Shown: in pieces, positions 1 through 64,000 of the stretch | Position numbering within the stretch: the first letter of the stretch is position 1 | Layout: each line of letters starts with the position of its first letter | NCBI GenBank assembly: GCA_028829895.1 | Contig: CM054178.1 | Coordinates: forward strand, 91,823,058-91,887,057 | Reading direction: 5' to 3' | DNA length: 64,000 nucleotides | Origin: Sinotaia quadrata | Lineage: Eukaryota > Mollusca > Gastropoda > Architaenioglossa > Viviparidae | The notes under the pieces: model-generated | Told to the model about the DNA's origin: nothing | Database searches by the model: none | What the model saw: only the letters and a program-made list of their open reading frames with translations | Program-made: the position numbers and the translations under genes

Positions 1-110
1 CAAGTACATATCACACTGAGTCAATTGCATTTATCGAAATGAGTGTAGCACAGTACAAGTACATATCATACTGAGTCAATTGCATTTATCGAAATGAATG
101 AATATGCAGT
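1..110. repeat. 55-bp direct duplication
   Basis: Two adjacent copies of a 55-bp unit start at 1 and 56. They differ at a few bases, and the second decays after about 45 bp. There is no sign of coding. Confidence 0.8.
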
Positions 111-189
111 ACAACACAACTAACCAAAACCACCACATATAACAACGCAGGTACTTACGGGTTTGTATCACAACAATCCTTGAGAGATA

Positions 190-372
190 TGCTATATATA
201 TATGCATACGTACACATATGCATTCATTAATGCACATACACACACATGCATATACACATATACATACACATACATATACATTAATTAATATACATTCATG
301 CACACATACACATATATCATACACACACATACACACACATACACACATACACACACACACACATATATATAT
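190..372. repeat. (CA)n/(TA)n microsatellite
   Basis: Imperfect alternating CA, ATAC and TATA tracts. Open frames across it are low-complexity Cys/Val or His/Thr runs, not genes. The stretch 373-906 is AT-rich single-copy-looking DNA in which I see nothing. Confidence 0.85.
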
Positions 373-906
373 ATTTAAAATCCACGTTAAACTTCTATCA
401 GCGCAGCAGTTGAATACTCAATATCATTTGTTTACGTTAAGCGCACCAGGACCGCAACATTCAATCAACTATCAACTGTATGATGTGTGAAAGTACTTGA
501 GTGCCGTAGGTAAATTTTTACATTTAAATAAACAAGAATAAAATATTTAATTGTGACTGGGAACTAGAAACTTGAAACCCAAAGTCAAAAGTCAGAATTC
601 AAAAGGACACGTGTTCACACCAAGCTAACGATTGCCTTTCAAAGCCACACTTTTTTCTTCCACTCAAAATTCAAAAGTGATTAGAGAGTGGAATTTTCTA
701 CAGTAAGTAAATTCTTTAATCTCAACCCATTGATTGGCCTCGTTCTCAAAATCATGATCATTGGATAATAAAAAAAACTACTTACTCAGTTTGCATTATG
801 TCATCAATCTAGTATGTTCGTGCCTGGAGCTATTTACTTCAACTCAGGCACTTTCAACAATAACACCATCAAGAGTGTCAAGGTCGGGTTACACTGACAA
901 TTTAGC

Positions 907-1187
907 AATTTATATAACAATTTAAATTTAAAACAGGGAGGGGCACATTTACTCTGTCACACAATTTATATAACAATTTAAATTTAAAACAGGGAGGGGC
1001 ACATTTACTCTGTCACACAATTTATATAACAATTTAAATTTAAAATAGGGAGGGGCACATTTACTCTGTCACACAATTTATAGAACAATTTAAATTTAAA
1101 ACAGGGAGGGGCACATTTACTCTGTCACACAATTTATATAACAATTTAAATTTAAAACAGGGAGGGGCACATTTACTCTGTCACACA
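907..1187. repeat. 56-bp minisatellite, 5 copies
   Basis: Five nearly identical 56-bp units start at 907, 963, 1019, 1075 and 1131. Each holds a GGGAGGGGC core between AT-rich arms. The array lies about 70 bp downstream of the exon 3 donor of the minus-strand receptor gene, so it is intronic. Confidence 0.95.
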
Positions 1188-1255
1188 ATCGTATACAATA
1201 AACATTAGCACAGCTCTAAGATGATTACAAGAAACAACAGTATACAGCACGATAC

Positions 1256-1385
1256 CTTGTAGTCCAGACAAGACTGACATTAATCCTCTTAGGGTACTGG
1301 TACATATATTTAAGGTCCCAAAGGCATGTCATATTTTCCCAGTTGTACACAGTGCAATTTATGGAGTCCACCTTGGCTGGGCGAT
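1256..1385 (-). CDS. Cytokine receptor exon 3: first half of cytokine-binding FN3 domain (D2)
   Basis: Third visible exon of the minus-strand class I cytokine receptor gene. It follows a CAAAG acceptor at 1386 and ends at AAG|GTATCG (donor at 1255). It encodes about 43 residues beginning RPAKVDSINC. The hallmark of the first cytokine-binding domain is present as C-TVYNWENMT-C-L-W, that is Cys-x9-Cys-x-Trp, the spacing seen in gp130. NCT, NMT and NVS are possible N-glycosylation sequons. The exon enters in phase 1, exactly matching the phase 1 end of the Ig exon, and the joined codon is TAT. It leaves in phase 2, in mid domain, which is usual for class I receptor FN3 domains. Reading through the donor meets a stop within about 10 codons. 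The second half of D2, any membrane segment and the kinase-binding tail must lie left of position 1. Family assignment rests on motif and domain order, not on a search. Confidence 0.82.
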
Positions 1386-1591
1386 CTTTGTATAAAAGAA
1401 AGGATTTCAGAATTTTATTTCGTCTGTGTCAATAAAAGCTAATTTAACTGAAATATATAAAATATCTATTGTTCGAATCTGACAAGTATAAGGTAAACTA
1501 ACAAATCAAGTATTCATAGTTCATAATAAATTACGAAATATTATATAGCACTGATGGAAAAATGTGAGAAATCAACCACAGCTCGAAGAGC

Positions 1592-1593
<2 letters not shown>

Positions 1594-1637
<44 letters not shown>
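1594..1637. repeat. (CA)22 microsatellite
   Basis: A pure CA tract. From 1638 to 2104 the sequence is AT-rich and loosely repetitive, with recurring 'aatctgaca'-like words. No gene is seen there. Confidence 0.95.
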
Positions 1638-1639
<2 letters not shown>

Positions 1640-2104
1640 ATGTACAACCGTTCAAATGATGAGACCAACGACAAAACATAAATAAAAATTGATGCTTTGT
1701 ATTTATGTATGTATGAATTGCTTTACGTATTAGAAAATACGTTAAAAATAATATCCATCAGCCTTAAACATTGCTTTATTATGTAACCTCAGTAAAAAAA
1801 CAACATGTACTATTCAATATTAACTGCACATGTTAACACCTCTGATCTTATTTAAACAATGATTCTAGATTCAAAACCTGACCAAGCCATTAACATTAAC
1901 ATACAGATGGCAAATCTGACATAACATAAACATTGCCTCCAGATGACAAAAAGATATTCTGTTTAGCATCTCCAGACTGTATATCTCACCGTAGTATATC
2001 TTCAGAATATAATTAGGAAACTGTCTTAAACACTTATTCAGATTACAAGTCAGACACAATCTTAAATACATCCTTAGCGATGCAAATCTGACATTACCTT
2101 AAAC

Positions 2105-4641
2105 TAGTGGTTCCAAGTTTTTCAAGTAGAGGGCCAAATCTATTATTTTCGGTAATTAAGCGGGCCAGAATGTTATAAAATGATAAATGTTTATCAATGT
2201 TTATAAAATAATAAAAGTCGTGTAATATGATTCTTAACTAACAATTTAAAATAAGTTTCGAAAACTGCTATTAATGTAATTTGTTTACAATTGTAACTGT
2301 TCTTCACAACCACTTACTGAAATTCAGATGCCAGTTTATCAATGTCTGGGCACAAAGCTGTCATGCCGTAAGTCACAAGCACAGCTACGTCACTGTCAGT
2401 GAGTCTGGAACGTTGCTTGTTTTTTATGTGTCATTGCGGAAAATAACTGCTTGCATCTATAAGTCGAACCAAAACGACAAATATATCTCTGTACGAATGA
2501 ACGCAAGTGTTCAAATTGTTCGACAGGCAATAGTCGCCAGAATGAGATCATATGATCAGATGAAGGTGAAGCAGGCAGCTCCAGGAATTTGCATCTCGGT
2601 GCAGAATTGCATTTCAAATCAATTACTTCTTGCTGAAGGTTTTGCTGTAATTGACAGATCTTGACATTCGGAAATACGAACGGATTTACGAAGAGAGCAA
2701 CATTATCCTCTGTTTTCATCTCTTGAAATCTTGAATATACAGAAGACTTTCAACAACCTTGTACTGCAACAAGTCTAATTTCTTTTCCACCACAAGTGTC
2801 TTCAGAGTTGGAAATCCGCTAAAGTCCTTTCTGTTAGCTGTCTGATAAACAGGTGTCTTCAGAGTTGGACACTCCTCTAAAGACCCTTCTGTTAGCTGTC
2901 TGATACACAGGTGCAGTTTCATTTTAAATGCAGAAATGTCATCGCACAAATTTGTGAACAGTTTGTCTTTTCCCTGAAGCTTCGCATTTAAAGTTTAAAT
3001 AAGACGATATGTCCACCAAAAATGCCAGGTCATTAAGCCAGTCATCGTTCTACAGACATTTTCGTTTTGTAGGCAATTCATCTATTTCAGACAAAAACAG
3101 ATAGACACTATTTTTAGTGCACAGAAACGTGACAGTACTTTCCCTTTAGACAGCCATCTGACTTCGCAGTGTAACAGTAGCTCGCCGTATTCCTCGTTCA
3201 GTCTGATAGAAACTGTCTGAACTCACGCTCTGATAAACTGTCTGAACTCACGCCTGTTCAGCGCCTTGCTTCAAATTTTGTTTACACATTTCGGAACAAC
3301 AATCATGATATGTTCCAGATTTAATGCCTTTCCACGCAGTGCTTCCTGGTGAATGATACAGTGATATTTCGATAAATTGTAGTCAAGAAACTTTTCCAAT
3401 AATGCCAGAAATCCAGATGTCAAAGCCGGAACACCGTCGGTGCATACAATATCCAATTTTGTCCAGACTATGTTTTTTTCGTGTACACACAACTTCAGAG
3501 TTTTGTCGTCTATGTTGTTTTTCTGTACACACACCTTCAGAGTTTCAAACAGATCAATTACTTTGGTAGTCGTATGCATCGATTCAAGTCCTAGAAGTTC
3601 TCTAATGACTTCAAAATTATCGTTTATTGCTCGAATAAAAATTACCACCTGAGCAGTGTCAGAAATGTCAGTTGATTCATCCATTGCCAATGAAAAAAAA
3701 AATTTTTAACCTATGCTGCTACTTGATGATGACCATCGCTGGCCAACTCTTTGACTCACCCAGCCATAGTATTATTAGACAAAGGAATCTGATAAAAGTT
3801 TGTCTCACACTTTTTATCGCCATGCATTCAGGCAAAATTTTAAGCGAAGGATTTATTATTTCTTCCGCATCGATGAATGGCTTCATTTTGCGAGCCAACA
3901 GAAGAATGACTTCGTATGACGCAACAACAGCACTCTTGCTCTGTTCTTTAGCCTTGGTGAGAAATGACTGCTCACTGCTCAGAGAACTTCTTTCTTAGCG
4001 ATGAAATCTCTTCTTAGGTCCGATCCGACCGGATAGTGAACTTTTATGTCTAAATGTGTGGTCGTATAGTGTCGTTCCAGGTTATAATTTTCGTGACACA
4101 AACACAAAATCCGTAGATTAAGGAAACCGGTTTACCGCTACGACTAGGCACAAACATACATTTTTCTGTCCAATCTGCATTGAAATCACGACAAGGACGT
4201 CCTCAAATTTTCGCTTTTTACCATTGTTTGATTTTACGTTATCTACGTTCATGCTTATCGGTTTTAACGGTTACTTTTTATTTGGAAAAATCTAATTTCA
4301 ACACAAAATTGCAGACTACTAAACAATTTTAACAGATAACATCATGGCATCTTCGACACTCTGATTGGTCGACAAGAGGGACTACTGCAAATGTTTCTTT
4401 CGCTAAGGGAAAGGGTGCATTTGATAATATCTGAGCACAACAAACACGAGCAGAGTGAATTACCGAACGCAGTTCGAGCATTAATGCAACTTTTTTCTAG
4501 TATTCTAGTTATTATTTATTTATTACATTTTTAAAATTATTAAAATAAATTATATTGATAATTAAATACTGAGGCCTCACGGGCACTTAAAAAGACCTGG
4601 CAGGCCAAAATTTGCCCGCGGCCTTGATTTGGGAACCTCTG
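2105..4641 (-). mobile_element. hAT DNA transposon with terminal inverted repeats and target-site duplication
   Basis: The left end reads TAGTGGTTCCAAGTTTTTC. The right end, read on the minus strand, is CAGAGGTTCCCAAATCAAG, so the tips form an imperfect inverted repeat around GGTTCC. Flanking octamers are CCTTAAAC (2097-2104) and CCTTTAAC (4642-4649), a 7/8 match of the 8-bp length hAT elements make. The 2.54-kb element carries a broken transposase in the same orientation as the receptor gene whose second intron it occupies. Subterminal GGGCC/GGCCC-rich sequence occurs at both ends. Frameshifts, stops and one mismatch in the duplication suggest an old, inactive copy. Confidence 0.85.
2396..4252 (-). 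pseudogene. hAT transposase pseudogene (GTF2IRD2/EPM2AIP1-like family)
   Basis: Pieces of one transposase lie in order on the minus strand, broken by frameshifts and stops. The start (ATG at 4252) leads into a zinc-finger-like segment in which one expected Cys is Tyr (SLIYGFC). A helical region follows near 4000-3700, with AVVASYEVILLLARKMKPF. The RNase-H-like core at 3690-3271 has MAMDESTDISDTAQ, with the first catalytic Asp in DEST, and CTDGVPALTS, with the second. A middle segment with DWLNDLAFLVDISSYLN lies near 3050. The C-terminal dimerisation region at 2719-2396 has SFWRLLPVEQF and CRFGSTYRCKQLFSAM. These words are typical of the hAT group that gave rise to GTF2IRD2-, ZBED- and EPM2AIP1-like genes. 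At least four reading-frame breaks rule out function. Confidence 0.85.
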
Positions 4642-4691
4642 CCTTTAACCTTACCACAAGAGTCCAAGTCCTGAATCTGACACTCCTTCGA

Positions 4692-4880
4692 CATTATCTA
4701 CAAACCATAATACTCACCTTTCCATAAGCATTATCTACAAACCATAATACTCACCTTTCCATAAGCATTATCTACAAACCATAATACTCACCTTTCCATA
4801 AACATTATCTATAAACCATAATACTCACCTTTCCATAAACATTATCTACAAACCACAATACTCACTTTTAAATTTAAATA
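4692..4880. repeat. 37-bp minisatellite, about 5 copies, carrying splice-donor-like words
   Basis: Units start at 4692, 4729, 4766 and so on, decaying after about 4880. On the minus strand, the sense of the receptor gene, each unit contains GGAAAG|GTGAGTATT, a consensus 5' splice site, and 17 nt upstream of it a TTTGTAG or TTTATAG acceptor-like word. The array lies in intron 2 of the receptor gene. Diverged relatives continue to about 5040. Confidence 0.9.
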
Positions 4881-5061
4881 CAGACCATAATACTGACTTT
4901 TTCTTAAACATTATGTGCAAACCGTAGTACTATTGATCTATAAACCCTAACACTTAAACATTATGTACGAATTCTCATACTGAACTTTACATAAAAAGTA
5001 TCTACAAACAATAACACTTACCTTACCATAAACAAACACTAAATTCGCTCTTACCTTTAGG

Positions 5062-5215
5062 ATTCTAAATGTACCTTAAAGAATATCTCTCAACTCTGAT
5101 TCTAACTCGAAGCATTCTAAATGTACCTTAAAGAATATCTCTCAACTCTGATTCTAACTCGAAGCATTCTAAATGTACCTTAAAGAATATCTCTCAACTC
5201 TGATTCTAACTCGAA
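5062..5215. repeat. 52-bp minisatellite, 3 copies, abutting the exon 2 splice donor
   Basis: Copies start at 5062, 5114 and 5166. The last ends a few bases from the GTAAGT donor of exon 2 (5225-5220, minus strand), so the array begins almost at the splice site. Confidence 0.93.
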
Positions 5216-5225
5216 AAAAACTTAC

Positions 5226-5501
5226 AGTCAGCTTCAACAGTCTGAAATCCTATTTCTAGTCTGTCTCCATAGGTTCTGTTCAACCAGCAGACAAAGTGAC
5301 CTTCATCTTCAAGCCGAGTGATGGGATAGCGAAGCCTGATAGTTCGACTGTTGATGACGTCAACGTACTCGGGAGCAATGGCATCCCCATCCCGGGTGAA
5401 GTACATTCGCGATGATGTTTCAATCACATCGCGTTTGGTAATGTTGCAGTACAACGTCAGGTTTTCGCCAACAAACGGTCTAGGGTTGATTGGTCGCACA
5501 A
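5226..5501 (-). CDS. Cytokine receptor exon 2: Ig-like domain (D1)
   Basis: A 276-nt exon with a TTAATTTTCAG acceptor ending at 5502 and a GTAAGT donor at 5225-5220. It is a symmetrical phase 1-1 exon, as Ig-domain exons usually are. It encodes one extracellular Ig-like domain of about 92 residues. The B-strand Cys lies in NLTLYCNIT and the F-strand Cys in DEGHFVCW, 52 residues apart, with the usual acidic-x-Gly run before the second Cys. The canonical core Trp is replaced by Tyr (RMYFTRDG). NLT, NIT and NRT are sequons, consistent with a secreted or cell-surface protein. An N-terminal Ig domain followed by a cytokine-binding FN3 domain (exon 3) is the gp130/LIFR arrangement. No start codon is expected: the exon is internal. 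Confidence 0.87.
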
Positions 5502-5538
5502 CTGAAAATTAATATAGTAAAAATCTTTTGGTCAGACT

Positions 5539-5724
5539 GCTTATTTATTAGACACAGAATTATAAAGCAATAACAGCAAATACGCTGTCCTTAAAGAAGG
5601 GCTTATTTATTATACACAGAATTATAAAGCAATAACAGCAAATACGCTGTCCTTAAAGAAGGGCTTATTTATTAGACACAGAATTATAAAGCAAAAACAG
5701 CAAATACGCTGTCCTTAAAGTTCT
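5539..5724. repeat. 62-bp minisatellite, 3 copies
   Basis: Copies start at 5539, 5601 and 5663 with few mismatches. The array is in intron 1 of the receptor gene, just upstream of exon 2. Confidence 0.92.
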
Positions 5725-5737
5725 CCTTTCCTTTGCC

Positions 5738-5845
5738 ACATCTCGTCACATGAGATCACATCATGCTACGTCATATCACGTCATACCAAGTCACATTTTG
5801 TCACAGCATATCACGTAACAGTATGTCATATCACATCACAAACAT
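5738..5845. repeat. Degenerate TCACATCA/GTCATATCAC short tandem repeat
   Basis: About ten variants of a roughly 10-bp word (TCACRTCA, GTCATATCAC). From 5846 to 6015 I see nothing distinctive. Confidence 0.65.
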
Positions 5846-6015
5846 CTATTTCTTTTAAAATGCCACGTGCTTGTGTACCACCACAATTGCCTGACCCCGA
5901 AACAATGACAAATTCGTTTTGTTTTCTGCATCAAATTCAAGTGCAATTGACATGACACAGAAGGAGAAGAACATACTATTAATATGAAATACATTCAGTA
6001 CAATTATTTTCAAGC

Positions 6016-6975
6016 TGTGGCGGGTAAATTTGCTTATCCCTATTTCTAAACTTAATTGTTAAATAAATTGTTCGACTGTCGAAGTAACCCGACCGTGAAC
6101 ACTCCTTATGACGTATCAGAGTTGAAGTAAACAACTCGAGTTGAGAATATGCTAGAAATTGTTGATGCAATGCAAACTAGTTCCAAATGGATGAGTATAT
6201 ATTTTTTATTATCCAGTGGTTAAGATTTACGAGAATGAGACCAGCCAAAGGGCAGAGATAAAAAGTTTATACACTGTAGAAAATTCTATTGTCTAATCAC
6301 TTGAATTTGGTGTGACAAGAAGTCCGGTCATGAAATGTCATTAGCTTAATGGTGAGTTAAGATTGATTGAGAGAGAATGGACTTAAAATATTTCATGCAT
6401 TTTTGCTATTGACATGTTATACTTGCATTTTACGTAGAGATGAATTATGTGAGAAGACTATTATTTCTACAAATTATGAACTATGAAGCTTATATGTAGT
6501 TTGTTAAACACTTGACATTATTTTTTAGTGAAACTGCTCATAAAACTATTATGCTGTATGCGTATATCGGGCTAATAAATACTGTTGCAGAAAACTGGAA
6601 GTTGAGATGTAAATGTAAGAAAGAATGGAGTTAAAAGGAATAAAGTGAAAACTTGGCATTCTTCCCTGACTATATTTTGCAGGGGAAAAGCATCCTTTCC
6701 TTTTATTAATTATCTAATCTCCTGGTTTACTGATTATAAACCGCTAAGACCATGAAGTATCTACCAAAGGGTGTAAGTGTAAGGAATACACTACACTCTG
6801 AGGATGTATGGTGGCAAGGTATGCTAAGTAATTCGAGCAATTACTGGTCTTAGGACATTGCTGGAAATTGCTACAATTGTTGTTCTGCTAGACCAGCTAG
6901 AGGGAGCTGGTATAGCAAAGGAGTGCATAGGTAGCCTCGAGAGAACAGCAGCTATTCGGTGTTCTACTGCGTGAT
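6016..6975 (+). mobile_element. Interspersed repeat family, copy A (3' truncated)
   Basis: The 5' end TGTGGCGGGTAAATTTGC and the following ~950 bp are colinear with copies starting at 27662, 28503, 32906, 51747 and 58092. Shared landmarks are a CCAAT-like box (ACCAGCCAA), an ATAAAAAGTT TATA-like word, the block GAGAGAATGGACTTA, and a GCTAATAAATACTG polyadenylation-like word. No coding capacity is visible. Homology stops where a 34-bp minisatellite begins. It lies antisense in intron 1 of the receptor gene. Confidence 0.75.
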
Positions 6976-7334
6976 TGACAATAATAGCTGAAGAAGAAAA
7001 ATGTGGGATTGACAATAATAACTGAAGAAGAAAAATGTGGGATTGACAATAATAACTGAAGAAGAAAAATGTGGGATTGACAATAATAACTGTAGAAGAA
7101 AAATGTGGGATTGACAATAATAACTAAAGAAGAAAAATGTGGGATTGACAATAATAACTGAAGAAGAAAAATGTGGGATTGACAATAATAACTGAAGAAG
7201 AAAAATGTGGGATTGACAATAATAACTAAAGAAGAAAAATGTGGGATTGACAATATTAACTGAAGAAGAAAAATGTGGGATTGACAACAATAACTGAAGA
7301 AGAAAAATGTGGCTTTGACAATAATAACTGAACA
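6974..7334. repeat. 34-bp minisatellite, about 10.5 copies
   Basis: The unit has the form TTGACAATAATAACTGAAG plus AAGAAAAATGTGGGA, 34 bp. Since 34 is not a multiple of 3, all three minus frames cycle through the same Phe/Ser/Ile-rich words, giving long spurious open frames. The array starts in copy A of the interspersed family, at the position matching GAATTGATAATTC near 59056 in copy E. From 7335 to 8214 the DNA is AT-rich with no feature I can support. Confidence 0.95.
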
Positions 7335-8249
7335 AGAAAAGCTAGATTTATGCTTGGTATCCATGCCATACAATTTTATTATAAGATTACGCAAGTCAGG
7401 TAATGTTTTATTCTGTTTATTTTCATTCCCTATTTTAAAAGGAGAGACGAGCAGTCTTTAGGTTTCTAAAAATAGCACTCTACTCAGATAATTATGTGCT
7501 ATAAATTAAAGCTGTTAAATTATCCCTGTTGAATAATGTTCTTATTATGTTATCCTTGTCATTATGTTACTCGTTTCACATACTGTTATCATTTAAGTTG
7601 CCAATCACATAATATTATTTTTAGTTGGCCTATGTCCAGTAATGTTATTTTTCGTTTATTTTAATTCACTAATATATCATACAACAGGCCACAAATTCTG
7701 TGCGTAGCTCTAAAAAAAATAAACAGCACTATAAACGAAATTAGAATATTTTTCTATAAATTTAATGCAACTAATTGTTCATTCTGCCAATCAGAATCTC
7801 ACTATTAATAATAACATAAAAAGGAAATATTGCTTTGAGTGTATTTCGTAGAAAGGATGAATATATCATATGCCTGGCATATACACACACGCGCACGCAC
7901 TTACGTATGTCGTGGTGATAGGACAGAATGAAATATTAGTTTTATACACGAGGTTAGCGAAACAAAACAGATCGCACAATGAAATAGTGTGACGTCATAA
8001 CATTACAGTTTAATTCTAGAAGCTAGCAAAATAACTAAAGCAACACTGACTGCAAAGAAAGCGTGTAACGTCACGATATTTGATTCCCCCACCCGCCCCC
8101 GCAATGCACAAGTCGCAAACTGTCACATTTCTTTTAACCCATCTCCCCATCCTAGCTTGACCTACCGTTCTGTATTTATCCTTTTTGGAGAAAAATTAAA
8201 ACCTAAACACACACACTCATACACACACACGCGCACATATGCTAACTAA

Positions 8250-8301
<52 letters not shown>
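8250..8301. repeat. (CA)n microsatellite
   Basis: A CA tract with a short ACACGCGC lead-in from about 8211. From 8302 to 8905 (intron 1 of the receptor gene) I see nothing else. Confidence 0.93.
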
Positions 8302-8303
<2 letters not shown>

Positions 8304-8910
8304 ACTCGTTACTCCTTATGTTTAAATTTAGAAATTAATTTCTGAATAATAAACCTTTACTCCCATTTTTTTAAAAAATCAATACTGTAACAATTTTTCT
8401 TTTAAAAGCAGAAGCTTTGAACTGCTGAGATGAGAAGCGACATCTAAAAATAATGAAATTAAAAAAACAACGAAAAATATTTTGTAGGACTCGCGAGGTC
8501 TGATTGGATATACTCATAATGGATATTTGAATATTTTTATTGATATATAATCTCAAAGAGGATAAAATTCAAAGTAATGCCTAGAAGAAATCTGAGCTGA
8601 TATACGGCAGATCTCAAATAAAACAACCAATAACCAGAAGATAAGAAAATTATGAACTAATTTGCATAATGAATGTCTTTGTGGCCATGTCCAAGAAGGA
8701 GTATATTTTGGAAAAAGGAAAGACAGCTTAATGTGGCAATGAAGAAACAGATTTCGTTTTTTAAAGTTTAGATTGTCAGCGACCTCGAATCTCATTCAAG
8801 ATTTATTTTAAATGTCTACGGGGTTTTTTTTTATAAGGAATTTATAAATATTCAGAAATAACATCTTTGTTTCATCATTGCCAATATTATTAGTTTTCAT
8901 AAGCACTTAC

Positions 8911-9016
8911 CGCCATTTTCGTTATAGAAGTATGAACTGGACTCTCCAGTAGGGAAGGAAAAGAGACCAAAAAACATGGCAACAAGAACTTGTAGGTCAC
9001 ATTCCTTGCGCGCCAT
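8911..9016 (-). CDS. Cytokine receptor exon 1: start codon and signal peptide
   Basis: ATG at 9016-9014 (G at +4) opens a frame of 35 codons plus one base, ending at G|GTAAGTGC (donor from 8910). The peptide starts MARKECD, then has a hydrophobic core QVLVAMFFGLFSF, then polar residues PTGESSSYFYNENG. This is a good N-terminal signal peptide, with cleavage probably near FPTG/ES. The exon ends in phase 1, exactly what the Ig exon needs; the junction codon becomes GTT (Val), giving NENG-VVRPINP. Intron 1 is about 3.4 kb. The exact transcript start is not visible, and non-coding 5' exons could lie further right. The whole visible gene encodes about 170 residues before leaving the window. Confidence 0.75.
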
Positions 9017-9020
9017 CGGT

Positions 9021-9166
9021 GCGTATCTGAGGATATTGGAAGGACTGTTGACAAACTACTCTTGTTCAATGGCGAATATTCTTGCACAGTGCGTACATGA
9101 GGATATTGGAAGGACTGTTGACAGACTACTATTGTTCAATGGACAATATTCTTGCACGGTGCGTAC
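9021..9166. repeat. 70-bp duplication just upstream of the receptor start codon
   Basis: Two 70-bp units (from 9021 and 9091) and the beginning of a third at 9161. They lie 5 bp to 150 bp upstream of the receptor ATG on the minus strand, so they are in the 5' leader or promoter. From 9167 to 9518 nothing else is seen. Confidence 0.85.
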
Positions 9167-9513
9167 ATATCTCTACATGAGCCGGACTACGACAATCACC
9201 AATCACATCTAAAACCCAAAACAGGTTTGTTTATACACTTTGTACTTTAGTTTTTGTCGATTACATTCTCTATTTTATTATCAGGAAAAAGTAGCTGTGG
9301 TAATATTGTTCTAATTCCACTGTTCACGTTTGAGAAACAGTTTGTGACTTGGAGAAAAATGTACTTGAGCAAGTTCTATACCTTCTGTGGTCCATAATCT
9401 CTACTGACTTCCAATTCGTCCACACAAGTCGACATATTCTGAAAATTATAAATAAAAAATATCAACCGAAATGCGAATATAAAATTCATTTATTTAATCC
9501 AATTTATTTATCT

Positions 9514-9518
<5 letters not shown>

Positions 9519-9567
<49 letters not shown>
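9519..9567. repeat. (TC)n(AC)n compound microsatellite
   Basis: A TC run passing directly into an AC run. Confidence 0.93.
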
Positions 9568-9756
9568 GACTATGTCGCAAGACTGCTAACAAAACAATCA
9601 TACATATTCTTTGTTATTTATTATTTATTATTAAAATTTCAAACAATTGAAAAAAGCAACAAAAATTTCAAAAGTTCTAAAAGGATGTAGTAAACTGCAA
9701 TGTGATACTTCAAGAGTATGTTCGACAATCTAAGCATACTGTACAAATTGCAAAGA

Positions 9757-9836
9757 AATGATTTAACATCATCACAACCACAGCAACAAACTAAAAAATG
9801 ATTTAACATCATCACAACCACAGCAACAAACTAAAA
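9757..9836. repeat. 40-bp duplication
   Basis: Two nearly perfect 40-bp copies start at 9757 and 9797. Confidence 0.9.
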
Positions 9837-9924
9837 ATTGATTCGGAAGCTTTCAAAACTCGGGGGCACACTTTTTCCTGAAACAACGACAAGAATAAAC
9901 GTGGGGCAAAATGTAGCTGTATGC

Positions 9925-10140
9925 ATGATTGTACAGCTTCATGTGCCATACATCCTACACTACTCGCAATACATGACTGTACAGCTTCATGTACCATACA
10001 TCCTACACTACTCGCAATACATGACTGTACAGCTTCACCTGCCGTGTACCGCTAAACTACTCGATTACAAGTTTATACAGCTTCACCTGCCATTACCGCT
10101 AAACTACTCGGTGTACAAGACTGTACAGAATCACGTGCCA
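9925..10140. repeat. Degenerate ~45-50-bp repeat, about 5 copies
   Basis: Each unit holds GACTGTACAGCTTCA and a CTACTCG word. The first two copies are nearly identical and later ones drift in length and sequence. The 140-residue plus-strand frame across it is a repeat artefact. Confidence 0.8.
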
Positions 10141-10385
10141 ATTCGCATAAGGACATTTGCAAACGTCTGCATTTCTGATCACCTGTCTGTGCATTTTCCT
10201 CCTCCATCCTCCACAAGACATCAGTGCTCTTATCACAACCTTACAGTCCACCCAATCTGATAACTTTGCTGACTAACGCTTATACACGTACCAGCGCAGA
10301 CTGACTGTGGCTTGACTGAGTCGCCTGATGAGCATTGTCCCGCCCTCACACATTCTCTAACACATGTAGGCACTGCAAACACATC

Positions 10386-10557
10386 ACAAACACACACACA
10401 CACAAACACTCTCTCTCTCTCACTCACACACACATATCACGCTCTCACTCACTCACTCACTCACTCACTCACTCACTCACACACACATACACTCAGATAA
10501 ACTCTCTCACACACACTCACACTCTTTCTCACACACACAGACACACACTCTCTCACT

Positions 10558-10590
<33 letters not shown>
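10386..10590. repeat. (CA)n/(CTCA)n compound microsatellite
   Basis: Runs of CA, TC, CTCA (about 10 units near 10443-10480) and again CA. From 10600 to 11520 follows AT-rich DNA with loosely repeated 'tagtgtccac...ttagatgtta' units (about 10900-11060). No gene is recognised there. Confidence 0.9.
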
Positions 10591-11519
10591 ACATCAATGC
10601 CGATTGAACATTTGTGAACAATTATGGCATTTTTTATTTGCTTTGTGATTTTTCCTGCAACATTAATTCAGCACTAAAAAGAGGCAAACAGCTGGATACG
10701 AACATTGACCTATTGAACCTAGCGGCTCCATAAGTATTCTTCAAAGCTCTCTTTCTGTAGCACTTAAATTGGCTTCACTAATAAGCTATGACCTTTATCA
10801 TTTGTAATCAGTGCTAGAGGTATATTTGGCTCGTATTTAAACATCTGTTTCAGAATGACTTTCAAAATGATATAAAATAAATAAAGAAACCCAGAAACAT
10901 TTTCTCGTGTCCACGACAACTTAGATGTTAGAAAAAATCCACACAACTAAAGAAACACATAATCACCTTTTAGTGTCCACAACTGTTTAGATGTTAAATA
11001 ATCCACACACAAGTAAATGAACACATTTTAGTGTCCATAGCTACTGAAATATTAGTAAAAAAACACACAACATCAGAAACAACGAGACATATGTTAATGT
11101 TCAAAGTTTTTTCTAAAACACACCACAACGAACATAATCATACTGAAGGACTGAGGTATAAGGAATTTTAATTTGCAATAATGAGTTTTATACATAAATA
11201 ATAAAACCTAATCAAATCTGAATATATACTAATAACTTTAAATAGTAACAAACTTAACACAAATGAACTTGTATTAAAACTTTTAAACAGTAAAGTAAAA
11301 TCTTTAACATAATTGAATTTAAACTAATAATTGTACACAGTAACTAACAACTACAACGAAACGAAACTTGAACTAATAAAAAAAAAACCCAACAGCAATA
11401 CATTAAAATAAAAAATCAAGATAGAGGAGGCGGGCGAGAGGTCTAACCAAAACAGCTACTACACCTGTATCATAATATAACACAAGTAAACTGTCCTGAT
11501 GTGAGCATTCACACACAAC

Positions 11520-11960
11520 AAAACACGCGTGTGCACGCGCGCACTCACATACACATGCACGCACCAAGGACATTTAGCCAGCAACCATTCTTGTGGAAAG
11601 CTCCATTCAGCACGATCACAATGGCCAATCTATGTACAGGCTTCATTGCTGGATGCGCTCGGGAGATGGTCTAGCGAGAGAAAAATCAATGCCAACTTAG
11701 GACGTCTACTCGTGGGCCCAGCAATACACCTAAACAAGACGCTGTCATTGGCCTGTTGTTAGGGTCACGACCTTGTTAAATGTGATACATAAAGGTCGAT
11801 CTTCGGATACGTGCGACGCTATCTCTAGCGGCAACGGTTTTTGGAGACGTAAGGTCGAGATAAGATGTACATCCTTAAAGCCTGCTTTCATAATTCCTCG
11901 GGTTAGTGGTGTCTGTCTCCATGGAACATCCAAGGCTTTCTCGAGGCTTGTAACCTAAGC
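11520..11960. other. GC-richer single-copy patch with unassigned open frames
   Basis: This ~440-bp patch lacks tandem repeats and is visibly richer in G and C than its surroundings. Open frames of 60-77 codons exist on both strands (plus 11529-11762 and 11773-11958, minus 11933-11745), so orientation cannot be decided. I recognise no domain. It could be exonic, regulatory or a decayed element. From 11961 to 12426 nothing is seen. Confidence 0.3.
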
Positions 11961-12426
11961 AGACAATGGTTTATCGACTGGAAGCAAATCCATTTAATAC
12001 CCTTATGTAAGCTCGTTCAGTTAAAGGTCCATATAGACAAGCTATCTTGGGATCCATAATGAATGTTGCAGGACTTGGAAGAGTATGCATAATTCAATCT
12101 AAATATACATTTGTATTGCAGATCTCGATCAGATGACGTCTTTAAACATATCCCAGACTGTTTATGAAAGAAACATTTATACATCTTTCTTTTATGTACT
12201 CTTGTTTATTACTAGCGACAGCTATACGGTTTCAATGCTTGTATCATTGATTTAATTTTAAAATAGTCTGCATGCTGAGTAAATCTTTTAAAACCTCAAA
12301 CTTATTTGAATTCTTTCAAATTGACTCTTTTTATTGGAACCTTATAATATTCCATTATACTGGTGTCTTTTTTAACTGACTAGCGACGACTAGCGACAGT
12401 AACAGCGTTTACGTCGTCCATCTTAA

Positions 12427-12530
12427 TACCAGCTTATTGAAATCTTTAACAATGACTATCTACAGTAAGCTAGTTTGATACTACCAGCTTATTGAAATCT
12501 TTAACAATGACTATCTATAGTAAGCCCAAC
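12427..12530. repeat. 55-bp duplication
   Basis: The unit TACCAGCTTATTGAAATC followed by a TTTAACAATGACTATCTA-like part occurs at 12427 and 12482. Confidence 0.88.
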
Positions 12531-12713
12531 AGTACTATTTTAATGGTACTCTTTTAAAACGAATTTCCGTAATGAAATCTGAAATAACTCTAAATTAGCC
12601 GAATACAAAAAAATATTTTAAATATGGCCGCTCTTCAATGAACCATTTTAAATACGACTACTCTCTAACTTCTTTGAGACATACCTAGCTTACGTGAAAG
12701 TTTTGATCCGATC

Positions 12714-12809
12714 ATGGCGTCCTCAAAGAAGGAAAAACTAGAAGAAATACTAATGCGCTTGAATAACAGTAATCGGCTAAGGATCCCAGTCCATCTCATT
12801 CCGTTCTAG
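12714..12809 (+). CDS. Candidate short ORF or first exon, unrecognised
   Basis: ATG in a good context (A at -3, G at +4) opens 31 codons starting MASSKKEKLEEILMRLNN, a charged, helix-prone run, then a stop. A possible GTAATC donor follows LNN. The length is within chance range, and no homologue is recognised. Confidence 0.18.
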   Translation: MASSKKEKLEEILMRLNNSNRLRIPVHLIPF

Positions 12810-13057
12810 GATTACTTCAGGAAAGACAAGAATGCACGAAACCCAGTTGCATAAAGAGCAGATGATCGACTCGGAAAGACCGGGCGATACTGTAAGCTTG
12901 GTGGCTCATAGGATACATATGCGGCAGGTGAACACTCTTGTAAAATGATCATAAGTCCAAAACTCCCCACACTTGTTTTAGACCACCCATCCAATTCACA
13001 CCCCCACCCCCACCCGTGCTGAAGTTCGCACGCACAGTTGAATCAATGACACCATTA

Positions 13058-13336
13058 TTATAAGCGGGCTGCCGGATCTGTGCCTTTCATGTCTGTTGGA
13101 AGGAAAAAATCCATACATACACTCAGTGGACTGATGAAAGGGCGTCGCTGCCTAGTATAGAGAATGATTAACAAACAAAGTAAAAACTGAAACTGAAAAT
13201 AAAACTGACCAACAAAGAGCAATGTGTTACAAAACCACTCCATCGCCCGGAAGAAGAAAAACACTAAGGCCAGGACTAGTGTCAGGGCCAGTGTCAAGGA
13301 AAAGTGACAGACAGTTAATGACGAGTTCCATTCCAT
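13058..13336 (-). CDS. Candidate small membrane protein, unrecognised
   Basis: ATG at 13336 has a strong context (CACAATGG). The open frame is 92 codons, beginning MEWNSSLTVCHF, then a long hydrophobic helix LTLALTLVLALVFFFF, a short linker and further hydrophobic sequence, ending DPAARL-stop. A spliced form is also possible. Donor G|GTCAGT (13209) and acceptor TTTTTTCCTTCCAACAG (before 13100) are phase-compatible and would give a ~53-residue protein with the same C-terminus. N-glycosylation sequon NSS lies before the helix. I recognise no family. It may be a small one-pass membrane protein, a first exon encoding a signal anchor, or chance. Confidence 0.28.
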   Translation of the reverse strand: MEWNSSLTVCHFSLTLALTLVLALVFFFFRAMEWFCNTLLFVGQFYFQFQFLLCLLIILYTRQRRPFISPLSVCMDFFLPTDMKGTDPAARL

Positions 13337-13493
13337 TGTGAGACGTAGTTTACTTCTGCGTCAGCAACGTCCAACAGTCCGACATCAGATCTATTATCTC
13401 GAGCTTTATGAATAGGCATTCTTCAGGTCATTGATTGGAAAGAAACCGGAAAGTTTAGGTAACGGTTTTCCTCAGACATTGATTAAGGAGTGT

Positions 13494-13499
13494 GTGTGC

Positions 13500-13580
<81 letters not shown>

Positions 13581-13589
13581 TGTGTGTGA
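13494..13589. repeat. (GT)n with internal (CG)n block
   Basis: GTGTGTG, then about nine CG steps, then a long GT run: a classic left-handed-DNA-prone alternating purine-pyrimidine tract. From 13590 to 13959 nothing else is seen apart from a G-run at 13670. Confidence 0.93.
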
Positions 13590-13959
13590 ATTGACGGACA
13601 GCGCACAGATAGATAACATGCCATATTCATAAATAAGGTCACAAGAAGCAAGTGTTTTACATCTAAGGGTGGGGGGGGAGGCTGTCTACGTACCAAGCGA
13701 CTAATCAAATTTAATTTGATATCACTAGACGATTATTATGCAGCTATTGATGATTTTTGAACGGCTTAGGTATCCGTGACGGGAAACTTGAAGCCTATAC
13801 CTCGGGTACCTGATGTTGGTATAGTTCGCATATATATAATGCAAATTAAAACAATCTAACAACAACAAGAGTTATATTATTGTGACATTATAAAAAAAAT
13901 AATATTTACAAGTGCATTTCAGGGGTCTTGCTAAAAGTTATTTTTAAATAAATCCCGAA

Positions 13960-14095
13960 CCGGGGGTAGGTGACGATTGAATGAGACCCTGTCAGTGAAT
14001 GGAGTGGGGTTTGAACCTTATATCGCCCTCAAGTAAGGCTGAAATGCTTAGACTTTACCGCTCCCCAATAACTTAGAGCCATGAAAATATAAATC
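13960..14095 (-). mobile_element. tRNA-derived SINE-like sequence
   Basis: Read on the minus strand, the head TTGGGGAGCGGTAAAG resembles a tRNA A-box region. About 35 bp later comes GGTTCAAACCCC (14017-14006), a perfect B-box-type motif, followed by CCACTCC. The spacing fits a tRNA-like RNA polymerase III promoter. This head resembles tRNA-derived SINEs that I recall from gastropod genomes. The tail and any target-site duplication cannot be delimited. It does not fold into an intact tRNA. Confidence 0.5.
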
Positions 14096-14335
14096 AAAGA
14101 GAGGTCTCTTGTGGTCACTATCAATCGACAAAATTAATATTTTTCTTTTCAAAGGACATATACTCCATATTTTATTTTATAAATATGGACCGAGGCGAAA
14201 GTTGTGTTATAGTCAGACATTTCTCTAAATCAACTCGGGGAGATATTTGTGTTTTCTATTTTTTCTCTTCATTTCTGAGGAACAAGAAGTACGCACTAAA
14301 TTTATATTTTGTTATGAATGTATAAGATTACATAT

Positions 14336-14784
14336 GAATGTCGTCTTTATAATGTCTGAGGTCAGTAATGTCAAACTTTAAAACGCTATACATGCCTCTG
14401 GATGTCGTCTTTGTAATGTCTGAGGTCAGTAATGTCAAACTTTAAAACGCTATAGATACCTCTGAATGTCGTCTTTGTAATGTCTGAGGTCAGTAATGTC
14501 AAACTTTAAAACGCTATAGATGCCTCTGAATGTCGTCTTTGTAATGTCTGAGGTCAGTAATGTCAAACTTTAAAACGCTATAGATACCTCTGAATGTCGT
14601 CTTTGTAATGTCTGAGGTCAGTAATGTCAAACTTTAAAACGCTATAGATGCCTCTGAATGTCGTCTTTGTAATGTCTGAGGTCAGTAATGTCAAACTTTA
14701 AAACGCTATAGATGCCTCTGAATGTCGTCTTTGTAATGTCTGAGGTCAGTAATGTCAAACTTTAAAACGCTATCGATGCCTCTG
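14336..14784. repeat. 64-bp minisatellite, 7 copies, with dimeric sub-pattern
   Basis: Copies start every 64 bp from 14336. Copies 2-3 and 4-5 alternate TAGATACC and TAGATGCC ends, suggesting duplication of a two-unit block. Its core CTGAGGTCAGTAATG resembles the CTGAGTTAAGTAATG of the next array. Confidence 0.95.
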
Positions 14785-14813
14785 AACAAGACTGTCTAAT
14801 ACTATTTGTTGAA

Positions 14814-14993
14814 GACTGAGTTAAGTAATGGATATCGTAATAAGAATGAGTTAAGTAATGGACATCGTAATAAGATTGAGTTAAGTAATGGATATCGTAA
14901 TAAGACTGAGTTAAGTAATGGATATCGTAATAAGACTGAGTTAAGTAATGGATATCGTAATAAGACTGAGTTAAGTAATGGATATCGTAATAA
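14814..14993. repeat. 30-bp minisatellite, 6 copies
   Basis: Six units of ACTGAGTTAAGTAATGGATA plus TCGTAATAAG. The 30-bp period keeps one frame open (Thr-Glu-Leu-Ser-Asn-Gly-Tyr-Arg-Asn-Lys repeats), but nothing else suggests coding. Confidence 0.95.
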
Positions 14994-15300
14994 GTACAGC
15001 TACCTTGAGAAAGAATTTATAATAGTATACTTGCAGTCTATTAAGTGCAGATACTTTGGCGAAACGGTGTTTAATAGTAAACTTGAGGTCTGAGTTCCGT
15101 ATTGTCAAACCATATGTGTGTTTGTGTGTGTATTTATGTATGCATGTGTGAATCATTCTGTAATACACATAATTTATTTCTATAATGCTTCACACTACTT
15201 GGCTAAGTACGAATGTTGGTCGGTTTCACAACTATGAAGTCACGCAATTACAGAATTTAAAATTAACAAAAACATCTCATTACTCAGTGACTTCACTTAA

Positions 15301-15665
15301 TAGTCCAAATCCAAGCAAAAAGCAGGTACCTCAAACGTCTACTCCAAAATGTCCAAATCCAGGCAAAAGGCCAGTACCTCAAACATCTACTCCAAAATGT
15401 CCAAAGCCAGGCAAAAGGCCAGTACCTCAAACGTCTACTCCAAAATGTCCGAAGCCAGGCAAAAGGCCAATACCTCAAACGTCTACTCCAAAATGTCCAA
15501 AGCCAGGCAAAAACTATTTTTCCAAACGTGTAGGATAAAATGTTCAAACCCAGACAAAAGGTACCTCACACATATAGGCCAAAATGTCCACATCCAGGCA
15601 AAAGGTACCCCTAACGTCTAGGCCAAAATGTCCACATCCAGACAAAAGGTACCCCAAACATCTAG
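15301..15665. repeat. 48-bp minisatellite, ~5 full copies plus shorter ones
   Basis: Units of 48 bp containing AAAATGTCCAAAGCCAGGCA, followed by about three shortened ~43-bp variants. Because 48 is divisible by 3, three frames stay open, including a Pro/Lys-rich TSTPKCPKPGKRPVPQ repeat. Openness on both strands argues against coding. From 15666 to 16477 no gene is recognised. Confidence 0.93.
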
Positions 15666-16477
15666 ACCAAAATGTGGCCGAAATCCAATTTAAGAATCAT
15701 TTTGATGCAGTAATGTAATGACTTCAGCACAGGCATTGCTGTAAGGCAATCTGAGCAGGGCAATTGTCTACTGCCAGTGCCTCGCATGTGAAAATAATCC
15801 GTTTGGTGGCCGTGGTGGCTCCATGGATTTAGATGCCTGCCACACTCCACACCCTCCACTTCCTCTCCTTCCCATCCTACTTCCTCACGCAACTTCTATT
15901 GTCGTCTGCTATTGATTTGGAAGAATTCGCGACTATATATTTTCGTAAAGAAGATTGAAGGGTGAGAATCGAAATCTGGGCTTCAGTTGTGACAGCACAT
16001 TATCATAGACAAGCACCTTCTCTTTCTGGACCCTACTGACGACAGTGACCTTTGCAGGATTCAGTCAAGGACGCTGAAATTGAAGTAAAGATTCAACAAG
16101 GAAGACACACCAACGATAAATTTTATTTATGGAGTTATTCCCCCTTTTTACCTCGAAATCAGCACATTCTTGAAAGCAGACTCGCCAACCAAATCACTTT
16201 CTAAAACCACAACAAAAGTGTAGATTTGCTTCTTCCCTCAGCCACTGTTAAATATTTGCTATTTATAAGTGTCACAGGATTAAAGATTAACAACGATACA
16301 TGAGGTTGAATGATGAATGAATTAAACTCCAGTTCATGTAATGTTTGTATTGTGTCGAGGACAGAAGGAGAAGGGGATCGAACTGAACGGGGAAAAACTA
16401 TATACACATCCAAACATGATCGTCAACAATTCACACATTCCCGACCCATTATATATCTCCCGTACATACCCACGTAT

Positions 16478-16479
16478 AC

Positions 16480-16573
<94 letters not shown>
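16478..16573. repeat. (CA)47 microsatellite
   Basis: A pure CA tract of about 96 bp. Confidence 0.97.
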
Positions 16574-16574
<1 letters not shown>

Positions 16575-16684
16575 TGGTAGTCACTCTAAATTCAGATGAG
16601 AATCTGCAAATTCAATCTCTTTATATGCTGGTGGCTGTAGTTGCTTTTCGCTGTTTTGTGTGATGGAGGTGATGACAACACATT

Positions 16685-16696
16685 TGGTGTCAGAAG
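16685..16696 (+). other. LTR-retrotransposon primer-binding-site-like motif
   Basis: TGGTGTCAGAAG is the 12-nt start of the tRNA-Leu-type primer-binding site of many Gypsy-type retroelements. It follows GATGACAACACATT, which could be an LTR end in CA plus a two-base spacer. No matching 5' LTR boundary or coding sequence is found, so at most a remnant. From 16700 to 17450 there is no other feature. Confidence 0.3.
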
Positions 16697-17449
16697 AAAA
16701 TACAGTAAGTCAATGCCCACGGGACTTTAATCAGCCACTGATCGCAGTCCAAGAAATAGCGAAAGAAACTGCTGCAGTGGACCATGCAAAATATATTTCA
16801 CTCAGGGGACGTAACTTACTCACGACTTTACTTGAATTGCCCGCGTACTGCAGTGTGTTCTGAACCAGGTATCTCACATTACATGCTGGCAGCCACCTAA
16901 GACAATAAATCTTAATTTTGCGATGCAATTTGCTCAGTAAATCTTTATTTCAGAGTATTAGAGAAGTCCCAGAGAGCTGGAGACTAGTGTTGCACTTACT
17001 CCACTTGACAGACCTTGAGGCCATCAAACCACTGATAACGAGGACGATGAGGATATTGATGATGATGATAACTACTATTTAATATTATTAAGATAACACA
17101 AATAAATAATAAAGATGATTAAGAAGGGCAAGAAATAAAAGGAACAAGAGGAAATAGGAAAATGGAAAATAACATGACAATAAAGTAGGCAAAGAATATG
17201 AACAAGGAAAAAACTGAGATGTAAAAAAAAAGGAAGAGAAATTCTTACAAAATATAACCAGAAGACGAGAAGCAAAATATAATCTATACAAATTGTTTTA
17301 AAATATAATGTAAAGACAAAAAAAAATAGATCATTGTAAAGTCTGTTTATTTTTAATTCACGACAAAAACCTTGAATTCGGTTGGTGAGCCAGTATGACA
17401 GCTTTTCTAATTGAGAAGAGGCTGGCTTGAACTAGAAGGAGTTAGGCTG

Positions 17450-18177
17450 AAGTGAAAAGTCTACTCAAGGTTTCAGAATCTCGTAAGCAGGACAACCACA
17501 ATAAAATGATATATGAGTGAAGTAGTGAAGTCCATTATAAAAATGTGATCAGAATGAAGTCGTTAAGTCTAGTATAAGAATTAGATCTGTGTTTGAAACG
17601 ACTACTTGAAAATGAAATCAACGTACTTCAAACGACTACTTGAAAATGAAATCAACGTACTTCAAACGACTACTTGAAAATGAAATCAACGTACTTCAAA
17701 AGACCAAAGTAAGAGAATGCCTCAGACGATTCCATGAGAATGACATCAGAATGTAGCAAACGATCACTTGGAAATGAAATCAGAATGTAGCAAACGACCA
17801 CTTGGAAATGAGATCAGAATGTTACAAACGACCACTTAGAAATGAGATCAGAATGTAGCAAACGACCACTTGGAAATGAGATCAGAATGTTGCAAACGAC
17901 CACTTAGAAATGATATCAGAATGTTGCCAAACGACCACAAGGAAATGAGATCAGAATGTTACAAACAACCACTTAGACATGATATCAGAATGTTGCCAAA
18001 CGACCACAAGGAAATGAGATCAGAATGTTGCAAATAACCACATGGAAATGATATCAGAATGTTGCAAATAACTTCTTGGAAATGAGATGAGAAAGTTGTA
18101 AATGACCACTTCAAAATGAGGTCAGAATTTTGCAATCAATCGTTTGAAATGAGATTTGGATGTTGCCAATGGCTATT
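17450..18177. repeat. 34-bp satellite domain, left part
   Basis: Two related 34-bp variants are in tandem. The first is AATGAAATCAACGTACTTC plus AAACGACTACTTGAA (about 17599-17700). The second is AATGAGATCAGAATGTTGC plus AAACGACCACTTGGA, about 12 diverged copies to 18177. Weaker copies reach back to about 17450. The array resumes at 21176 on the other side of the RTE insertion. Confidence 0.88.
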
Positions 18178-18200
18178 TGCAACGAAATTCATCATTATCT

Positions 18201-20709
18201 TCATCTGTCATTTGACCTAGTGTGGTCGCTGGGTCGATGAGCTGCTGAACGGTTGACCAGCTCCCTCCACTTGTCTCGATCACGTGCCAAACTCTGTGTC
18301 TCTGCAAATTTTTTCAAAGAACATTCTGCATGCAATGTTTCAGCCCACTTTTTTCTCTGTCTTTTTGCCTCGTTTTCTGCCACCCATAAACTACCATGCA
18401 GGATTGTTGTGGAGAAGTTGTTGGCTCGATAACATGGCCATACCATTTCATCTTTCTTTTTTGACACTGATGAGGTCTTCATATTCGCAGTTCACGTCTG
18501 ATGGTATTACACACATCTTCGTTTGTGATGCGATCTTTGTAAGAGATGCCAAGGATGGTTCTGTAGTATCTCATTTCAAGTGCTTGTATTCTGAGCTGTA
18601 TTTCTGCCATCAGGGTCAATGCTTCACATGCATACAGAAAGATTGAGAGGACTAGCGTTTTCAGAAGCCTTATTTTTGTTTTTAGACATAATTTTTTGTC
18701 TCTCCAAATGGATCTTAACTTTGACATGGCTGCCAATGTCTGAGCTGCTATAGACAAGACTTTTGCTTTTGATCCCTTGTCAGTGATGACAGAGCCTAGA
18801 TACTTGAATTGGCTCTTGTCCTCTGACCTGGATTTTGGTTGAAACTTGTTTTTCACCATTTGTCACCATTTGTCACCAGCTTGGGTTTTTTTTTGCATGC
18901 CAAATCTGGAGGAGGATTCATCAAGGGTTATCACTAAGGTGACAAGCTCATCCTCACTGCCAGCCAGTCGATGTCATCTGCAAAGCGGAGATTGGTGATG
19001 TTTTGCCCTCGAATGCTGACTGTACCATAGTGATGTTCCAGAGCATCATTCATGATGCATTCTAAGTAGATGTTGAAAAGCATGAGTGACAGAAGACAGC
19101 TCTGACATACACCAACTGTTGTCTGAAGCCATTCTCCCACAGATCCTTGGACAAGTACTGCACTGGTGGCTTTAGTATATAGCTGCTTGATGGTGTTAGT
19201 CAGCCTTTGGCCCATGTTGTATATCTTCATTGTGGCCCATAATGCCTCAAAGGCTTTTTTGAAATATATGAACACATGATAAATGTCTTGCTGAATTTGT
19301 GAGTATTTATCGCACATAGGAACCTTGAGATTAAATATTTGTTTTTGTCTTCTTCTTTCAGCCCTAAACCCAGCCTATTCTTCAGCAATAATTTCTTCTG
19401 CATGGGGTTTCAGTCTGTTCAAGATGGCCTTCAGCATCACTTTGCTAGCATGGCTGATCAAACTGATTGTTCTATAATTTTGAAATAGGGAAAGATTACA
19501 TTTCTTTGGGAGTGTTATAATCAATGATTGTGTCCATGATGTGGGTCATTCACCTGTCTGTGTTATAATCAATGATTGTGTCCATGTTGTGGGTCATTCA
19601 CCTGTCTGTGTTATAATCAATGATTGTGTCCATGTTGTGGGTCATTCACCTGTCTGATTTTGTTGCATATTTTTGTTAGTAAAACTAACAATGCTTCTCC
19701 ACCACTCTTGATAATTTCCACTGGGATGTTGTCAACTTCAGCTGCTTTCACATTCTTTACTGCTCTTAATGCTGCTTCCACCTCTTTTTTTGAGAATGGA
19801 AAAATCATCATCATTTGACGACTCTGGCACTGCAAGCAATTCGGGGTCTCCTTTGGATGGTTAATTGTAGAGATATTTTGCAATATTCAGTCCATTACCT
19901 CATTGAATTCTGTGAGGCATTCCCCATCTATGTTTTGAATTGTGTTGACTCTTGGTTGTTGCTGTCTTGTTAGATCTTTCACAGTTTGGCATGCCAGTTT
20001 GCTGTAGTTTTTCTTCAATCTCTGTGCATTTTGTCCAATCCAGTTAGTTTTAGCGTTCTTCAAACCTTTTTGAATTTGCTTTTTAATTTCTCTGTATTCT
20101 TGTGTTCCTGTTGTATCTTTGCTTCTTTTTAGATCTCTCCAGGTTTCACATATTTTGTGAATTTCATCTATAACCCAGGTTTGTTCTTTGGGTGATGGAG
20201 GCCAAATGTCCTTGGCAGCTTCTGTCATTCCTGTGTTGAAGGCGTTCTGTAAACATTTCAACATCGTCATCCATAGTAAGGAGTGGGGCAAATTTTCTCT
20301 GACTGAGGCTTGGAAGGATTCATAGGGTCCTTCAATCTATCAAGGTTGAACCTAAGCTTGTTCTTTGGTTTAATTATTTTCTTTAGCTTCACATGGAAAT
20401 TCATAATCACGAGATCATGGTCACTTCTGATATCCAGTGCCAGGAACTGTCCTTGTTTCTGCTCTATTGATGCCAGATCTAAAACGATTCTGTACCAATA
20501 TATAGTCGATTTAGTTGTGATGGGTTCCATTTGCTGCATACTATGTCCAGTATGGGTTCCATTTGCTGCATATTATGTCCAGTATCGTGAAGCTTTATGC
20601 TTTCCAGGATGTTGGCTAGTACCAAGTTGTTGTAGCTTACAAACCCAAGCAGCAGTCTCCCTCTTTCATTGATATGGTCATTACAGGATGGTCTACAATG
20701 ATCTTTCAC
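18201..20709 (-). pseudogene. RTE endonuclease C-terminal half and reverse transcriptase, broken
   Basis: In order on the minus strand: endonuclease C-half (NDHINERGR, then DIRSDHDLVIMNF with the SDH motif); a linker; RT fingers and palm (KEVEAALRAVKN, VDNIPVEIIKSGG); motif A-like FIYFKKAFEALWATMK, in which the usual catalytic Asp is Tyr; GVCQSCLLSLMLFNIYLE; the catalytic NLRFADD; then the downstream YLGSVITDKGSK, SIFLYACEALT and ISYKDRITNEDV block. The C-terminus has KKFAETQSLARDRDKWRELV. Frameshifts and stops separate these blocks. A 48-bp unit is tripled at 19514-19657, and about 35 bp is duplicated near 20526-20590. It is not functional. Confidence 0.85.
19514..19657. repeat. 48-bp tandem triplication inside the RT gene
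   Basis: Copies start at 19514, 19562 and 19610. On the minus strand each repeats the segment reading RQVNDPQHGHNH-stop within the reverse transcriptase region, so it arose after or during decay of the element. Confidence 0.92.
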
Positions 20710-20710
20710 A

Positions 20711-21173
20711 TAAGATCAGAGCAAGAGATAACATCGCAATTGCTACCTGGGACATAAGAACACTGGCATATCTGGGAAACTCCAGGAACTGACATATGAA
20801 CTAAAACACTACACATGGCACATTGTGGGACTGTGAAGTTAGATGGAAAACCCTTGGAGAACACCAAATTGAAGATGGACATGTACTATACTTCAGTGGA
20901 GAACTGGACAAATCCATAAATGGAGTAGGCATACTTGTCAACAAAGCCATAAAGGGATCTGTGCCCGAATGCCGCCCCTTATCTAGCAGACTCATTTCCA
21001 TTCGCCTAAAAGCTACATATCATAATCATTCAAGTCTATACCCAAACGTCTGACCATGATGATGAAGAAATAGAAGAGTTTTACACCGAACTCCAAGGTG
21101 TCATAAACATGGTCAGCAAGAAAGACATCCTCATTATACATGGAGACTGGAATGCCAAGGTCGGGGTTGATGC
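20711..21173 (+). pseudogene. RTE endonuclease N-terminal half, inverted relative to the rest
   Basis: The plus strand reads KIRARDNIAIATWDIRTL, LCEVRWKTLGEHQIEDG, VPECRPLSSRLISIRLKA, EIEEFYTELQGVINMV and KKDILIIHGDWNAKVGVDA. These are the APE-endonuclease blocks up to GDWNAKVG. The very next block of the family (NDxxNERGR) is the first thing seen on the minus strand at about 20700. One element is therefore split and its 5' piece flipped, not two copies. Frameshifts near 20775 and 21050 break the frame. Confidence 0.83.
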
Positions 21174-21186
21174 ACTGCAATGAGAT

Positions 21187-22222
21187 TAGAATGTTGCAAA
21201 CATTTAGTTGGAAAAGAAATCAGAATGTTGAAAATGATCATTTAAAAAGAGATCAGAATGGTGCAAATGACAATTGGAGAATGTGGTCAAGGTGTTACAA
21301 AAGTGACCACTACTTGCAATGAAACCAAGATGTTGCCAGTGAACAATGAGAAATAGATCACGCTGCTGTGTAGAAGACAAGTCATCCCGAATAAGGCCGT
21401 GGCGCTGCGAAAATATCATTCTAAAATGAGACAAGGACACAGTGAAAGGTTCAAACTAAAATGAACTATGGTCTAGTAGAAATTCTTCATAAATTTGATT
21501 ATTGTCAGTGAGAAGATCATTCTAACTGGTCATGGTCAGTGGGAAGACAATTTTAAATCTAAATCATGGTCAGTGGGAAGATCATTTTAATTCTAAAACA
21601 TGGTCGGGGAAGACAATTTTAAATCTAAATCATGATCAGTGGGAAGACAATTTTAAGTCTAAATCATGGTCACTGGGAAGACAATTTCAAATCTAAATTA
21701 TGGTCAGTGGGAAGTCTTATTTGAAAGTATCGGGAGATCATGTTTAACAACGCACTGGAGGGGAGGGGAGGGCATTTCAACCTGAATCATGGTGCTAAGA
21801 CCTTCTAAACAAGATCAGTGTCAGTGGGATTACTTTTATTCTTTAGATCGTGGTACGCTGGGGAAACCATTCTTGGCAAAACGATTATGGTGCAATATAA
21901 CGGTATTTCTTAGATCATGGTAATGTAATTATCATTTTAAAGTGGATCAAACTGTTTTGGAAACATTACTATTAAATAAGACCACGGTGCAACACAAGTC
22001 TGAATTATAAAAAGTTAACGCAAAAAGATTAGAATGCAATCTTCATACATCGGAAGACAACTCTAAGATCATTGTGGTGTGTAATGGCTACTCTAGCATA
22101 AGACCCCAATGCAATGGGACACTATTCTAAACAAGATCTTTCTCAGTGAGAAGACGTTTGTGCAATGAGAAAAAGTGAAATAATGAATATGATTCTAGAA
22201 TGAGATCAGAGTAGTGAAATAC
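21187..22222. repeat. 34-bp satellite domain, right part
   Basis: Right of the RTE the same 34-bp family resumes (GAGATTAGAATGTTGCAAAC...). It grades into another 34-bp variant, AATCATGGTCAGTGGGAAG plus ACAATTTTAAATCTA (about 21480-21720), and then fades to barely recognisable copies by about 22222. Confidence 0.75.
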
Positions 22223-22256
22223 CTTCAAGATAGAAAGCTTGCAGATTGCCGAATCT

Positions 22257-22293
22257 TGTGGAATACACACACACACACACAAGCACACACACA

Positions 22294-22344
<51 letters not shown>

Positions 22345-22354
22345 GCGCGCGCAG
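22257..22354. repeat. (CA)n(CG)n microsatellite
   Basis: A CA tract with ACATAC interruptions ending in a CGCGCGCGC block. From 22355 to 22755 a short 'gaatttgttctgtaaa' duplication (about 22665-22740) is the only structure seen. Confidence 0.93.
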
Positions 22355-22755
22355 ACACATGTTCTGAATCATCACACATTCACATGATACTATTCTCTAC
22401 TATCTGCCAATATTTTAAGTAATTTCCTGACTACTTTCCAACAAAAAAGCTTAGTATTTTGACCGGTGTCTGACAATTCAGTCTAGGCCAGCAGCGAGAT
22501 CGAAGGAATCCTCTTTCTCATGAATACAAATCACAGACTGCGTTAATGGAACCTTCAAAACCGATGTGATATACAGAGCTTATCCCCGCCTGACAATTGC
22601 CGGGGAAGTCAGTTGCATCAGAGATACGTTTTAGACTCCAGTAAACTGTAACTGCATACAGATGTGTGAAAGAGAAAGAATTTGTTCTGTAAAACCATAC
22701 ATATATGTTAAAGAGAATGAATTTGTTCTGTAAAGGTATACAGATATAAGTCTGC

Positions 22756-22814
<59 letters not shown>

Positions 22815-22846
22815 CCTATCTATCTATCTATTCATCCATCTATCTA
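22756..22846. repeat. (TATC)n microsatellite
   Basis: About 22 tetranucleotide units with two substitutions. From 22847 to 23132 I see nothing. Confidence 0.95.
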
Positions 22847-23132
22847 ATAAAGCCTTTCATTTGTAATTACAAGAAAAGTTAATAAATACGGTAAAAATGA
22901 TCTTTCTTTTTTCATGCGACGAAGGGTTAAGCTGCAGGCCAGACGAGTCTATTCGAAGTAAACCATTTCGTCTGGCTCCGCGACTCATTTGCGGCAAAAC
23001 ACATCCCAAATAAATGAAAGACTATTAATTTGACAAATTACGCACTTAAAATGCAATCTAACAGATGCAGAAAACCTTTTGGCTGTCTAGGCAATACGAC
23101 TCGATCTATGTTAATTGTTATTGTCCAGACAA

Positions 23133-23146
23133 CCCCCCCCCCCCCC
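23133..23146. repeat. C-homopolymer
   Basis: A run of 14 C. Assembly length may be unreliable here. Confidence 0.9.
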
Positions 23147-23298
23147 GCGATCCATCTTCAACTATGTAAAAGACGAACTTATTCGACTTAAAGTAAATAA
23201 TTTATATACAAAGTCACTCCACAGATCAATTATTATTTGTAACCTAAAAGAGAATACTCTAGTATCCACGCGTCTGTTTCTAAACGTAAAACTATACC

Positions 23299-23397
23299 CC
23301 TCAGTTATTTATCATAATTTAAACCTCAGTTATTTATAATTTAAATCTCAGTTATTTATCATAATTTAAACCTCAGTTATTTATCATAATTTAAACT
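23299..23397. repeat. 25-bp minisatellite, 4 copies
   Basis: Units of CTCAGTTATTTATCATAATT plus TAAAC; one copy is shortened. From 23400 to 24035 no gene is seen. Confidence 0.9.
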
Positions 23398-24035
23398 GAA
23401 TCACACAGGAAGTCATCGAGACGTGGAACAAAAGAAAAACAAACGAGACAAATAAACAACGCTGCAACACGAACAAATGTTGCCATCTAGGATTCCCCGC
23501 TCCGTTGTGGCGTATAGCACTTCACTGAACGTTACAACAAATTGGACCAAACAGCCACTACGATCACGGCATGAACATCACTGTTTAAACCACATTCTTC
23601 TTTTACTATTTTAAAATCACATTTGCCATTATTTTTTCTGAAAATGTTCTTTTTCTTTTTTTAAAAACGTTTCTCTTTTCTTATACCCTCTCAAGCTCTT
23701 AGTCCTAGAATGGCCTGAGGCGTTTGTTATCGTCAGAACTGGATTTAAATTTTAACAATATAACAACGACATCGACAATTATAATGATGACAATAATAAA
23801 TTTCAAAGATGGCAAAATAACATTATCAGTTCTAGATATGGAGAACATCTGTAAATTACATACATAACTTAAGAGCATATTTCATCCACCTACCTGCAAT
23901 ACTGACTTTGATACAACAACAAATATCGGTTTACAGTTGATTCAATCGTTCGTAGATTTCACGAATGATCAAAGGGCGAAAGGTGCGTTACCAGGTTACC
24001 AGTGAAAGAAGTCCCTGATCGGACTTTCTCTGCAG

Positions 24036-24091
24036 ATAACTCGTTCTAGAAGCCTAAAGTGTTCCTCTCAGCCGTTTGTGCGGAAAGGGAG
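24036..24091 (+). CDS. Candidate 56-nt internal exon, unrecognised
   Basis: The segment is bounded by a strong acceptor (GGACTTTCTCTGCAG ending at 24035) and a consensus donor (GGGAG|GTAAGTAAA at 24092). Only one of three frames is open (ITRSRSLKCSSQPFVRKG, entering in phase 0). It could be a short coding exon, a non-coding exon or chance. No partner exon is identified. From 24092 to 24640 nothing else is seen except a G-run at 24282. Confidence 0.25.
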
Positions 24092-24672
24092 GTAAGTAAA
24101 TGGAGCAGATAATCATGCACAATCAAACAGTAGGACGGCGACGGGAAATCAGTCACTAAATTGTGGGATGTTTTGTGAGTCACTGTCATCATTGTATATG
24201 TAGTTTTCGAAAGGTCAGGGTTTAAAGACAAAGCGGACATCTAAATTGATCACGTCAAGCGTCCGCTTGTACTATTTAGGGGGGGGGGAGTTAGTTACAA
24301 GGCAACCAGTTTTTTCTTAAATAAAACAACATTAAAGTTGTTTCTAAATTGCAATTTAGCACTTGATAGGAGATTAAACCTGGAACGGGCGGAATCAGCT
24401 GGAGTGTGTTCTCCGAGCTCTTCTGTATGCAGTCGCTTTTATTGATTTAACTCCAGCATTACTTTCTTTAATTACTAATCAGTGCTGAATACAAAAACAT
24501 TTTGCCGTGGTGGATCGAAAAGAATCATTCATTAAATTTCAGTAAAGTGGGTGGTTTGAATTGTTAAGATTAAAAAAAAAATTACCTTACATTATGAGGA
24601 CACCACAAAAAGTCATTATCAAGGACAAGTACAACGCTATGACGACATCACAATAATAACATGAAGACACCA

Positions 24673-25070
24673 GAACAGCTCTAGGATGACCTCAGAATAA
24701 CTCTAGGATGGCCTCAGAACAACTCTAGGATGACCTCAGAACAACTTTAGGATGACCTCAGAACAACTCTAGGATGGCCTCAGAACAGCTCTAGGATGGC
24801 CTCAGAACAACTCTAGGATGGCCTCAGAACAACTCTAGAATGGCCTCAGAACAACTCTAGAATGGCCTCAGAACAACTCTAGAATGGCTTCAGAACAACT
24901 CTACGATGGCCTCAGAACAATTCTAGGATGGCCTCAGAACAACTCTAGGATAACACCAGAACAGTGAAACGAAGGCACCAGAACAGCTCTAGAATGACGT
25001 CAGAACAACCCTAAGATGACACCAGAACAGGGCCAGCAAGGCACCAGAACAGCTCTAGAATGACGTCAGA
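24673..25070. repeat. 22-bp minisatellite, about 13 copies plus diverged edges
   Basis: Units of AACAACTCTAGGATGGCCTC plus AG. Variants with GATGACCTC and GACACCAG reach from about 24640 to 25070. From 25071 to 25800 no gene is recognised. Confidence 0.93.
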
Positions 25071-25799
25071 ATATCACGAAACATCAGGATGGCAACAAAA
25101 CAACACTTACAAGAAAACCTCAACAGTTTCAAAATAAGAAGGAAAATAAATTCTTTCAATAATGCAATGCGCACCCATAAAGTGACATATATAATATCAC
25201 ACACGCATACACAGACTCGTACACACAACCTCATGAGAGTAAACTCCAGATAATTATACATAAATAAACACTGAATGTATCTTACATAAGCGTATGAAAT
25301 TTAAAATTGTACGTAAATGTCTATGCTAACTCGACCTTCGTGTGAATAGATCTCAAAATAGTTCTCGTTTTAATTCAGGCTACTAAAGGATTATACTGAA
25401 GAAGCATAATGAATATGAGAAATAATATAAGTAAACATATGTATACCTGTTAACGTTTGTATATACATGTACGTTTTACGAGACATAAATCATATTTCAC
25501 AGTAAACAATTAAGCAGGACAAAACACAAAGAATTACAACTTTCACCTGTTTCTGTCTTAAACTGCTTAACCTATACTTTGACTAACATTAACATTTATT
25601 TATTTATTTTTAAATATCTTCAACACCCATGTACAGATTTTGAGTGACCATTCAAACTATTTTATTTTTTTGCCCCTTGTGCCACACCCAATTACCTTTC
25701 AAATGTGAACAGTGTTTTTGCTTTCTAATTACAGAGGACAGGACGAGCTGCCTGGTCGATGCAGCAGGCTGATGATTATTTGCAGGTTTCTAAGAGCGT

Positions 25800-25852
25800 G
25801 TGTGTGTGTATGTGTGTGTGTATGTATGCATGTGTGTGTTTGTGCGCGCGCA
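25800..25852. repeat. (GT)n microsatellite
   Basis: An imperfect GT tract ending GTGCGCGCGC. A strong acceptor-like TTTTTGCTTTCTAATTACAG ends at 25734, but no convincing exon follows. From 25853 to 26455 nothing is seen. Confidence 0.88.
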
Positions 25853-26455
25853 GTATGAAGCAGACTGAAGGCGCCACTATAATGGCTTGTCATCTGTAAT
25901 AGACAACAATTTGTGTCGTCAAGTGACAAAGGCAGACCGCGATGAATTTTGCTCTTTGTATGTTGTCTAAGCCCACAAACGAAGGCTACCATAACATAAT
26001 TAATGTAGACAAATCAAACAAAAACAATGCATTTTGGAGTTAGGAAGAGATAAGAGTATGACAAAATATACATTACACAAAAAAAAGAAAACTACGGAAA
26101 AGCCCGCAAAACAGCATCATGAAAATGACAATTCAGCCACAGTGGCGAACAGTACTAATAACAAGGCATGCTACAGTATGGCCAGGAAAATGGCAAAACA
26201 CTAAGACAGTGTCAAATAAACAAACTTATTAATAACTAATACAATGGCACGCATGCAACAAACAAACCAGAAGTATAAACAAACGGCCATCTGACAGTAA
26301 TATTTAAACCAAGATGTAAGCTCCATGGAAGCTGTATATTTTCAGCAGCATATGGAAGGGAAAGTCTACAAACTGAAAACCCACTCTAACAATTCGCAGA
26401 ACTGAATATGTCGGACGCACTTATCTTACTACATGCAGTAATGTAAAACTATTAT

Positions 26456-26897
26456 TATATACTAATTGACGCTCAATATATACACATTTCTGTTCAATAA
26501 TGTATTATTATTATATACTACTTTGACGCTTAATATATACACATTTCTGCTCAGTAAAGTACTATTATTATACACTACTTTGAAGCTTAAATTATACACA
26601 TTTCTGCTCAATAATGTACTATTATTATACACTACTTTGACGCTTAAATTATACACATTTCTGCTCAATAATGTACTATTATTATACACTACTTTGACGC
26701 TCAGTATATACACATTTCTGCTCAGTAATGTACTATTATTATACACTACTTTGACGCTTAAATTATACACATTTCTGCTCAATAATGTACTATTATTATA
26801 CACTACTTTGACGCTCAATATATACACATTTCTGCTCAATAATGTACTATTATTATACACTACTTTGACGCTTAAATTATACACATTTCTGCTCAAT
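26456..26897. repeat. 57-bp minisatellite, 8 copies
   Basis: Units of 57 bp contain TACTTTGACGCTTAAATTAT or TACTTTGACGCTCAATATAT, two variants partly alternating. The period, a multiple of 3, leaves 150-180-codon frames open on both strands; they are repeat artefacts. From 26898 to 27661 I see no gene. Confidence 0.95.
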
Positions 26898-27661
26898 GCT
26901 GACCACGAAGAGAGGCATGTCACTTGAAATAGGTTAACTATAATGATTCTTTGTCCCGAATTAGTCACGTTTGAGCGCGTACAATTGCATATTGCCATTG
27001 TGTTAAACACCTGGATATTTTCTATAGCAAATATCGACCACTCCTAATGGCACTGATTGTCAGCTTTTTGTAAAAAAAACAAATCCGCCTTCCCGTTACA
27101 ACCAATAATGCTTTACGAGTAATAATTAACTCTTGTTTTGAGCAATAATACGACTTTGTTTTCAAACTCGCCCCCTGTTTAGAGCGATATTCCAACAATG
27201 CATAAAGTAATAACAGAATATGAAGAAAAGTAAACAAAAAAAACAACTGTGTTCAGTAGCAACCGACAGCGTTTGGTCATTGTCTTATAACAAATAATAA
27301 AACACCCGACAAAGTTTACAGCAACAATCAACCATTGTTCACGTAGCAACGATACATTGCTGCTACAAGAACACAACACCGTCTACAACTTATGATATTT
27401 ATAAACATTATCTGCACTCTAAAGCAACAAGCCAACAACATGTACAACTTGACATTGCTGCTACGTTGACGCCAGTTAGTGTCAAATCTGCACTCTGAAT
27501 ATTGGGCTGTAAGTGACATTTTGTGTTTTAGTAGTGCAAACTATCAGCTGATGTCATCAACCTGAAGATAGAACACATAATTGACACATACCAGACTATC
27601 CTAAAATGTAACTTCCTGCATTAGTCTCTACTTACCAAATTGTTTATTTATTATCTCTATT

Positions 27662-28502
27662 TGTGGAGGAGTGAAGTTGCTTTTCTCTATTTTTAAACTT
27701 ATTTTTTGTTAAATGTCAAAGTGACATGACCTTCGTGTACTGCGATGATAGTTTTGTAAGTACCAGAGTTAAAATAACAACTCAGGTAAAAATATGCTAG
27801 AGCATGCTGATGTAATCAAAACCAGTCCATAATGGATGAGTAACTTTTGCTATCTAATAGTTTAAGGTTTACAAGTAATGAACTAGCTAATGGGTAGAGA
27901 CCGAAAACTTACCTGTGAAAGAAAATCTATTTTCTAAGCACTTTAATTTTGACGTAACTCAAGTCCAGTCATGAAAGGCGATCGTTAGCTTAATGAAAGA
28001 AGCAAGCCATTTTTATGTTTCGCTTTCTTCTTTAACACTTGTGGTAGATTCAAGAAGTTTCCATCCTAGAGTGTGGCAGTTGTGATGATTCATTGCACCA
28101 TGTCTGTGTGTGTCAGCATATGTGTCCAACTCCACTGTGGATCGTTTTAGCAAAAGGAGTGCTAGAAGTTCATTAATGTGATTGCCTGACTACTAGAGAA
28201 ACTAATATGGCAAACATGTGCCTAGATTAGCCTCTAGGGATCTACAGTGTTGGAACATTCTATGATATTTTTCCAGTTTCTTAGCAGTGGAAAATTGACT
28301 ATTCTATTCCGAAAAATAAACTTGTGACACTTTTACAAAAGCACGCAAAGGACTGTTGCGGCTTAGCCATTGAACAGGTTATGTACAAACTATTATCATA
28401 TCACTGTATAAACTATAACTCCATTTCTTCTATGATAAGAATAGTCCTGTGCTTTATGTTGATAATAATGTGAGTGCTGAGTTATGTGTTAGGATATAAG
28501 AC
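27662..28502 (+). mobile_element. Interspersed repeat family, copy B1 (3' truncated)
   Basis: Starts TGTGGAGGAGTGAAGTTGC and is colinear with copies A and E: CAGTCCATAATGGATGAG, the CTTGTGGTAGATTC block and AATAAACTTGTGACA are recognisable. It stops at GGATATAAGACTG, exactly where copy B2 begins. It is diverged and has no coding frame. Confidence 0.68.
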
Positions 28503-29829
28503 TGTGACAGAGGAAAATTTGCCTTTCCCTATTTTAAAATTTAAATTGTTATATAAATTGCTAAATTGTCAGAGTAACCCAACCTTATGGGGTATTATTT
28601 TTGAAAATGTCTGAGTTGAAGTAAATAGCTTGAGGCAAGAATATTCTAAATTGCTGTTGTAGTGCAAAATGAGTGAGTAGTTTTTCTATTACCCAATGAT
28701 TACTATTTATGAGAACGAGACCAACCAATGGGCTGAGATTAAAAAGTTACTTGCTGTCAAAAATTCTGTTCTCTGATCACTTTGAATTTGAGTGGCAAAG
28801 GTGAAAGTCCAGCTTTGAAAGGCAGTCATTAGCTAGATGGTGAATTACAACTGACTGATTAAGAGAGAATGGACTTAGGAATATTTCATGCATTTTTGCT
28901 ATTGATATGTTACACTTGTGTAGAGATGTACTATGTGAGTTAACTTTTATTTCTACAAATGTTTGAACTAAGCTGCACACATGTAGTGTGTTAACACTTG
29001 ACATTGTTTGATATGCTGTATTTATTTTCCCCTGTATGATTCAGGCTAATAAATACTGCTGCAGGAAATTGTAAATTGAGAATGGGATGTAAGATAGAAT
29101 GGAGTTATATTGTGATAAGCAGGAAACATTTAGATTAGAATATAACTGTGTGTCAGTAGTTTCTATGCATGTGGTGGGAGACATTTATAGACATGGACAT
29201 TGTGACATTGTTGCAAAAGCAAGTGAAGACGGTTGAAGTAAAGCTTAATCCAGGTCATGTAAAGAAATCCCTTTAAATTATCTACCTTTAATAACTCCAT
29301 TTCTATTCTCTGATATGAGTAACCTGTGATTTGTATTGACTCTATTGTTGAATTGTAATTTTATTAGTTTATATATACACACTGTACAACATGGAATCAT
29401 CTGAACGAGTTTGTGGACTACTGAAGTCAAGTAATCTGTCCCATTGTAATTGTCTTATGTATTTTTGATTGTTGATTTAATGAATTTATTGTTAAATTTA
29501 TTAACCTTCCTACACATATTAATAAAACGTATGTTTGAGTGGCAGAGGATGGGTGGGGGCTCATTAAATATAATTAAAGACGGATTTGTTACTCTTTTAG
29601 TAAGAAGTTTCCACCTGCGAAAATATTGTTTGACAGTAACAAATCTCTTATTCTTGTGGAAGAGAGAAGACTCTTACTCAACCGTATAATCCGCCCAATG
29701 AGAGACGAGTGGTGTCTCTAGGGAGAATTATTAATACACATAAATTATGATTACTCCATCAATTGTAGTTAGTTATGAATGATAATGATAATAATAATAA
29801 TAACCAGTAACAAAGGGATGTATATCACA
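28503..29829 (+). mobile_element. Interspersed repeat family, copy B2 (full ends, internal deletion)
   Basis: Starts TGTGACAGAGGAAAATTTGCC and ends ...AACAAAGGGATGTATATCACA, about 1.33 kb. It shares both ends with copy E: the right part (ATGGGTGGGGGCTC..., GAGACGAGTGGTGT..., GAGAATTATTAATA) matches, but a middle block is missing. The TGTG...CACA ends, a CCAAT/ATTAAAAAG pair and GCTAATAAATACTG are LTR-like. No target-site duplication is seen. Between 29830 and 31268 I find no feature. Confidence 0.75.
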
Positions 29830-31268
29830 ATACTTATAATTCGTTGCTATTATTTATTTCTACAGTGTGTGTTTCTTACTGCTTAATTTACATGTTTATA
29901 AAATGCTTAGATGTTTCATTGGTATTCTACAGTATCATTGTGCTGAGGAGAGTTATCTTTCTTTGTTGGCACGAAAATCTAAATGTACATTGCTATGTTG
30001 CATTATAATGCATTTGAAAATTTAGCAGAACACAAGCAGAATGATTGTGATTCTAACTTTGCTGTTTTATAATTAATGCAAAAAGTTGAAGTTACTGGAA
30101 TGTTACTCAGATGTTTTTTACTGCTGAAAAATTCATGTCGTATGTTGGGGAAATTCTCTCACATATTTTGAAAGCAAATTTTCATCTCTAATCTACAATT
30201 TTAAGATGATGTCTTATTTGTAACTTTAATAGTCCAGAATGTTATGATAAAAATTATTTATTAAGTGAAAGTCTGGAATAGGCAGAAGAAGAGAAAGGGT
30301 AAACTGTTTTGAATGATGGGTACTCACTGAGTGCGTAGCGGGTGTAGGATTATCACTTTAGTGAGAACGATAGCTCGATAGAATGTGTGCAGTAAAGTGA
30401 CGGTAGACTAAAGGCTTAAATATACGTCCCGTTTTGACCATGACCTAGTTACGGGGTTATCCAACTTGTAGACTGATGCAACTGTGAACTTGTTTATGGA
30501 TAAGTGACATGTGTGTTGACAATATGTGTGTGGAAAATGCAAGATAGTCATAAATATTAATTAGTTCTGGATGTATTCATAACTTTTGATTGATTAAAAG
30601 AGTCAAGATAGAGAAGGGCGTGTATTCTGTCCTGAGAAATCTAGGGTGAGGACTTCAAAGTCTCTACCTTTTGCAAACGAACTCTTCCGGGTGAGGCGTT
30701 GTACTGAGTATCGAGTCGTCCTGTCTTGTACAGGTTGTAAAGGGAACCAAAAGACAGACCCTTGGGTAGAAAAGATAAAAGCGTCAATGTACTGTATGAA
30801 TGGCTAAGCTTTTATTATAAGAAATGTTATGTTATTAAAAACATGTCGAACTTTATTTTTGTTGCAGAGTTATATGCGTAATTTGCGTAATTAATTAGTT
30901 TTATTAATTTAATTAATTTAGTAATTGACAGTGTACTTAGGACCTGCATAAATGTAAGTTTCAGGGATTCTATTTCGGTCTTCTAATTTGGTTGCCTACA
31001 TCGAATTTGTTTGTGTGTCAGGTCATGTCATGTGGGAGTCTGCCAGCTTTACCAAACTGTCGCCAAGAGTTGAAGTTGTCTTTCTTGGGAAGTGACAGCA
31101 GTGCATTTTTGCAATTGACTAAACTCGTGAAGACAATATCTTTAGAGTTGAATGTTGGGAGACAACAAAATAGAATCAGGAAAGTATTTTGCTTTTAAAT
31201 ATTGCTAAAGCTTTCTTGATTAATTTTTTGTTAATTGTTTCAGTCTTGTGTATCTGTTAATGTAGCAT

Positions 31269-31672
31269 AGCAACGTTTTGTTTGCTGTCGTGACATGTAG
31301 TGGTAGTCTTATTATAACGTTTTGTTTGCTCTCGTGATATGTAGTGGTAGTCTAATTATAACGTTTTGTTTGCTGTCGTGACATGTAGTGGTAGTCTAAT
31401 TATAACGTTTTGTTTGCTGTCGTGACATGTAGTGGTAGTCTAATTATAACGTTTTGTTTGCTGTCGTGACATGTAGTGGTAGTCTAATTATAACGTTTTG
31501 TTTGCTGTCGTGACATGTAGTGGTAGTCTAATTATAACGTTTTGTTTGCTGTCGTGACATGTAGTAGTAGTCTAATTATAACGTTTTGTTTGCTGTCGTG
31601 ACATGTAGTAGTAGTCTAATTATAACGTTTTGTTTGCTGTCGTGACATGTAGTGGTAGTCTAATTATAACGT
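31269..31672. repeat. 44-bp minisatellite, 9 copies
   Basis: Highly uniform units of TATAACGTTTTGTTTGCTGT plus CGTGACATGTAGTGGTAGTCTAAT. The array directly abuts the C-terminal end of the ZMYM1-like transposase pseudogene. Confidence 0.96.
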
Positions 31673-31684
31673 CTTGTACTCAGT

Positions 31685-32900
31685 TTCAGTGTTGACCTTC
31701 CACCAGAGCAGTTAGTGACCATCAGTGTCAAAAACAAGCGCAATACGGCCTCGACATTTGGAAATGCACACTGAAAAGTATCCTGAAATATGACACTGCA
31801 CATAGACATGATAGTATTTCAAAGCGGTTTAGCATTACTTAATTTTTGTAGTACCAGAATCTCTAGCACATAGGTAATCTTTTAAAAAAGCGGAAACTCA
31901 ACAACTGTTTCATCACCAATGACCTGCGGATACGTTTCGATCAGTTTATGTAAATGTTTTTGACATTCTTCCGTCGGCATGTCTGAATGAGTAATAAATG
32001 CAAATAGATCTAACACTGTCTTAGTGTCGTGTTGATGTTGCAGAGTAAATAGTCAACAATAGGAAGAAATATTGATACTTGAAAGTTATTTAACTTGTAG
32101 TCAGTGTGTCTCCATTGGCATCTTGTGCAGATCCATCATTCACTTGTGGCTTTCTAATTCGTCTGCGAATTATAGTCAGTTTCTGGCAGTCATCGTTTGC
32201 TTTATTTTCATATTCAGCTAACAGCGTGCCAAGATTTTGAAGGAAAGCGACCAGTGGTGCAAACAGTTTAGCGCACGTCGTAAGCACGCTTTTCCTTTCC
32301 CGTAATGCTTCTCTGACAACACCGACAATTATTAAGTATATCGTTCCATAACTCCAGCATAATAACAAATTCTAGCTCTTGCATGTGACCAAATATTATC
32401 CCGGCTTTTCCTCGCGTGTCTCCTGTCTGTGACTGACCAATACAAATGGATTCCAATCCATCCAGTATTGCATCATGACAGTTTAATACAGCTTTAGCTG
32501 CCTGCGTAAGTGCCTCCCACTGACAAACGTTTTGGAACAGGAGAGCCTTATTCTAGAAACGAGAGCAAAACTAACCAACGGTATGTTGACTCAGAGAAAA
32601 AAGTGTAAATCTTATGTATCATGGTAAAGAAATGTACTGATTCAAGGCAGCAGTCAACAGCACTGCGTCCAACTAAATGGAGCTTGCGCAGCGCATAGAA
32701 TATACATTGGATTCAGCTCACACAGTTTTTGCTGCATATCATTGTACCGACATGACATGTTTACATGTTATGTTATCATAAGTCTCCCTCCCCTACCCCA
32801 CCCTGGCATTTGGCAAAGTCCAGCTCACAGTCATCTATGAGGCAACCAACGAGGATTTTGGCAAGATTTTCGCCGTGCCTCTCAATTGGTAGAAAACAAA
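31685..32900 (-). pseudogene. hAT transposase pseudogene, ZMYM1-like (N-terminus missing)
   Basis: Pieces in order on the minus strand: FLPIERHGENLAKIL and LIDDCELDFAKCQG (about 32890-32800); a YDNAANMSG-type stretch read across frameshifts; ALRKLHLVGRSAVDCCLESVHFF; FFSESTYRW; LESICIGQSQTGDTRGKAG and ELEFVIMLELWNDILNN; then TVLDLFAFITHSDMPTEECQ and ETYPQVIGDETVVEFPLF; and finally the hAT dimerisation end AFPNVEAVLRLFLTLMVTN (about 31780-31690). This is the order in ZMYM1/DUF4371-type hAT transposases. Several frameshifts and stops are present. The 5' side is cut by copy C of the interspersed family and the 3' side by a 44-bp minisatellite. Confidence 0.8.
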
Positions 32901-32905
32901 GAAAT

Positions 32906-33480
32906 TGTGGTGGAGTAAATTTGCCTATCTCATATTTCTAGACTTAATTGTTATATTGTCGAAGTGGGCACTCCTTATGAAGGTATTTTTGTAAGTGTTA
33001 GAGTTGGAGTAAACAACTTGAGAATATGCTAGAAATTGCTGATGCAATCCAAGCCAGTATCAAGTGGATGAGTAGTTTTTATTATCCAATGGTTAAGATG
33101 TACAAGAACAAGACCAGCCAATAGGCTGAGAATAAAAGTTTATCTGCTGTAGAGAATTCTATTATCTAATCACTTGAATTTGGTGTGGCAAAAAATCATG
33201 TCATGAAATGCGGCCGTTAGCTTAATGAGTTAACTGATTGAAAGAAAAAGGAATGATAAATATTTCATGCATTTTTGTTATTAAAGTGTTATACTAGTGT
33301 TTTACACAGAGATGTGTTATTTCTACAAATTGTGAACAATGATGCTTTTATGCTAAACTTGACATTGTTTCTAGCGAACCACTCATAAAACTATTATATT
33401 GTATTAATTATGTTGTGTGTGTGTCGGGCTAGTAATGTCAAGTAATCTTTTCATTGTATTTGTTATATGTATATTTGCAA
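32906..33480 (+). mobile_element. Interspersed repeat family, copy C (truncated, internal deletion)
   Basis: Starts TGTGGTGGAGTAAATTTGCC immediately next to the ZMYM1-like pseudogene. It shares CCAGCCAATAGGCTGAGAAT, GCATTTTTGTTATT and AAGTAATCTTTTCATTG with copy E, but skips the AATAAA-to-GGATGTC interval. Confidence 0.7.
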
Positions 33481-33562
33481 CCATTCACTGCCTTTCATAC
33501 TAGGCAAGGTCCTAGAGACACGTTACACAACTGTTCCAGAATCTTCTACACGCTCACCAAGT

Positions 33563-34293
33563 ATGCCATAGAGAATTGTCCTGAATTTCATGTGCACTAT
33601 CAAGTATGCCATAGAGAACTGTCCTGAATTTCATGTGCACTATCAAGTATGCCATAGAGAATTGTCCTGAATTTCATGTGCACTATCAAGTATGCCATAG
33701 AGAATTGTCCTGAATTTCATGTGCACTATCAAGTATGCCATAGAGAATTGTCCTGAATTTCATGTGCACTATCAAGTATGCCACAGAGAATTGTCCTGAA
33801 TTTCATGTGCACTATCAAGTATGCCATAGAGAATTGTCCTGAATTTCATGTGCACTATCAAGTATGCCATAGAGAACTGTCCTGAATTTCATGTGCACTA
33901 TCAAGTATGCCATAGAGAATTGTCCTGAATTTCATGTGCACTATCAAGTATGCCATAGAGAATTGTCCTGAATTTCATGTGCACTATCAAGTATGCCATA
34001 GAGAATTGTCCTGAATTTCATGTGCACTATCAAGTATGCCATAGAGAATTGTCCTGAATTTCATGTGCACTATCAAGTGTGCCATAGAGAATTGTCCTGA
34101 ATTTCATGTGCACTATCAAGTATGCCATAGAGAATTGTCCTGAATTTCATGTGCACTATCAAGTGTGCCATAGAGAATTGTCCTGAATTTCATGTGCACT
34201 ATCAAGTATGCCATAGAGAATTGTCCTGAATTTCATGTGCACTATCAAGTGTGCCATAGAGAATTGTCCTGAATTTCATGTGCACTATCAAGA
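33563..34293. repeat. 43-bp minisatellite, 17 copies
   Basis: Seventeen 43-bp units (ATGCCATAGAGAATTGTCCT plus GAATTTCATGTGCACTATCAAGT) with only occasional substitutions (GTGCC, GAACTG, CACAGAG). High uniformity suggests recent expansion. There are no spacers, so it is not a CRISPR-like array. From 34294 to 34838 follows AT-rich DNA without a recognisable gene. Confidence 0.97.
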
Positions 34294-34838
34294 GGAATGT
34301 TCTCGAAGTTCGTGTGCGTTTCCCCATCACACCAGGAGGAATGTCCAATATGAGCCCCGTGAATTCTCAAGACCAAACTCAGGCCACAAATCTCCACCAT
34401 TTTGGTTCTTGAATGGAGGTAAAAGTATGTTAATATATGTACGGTATAAAATTATTTTATATAAAATATATTACGATCATGATATGATGTGTAGTGTGCA
34501 TTACAAAATTATTCTATATACGACTTAATTACGATAGTATTAACATGTGTCTGGGGTATATATATCTAAAAAAATATGTTTTTCAACTTAAGGAAAATGG
34601 CAATTTTAGTAAAAGATTTCTCGCTTGCATTATAAATCATATAACTACATATTTCTCTTTCTCTATCGACGTGTATAAATCTGATTTTGTAAAAATGTGT
34701 AAATTCACTGGATTATTATCATATTTTTTTCAACAATATCTTTCTTCATATAACAGTAGAGTTAATATTTACGACTGGATTTGACTAATGTTTCCAGGTT
34801 TATTTTTTTTATGCTGAGGTTAAAAACTGTGCGTGCCA

Positions 34839-35084
34839 TTTAAAGCATTGTCTAAAGTCATGTATAGTTCGCAAAATTAGGAAACAATTTAAAGCATTGT
34901 CTAAAGTCATGTATAGTTCGCAAAATTAGGAAACAATTTAAAGCATTGTCTAAAGTCATGCATAGTTCGCAAAATTATGAAACAATTTAAGGCATTATCT
35001 AAAGTAATGTATATTTCTCAAAATTATGAAAGAATTTAAAGCATTGTCTAAAATAATGTATAGTTCGCAAAATTGGGAAACAAT
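34839..35084. repeat. 49-bp minisatellite, 5 copies
   Basis: Units of TTTAAAGCATTGTCTAAAGT plus CATGTATAGTTCGCAAAATTAGGAAACAA starting every 49 bp from 34839. Confidence 0.95.
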
Positions 35085-35408
35085 TTTCATGTGCATTCTG
35101 CTTCTGTCAGCATTTTGTAGAACAGAGACACACCCTCGGTCCAATCAAGGAAACTTGTAAAAGCTAGAAAATGACATCATCCTAATATACAGTAATCCAT
35201 TTCAAAGACTGTAATTTGTATCAAAGGCAAATAAAAAAAAAAATCATGCTGTTCCAGCTAACAGAATTAAGTCTATAAACTTTTATGCTATTCCAAAAAT
35301 TTGAAATAGTTACAGTGTTGCTTAAACTTCTTTAGCTATAAAACATTCTGAAACTGTACATTGTACACTGAAACTGTACATTCTGGTGCTTATATTGTAT
35401 AAAAGTGG

Positions 35409-35411
<3 letters not shown>

Positions 35412-35450
<39 letters not shown>
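35412..35450. repeat. (CA)n microsatellite
   Basis: A pure CA tract. From 35451 to 36380 no gene or repeat is recognised. Confidence 0.95.
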
Positions 35451-35452
<2 letters not shown>

Positions 35453-36383
35453 CATAGAGTGAATGAGCATTGACTATCTCTGACATTGCACGAAACATAT
35501 TCACCAAAATGACTGTAGCTTCTGTTAGTATCTTTACTTGTCCAAACTCATTCTGTTTTCGACACAAACATTTTTACATCAACGAAAGAAAAAATAGGAA
35601 AGCGACTTCTAGGTTAACCATGATCGAATGCTTACAGATAAGCCTGAGGTTTGGAGATACAGAGTTACGCCCATTGTCTGATAATGAAATCGTTCATACT
35701 AATGATATATTTTGGTAGTTGTGCTAACATGCCAGGGGTCCTAGCTGCCCTTCCAGCTGTTACCCGAACCAAACTGTATGTAGTGATTTTGCTACCAAGC
35801 AATAGACTATGGGCCATATGATCCAAGTCCGAGAGGATCACGGTCGGGACAAGCTTGACAATGGTCAAGGTCAAGAAAGCATAATGGGGCACTAAATAAA
35901 TCTTGAATGTAAACTTACAATAACATATAAAGTGCTAGATCCCCATGTGGTTCTAAAGCCGACATCGCACTGGCTAGGTGGGAAGCTGACAAACCCGGGT
36001 CATTGTTCAACATCATTGTTCAAACGGGTTTACTCCATTTCTAATTGTAACTCAAGGGACATCACTCTAAATAAATCATTGTCCAACCCATTTAAATCAA
36101 GCAAGTATTGGTGAAGAACAAAGTGTCCCTAAATGGGAACAATATATTCAATACAAGGGTATTTGCGACAACTGATAACGTCCAAGGATGTTGTCCCTAG
36201 TAAGGTCGTGTTTTGTCTAAATGCAAGCGAAAACAAATGTGGTGCAGTGTTGCTGCTGGCTTTATGCTGTGGTCGTGAAAATGGAAAGATGAAAAAGAGT
36301 TTCCTCTCTTTAAAATAGGTATAGTTCTTTATTATTAACATGATTTAATTTTCATGCATAGATATTCGAACTTATTATATTTT

Positions 36384-36410
36384 TTGGGGGTGGTGGTGGT
36401 GGTGGTGGTG
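36384..36410. repeat. (GGT)n microsatellite
   Basis: GGGGGTGGTGGTGGTGGTGG: about seven GGT units after a G-run. Confidence 0.9.
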
Positions 36411-36599
36411 ATGATAACAAGCCAAATTCTCAGTGTGAAGTGTTGACGAGCTTCATTAATTTATAAAGATGTGAAAAGTATGCTTACTACATCGGAATAT
36501 TGAAATGGTACTTGCACGTGTCTGGATAAACGTCAAATGCTGAGGTTTAACCCTCACGTGATTTGATATCTGACTAAGTGGACAGACTGCTGCTTATAT

Positions 36600-36968
36600 A
36601 AATTAATGTAAAAGAGGTTTGCAAGAGTGATAGCAAACTGTAAAATTGGTTTGCAAGAGGGATGGTAAACTGTAAACGTGGAAGGCAAGAGGGATGGCAA
36701 ACTGTAAACGTGGAGTGGTATGTAACTGTGAAAGTGGGTAGACAGAGGGATGTCAGTGGTAAAGTGGGTAGACAGAGGTATGTCAGTGGTAAAATGGGTA
36801 GACAGAGGGATGTCAGTGGTAAAGTGGGTAGACAGAGGGATGTCAGTGGTAAAGTGGGTAGACAGAGGTATGTCAGTGGTAAAGTGGGTAGACAGAGGGA
36901 TGTCAGTGGTAAAATGGGTAGACAGAGGTATGTCAGTGGTAAAGTGGGTAAACAGAGGGATGAGCAGC
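36600..36968. repeat. 30-bp minisatellite, 8 uniform copies plus diverged ones
   Basis: Uniform units (GTGGTAAAGTGGGTAGACAG plus AGGGATGTCA) occupy about 36726-36968. Diverged versions (GCAAGAGGGATGGCAAACTG) reach back to 36600. Frames of up to 208 codons on both strands come from the 30-bp period. Confidence 0.95.
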
Positions 36969-37121
36969 TGTAATAGTAATAGTGAGACAGATATATGGAT
37001 GAGTGTTTGGTAAAAGTGGAATGATAGTGACGGTGACTGTAACCGCTTAGAACTCTGGAGAAATAGCGCGAAGAAATGCTCACTATTATATTTCGCAGTG
37101 CACATTCTTTTTCAATTATAA

Positions 37122-37127
37122 TACACA

Positions 37128-37199
<72 letters not shown>

Positions 37200-37200
37200 C
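37122..37200. repeat. (CA)n microsatellite
   Basis: A CA tract of about 80 bp. From 37201 to 38056 no gene is recognised. Confidence 0.96.
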
Positions 37201-38056
37201 ATATGTATATATACATGTGTGAGTATGCGTGCTCTTGTCAAATTAGTTTGCTCAGAGGAGCACATAGATCTACAAAAGTGCAATGTGCCGAAATGAAACC
37301 GTTACATTTTTTTTTCTTTTCTAGTACAGATATGATGTTTTCTGTCCAAGAATTAAAAGAGGAAAAACAAATCCTTATAAGAACAATCTGTCTCAATTTT
37401 TGGACAGCCACGAATCCACCTTCTTCTAGTCAACATTAGGGAAACCAGTATCGAATTATATTGATGTCGCTAAAAGTGACGTCATACTAAAAATTACGTC
37501 ATCAACTTACAATTGAGAACTCGTAAAATAAACGACAATATAAAAATTTCAAGAAAATGCATCTGAACGCTTCTCCCTGTGTGAATATAATTTTGCTTGT
37601 TTACAATTTTAAATGAAGTTCAAGTAAACAATAATAAAGTATTTCAGAACGCATGCAGAAAATTAATGCTTGTGCTTGTAACTTCGAGTACTGGAGTAAT
37701 CGATCGGAAGCAGATCGACTCCAGCAACAAAATACTTCAGTAAAAAAAAAATGAAGAAAATCAAGATTAAAAGAAAATAATAATAAAACCCGAGAAAAAT
37801 CAAACTGACCACATTACCACTGTGGCACGTTTCTGACAAGTCATCGTACAGTAATTGATTTTTTAAAAAAATTGTTGTAGTTCTCTTTCCTTTACGCTGC
37901 ACAAAGAAATGAATCATGCTCTATAATCTGCTCTCGTGCTCATCTTTAGCCACCTCGCGACTGTGAAATGTTTTATTTCAACTGCAAGACAATAAACAAG
38001 GCGTGGCATGACAGCTATTGACAAATGGTCAAAATGTCGCCATTTGCAGGGAACAT

Positions 38057-38102
38057 TCAGTCCGGGGCTCCGGAGTCCACGCCGTCAGGGTTCCTATGCA
38101 TG
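38057..38102 (-). CDS. Candidate terminal exon c of an unrecognised gene
   Basis: Acceptor TTTGTGTACACAG ends at 38103. The exon enters in phase 2, matching candidate exon b, and reads MHRNPDGVDSGAPD-stop (TGA 38059-38057). The region is GC-rich against an AT-rich background, so open frames are commoner by chance, and a 103-codon frame on the opposite strand overlaps it. Confidence 0.2.
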
Positions 38103-38236
38103 CTGTGTACACAAATCCACGCCCGCCCGCCATGCCTGGCTCCTTGCAGCGCATCAAAACGCTATTGATATTGTTGGCGGACTTGTGTTTGTTCTGTCGT
38201 TATTGAAAATCGGGAGTTTGTCATGCTTCATCTTAC

Positions 38237-38280
38237 GTGTACTTCAGCACGCTGCGGATCACGGCCTTACATGCGATCAT
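38237..38280 (-). CDS. Candidate internal exon b of an unrecognised gene
   Basis: Acceptor CTGTACTCCAATCAG (to 38281) and donor C|GTAAGATG (38236) bound 44 nt reading MIACKAVIRSVLKYT in phase 0 to 2. Its phases fit candidate exon a before it and candidate exon c after it. No family is recognised. Confidence 0.25.
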
Positions 38281-38430
38281 CTGATTGGAGTACAGGTCAG
38301 ACAGGGTGGGGGTGGGTAAATCGGAATTCTTTGGTAAACATGTTAACCGGCGATCTGATCAGTATATTTTGTCACTAGCAAATAGATTAATTACTTTCTA
38401 ATGCTGAATTCTATTCCTACACTGACTTAC

Positions 38431-38513
38431 GCTAACTGCAATCATCTTCTCGCGTGTCTTGCACACGGAGCTCAGGACGCCATCTGGAAAATGATCAGGC
38501 CACCTTTCATCAC
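38431..38513 (-). CDS. Candidate internal exon a of an unrecognised gene
   Basis: A strong acceptor (TTATTTCTTTATCCAG) and a strong donor (AGC|GTAAGTCAG at 38430) bound 83 nt. Only one frame is open on the minus strand, entering in phase 1 and leaving in phase 0: GDERWPDHFPDGVLSSVCKT then REKMIAVS. The plus strand is open here too (LTYANCNHLLACLAHGAQ...), so strand is uncertain. I do not recognise a family. Confidence 0.3.
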
Positions 38514-38707
38514 CTGGATAAAGAAATAAAATATAAAGAAATTAAAATACTTGTTAACAACTCTTTCTCTTCAAACTAATTTATATGTATAATTTGCAGA
38601 GGAGAAAACAATTTACGAAATCAATATAAGCAACAACAAACGAAACTACCAACCTCAAACAAATAATTCTAAGTTAAATGTTTCTTAAGTCAGTTCATGC
38701 AAAGCAA

Positions 38708-38926
38708 CACAGTTGTCAATAGGTACTATCATAACCACTACAACACAGTTGTCAATACGTACTATCATAACCACTACAACACAGTTGTCAATACGTACTA
38801 TCATAACCACTACAACACAGTTGTCAATACGTACTATCATAACCACTACAACACAGTTGTCAATACGTACTATCATAACCACTACAACACAGTTGTCAAT
38901 ACGTACTATCATAACCAATACAACAC
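38708..38926. repeat. 36-bp minisatellite, 6 copies
   Basis: Units of CAGTTGTCAATACGTACTAT plus CATAACCACTACAACA, almost identical. The 36-bp period keeps three frames open. Confidence 0.96.
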
Positions 38927-39084
38927 TTGCCAGATAAAAGGAAATAGTTCATCTATCGAGCCTAATAATCATTTGGAGAATCTATTGGTACGCAAATAAC
39001 TTCTTCAGAAACTGCAACTTAAATTATAATCTGAGCAAAATTTTATTGAAATTAAATAAAACACTTGCCAGAAAACAGATATAC

Positions 39085-39430
39085 ATATAGTTATAACATT
39101 AATGGTTGCACATTAATTATTACTGTTACATAAATTATTAGTGGTTGGACAGTCATTATTTCTGTTACATAAATTATCTACAGTTGCACATTCATTATTA
39201 CTTGTTACATGAATTATTAGTTTTTGGACATTCATTATTTATGTTACATGAATTATCTACAGTTGCAAATTCATTATTACTCTTACATGGAATCTTACTG
39301 CCTGCACGGTAACTATTATTGTTACATGAACTATTACTGGTTTCACATTCACTATTACTGTCACATGAATTATTAATGGTTACACATTAATTATTGTTTA
39401 TACGTGAATGTGTAACGGTTGCACGTTCAT
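39085..39430. repeat. Degenerate ~38-bp repeat, about 9 copies
   Basis: Variants of GTTACATGAATTATTA plus CTGGTTGCACATTCATTATT. Strong divergence suggests an old array. Confidence 0.8.
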
Positions 39431-39444
39431 TACGATTGTTTCTT

Positions 39445-39553
39445 AATGACGTAGTTATGTCGCCCGGTGATTTATGATTATACAATTGTGAGTGCCTAAA
39501 TGATGTAGTTATGTCGCCCGGTGATTTATGATTATACAATTGTGAGTGCCTAA
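39445..39553. repeat. 54-bp duplication
   Basis: Two near-identical units start at 39445 and 39499 (core GTAGTTATGTCGCCCGGTGA). Confidence 0.93.
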
Positions 39554-39622
39554 AGCGATTCCATTCCAAGAAAATGGATGTCCAGAGCTGCAGACTAAAA
39601 GAGCCATTGAAGAAAGACTTAC

Positions 39623-39669
39623 GTAACACAAGCCTTTAGTTGTGTCAGTTTGTCGTGAACGCTCCACAT
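39623..39669 (-). CDS. Candidate first coding exon, unrecognised
   Basis: ATG at 39669 (A at -3) opens MWSVHDKLTQLKACV plus two bases, ending at a donor AC|GTAAGTC (39622). The phase (2) does not fit candidate exon a directly, so any link needs another exon. The length is too short to exclude chance. From 39670 to 40364 nothing else is recognised. Confidence 0.2.
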
Positions 39670-40364
39670 TTTGACACAATAAAATAGTAAATGTATATGT
39701 ACAGACTTATGAAATCCACAACTGAGCATGCGCACACACATGGAAATACATTATAAGTAGTCAATAGTGGTCGTCGACAGACATTCTGTTGAGCGCCTTC
39801 CCTCTTCAAATATTTTCAAATAGTAACGGGAGGTAACTGCAGTTCAACAACGAGCACAAACAACAGACGAACGTTTCCGTTTCAGCCTTTCAGAAAGAGA
39901 TTTCATTGAAAACGATAATTATATAATTTGCCAGGGATCCAGTCCTGTCCAGTCCAGTCCAAACCTGCATCGCGCAACAACTGGACTCAGATAGGCCCGA
40001 CTAGAATCAGATGGTTTCCATGGAGAGAAAATAAAAATGCTTGACGGGCATATGAGAGCACTGAAGATGTACTCGAAGAGGGATGGAGCGAGAAAAAAAA
40101 AACGGAATCTATCCCCTAAGTAAACTTCAGTATCTATGAAGTTATCAGATCGCAGCAGGCTTAGGAGTGAAGAATTTTTTTCACAGGGAAAAAATCGATA
40201 GTAATGAGCAAATTATACTGTCTCACACTGTTAGAATTCCCGAGTGGCTAAAAGTAGCACTCGTAACGAGTCTTAGTTTTGCTGCTGAAATAATTTGACA
40301 TTGTAATAGTTGTAATATTCACAAACAATACCCATTCCCCCTACCCCCCTCCATAATTATGCAC

Positions 40365-40365
40365 A

Positions 40366-40408
<43 letters not shown>
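40365..40408. repeat. (CA)n microsatellite
   Basis: A CA tract. Loose CA-rich sequence continues to about 40540. Confidence 0.93.
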
Positions 40409-40410
<2 letters not shown>

Positions 40411-40724
40411 ACAACATGAATGTGTCTGTATATGCTTGCACGTACATCATTCAGACGTAGACACGCTACACAAATCATGCTACACAAATCACACATATAC
40501 CACACACGTAGAACACACCATACACACTCACACACACACGCCACTCAGGCATATACATGCGCTCTTATATATAAGCATGCGTACACTCACTCACCGCATA
40601 AGTGCTTTAGACATTTTAATAAACCATTCTATTCTGAAATCTTGCATTGGCAACAGTTTGTTACTGCAATGAATAATTTGCGGCGCCGCAAGGGAAGCGG
40701 TAGAGACGAGTGCCATTACAAGCA

Positions 40725-40965
40725 AAGAATCAGAGGGGCTCTGGCGAAGGAAGCAGATGGAAAAATGGAAATTCGAGAGGTTCTAGCGAGGTAGATAGAT
40801 AAAGAATTGGAAATCTGAGGGGCTCTAGTGAAGAAAGCAGATGGAAAATGGAATATGTCGGGCCCTAGCAAGGAAAGTAAATGGAAATTGGAAATCAGAG
40901 GGGCTCTAGCGAGGAAAGTAAATGGAAAATGGAAATCCGAGGGGCTCTAGCGAAAGTAGATGCAG
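40725..40965. repeat. Degenerate ~45-bp repeat, about 6 copies
   Basis: Variants of GAGGGGCTCTAGCGAGGAAA plus GTAGATGGAAAATGGAAATC. From 40966 to 42317 there is single-copy-looking DNA with no gene I can support; short frames there are within chance. Confidence 0.82.
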
Positions 40966-42317
40966 AACGGATCGTGAACACAGCATCTTAATGTCGGCCC
41001 CAGAAAGATGTAGGTGTTAATCAGCAGTTGTTGTTTTTTCTCCCAAGGTTTAAATTCAATATCACATTCTATATCACATTAAATTCAATATCTCTTCAAT
41101 ATTTTTCTTCTTTTACTTTTCTGTTTTATTAATTTTCTTTGTAAAAATAAAAAACATGTATGCCTTCTTCTGGAAAGCACAGAGGTCAAGAGAAGCAAAT
41201 GAAAGAAGCTAGACTCCAGGAAATCATGGCATAGCATTCATATTGATTGAGGAACAAACGAAATCTGTCATTTTCAACGTTACGGCTACAGAGAAAGATT
41301 TGGCAATAAATCAAAAATTCATATTAATATTCAAAACACACCTAACTCTCTTTAATGGATTATGGCGCAATCATCATCTCTTATTACAGACTACGACATT
41401 TGCAGGCGAAGATCATTCCATCCCACTCCACACTGTCCTCCATCCAACACTACATTGAAACGGCAATTCGAGCACAAAAAACGAAACCAATACGGATAGG
41501 GGGATAAGTTTGTGTGATGAAAGGGGAGAGAAGCTTCGCGCTGTATAACGTCGCCACAACACTTCCCTATGACCACATCAAATGCACATTTGTCCCTTCG
41601 GTCTTGATGGCCAGATGCAAATCCCCCCCCTCCATTCTGGCTACAGGCTAAAAACCTGTAACCCGAGGCCAGGCTTCATTGATCCCGTCACGGCGAGTGA
41701 TGGAGACCAAAGTCTGTAGCACATTGACCACAGTGCATCAGGCACACACGCGACTAGACTGTATTAATTATTGACGACTTCATCGCCTCTGTATTACTGG
41801 TTGATTACTTCCTCACAAGAGCGGTGCGTGATAGTCAGAAGGACTGATGGTTAATGGATGTGCTTAACGTACAAAACTTTCACATTGATTTGACCGATTT
41901 ACTACTACTTAACCTGTCCACGACTATCATTCGTTGATTTCGCGGACAGTCGACTTTAGCCGGAATGAGAAGAATATGCCCATTATGCATGCATTAGGGG
42001 TGGGAGGGGGAACAACAGAAGCCAACCGAATAAAATAAATGGAAATGAAATGACATCTCTCTTACAAAACAAACAGACGAGAAGATAATATTACTCTGCA
42101 AATCACGAGAATATTTCTCGTTTTCATCTGAGAATATGTGACGTAGTCATTAACGTAATTAGTGGTTTACAATTGACGTGATGTCGTTTAAATGTATAAA
42201 TATGAATGTGAATATTATTTTATGTGAGAAATACAACTTTCTGTCAGGAAATCATCCCAGAGCAAACACTCATGCAATCACTCACTTGCATACTCAAGTC
42301 ACCCCCACCCCCTTCTC

Positions 42318-42354
42318 TCTCTCTCTCTCTCTCTCTATTTCTCTGTACACACAC

Positions 42355-42397
<43 letters not shown>

Positions 42398-42474
42398 CAC
42401 ACACACATTCTCTCAAACATACTCAATCACACTCCCTCCTTTTCTTTCTCTTTCTGTTTGTTATATGGTACACA

Positions 42475-42541
<67 letters not shown>

Positions 42542-42591
42542 AAAAATCACACTCCCTCCTTTTCTTTCTCTTTCTGTTTGTTATATGGTAC

Positions 42592-42639
<48 letters not shown>

Positions 42640-42640
42640 A
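42318..42640. repeat. Compound (CT)n/(CA)n block with a 120-bp duplicated module
   Basis: CT and CA tracts surround two copies (about 42429 and 42549) of a ~48-bp non-repetitive segment, CACTCCCTCCTTTTCTTTCT plus CTTTCTGTTTGTTATATGGTA. A CA tract and its unique neighbour were therefore duplicated as one ~120-bp unit. Confidence 0.93.
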
Positions 42641-43029
42641 CACAAACTCTCTCATACGCATCTACTGTGTTAGCAAACAGTATAGAGGCAAATCTGCAAA
42701 CTACCAGCGTTTCTTTCATGGAAAAGCACCTCTAATCTTAAAGTGGATCCCTCGGTTCGAGATGACTTTATTTTTCTATGACTGGCAAGTTGTCTCCGTT
42801 GCTAAGCGATGACAATAGATGCTAGCCTTGCCATGATTTCACACTGCGTGCAATCTGATCATTTCGTGTCGAGAGACAAGAAGTATATGCTTGTTGAAGC
42901 AGATTAAGGTATTTCTCCTTCCCGCTAACCTTATAAACACAAAAACAAACGTAAATACAAAACATATATATATATATAAGAGTAGAGGTGGACTAGGGCG
43001 AACACTCAATACTGAAATCTCTTTCACTT

Positions 43030-44780
43030 GCAGGTGATGATACTGTTATCGATAAACCCGTTTTAATTTGCTTTCATTGGCAATACTGGCACCGAAAAAA
43101 AAAATGTCGATGCTTATACTGTTACTAATAAACCAGTTCAGTTTATTGGTGCTACTACTGTCACTAATGGACCATCTCAGTTTGTTAGTGTTCGTACTGT
43201 TACTAATAAATCATTTCAATCTATCGGTGCTGCAGCTGTCACTTTAAATCAATTTCATTTTTGGGTGCTCAAACTGTGATTAATAAACCAGTCTCATTTT
43301 GTGAGTGCTCAAACTATCACTATTAAACTAATTTCATTTTGTTTCTGTTCATACTGTCACTAATAAACCAATTTCAGTTTGTCGGCGCTGCAACTGCCAC
43401 TAATGAACCCATTTCAATTTGTCGGTGCTAATAATGTAACTAATTAACCTAATATTTTATTTGTAGGTGCTACTCTTTGACCTCTAATAAACCGATTTAT
43501 GGTGCTCATAATGTCACTAATCAATCAATTTCAGTTTGCGATCACTGTTTCACAAACTAATTTAAATTTGTTAAGTGCTAATACATTCGGAAATGAACCT
43601 GTTTCAGTCTTTATATACGAAATTACTGTCATTAAATCGAATTGCATCAGTAGATGTCATTAATAAAGCAGAATTAAGTTGTTATCACCGTTATTAATAA
43701 GCCTATGTTGTTATATGTTATTGGTTTTACTAACGTCACTGGTAAACATTACAAACTGTAATTGCGATTATTGTTACTGACACTAATAAACAAAAACATG
43801 CTTGTAGTGGCTGACATTGCTACTGATAAACATTATAAACTGTTATTGAGATTACTGACACTAATAAACAAAAGCATGCTTGTAGTGGCTGACATTGCTA
43901 CAGATAAACTCAAACAAGCTGTAAAAACAAATACTGCACGTATATATCCACTGAAGTGGTGCTAATAACTCACTAATAAAGCCAGATCTCTGGTGGTGGG
44001 AATGCTTTCACTAAGTAGATCATTTTTAGTGTGCTGGTATTAATATTGTCGTAACTCAATGCATTGCGACGCATTCGTATTAGCACTGTCGTAATAGTAA
44101 TGTCATTATTAAACCCGTATTAGTACATTCAAAATAATAATGTCATTATTAAACCCATATTACTAAAAATAATAATGTCATTAATAAACCCATATTACTA
44201 CTGTCATAATAACGATGTCATTATTAAACCCATATTACTACTGTCAAAATAATAATGTCATTATTAAACCCATATTAGTACTGTCATAATAATAATGTCA
44301 TTATTGAACCCTTATAAGTATTGTCATAATAATAATGCCATTATTAAACCCATATTAGTACTGTCATAATAATAATGTCATAATTAAACCCATATTACTA
44401 CTGTCATAATAATAGTGTCATTATTACACCCATATTAATCTGTTCATCTTTATGCCGTGCTAATCCCATTTCAGCCTCGTAGTGTTGAATGTGTCATTAA
44501 TAAACCAATTTCAGCATTTTAGTATTTATACTATTAATTTTAAACCTTTTCAGCCTGTTAATAGCGTTAAAACTATCACTGTTAAGCCCATTTCAGCCTG
44601 CTACTGTTTAAACTGTCATTATTAAACACACATCAGTCTGTAAGCGTTTATAAGAATGTAACCCCTTTAATCTGTCGACTTTTAAGTATTCGAGGTTAAT
44701 AATAGACCTATTTCCGAGCGTCTGCAGCTAACGCTGTCACTAGTAAACCCGTTTAAATTAGCAGGCCGAGCCCTGCAGCA
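43030..44780. repeat. Degenerate satellite-like domain, ~40-45-bp units
   Basis: Nearly 1.75 kb of recurring CTGTCACTAATAAACCAATT plus TCAGTTTGTTAGTGCTAATA-like units. In the middle (about 44080-44440) a tighter ~40-bp subfamily, ATAATGTCATTATTAAACCC plus ATATTACTACTGTCATAATA, has 8-9 copies. From 44781 to 45322 no gene is recognised. Confidence 0.85.
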
Positions 44781-45322
44781 GTCTTCAATGTGCGAAGTGA
44801 TGCATGAAGTACAAAATGATAAATCAGTTAAATACCCCCATCTACTCCACTTGATACTTTGTACTAGAGAGATATTTTCCCTTCATTTCTCGGTTAAAGA
44901 AAACGAACAAATAGCAAGAGCAATAAAGGTTTTTTGAACTACATTCCAAAAGGCATTTAACACAGGCAATCATCACACATCTGGTTGTTGAGCACTCCCT
45001 CCCCTCTACCCCCCCCCCCATCACCAACCTCCCATTCGTTCGCTTACAGTTATCGCCAATCTCTCTACAAGTTAGTTCCCTATTTCGTCGGCTCCCATCG
45101 ATTTTGTAAGGAGTGAAAACAGCACACACAGGCTGTCAGGAATCTACGTTTGTAGTCGTATTTGGAAAGAAAAATATGTTCAGGCTTGTTCCCCCATTTT
45201 TTCTCTTTAATTTGACTTTTGTTGTTCGAATTAAAATATTTTACCAATGAATTTTTATTGTTTCCCACGCTCCCAAAAGGTCTTTTTTTTTATTTCGAAG
45301 TGAAACAGAATTAAAAAAAAGG

Positions 45323-45604
45323 TGACGCGTTAATAAATGGCCAAGTTATAAAAGTGTAATTTCACTCTTATTAGAGTCTGATATTACAGTCAACCAATGA
45401 CGCGTTAATAAATGGCCAAGTTAGAAATGTGTAATGTATATCATTCTTGTTATATTACAGTCAACCAATGACGCAAAGATAAATGGCCGAGTTAGAAATG
45501 TGTAATGTATATCATTCTTGTTATATTACAGTCAACCAATGACGCGTTAATAAATGGCCAAGTTAGAAATGTGTAATGTATATCATTCTTGTTATATTAC
45601 AGTC
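45323..45604. repeat. 71-bp minisatellite, 4 copies
   Basis: Copies start at 45323, 45399, 45470 and 45541. The first has a 5-bp longer unit, and one has GACGCAAAG in place of GACGCGTTA. Confidence 0.94.
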
Positions 45605-45785
45605 GAAGAATTGCCACACCACATTCTACAGTTTGCCGTTTTTAACGCCCCAGTCATAATTTGACACTGCATCACCAGCGCTTCAGATTGTCACTCGGTA
45701 AGCGTAGTTTAAATGGTACATGTATACTTCACAAATATTTCCTATTAATTTAATGTCTGGAATAGACTAGCTATAGACAAATTAA

Positions 45786-45791
<6 letters not shown>

Positions 45792-45846
<55 letters not shown>
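45792..45846. repeat. (GA)n microsatellite
   Basis: A pure GA tract of about 55 bp. From 45847 to 46235 the DNA is AT-rich with nothing recognised. Confidence 0.96.
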
Positions 45847-45848
<2 letters not shown>

Positions 45849-46235
45849 TTGTTCATTCATTAGTCCAATGTCTACCTTTAGAAGAAATACAATGTTACCA
45901 GAAATTATATATAATTTACAATTAACTTTTTTCCAAACATTACAAGTGTATATTACACAAGTCTACCGAGGCGTAAATTATTACACGCATGAACAACATA
46001 TATACTTGAAATGTTTACATATTACGTTTAAAGGGCAAATGCTCAATCACAAATGCACATTAAATACACATTAAATTTACTTTAATAGAAAGATAATTCA
46101 TAATGGTCATTGCACATTCAATACATATTAAATTTATTTAAAAGATAAATAATGCAATGATTTAATATTGTTTATTAATTGTACTAATTAACACAGTGAG
46201 ATGGGTAACTGTAGTATAGGCGAGTGTTTTGTAAA

Positions 46236-46343
46236 CTAATGGGGGTCGAATGAGATAATGAGATATGGGGTCGATCTAATGAGATATGGGATTGAACTAA
46301 TGAGATAAAGAGATCTGAGGTCGAACTAATGAGATAATGAGAT
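46236..46343. repeat. Degenerate ~25-30-bp repeat
   Basis: Variants of GGGGTCGAACTAATGAGATA. It runs directly into the next array. Confidence 0.8.
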
Positions 46344-46672
46344 ATTTACAAGTCCATTTAGACTCCTTATTTACAAGTCCATTTAGACTCCTTATGTACA
46401 AGTCCATTTAGACTCCTTATTTACAAGTCCATTTAGACTCCTTATTTACAAGTCCATTTAGACTCCTTATTTACAAGTCCATTTAGACTCCTTATTTACA
46501 AGTCCATTTAGACTCCTTATGTACGTCCATTTAGACTCCTTATTTACAAGTCCATTTAGACTCCTTATTTACAAGTCCATTTAGACTCCTTATTTACAAG
46601 TCCATTTAGACTCCTTATGTACAAGTCCATTTAGACTCCTTATTTACAAGTACATTTAGACTCTTTATTTAC
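46344..46672. repeat. 25-bp minisatellite, about 13 copies
   Basis: Uniform units of TTTACAAGTCCATTTAGACT plus CCTTA; one copy lacks a few bases. Diverged ~60-bp units with ACAGTATGTCTTGTA follow to about 46880. From 46881 to 47520 nothing is seen except a short hairpin (CAAATGCC, 8-nt loop, GGCATTTG near 47130). Confidence 0.96.
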
Positions 46673-47520
46673 GAGAGAATGGAGCGAAAGGTTAATAATA
46701 GATTTGTCTATTACAATGTGGACGACAAATACAAATCCACAGTATATATCTTATGGAAGGTCTAAAAAAATGTAAATGCACAGTATGTCTTGTATGAAAG
46801 GCCTAAAAGAAAAAGTAAGTTGTACAACACGTCTTATACAGAAGACCTAAACAGGTAAATGCACAGTATGTCTTGTACTAAAGATCTGAAATAGAAAAAT
46901 AAATAAACAAACAAAATTTGCAATATTATTCTAAGTCTCCGTATTATTAGTCAGTGTCAAGATGACCTGAATTATTCTTTTCACAGTTACATAAAACGAT
47001 AACAGCAAATCCTTAGTTCATTCATGAAAAGCAAATTTACATTGAATTCGAATAACTTTTTTAAAAAAGACATGAAAGAGAAGGAAACGCTTCAAGCTCT
47101 GTGCAGACATTTGACGTTTCAATACTCAAATGCCTTCTGGATGGCATTTGTTGCCATGGAAGATCTTTTGCACATATACAAATAAAATAATGTCAAACGA
47201 AGAGAAACACAGTTTTGATATACAAGACTCCACAATATTTAAAAATAAAATACGATTTACAAAGAACTGTTGTAAAATTTTTCATCAGTAGTAGCAAACT
47301 TGACATCATGCAAAGTATTTTTGCCCGAAAATGAAGTTTCCTCTTAAAAGGAATACACGTTTGCGCAGAAACACACACCATCACCACCACCACAACCACC
47401 ACCACCCCGGTCCTCACACACAAATTACATGCGTGCACGCACACGTTTAGACTACAATGTCTACAATACTTGAGTTAACATTACATATTAAATTGAAAAA
47501 TTGCAGGGTGACGGAGACAG

Positions 47521-47730
47521 ATAAGATCAACATGCACAAGTGTTGCGCTAGTGTGTATCTAAACATGAAGAGTTAGCGAACTTTTTACGATGTACAGTTC
47601 TATTATTTGTTGTTTATGAAGTGATGTCTAAACATGAAGAGTTAACATTTTTTGATGCACTGTTCTGTTGTTTATGCAGTTATGTCTAAACATAAACTTT
47701 TGGTTAGGTTGAACTGTTGTGTTGTTGGTT
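47521..47730. repeat. Degenerate ~65-bp repeat, about 3 copies
   Basis: Recurring TGTCTAAACATGAAGAGTTA and TGTTGTTTATG words. From 47731 to 48252 no gene is seen. Confidence 0.7.
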
Positions 47731-48252
47731 GTTAATGCATTTTGTCCTTGTTTACGGTCCGCTTAACTATAAACTCTCAGTTTAAATAGAAATGTTCAAT
47801 TATAACAGTCAACGAAAGAATCTGAAGAAGAAAAATATATATATATGCATATTTTGTTATCTATTATTATTCAACTAACAGAAACAAGAAACAAATTTTC
47901 AATCATGCAAACTTGCATGTAATATTTCACAAAAAGAAAATGCTAACTATCTTTTTTAAACCGATATAATGAGAGAAGAAAGATATTACAAATATGTCTT
48001 TATAATTCACAGAACGGTTTGTGATCATTCTTGTTGTGAAGTTCGTTTGACTGTGGAGTATGAATATATTTATGTGTGATTGTTTGTTTTATAAATATAC
48101 CTATGTGAGTGCGTTTTTGCATGTACACATGTAAGTTAATGCATGTTAGTATAAATACATGTGATAGTGTGAAGATATAAAAATATAAATGTGAATGTTT
48201 GATGCCTAAATACACGTTCGAGAATGAATAGTTGTGCAAATGCATGCGTTTT

Positions 48253-48432
48253 GATATGTACTTGTATAAATACATGCGTGTGGATATGTACTTGTATAAA
48301 TACATGCGTGTGGATATGTACTTGTATAAATACATGCGTGTGGATATATACTTGTATAAATACATGCGTGTGGATATGTACTTGTATAAATACATGCGTG
48401 TGGATATGTACTTGTATAAATACATGCGTGTG
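48253..48432. repeat. 30-bp minisatellite, 6 copies
   Basis: Units of GATATGTACTTGTATAAATA plus CATGCGTGTG at a 30-bp period, giving spurious open frames on both strands. Confidence 0.96.
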
Positions 48433-48476
48433 GAAGAATATTTTTATAAGTACACATTATGTGAATGTATGCTTGT

Positions 48477-48477
<1 letters not shown>

Positions 48478-48513
<36 letters not shown>

Positions 48514-48537
48514 CCGACCGACAAACACAGATGGATG

Positions 48538-48583
<46 letters not shown>

Positions 48584-48670
48584 CAGACCGACCGACAGAC
48601 ACAGACAGATAGATAGATAGATAGACGGAGCGACAGACCGACCGACAGACAGACAGACACAGACTGATAG

Positions 48671-48739
<69 letters not shown>

Positions 48740-48760
48740 GATGGATAGATAGATAGATAA
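48478..48760. repeat. (GATA)n/(GACA)n/(GA)n compound microsatellite
   Basis: Alternating blocks of GATA and GACA with a GA run at about 48688-48732. Long Ser/Leu/Tyr-rich frames across it are artefacts. From 48761 to 49551 the DNA is AT-rich without a recognisable gene. Confidence 0.96.
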
Positions 48761-49551
48761 CAGCAATAAACGTTAGAAGTGTCACATATTCACAAATCCA
48801 TGACTAACTACGTGTAAAGTGCTTGTGGCTTTTTGTGGTGTATAGACGTACCAGAGGAACGCACAGAAGTGTAATGAGCATTCTGGAATAGAATTAGATT
48901 AAATTATGTAAATGATAACATTCTGTAAAGAATCATATTTAAAAAAATAACATTTTAAACTAAATTCTCTTTCAATGATATTATTTACAAGTTTTCACGA
49001 TGATTAAATTCTGTTTTGAGTAGTATTTAATTACAATTCTATCAAAGATTTTATGTGCTTAAATTCTATAAAGGATTATATTTCAATTAAATTTAATGAA
49101 TGTTGCTGCCTCAGGTCAGGGTGAACAGAGTGATATTTTTTTTTTTTTGTAACGAGCACACGGCTTGGGGGTAAGGAAACTGTGTTTCAAGAGATAGAAA
49201 CTGAATACAAAATGGGCCTGAGAACAGGCGCTGTCTCGTCATTAGTCAAGCATTTTGCGAACAAGCCAGTGAGAAAAATGTTATTCAGTTATGCTTTTAT
49301 GTTGTCTGTGACTCAATAAACTTAAACATATTTTACAGTGTTCCAGCGATGAAATAAAATACATTTACAAATTTTCTTTTAGTTACTAAACTGATTTTAA
49401 TTTTTTAAATCGAGGATATGAAATAGTGACTTTTACAATATCTGATTTATTTTTGATTGGTTTAAGAGACGTGACTTAAAGTGAGTTTACTGTTGATATT
49501 CTTACCAATCAGACTGATGTAGTACAATCAACGCGGAATGAAACGCAACTA

Positions 49552-49990
49552 CGTCAACGAGTTGCGCTATCGTGACATTAAAACGTATCTATGCCTTCGA
49601 GTTGCGCTATCGTGACATTAAAACGTATCTATGCCTTCGAGTTGCGCTATCGTGACATTAAAACGTATCTATGCCTTCGAGTTGCGCTATCGTGACTTTT
49701 AAATGTATCTATGCCTTCGAGTTGCGCTATCGTGACTTTGAAACGTATCTATGCCTTCGAGTTGCGCTATCGTGACATTAAAACGTATCTATGCTTTCGA
49801 GTTGCGCTATCGTGACATTAAAACGTATCTATGCCTTCGAGTTGCGCTATCGTGACTTTGAAACGTATCTATGCCTTCGAGTTGCGCTATCGTGACTTTG
49901 AAACGTATCTATGCCTTCGAGTTGCGCTATCGTGACATTAAAACGTATCTATGCCTTCCAGTTGCGCTATCGTGACTTTGAAACGTAACT
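49552..49990. repeat. 40-bp minisatellite, 11 copies
   Basis: Uniform units of ACGTATCTATGCCTTCGAGT plus TGCGCTATCGTGACATTAAA, with ACTTTGAA variants in some copies. From 49991 to 50586 nothing is recognised. Confidence 0.97.
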
Positions 49991-50586
49991 GTCTACGAGT
50001 TTCACAGCAAGGTAATGTCACATTATCATCTTCAAGATTTTCTACAGCAGACCAGTGCAACGTTGCCATGTCTACGAGTTTCTCGAACAGGACTTTGTTA
50101 CGTTACCATCTCTACGAGTCTCACCAGTGAAGCACTAGAAGTTGCCAAATCTATGGGTTTTGCCAAATCTATGGATTTTGCCATAGAGTCCTTGTATCTT
50201 TGGAGCTCAAATGAATTTGCCTGCTAAGTGATAATTTCTTGTAATTTATTTCTTTTTTAAAACTATATTTTGCCGTTAAAGCACTGAAACATCGCCATTT
50301 AAAACTCTATCGTCAGAACACTGAATCCTAGCATTTTTATCAAAACACTCCCCACCCGTACACTGACACCTTAAAATTCGACAACGTGTTATCTGTTACT
50401 CATTGACATCTCATTGACAGAGTTAATGAACGGGAAATATGGGCAGTTTACCTGCTGTACAACTGAGACAAGATCTTGTTATTTACAAGTCTTATTCGTT
50501 TCCCAGTTAGGTAACAAAGCCTTGCCAGTTTGAAATAACGACTACAGAGCATTGTTGGCCTACACTGTCTTTTACTAGTGGCAGAG

Positions 50587-50712
50587 ATGGCCGAGACCTC
50601 TGGGAAAAGAAGACAGACTTCAAGAGTAAGTGTTATGCACAATGAAAGACGTGATAAAAAGAAACTGGATCAAAAAACATGGCAAGCGCGAGCATATGCG
50701 AAACGCAAGTGA
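50587..50712 (+). CDS. Candidate short basic ORF or first exon, unrecognised
   Basis: ATG in strong context (GAGATGGCC) starts MAETSGKRRQTSR, immediately followed by a consensus donor (AGA|GTAAGTG, phase 0). Without splicing the frame goes on to 41 codons (VSVMHNERRDKKKLDQKTWQ, then ARAYAKRK-stop) and stays very basic. It lies in a repeat-free, GC-richer island between two minisatellites. No family is recognised. Confidence 0.3.
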   Translation: MAETSGKRRQTSRVSVMHNERRDKKKLDQKTWQARAYAKRK

Positions 50713-50778
50713 AACGTGCAAATTACCTAAATTAGTTTTGCATTCGCAATCAGTCAGATGCACTCGAGTAAACCGGAG

Positions 50779-50901
50779 TTATTTCTCGTCCATCTGGGAA
50801 GGGAAATCGATGTCCGCAGTCGCCCCATCCATGAGTGTTTCCTTTGTTTTGCGAACGATCTTGTGTAAGTCACTGGCTGACACGTCGCTATGTGACGACA
50901 T
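50779..50901 (-). CDS. Candidate 40-residue ORF, convergent to its neighbour, unrecognised
   Basis: ATG at 50901 (G at -3) opens MSSHSDVSASDLHKIVRKTK, then ETLMDGATADIDFPSQMDEK and a stop. Composition is protein-like (acidic and basic helix former, few low-complexity runs). It faces the basic ORF at 50587-50712 tail to tail, 66 bp apart. It could be a micro-protein, an exon fragment or chance. Confidence 0.25.
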   Translation of the reverse strand: MSSHSDVSASDLHKIVRKTKETLMDGATADIDFPSQMDEK

Positions 50902-51004
50902 CGCTTCCGAAAATCAATTCCTTTCATCCGATCACAAATAAAGAATCTAAAAACACTCTGATCTGAAGCAGAATGTTAATACATAGTATGCACCCCGTGC
51001 TGAG

Positions 51005-51205
51005 TGTCTTACTGTCAGACACATTTTAGATGAACAAGGTACAAGGTACAGTCTTACTGTCAGACACATTTTAGATGAACAAGGTACAAGGTACAGTCTT
51101 ACTGTCAGACAGATTTTAGATGAACAAGGTACAGTCTTACTGTCAGACACAGTTTAGATGAACAAGGTACAGTCTTACTGTCAGACACATTTTAGATGAA
51201 CAAGG
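51005..51205. repeat. ~35-45-bp minisatellite, 5 copies
   Basis: Units of GTCTTACTGTCAGACACATT plus TTAGATGAACAAGGTACA; the first two carry an extra ACAAGGTAC. Confidence 0.93.
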
Positions 51206-51700
51206 CAAAGTAATGCGATAGAGTGGAGATTGTATGAGTAGATAATGCGATAGTGTGGAGACTGAGCAAGTAGATTATTGCGATAGGGTGGAGACTGAGC
51301 AAGTAGATTATTGCGATAGGGTGGAGACTGCGCAAGTAGATTATTGCGATAGGATGGAGACTGCGCAAGTAGATTATTGCGATAGGGTGGAGACTGCGCA
51401 AGTAGATTATTGCGATAGGGTGGAGACTGCGCGAGTAGATTATTGCGATAGGGTGGAGACTGCGCAAGTATATTATTGCGATAGGGTGGAGACTGCGCGA
51501 GTAGATTATTGCGATAGGGTGGAGACTGCGCAAGTATATTATTGCGATAGGGTGGAGACTGATTTTATACAGTAATGCTATAGGATTACGTGCACGAGTA
51601 AATTGGTGCGAATAGGTGAAAGTTACATGAATAGAGTAATGCGACAGGGTGGAGAATGTTCGAATAATGCGATAGGTTGAAGATTGTACGAGAAGAGTAA
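51206..51700. repeat. 33-bp minisatellite, about 10 uniform copies plus diverged edges
   Basis: Units of TAGATTATTGCGATAGGGTG plus GAGACTGCGCAAG, uniform from about 51245 to 51560 and diverged on both sides. The 33-bp period leaves frames of 106 and 176 codons open. Confidence 0.95.
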
Positions 51701-51746
51701 TGCTAACGGATGAATCCTTCACGAGTAGAATAATGCAATATGGTTT

Positions 51747-51925
51747 TGTGGCAGAGTAAATTTACCTATCCCTTTTTCTAGACTTTACTGTTATATAATG
51801 TTAAATGTTAAAGTGACACGACCTTAGGCACTGCTCATATTTTTAAGTGTCAAAGATGGAAGTAAACAACTCAGATGGAGGATACCCTAAAAACTGCTGA
51901 CGCAATCCAAACCAGTCCTTAATTA
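51747..51925 (+). mobile_element. Interspersed repeat family, copy D (5' fragment)
   Basis: Starts TGTGGCAGAGTAAATTTACC and matches the first ~180 bp of copies A and E (CTGCTGACGCAATCCAAACC block), then stops. Confidence 0.65.
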
Positions 51926-51954
51926 AATATACCTTCAAGCCACGTCATCAGACA

Positions 51955-52290
51955 ATCCCTTATATACTCATGAAACATATTCTCAAACAGTCTTTCAAAC
52001 ACCTTCAAATGCGTCATTATACTCTTCCTCAATATGCCTTCAGACCACATCCTAAAACCCTTCCTCAATATGCCTTCAGACCACATCCTAAAACCCTTCC
52101 TCAATATGCCTTCAGACAATATCCTTCAATCACAGCCTCAACTGTCCACTTAATCATATCCTCAAACATACTTTCAAACGTTTCCACATAACTGTCCACT
52201 TAACTGTTTCCAAACAACTGTCTACTTAATCATATCCTCAAACACACTTTCAAACGTTTGCACATAGTCTTCAAATGTCTTCACAAACTC
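51955..52290. repeat. ~35-bp minisatellite and diverged relatives
   Basis: CCTTCCTCAATATGCCTTCA plus GACCACATCCTAAAA occurs about 3 times near 52024-52115. Looser CTTTCAAACGTTTCCACATA-type units follow to about 52290. From 52291 to 52812 no gene is seen. Confidence 0.82.
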
Positions 52291-52809
52291 CCCCCAACAT
52301 TCTTTCAAACACATCATCAAAAGCCCTCGAATACGATCTCAAACAGATCATCACTCTCAAGCACAAACGCAAACAAGCCCACCCACCCCACCCACCCCAC
52401 CAACAACAAGTACATGCACTCTAACAGCTCCGCAAGACTTCTTTAACACGCGCATTAATTTAAATAGTCTGACACACCTCCAGCACACCCTGCAAACCAT
52501 AAATACATTCTGATCCAACTCTTTCGAGCAGTTCATTAAAGGATGGTGATAATTTATTATTTTCCTTTGTGTATTAAACTTATGTTAAAAAATGGTGACT
52601 TTTCCTTTCGCAACTGCGAAGATTTGATTCTAACGGAAATAAATATTTTAAAAGCATATACTGGTACAGTGTGTGTCTTGTGTTCACGGTAAATTCCATT
52701 CAAAATTAAATGGTGCAAAACTAGAAGACGTACACCCTACTCAAGGATTTTATTGGTTTAAATCCCAATTTGTGAATGTGCGTGTTATGTGTTTGTGTAC
52801 AGGAATTAG

Positions 52810-52812
<3 letters not shown>

Positions 52813-52862
<50 letters not shown>
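52813..52862. repeat. (GT)n microsatellite
   Basis: A pure GT tract of about 50 bp. Confidence 0.96.
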
Positions 52863-52864
<2 letters not shown>

Positions 52865-52930
52865 CTGGTAAATTTACTGTCCTTAACTCTGGCAAAACAC
52901 ACTGAATGCAATATACACATTGTCTTGCAG

Positions 52931-53154
52931 ACTCCATCGAACATGTGAATAAACGGCCAATCCTGCAGAACTCGCAAGAGACAACTCCGGACTCTAGGCA
53001 TCTGAAGATAACACATCGATCAAAATCAATTGTCTTTCAGGTCTGCGCCAGGGGCTTGCATTATCTGCGCGTTTCTTTACCGAGCAGACAAAAGGGAGGT
53101 GACAAAGGGATTGAACAAAGGCGAAAATTGAGTTCAAGAAACACAGAGCTGTGA
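52931..53154 (+). CDS. Candidate terminal coding exon, unrecognised
   Basis: A strong acceptor (CACATTGTCTTGCAG, ending about 52930) opens a phase-1 frame of about 74 codons: SIEHVNKRPILQNSQETTPD and so on, ending GGDKGIEQRRKLSSRNTEL-stop. A second strong acceptor (TTGTCTTTCAG before 53041) lies inside the same frame. No donor partner is proven and no family recognised. From 53155 to 53717 nothing else is recognised. Confidence 0.22.
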
Positions 53155-53717
53155 GAGATGAATTGCGACGTAGGAGATATGGCTGCCGTGAGCAAGACTG
53201 CGGTGTCTCATGATTTTATCCTGTGACAAAATTATCGATACATTCAAAGGCTATTAGTGTAACATTCCACCACATCCCTCCACCCTACACTCTTTCTCTC
53301 TCTCTTTCTCTCTCTCGCGCGCAGACACATATACAAACACACTGCCAATCATAAACAAGCACGCATACTCAAGCCCGGCCTTTCTTTCGCAGTAGCTGTT
53401 ACAGAGTGGCCATGCCTATTTACATGCAGGCAATACATGATTGCAAATTCCTGAGTTATTAGTAATGAAACAAACGTAAAGAAAAGTTATGTTTATATTC
53501 AATACAGAAGTGTACAGGTAAACGTTTTCTATTTATTTGTGTTTCATAATGTTCTTGTGTTCGTGTACAAGATGGAACTCCAAATTAAGATTAACATTTA
53601 TTCAAGTGTCCCATGTAAAATTCAAATACTGCCTCCTTTCCATTTCCTCCTCTTCTCGGTCTGCTTTGCTTCACTCTTCTATTTATTTCTGTAATTATCT
53701 CCCCTTGTGGTAAAACC

Positions 53718-53875
53718 ATCCATCCATCCATCCATCTATCTATCTATTCATCGATCTATCCATCTATCTATCGATCCATCCCTCCATCTATCCATCCCTC
53801 CGTCCGTCCATCTATTCATATATCCATCGATCCTTCCATCCATCCATCCATCCATCTATCTATTTATCTATCTAT
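53718..53875. repeat. (CATC)n/(TATC)n microsatellite
   Basis: Imperfect tetranucleotide repeats. From 53876 to 54230 nothing is seen. Confidence 0.93.
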
Positions 53876-54229
53876 TAAACGTCTTTCTCTCTCTGTCTAA
53901 TTTATTACGTGTCTTAGATTGTCCATCATTTAATTCTGACAGTCCCTCTCCTTTTCTCCCCAATCTTCCTTAATCTTTTTCTCCTTTTTCTCTTTCTATC
54001 TTGTATCCAAGTACAAACATTAATCTGTACGCGAATCGTTCAACCAGATATAAGCTTAAGTAATATCACTATTCAAACAAGCAAAGAAACATTTTTTCTC
54101 TCTCTCATACACAAGCACACTCACACACATGCATACACATACATATAATGCAGAAAATATGTTAGCGCGTATGTCTGTGTGATTCAAGCCTGATGAGAGA
54201 GACTGAGCTAGGAAACCGGAAGTTGCATG

Positions 54230-54430
54230 GATTACAGAAGTCGTGGAAAGAGACTCAATAATAATAATTTGAAGATAATAATGTTGATAATAATAATATC
54301 ACAGAATTCCCCGCTAATAAAAGCAACGCTTCTTGGAAGTATCCACATTCTCCGTAAACCTGGATCCACCAGAAACTTGGTAAGATTCCGAAGTCGTGGA
54401 TAAAAAGCACAATAATAATAATTCAACAAT
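54230..54430. repeat. (AAT)n-containing diverged duplication
   Basis: TTACAGAAGTCGTGGAAAGA... and TTCCGAAGTCGTGGATAAAA..., each followed by AATAATAATAATT, lie about 155 bp apart. Confidence 0.65.
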
Positions 54431-54650
54431 AAGAAAATGTGTATGCTGGAGACAAGATCAAAGTTGAACGGGAATATGAAAAGGGGGTTAGCCATGTCCT
54501 CAACTTAAATCTAAATGGTGCAATCAATTATTTAGCTGATTATTTTATTTGCCATACATTTAATCAGCTACATGGGGGTGGGGTGGAGGTGTTTCAGTTA
54601 GGATAACAAACGACACCAATATACTAGGAAAACCTGACAACTTTTAACAG

Positions 54651-54887
54651 TGAATAAAGTCCTATACTCTAACGTAGAATCAGAAAGATTCTAACCCCTT
54701 AGGTAATGGAAGATAGGGGACTCGGGTAATCCAAAGATGTTCGCGAAGGAGAGGTTATAGGTCATAGGTCATGAATAAAGTCCTATACTCTAGTAGAATC
54801 AGAAAGATTCGAACCCCTTAGGTAATGGAAGATAGAGGACTCGGGTAATCCAAAGATGTTCGTGAAGGAGAGGTCAGAGGTCTTGCT
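54651..54887. repeat. 121-bp duplication
   Basis: Two ~121-bp copies (from 54651 and 54772) start TGAATAAAGTCCTATACTCT. An 81-codon minus-strand frame spans the right copy (55028-54783) but looks like chance. Confidence 0.92.
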
Positions 54888-55027
54888 GAATACAGCAGCA
54901 GCAGCATTAAAGATGCGCATCTGACAGAAGTAATTAAACAGTGGATTATGCAAACAACCAATGAGAGCCAAGAAGACAAAACAAGCATCAACAAACAATT
55001 TAAAAACAAAACGCACTATGTATAACA

Positions 55028-55136
<109 letters not shown>

Positions 55137-55825
55137 GATAGGTTAGAGAGACGAAACAAAATTTCGTTAAAAACATGCATTCATCATTTATAATTTATCC
55201 GCCTTAACAAGTCTGAATTGAACAAGACAAAAGTACTGCTTAAATACGTTCTCGAGTACGTTTTTAACAAGGCAATTATTTTTGTTGTTTGTTTTTGTTC
55301 TAGGCTTAAATCTTTCTGTTCAGATATTCCGTCAGGTTTAACAAGGAACAGGTTTTCTGCGACCGAATAACCTCCCTTTAATTGCCTTCGTGTAGAAAAA
55401 ATGTCTTCCATCTGTAGACATTTATCATATTAAACTTTCAGTTTGCTTATTTCACATTTAAAAATATATTCTCTATTTTCTGAATGGAGTGTTAATAAGC
55501 ATTATATTTTGCACCCGACGGTTAAAGTTATTATATATTATTGAGTCATCATTTGTAATCCACTGAAATCATCTGTGACCTCATCTCCATGATCGAGAAG
55601 CGCAACAAAGCGACCTTCACACCGAGCGGAATATTTCCTTCAATAACCAACATCCTTAATTTAGCAAAAAGTATACACTCCAGCTTCTACTCATTATTTG
55701 ATTTTTCTTAATTTGTTTTTTAGTACACATTCATCTCTCTATTATTTTTTATACTCACATTCACCCAATCTAAACTACAGCGTATTCTCTCCACTAATTC
55801 ATTCGTTATATGTTCGTGCGGACAT

Positions 55826-56175
55826 TGAGTTCTTTCAGGAATGATTTCTCCATTATTGTGTATTGGGTTCTTTTAGGAATGATTTCTCCATTATTGTGTA
55901 TTGAGTTCTTTTAGGAATGATTTCTCCATTATTGTGTATTGAGTTCTTTTAGGAATGATTTCTCCATTATTGTGTATTGAGTTCTTTTAGGAATGATTTC
56001 TCCATTATTGTGTATTGAGTTCTTTTAGGAATGATTTCTCCATTATTGTGTATTGAGTTCTTTTAGGAATGATTTCTCCATTATTGTGTTTAAATTGCAT
56101 TCTCGAAAGAATGATTTCTTCATTAGTGTGTTTATATTACATGGTTGCAGGAATGATTTCTTCATTGGTGTTTTT
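55826..56175. repeat. 38-bp minisatellite, about 9 copies
   Basis: Uniform units of TATTGAGTTCTTTTAGGAAT plus GATTTCTCCATTATTGTG, diverging in the last two copies. From 56176 to 57594 the DNA is AT-rich, with a short C-run at 56569 and a ~50-bp duplication near 57195-57265. No gene is recognised. Confidence 0.96.
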
Positions 56176-57594
56176 ATAATGCGAAAGGATAGCTCAGTGA
56201 GAAATATTGTTTCTGAAAATAACGCACAGTACATGTGAATTCAACGCTTTAAACACAAAGAAACGTAACAATAATAAAAATATTTTGAAAAAGCAAAGTA
56301 AACAACTGAAAGCTATTTCTCTATGCATTTCGCCACAGAACTTGCGCTTGCAAATTATTTTAAACAAACAGACTGATGCTTAAAATAGTTTTCCCGGGCT
56401 GCGACCTTTTAACTTAAACGACTATTTCATGAGTAACTGCCCTTTGCAAATGTTACCAACAGCCAGTTCAAATGTGTGTATGATAATTAATTCTGATACA
56501 TTATTAAAATATTTCTTTACATAAGGTGGTCTGCAAATGACTGAAAACACAAGCCTCGGCATTATTTCCCCCCCCCCACACCCGAAAAAAAAATCTATTT
56601 TTAATTTTTATTTTAATTGAATTAAAAATTGGAAATGAGGACTGGGAAAATGAATCACTGCCCACTTGTACTTAGGTTAAAACTTCCGCTGTTCAAGGTA
56701 CCAGTCTCACTGTCATGATTCATAATTCAGATTAGTAAAGAGTAAAATCCCCAACAAAATAGTTAATAACTTAGAATTATATTTTCGTATAGTGTTGTTA
56801 AATATTTGTTTATCCTGTGCTGTTATATGCAATTAAATGAAAGATTATGTATGTGTTGTTTTTTCGTCAGGTGTGCTCTGATCGTTGACAATTAAGTCCT
56901 AAATACATTATCACAGACAAAGATAGGTACGCAGTTAAAATGAAAGATTTGTGAGTGCATGTTTGTGTATGTCAGGCGATCTTTTATCGTTGACATTTAA
57001 GCCATAAATAAACAATCACACGGATATCCAGTGTGAATTGTGAATCACTCAGCAATAATAAACAATCACATCCTCATGCCGAAAGACAAAGGTACGAACG
57101 AAACACGTTACCCAAAAGTAACTGGTCAATTTTAAAATGTTAAATATTATTTACTTGATTCAAGATTCTTAAAAGGAAAGTCTAGTTATGATGCGTGTTA
57201 GAGTGTACTGGAGGGTGTATGTGCGTGTATATGCGTGAGAGAGTGTACTGGAGTGTGTATATGCGTGTGCCTAGATTGGTGGGATTTTGTACACGAATAA
57301 TTTCCTTTATATTTCTTTCTGTTCCTTTTTCTTTCTCTTCTTTTCACAGTAATTATATTTAGCCAGTGTATATCTGGACTAGTATCTATTAAACCAATCA
57401 AGTTATGGCCCCTGACTCTTAACCGATTCCAAACACTCTTTTCTTACCCTTTCTCTTAAAAAGGTCAAAAGGTCACCTATAAATAAACGGAAACACAAAT
57501 GTGCACGAACGTATTTTTGTTCACATTTCGTTCTGCATGGAAAGATGTTTTACTTGAACAACTACTTCTACAACTTATTTTTTGACTTCGTAGG

Positions 57595-57925
57595 CCAGCT
57601 ATTTATGCAAACTGTTAAGGCAAACCAAGTAGGTAAACTGTTCAGATAACTACTTATGCAAAGCGTTCAGGAAAGCTATTTAGGCAAACTGTTCAGGCAA
57701 ACAATTTAGGTACACTGCTCAGATAACTATTTAGGCAAACAATTTATGTAAACTGTTCAGGAAAACTATTAATGCAAACTGTTCTGGCAAACTATTTATG
57801 CAATCTGTTCAGGAAAAAACTATTTATGCAAACTGTTCAGGAAAAAAACTATTAATGCAAACTGTTCTGGCAAACTTTTCATAAAAAATCTATTTATGCA
57901 AATTGTTCAGGCAAACTATTTCGGT
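57595..57925. repeat. Degenerate ~27-bp repeat, about 12 copies
   Basis: Variants of CTATTTATGCAAACTGTTCA plus GGCAAA with indels. Confidence 0.85.
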
Positions 57926-58091
57926 AAACTAGTGCTTATGGAAAATCTAAGATTAGGGAACTAAGAACACGGCTGGTAAATAACGGAAACAAATTTTAAA
58001 TTAAAGTTCTGGCTGGAAAAAAATTAATAAGCTTTAATTCGACCGTACGTAGCAATAATAAAACCTGTCTGTGAAAATTCAGAAACACTGT

Positions 58092-59668
58092 TGTGCGGAG
58101 GAAATTTACCTATCCCAATTTCTATACTTATTAATTATTTCTTTGTTGCCAATGTTAACGTAACCCGACATTGCAAACTTCTTATGGTGATATTTTTGGA
58201 GTAAAGAACTCAGTTGGATAATAAGCTAGTAGTTTTTACTATCCAACGGTTAAGATTTATAAGAACGAGACCAGCCAATGGGCTGCGATCAAATTTTGCC
58301 TGTTGAGAAAAAAATGTATTCTCTAATCACTTTGAATGTGGTGTGAAGTCCGGTCATGAAAGGCGGCCATTAGCGTATTGGTGAGTTAACTGACTGAGAG
58401 AGAATGGACTTTGCGTTGTATGTAGAGATGTATTATGTGAGTAGACTATTACTTCTACAATTGTGAATTATGATGCTTGTATGTTATATGTTACACACAT
58501 GAATTGTTTCTAGTGAAAACGTTCATAAACTATCATGTTGTATTTATTATGCTGTTTGCGGGTATCTAGCCAATAAATGTTGTTGCAGGAAACTGTAAGT
58601 TGAGAATTGAATGTAAGAAAGAATGGAGCTGAAGATGAATAAACTTGAAAACTTAGATTTGTTCCCTATCTATATTTTACAGGGAAGAAGCATGCTTTAT
58701 TTTTTAAATTCTAGAATCTATGGAATTTCTAAAATTTCCCATTTTAATGATTTATAAACCGCTACGACGGTGGTAGATTCGAGAAGTTTGTATGTTTGTA
58801 AGTGTAAAGATACGAGAAGTTTGTATGTTTGTAAGTGTAAAGATACGAGAAGTTTGTATGTTTGTAAGTGTAAAGATACGATGTACTCTGTTAATGTATA
58901 ACAGCAAAGAATGCTCAACTACGTCATAGAATTTCTGGTTTAATGAAGTTACTGGAAATTGCTACATTGTTGTTCCACTTGAGGGAACTAACATGGCGGA
59001 GTGCCAAGATTAGTCTCGAGAAAACAACTGGGGTGCATGCTAGAGAAAACCGTGAAGAATTGATAATTCTATCATGAACAATAAACTTGTGACATTATTA
59101 TGAAAGCACAGGAAAGACTAATTGCAGCATCATCTTGCCAATGTACAAACTATTATCGCTTATCTCTCACTAACTCTGTCTCTGATAAGAATTATCCTGT
59201 GATTTATATTGACACTTATCTGTTGAATTGTGTGTTAGGATATATGACTGTATATGCATTGAAATTATTCGAGCGTGGTTTCATAGAAATATGGATGTCA
59301 AATAATCTTTTCATTGTATTTGTTATTTGTATATTTGAATGTTGATTTAATAAATTTATTGACCTTCCAACACATATGTTGGAGAGATAATGGGTGGATG
59401 GGGGTTCGCTAAATATAGATTAAAGAATTATCATCTCTGGTAAGAAGTTCTCTTCCTACAGAAATATTAAGTGACTGTAAATGTTTGTCTTTAACGTTTT
59501 CGAAAGAGAGAAAATGTTTACAGCGCCTGCATATCCGCTAAGTGAGAGAGACGAGTGGTGTATTCTGGAGAATTATTAATAACAAAAATTAAGATTCTTA
59601 TCACTAGTAATTAGTTATGTATAATTAATAATAATCATAACCAATAACTAGGGTGGCGTTGTGTCACA
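58092..59668 (+). mobile_element. Interspersed repeat family, copy E (longest)
   Basis: The reference copy, about 1.58 kb. It starts TGTGCGGAGGAAATTTACC and ends ...ACTAGGGTGGCGTTGTGTCACA, sharing both ends with copy B2. Inside are CCAGCCAATGGGCTGCGATC (CCAAT box), GCCAATAAATGTTG (polyadenylation-like) and a second AATAAA near 59350. No coding frame is convincing. TGTG...CACA ends suggest a solo LTR of a large-LTR retroelement or a non-autonomous element. I see no target-site duplication (ACTGT left, TACGG right), so the class is open. Confidence 0.75.
58785..58880. repeat. 33-bp minisatellite, 3 copies, inside copy E
   Basis: Units of GATACGAGAAGTTTGTATGT plus TTGTAAGTGTAAA. Copies A and B1 have a single version of this segment, so the tripling is private to copy E. 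Confidence 0.93.
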
Positions 59669-59885
59669 TACGGATTTACACAGTTCAGCGTTTCTTTAGC
59701 CAACTGCGCTTACTAACATTTCTAAAGATAGCACTGTATCAAGAAAAAATAAGTTAAAAAACATTAATTAAACATGATTTTATGGGACTTCCAACGATTA
59801 TTAATTCCAACACCTCTGACATTAGAATTAAAACCAAAGTATATTGTTATCTATCAAAGATATGCAAATAAACCCCCTCGCTCAT

Positions 59886-60479
59886 ACTTACGCACACACA
59901 CATACACGCACACACTCATGAGGATGCGAGCTCTCAAACACACATACACACGAGGATGTACACACATATATACACAAACACACATACACACGAGGATGTA
60001 CACACACATATATACACAAACACACATGAGGTTGCACACCCACACATACATACACACACGAGGCTGCACATACACACATAGGTAGGCCTACTCACACAAA
60101 TACGAGTATGCACACGCACACACATATATAGGCTTACTCACACACACAGAGGTCTACTCAGACACACACACACACACAAGGATGCACACATAGATCTACA
60201 CACGCACACGAGGATGCACACACATATAGATCTACTCACACACGCACAAACACGAGGATGCACACACACACAGATCTACACACACACACACACCTACTCA
60301 CACATACGAGGATGCACACACAAAGATCAACTCACACACACGAGGATGCACGCACACACAGATCTACTCACACACGAGGATGCACACACACATAGATCTA
60401 CTCATACACACACGAAGATGCACACACACACACACCGATCTACTCATACACACACGAGGATGCACACACACACGAGGAT

Positions 60480-60540
<61 letters not shown>
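59886..60540. repeat. (CA)n block with interspersed GAGGATG words
   Basis: CA-rich DNA in which CACGAGGATGCACACA and AGATCTACTCACACA recur irregularly, ending in a pure CA tract (about 60480-60539). From 60541 to 61382 nothing else is recognised. Confidence 0.92.
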
Positions 60541-60542
<2 letters not shown>

Positions 60543-61382
60543 CTCACACACATACGAAGCCCCACGCACATTTTACATACACAATCATCCCAGTCCAGGT
60601 TTAGACGTACTGACAGAAACACTGAGAAAAATCTCGCAAGCACATATCACATTTTAAAAATATTAATTGGTGCAGACAGACAGAGAAATACAGGAAAATA
60701 TTTACAAATCTGGTCTCTGTCTTTTTCTCAACATAATTATGTATCGTTTTCTGCCTGATTGTCTCACTGTCTGTCTCTGCGTTAATTTTTCTCTCTCCCC
60801 GTTTCTTTTCTGTCTGTATTTTTTTTCTCTCTCACTAGCTATTTTTCGTAAATAATCCTTCCGTTTTAAAGGCAGGCATTTGATATATGTGGAGCCGACG
60901 AATAATAAATGTCGCTCTTTGACTACATGTTATACTTTTTATTAAAGACGTGATGTTTTACAGGATGTGCACTTTAATATTTATGTGTGTGTGTGTGTGT
61001 GTGCACGTCATCTTAAGATGACGGAATTGGTACGAATTACAATCCAGCACGTGTTAGTCATTTAGCTACATGTGACTACGTACCACTGCTGGAGGCAGCA
61101 TTTTCACGCTTCCGAGAGAAAGTGAATCAGCATTGTGTTAGTTTCTTCCCTCATTAAAAGAAAAAATCCAGCTCTTACCGTTTTTTCCTTTTTCATTCTC
61201 TTTGTTAAAAAAAGGCAAAAAAAACCCCAAAACAACCCAACCCTATCATCCCAAAAGTGTGCAGTGTAATGTATATTCCTGCCCCTTTAGTTTTTTTGCA
61301 TGCAAATCTGTTGCTAAGTTTCAAACCTCGACTTTTCAGGGAGAACACCCAAGAGACTAGACACAATGGTGACCACAAATGG

Positions 61383-61394
61383 TGGTGTCAGAAG
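61383..61394 (+). other. LTR-retrotransposon primer-binding-site-like motif
   Basis: A second TGGTGTCAGAAG, after GGTGACCACAAATGG; an LTR end in CACA would lie 5 bases upstream. It resembles the context at 16685. No LTR pair or coding sequence is found nearby. Confidence 0.28.
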
Positions 61395-61469
61395 AAGGAA
61401 ATAGCACCGCCATTTTGTTAAGAGTGCAAATGCTCTGTCAGTTAATCACTATGAATTGTGATTTGTAAG

Positions 61470-61572
61470 GCATTACATTTGATTCTGTCAACTTACAATA
61501 ACGTTTCTGATTGTTGTGGGCGTTACATTTGTTGTGTCAACTTACAATAACGTTTCTGATTGTTTACTCCAA
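61470..61572. repeat. ~50-bp duplication
   Basis: GTCAACTTACAATAACGTTT plus CTGATTGTT occurs twice, each after a CATTTG or CATTTGTT lead. Confidence 0.88.
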
Positions 61573-61699
61573 CAGCTATATGCATTGATTGCATAAAAAA
61601 GAACACAACATATTGTTATTCTGAAGCAACACTTCCGAGCGGTTAACAGTCTGTATGAGATTTACACAACTATTGCTTTTCTTTTAAAATACTGTTGTG

Positions 61700-62198
61700 T
61701 AAGTAGGTGTTTTAATTTTAAATGTGAGTGTGTAGTTGTGTGTTTGGGTTGTGCGTGGTCGCATGTGAGTTTATGTGAGCCGCGTGTCACATGCGCGTGT
61801 CGAGTGTGAGTGCATGTGCTTGTATTATTGCGTTTATGTGTTGTCGTGTTTGTGTGTATTGTGCATATGTGAACATGTGCGGGGTTGTGTTGTTGTGAGT
61901 AAGGGCGTGTATGGAGTGTGAGAGTGTGTTTGTAATATTTTGTTTATGTGCGAACATTTGCGGATTTATGTGTCGAGTATGTACATGCGTGTATCTCGTG
62001 TGCTTGTGTAAATGTGTGATCATGTTTGTGTGTGTATATATGTTGTGTACGGTTGTGTGTGGTGTGTGTGGTTGTATATATATATGTGTGTGTGGTTTTT
62101 TATGTGTGCATTGTCGTTGGATGGTCATGAGAGTGTGTGGGTGTTTGTGCAACTGTGTGTATACGTGCGTAGTCGAGTGTATTTGCATGTATGTAGTC

Positions 62199-62233
<35 letters not shown>

Positions 62234-62236
62234 CCT
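61700..62236. repeat. GT-rich low-complexity tract
   Basis: Irregular GTGTGT, GTATGT and GTTGTG sequence ending in a pure GT run and GCGCGCGCGC. All frames here are low-complexity. From 62237 to 62818 nothing is recognised. Confidence 0.9.
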
Positions 62237-62818
62237 CTATGAGAGAAGTTTCTTTAATGTGGCTATTTAGCAACCTATTAATTTTCCTCTCAAGAAGTTG
62301 GGAACATTTAAAAAATTATTTTGTCGACATAAAGGTTGTAGCTACTTGCTGCCTACCTTATCGCGTGCAAACACTGTTGAGATGCTTGATAACTAACAAC
62401 TGTTTCCTCTACACGTATAGAACACGTCAGAGATAACGTTCTTCAAAAAGCACATCGTTTTACGAATGACAAATTGACAAAGCAAGGCATTTAGCAAGCA
62501 ATGAAGTACCTCCGCCCTGTACTAAGTTTGAATGTACAATTTGCCTAGGTTGGTCAGTTATAATTGTCCAGGTTGAGTTAGGCAAATATCAATCCTAAAT
62601 ACAATTAATGTGACAGAAATATATATATTTTTTTTATTATCGAACAGCTTTAATAGAAAAATAGAGAGTCTCTCTACAGTGTACGAAGAATTTAACGGAT
62701 TTTTTGATGAAGCTAAGACGCCATAACTATTATTTTAAGACCGTCACAACTCTCTTCGTCAGTCTGCTTCTCAATTAATTAAACAAAACATGCGATCAGC
62801 AATATGCCATCTTTATTC

Positions 62819-62930
62819 ACACGCGCGCACACACTCACTCACACCCCCCCACACCCACACCACACACCCACACACAACACACACAACACACACACAACAC
62901 ACACACAGCACACACACAACACACAAAATA
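62819..62930. repeat. (CA)n with ACACCC/CAACAC variants
   Basis: CA-rich tract with short C-runs and CACAACACACA repeats. Confidence 0.92.
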
Positions 62931-63258
62931 AAAACGACAACAAAAAAGTTTAAAATTACTACTGTTGTTTAAAATGTGATAAATTAAACAACGACAATAA
63001 AAAGTTTAAAATTACTACTGTTGTTTAAGATGTGATAAATTAAAAAACGACAATAAAAAGTTTAAAATTACCACTGTTGTTTAAAATGTGATAAATTAAA
63101 CGACAATAAAAAGTTTAAAATTACCACTGTTTTTTAAAATGTGATAAATTAAACAACGACAATAAAAAGTTTAAAAATATTGCTGTTGTTTAAAATGTGA
63201 TAAATTAAACACAGACAAAAACAATTTAAAATGTGATAAATTAAACAACGACACGAGA
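62931..63258. repeat. 56-bp minisatellite, about 5.5 copies
   Basis: Units of TTAAACAACGACAATAAAAA plus GTTTAAAATTACTACTGTTGTTTAAAATGTGATAAA, with small deletions in some copies. Confidence 0.94.
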
Positions 63259-63299
63259 GGCACATACAGAAAATGTGATATTCATCTAACATTACAATG

Positions 63300-63500
63300 A
63301 GTGTGTGTTGTTACTTTGTTGCATGCTAGTGTATACATATATAATACACATGTGCGCTCGTATGTGTGTTTATGTATATATGTGTATTGTGCATGCATGT
63401 GTGTGTACCTGTGCGCGTGCGTGTATTTATGTGTGCAATATGCATGCATATACGTTTGAGTATGTGCGTGTGTGCGTGCGCGCGCATGTGTGTGTGTGTT
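63300..63500. repeat. GT/CATG-rich low-complexity tract
   Basis: GTGTGT, GCATGCAT and GCGCGCGC words. From 63501 to 64000 I see only an A-run at 63593-63608 and no supportable gene. Confidence 0.88.
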
Positions 63501-64000
63501 GAGAAGATTGTTAGCTAAATAATATGGTAGAAAAATCACTAGCAATTGAAAACAAAATACCTCTGCCCACTAGTACCTAATTCTCTATTCTAAAAAAAAA
63601 AAAAAAAATTCTTTTTGAAAAGTCCCACCGAATGATTGAACATTACCCTCGACCTGTGTGTCATGCCCGTCATGCAATGCGCACACGAGCACCAGTTGGA
63701 CTGTCACGTCAAGTGAGAGCGAGAGGTTTTCTTTTTTGTCGACGTATTTATAAAGTGAGGACATTAAAAAAAAAAAATCACTTCCTGCAAGCCATAACTG
63801 CCTACATCAACTTCTCCCTACTCTTTCCAACCTCCTGAAAAAAATAACTAAAATGGTGGCAATGGTGCCTCTTGCAATTCCGACGCTTTCTAATCAGACC
63901 CTGGGGACACATTTTGCAGAAGCGCAATTTTAGCACGACCTCAATTTTATTATTTTTCTACCGATTTTCTTTTCTTTTCTCTAAAAAAAATGTATTATTT

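Follow-up and report, generated by a model that had tools for sequence, protein, structure and literature searches.

The first exons of a probable gp130-type class I cytokine receptor gene and a partly clustered set of related exons in a mollusc genome

The window, by which we mean the whole 64,000-nt stretch of DNA that was analysed (C2:91823058-91887057 of the 984 Mb assembly G000), contains exons 1 to 3 of a gp130-like receptor gene on the minus strand, and the remainder of the gene adjoins it. A preliminary description of this DNA had proposed three minus-strand exons with matching phases (1, 1-1, 1-2), which were borne out as follows (a slash marks the exon boundary in splice sites):

8911..9016, minus strand: coding exon 1, with start ATG and signal peptide; donor GCG/gtaagt, ending in phase 1
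5502..8910, minus strand: intron 1, phase 1, containing a 34-bp minisatellite at 6973-7340
5226..5501, minus strand: coding exon 2, Ig-like domain, phases 1-1; acceptor ttttcag/, donor GACT/gtaagt
1386..5225, minus strand: intron 2, phase 1, with decayed transposase-like frames at about 4260-2280
1256..1385, minus strand: coding exon 3, first half of D1 with C-x9-C-x-W, phases 1-2; acceptor atacaaag/, donor ACAAG/gtatcg
1..1255, minus strand: start of intron 3, phase 2; the gene continues past the left end of the window

The exon lengths of 106, 276 and 130 nt give end phases of 1, 1 and 2, and the joined frame is open for 170 codons. It encodes MARKECDL...VWTT, in which a signal peptide is followed by an Ig-like domain and then by the first half of D1 of a cytokine receptor, so that the previously claimed order of signal peptide, Ig-like domain and half of a cytokine-binding FN3 domain with Cys-x9-Cys-x-Trp is present in the joined exons. 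Exon 1 shows a hydropathy peak and a signal peptide h-region, VLVAMFFGLFSF, and the C-x9-C-x-W motif of exon 3 reads CTVYNWENMTCLW. Introns 1 and 2 span 3.4 and 3.8 kb. Their junctions had been given as 8910/5502 and 5225/1386; the exon placement stands, but 5502 and 1386 are the last intron bases.

A homologue search of the 170 residues against 5.77 billion proteins, in which 42 candidates were scored, returned P0001 as the sole match at E ≤ 1 (E 6.1e-53, 60% identity over 86% of the query). P0001 is itself 170 residues long, is aligned over all three window exons and both junctions, and stops at the position where exon 3 stops. At the second junction the split codon T/AT (Y) yields the same residue as in P0001. 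Because P0001 matches the joined frame at this E value, we consider the exon model to be beyond chance. The source contig of P0001 has 1,301 bases, shorter than either of the two introns; because it is too short to hold such introns, we read P0001 as a probable spliced transcript. Its source tag, 'lgn', presumably stands for Logan. P0001 is likely the orthologue of the window gene. When the 170-residue query was padded with X so as to bring in full-length proteins, 53 candidates were scored and none matched at E 1. The three-exon observation is confirmed, as a gene model predicted from the sequence.

An HMM search and a structure prediction had been suggested as checks on these residues. The HMM check came back empty, as a Pfam scan of the 170 residues gave no match at E 10. 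In a PDB sequence search with the window's 170 residues, CRLF1 ranked first (E 0.0024), followed by nanobody and shark VNAR chains, and gp130 reached 0.49, whereas P0001 matched gp130 best (E 6.9e-8), with IL-23R at about 5e-4 and CRLF1 at 0.0016. Pfam on P0001 gave ig, IL6Ra-bind, TSLPR_D1, LIFR_N and CRLF2_D1, all below their cut-offs. An AlphaFold model of P0001, made with the window's two exons as extra rows, had a mean pLDDT of 60, with block means of 71-90 in the Ig part (residues 51-120). Searched against the PDB by fold, the model placed gp130 chains at ranks 1, 2 and 4, as identified from the PDB entries named in the sequence search of P0001, and CRLF1 at rank 3. Identity to the gp130 chains in these alignments was 22-27%, and T-cell receptor and antibody chains were common lower in the list.

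The preliminary description had pointed to the left of the window for the rest of the gene, and that region proved to encode three FN3 domains and a membrane helix and to hold a juxtamembrane exon rich in proline. By comparing the left flank with a paralogue, B, and then choosing splice sites, we assigned ten further exons to the window gene (negative coordinates lie left of the window):

-2937..-3028: FN3 exon
-3317..-3539: FN3 exon
-5451..-5605: FN3 exon
-8484..-8655: FN3 exon
-10664..-10822: FN3 exon
-11527..-11688: FN3 exon
-13140..-13227: membrane exon
-14869..-14932: proline-rich juxtamembrane exon
-17252..-17341: tail exon
-19122..-20366: last exon, with stop

The six FN3 exons form three pairs that encode three membrane-proximal FN3 domains, an arrangement also present in B. 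The membrane helix is IIGCVLGLLLFLLIIMVGI, with a mean hydropathy of 3.14 over 19 residues, and the cytoplasmic tail after it runs to about 470 residues, with a proline-rich stretch in its first exon. Against the PDB, this downstream part matched gp130 best (E 1.4e-4), with ROBO, RPTP and contactin chains after it; all matches at E 1 of its 815 residues lie within residues 1-341 (ectodomain and membrane), and none in the tail. Pfam fn3 passed its cut-off in the first 401 of the 815 residues, which were those scanned. The three remaining exons of the cytokine-binding module are predicted from paralogue B and a second relative, F. All nine comparable exons of the window gene and B have equal phases, an agreement that is not fully independent because the sites were partly chosen through that comparison.

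Class I cytokine receptors carry CX9-10CXWX26-32CX10-15C in the first FN3 fold and a slightly variable WSXWS at the end of the second, as set out in the available text of PMC1963337. The window gene has the CX9CXW, in the first half of its D1, and the membrane helix expected of such receptors. Paralogue B, on C5, was read from 106658297 to 106672859 as 12 exons that include all four module exons, with all five FN3 exon pairs present; the model begins after the first exon, and its tail exon is an open frame that was not joined. The module of B has both Cys pairs, CX9CXW and, 31 residues on, CX9C, which is one residue short of the published second spacing. The paralogue Ig exon on C5 is 48% identical to window exon 2. 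The best PDB match of B is gp130 D4-D6 (E 8.8e-7), followed by ROBO, RPTP and contactin chains. In Pfam, ig and fn3 pass their cut-offs on B, and IL6Ra-bind aligns over the whole of D1 below its own (17.9 vs 24.3 bits). A very loose tblastn of the window gene's frames against B gave noise and was replaced by a stricter one.

F belongs to a cluster of related exons on C2 that is described below. Its module exons have phases 1-2, 2-1, 1-0 and 0-1, chosen among candidate sites. After the module we read, by eye, FN3-like exon frames, which tblastn did not find, and a hydrophobic stretch, VISTALLALVFAGMLLACL, with a mean hydropathy of 2.54. The window gene, B and F all retain a membrane helix.

A search for relatives of the B ectodomain found, as the sole match at E 0.001 among 6,205 candidates, a deposited protein of the oyster Saccostrea echinata (LOC133190732, here P0002; 963 residues, annotated as uncharacterized). 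It matched at E 8.0e-28 with 24% identity over 84% of the query, is colinear over the ectodomain and membrane helix, and shares the motif NWQNMTC. It differs in its structural matches: at E 0.01 these were six receptor phosphatase FN3 chains, PTPRF best, with gp130 absent among them, and they argue against using the gp130 label without qualification. In those relatives whose WSXWS site could be read, it is degenerate (PSEWI in B, FSEPS in F and WSEVT in the oyster homologue). An AlphaFold model of P0002 made with four rows had a mean pLDDT of 38.5, was confident only for the signal helix, the membrane helix and a few short segments, and was not used.

The cytokine-binding modules of B and F each consist of four exons with phases 1-2-1-0-1, and the window gene agrees with them where it is readable, its exon 3 ending in phase 2 inside D1. 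On the simplest reading, drawn from two fully read modules of one species, the pattern would predate both the protostome/deuterostome and the class I/class II splits, and flies would have lost the introns. A literature search on class I receptor gene structure found no paper giving intron phases; vertebrate class I genes are generally described as sharing 1-2-1-0-1, a point on which the reading above does not draw. Intron phases do not depend on fast-changing sequence and provide a character by which the origin of class I and class II modules can be placed.

With a probability of roughly 0.88, we take the window exons to be the 5' portion of a gene that encodes a type I membrane receptor, a class I cytokine receptor of the gp130/Domeless branch with the gp130 layout. 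The earlier assignment to a gp130/Domeless type is supported, gp130 being the best PDB match of P0001, B and the downstream part. Exons 2 and 3 also bear out, by their order, the claim that an N-terminal Ig domain precedes the cytokine-binding module, as in gp130 and LIFR. The window gene and B combined give a signal peptide, an Ig domain directly before the two-FN3 module, three FN3 domains between module and membrane, a membrane helix and a tail. Vertebrate gp130 (IL6ST) has the same series and a long tail; it differs in the low identity of its chains to P0001 and in the degeneracy of WSXWS in the relatives of the window gene. Drosophila Domeless resembles gp130 in topology but has its module in one exon, according to the portion of PMC1963337 available, whereas the modules of B and F have four. 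The single-exon module of Domeless proper is thus not found here, the module being split in the window gene, B and F. Vertebrate class II cytokine receptors differ from the window gene, which has the class I Cys/Trp pattern and an N-terminal Ig domain.

Lophotrochozoan members of this receptor class had been called little described. Molluscan homologues of gp130 and IL6R are already in print (PMC8226699 and PMC13203501, each in partial text). In the accessible parts of these papers, gp130 is said to appear first in mollusks, while a figure legend in the same paper puts it in lampreys (PMC8226699), and IL6R is traced to Mollusca with a signal peptide, Ig, IL6R domain and FN3 domains (PMC13203501). 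A passage of PMC7274943 derives class I receptors most likely from invertebrate gp130-like receptors.

With P0001 as query, nine genome matches were obtained at E 0.001, and a D1 query of 44 residues taken from one cluster member found 14 at E 0.1, 12 of which were made into loci. In eleven of these 12 the D1 exon is open, contains CX9CXW and is flanked by candidate splice sites, of phase 1 on its upstream and phase 2 on its downstream side; the other locus checked, L044, lacks the D1 pattern. At a further locus, L007, the exon reads CX10CXW and has several possible donors, and several members of the cluster have a donor of a different phase that scores equally well or better. The genome has at least 12 distinct D1 exons, namely those of the window gene, B and L007 and nine within 0.74 Mb on C2 (133.888 to 134.626 Mb), a count that leaves out L044, two further matches of the D1 query and L005, which has the Ig part only. 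With three weak matches added to the nine checked exons, the cluster extends over C2:133888197-134690647. Cluster members other than F were examined for the D1 exon only. The D1 half of the window gene is 57% identical to P0001, 57% to B, 41% to L007 and 25-34% to the cluster, and identity inside the cluster reaches 89% when L035, whose D1 frame is the same as that of L034 18 kb away, is left out. These two could be one gene assembled twice. L005 (C2:92015427-92015531) is a same-family Ig exon, VTPNDPRPFIGENLTLVC, lying between the window gene and L007 on C2.

We think it fairly probable that this mollusc has a large, partly clustered gp130-type set (12 D1 exons checked, up to 16 places), so that a diversified repertoire of class I cytokine receptors would have arisen in an animal lacking vertebrate-type adaptive immunity. 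The cluster is the interesting part, as the gene itself adds to molluscan gp130/IL6R-like genes already in print. Expansion of the class I receptors has been linked with acquired immunity (PMC1963337, in the text available), and an open-access literature search found no such growth in molluscs. If true, a cluster of gp130-type receptors would represent family growth in a mollusc independent of that tied to acquired immunity, and its members would be candidate chains for finding molluscan cytokines.

We infer signalling by the receptor of the window gene. The Ig domain and module would bind a helical cytokine or another secreted ligand, and two receptor chains would pair. Tail tyrosines would then be phosphorylated by a JAK kinase bound at the proline-rich stretch, and STAT would be recruited. 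Given the 12 or more D1 exons of the genome, pairing of this chain with related chains, or competition with them, is probable. LKSDLPPLP, encoded by the exon that follows the membrane helix, is box-1-like: it fits the loose box 1 pattern and not a tighter one also tried, and 2.2% of shuffled tails have a like motif in their first 60 residues. Box 1 is given in the available part of PMC4325515 as a proline-rich JAK2-binding motif near the membrane. One scan of B found no equivalent exon. YxxQ occurs once in each tail, at chance level (35% and 23% of shuffles match or exceed this). The STAT family PF02864 passed its cut-off at two places on C3, and the stretch there is one we take to be the STAT DNA-binding domain. 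The two exons lie about 50 kb apart on one strand (C3:91577425-91627259) and perhaps belong to tandem genes. A search for JAK with PF18379 gave no genome match and was also blank in every control genome, so it says little.

The sequence could instead encode an Ig/FN3 surface protein of the adhesion or receptor-phosphatase kind, no cytokine receptor, in which Cys-x9-Cys-x-Trp arose by chance. ROBO, RPTP and contactin are likewise among the matches of the last FN3 domain, the oyster homologue is matched best by PTPRF, and WSXWS is degenerate in the relatives. Such a protein is nevertheless very improbable here, as gp130 is the first match for the Ig domain with D1 in P0001, for D4-D6 in B and for the downstream part, whose matches stay outside the tail; IL6Ra-bind and LIFR_N, although below their cut-offs, align at D1, and the B module has both Cys pairs. 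A pseudogene or assembly artefact is harder still to credit. The gene is full of minisatellites, intron 2 has decayed transposon frames, and two cluster members 18 kb apart have the same D1 exon, but the exons that were read are open, have GT-AG sites and agree with B, and the 60% identity to P0001 falls in the joined coding frame.

A class I receptor fold that no longer signals via JAK, serving as a decoy, co-receptor or pattern-recognition chain, lies inside the identity proposed above and competes with the mechanism only. The motif in the window gene is box-1-like and one scan found none in B, the receptor family is large and clustered, and in Drosophila a short non-signalling receptor lowers JAK/STAT signalling, as described in an excerpt of PMC2914635. 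Set against this, the membrane helix is kept in the window gene, B and F, the long tail is kept in the window gene, and STAT exons are present in the same genome. We regard a non-JAK chain as unlikely and prefer a signalling class I receptor.

Besides the array in intron 1, minisatellites with 52-, 56- and 70-bp units occur at 5062-5215, 906-1189 and 9019-9168, respectively. Together the four arrays occupy intron positions and the stretch immediately before the start codon; that of 52-bp units starts about ten bases past the exon 2 donor. The transposase-like frames of intron 2 (2280-4260, minus strand; for example 3705-3274, 2994-2719 and 2749-2399) have a hAT/ZBED appearance by eye, and a Pfam scan of two of them gave nothing at E 0.01. 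Broken LINE-like reverse transcriptase frames, also recognized by eye, lie at 18204-20572 on the minus strand; of three scanned with Pfam, one gave DUF6451 below its cut-off. Six of the seven transposon-like window frames scanned with Pfam had no match at E 0.01. Neither Rfam at its gathering threshold nor a tRNA scan found a match in the window.

The mollusc origin claimed for this DNA is supported by the oyster homologue and by a hemocyanin cluster elsewhere in the genome, and the animal is likely a gastropod. A tandem hemocyanin locus lies at C2:47038876-47246060, where all 33 genome matches of PF14830 (mollusc-type hemocyanin) fall within 0.21 Mb, and none was found in 14 control genomes. 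In the PDB, one PF14830 exon is matched by hemocyanins that include KLH1, and several of the top PDB hemocyanin entries are presumably from gastropods.
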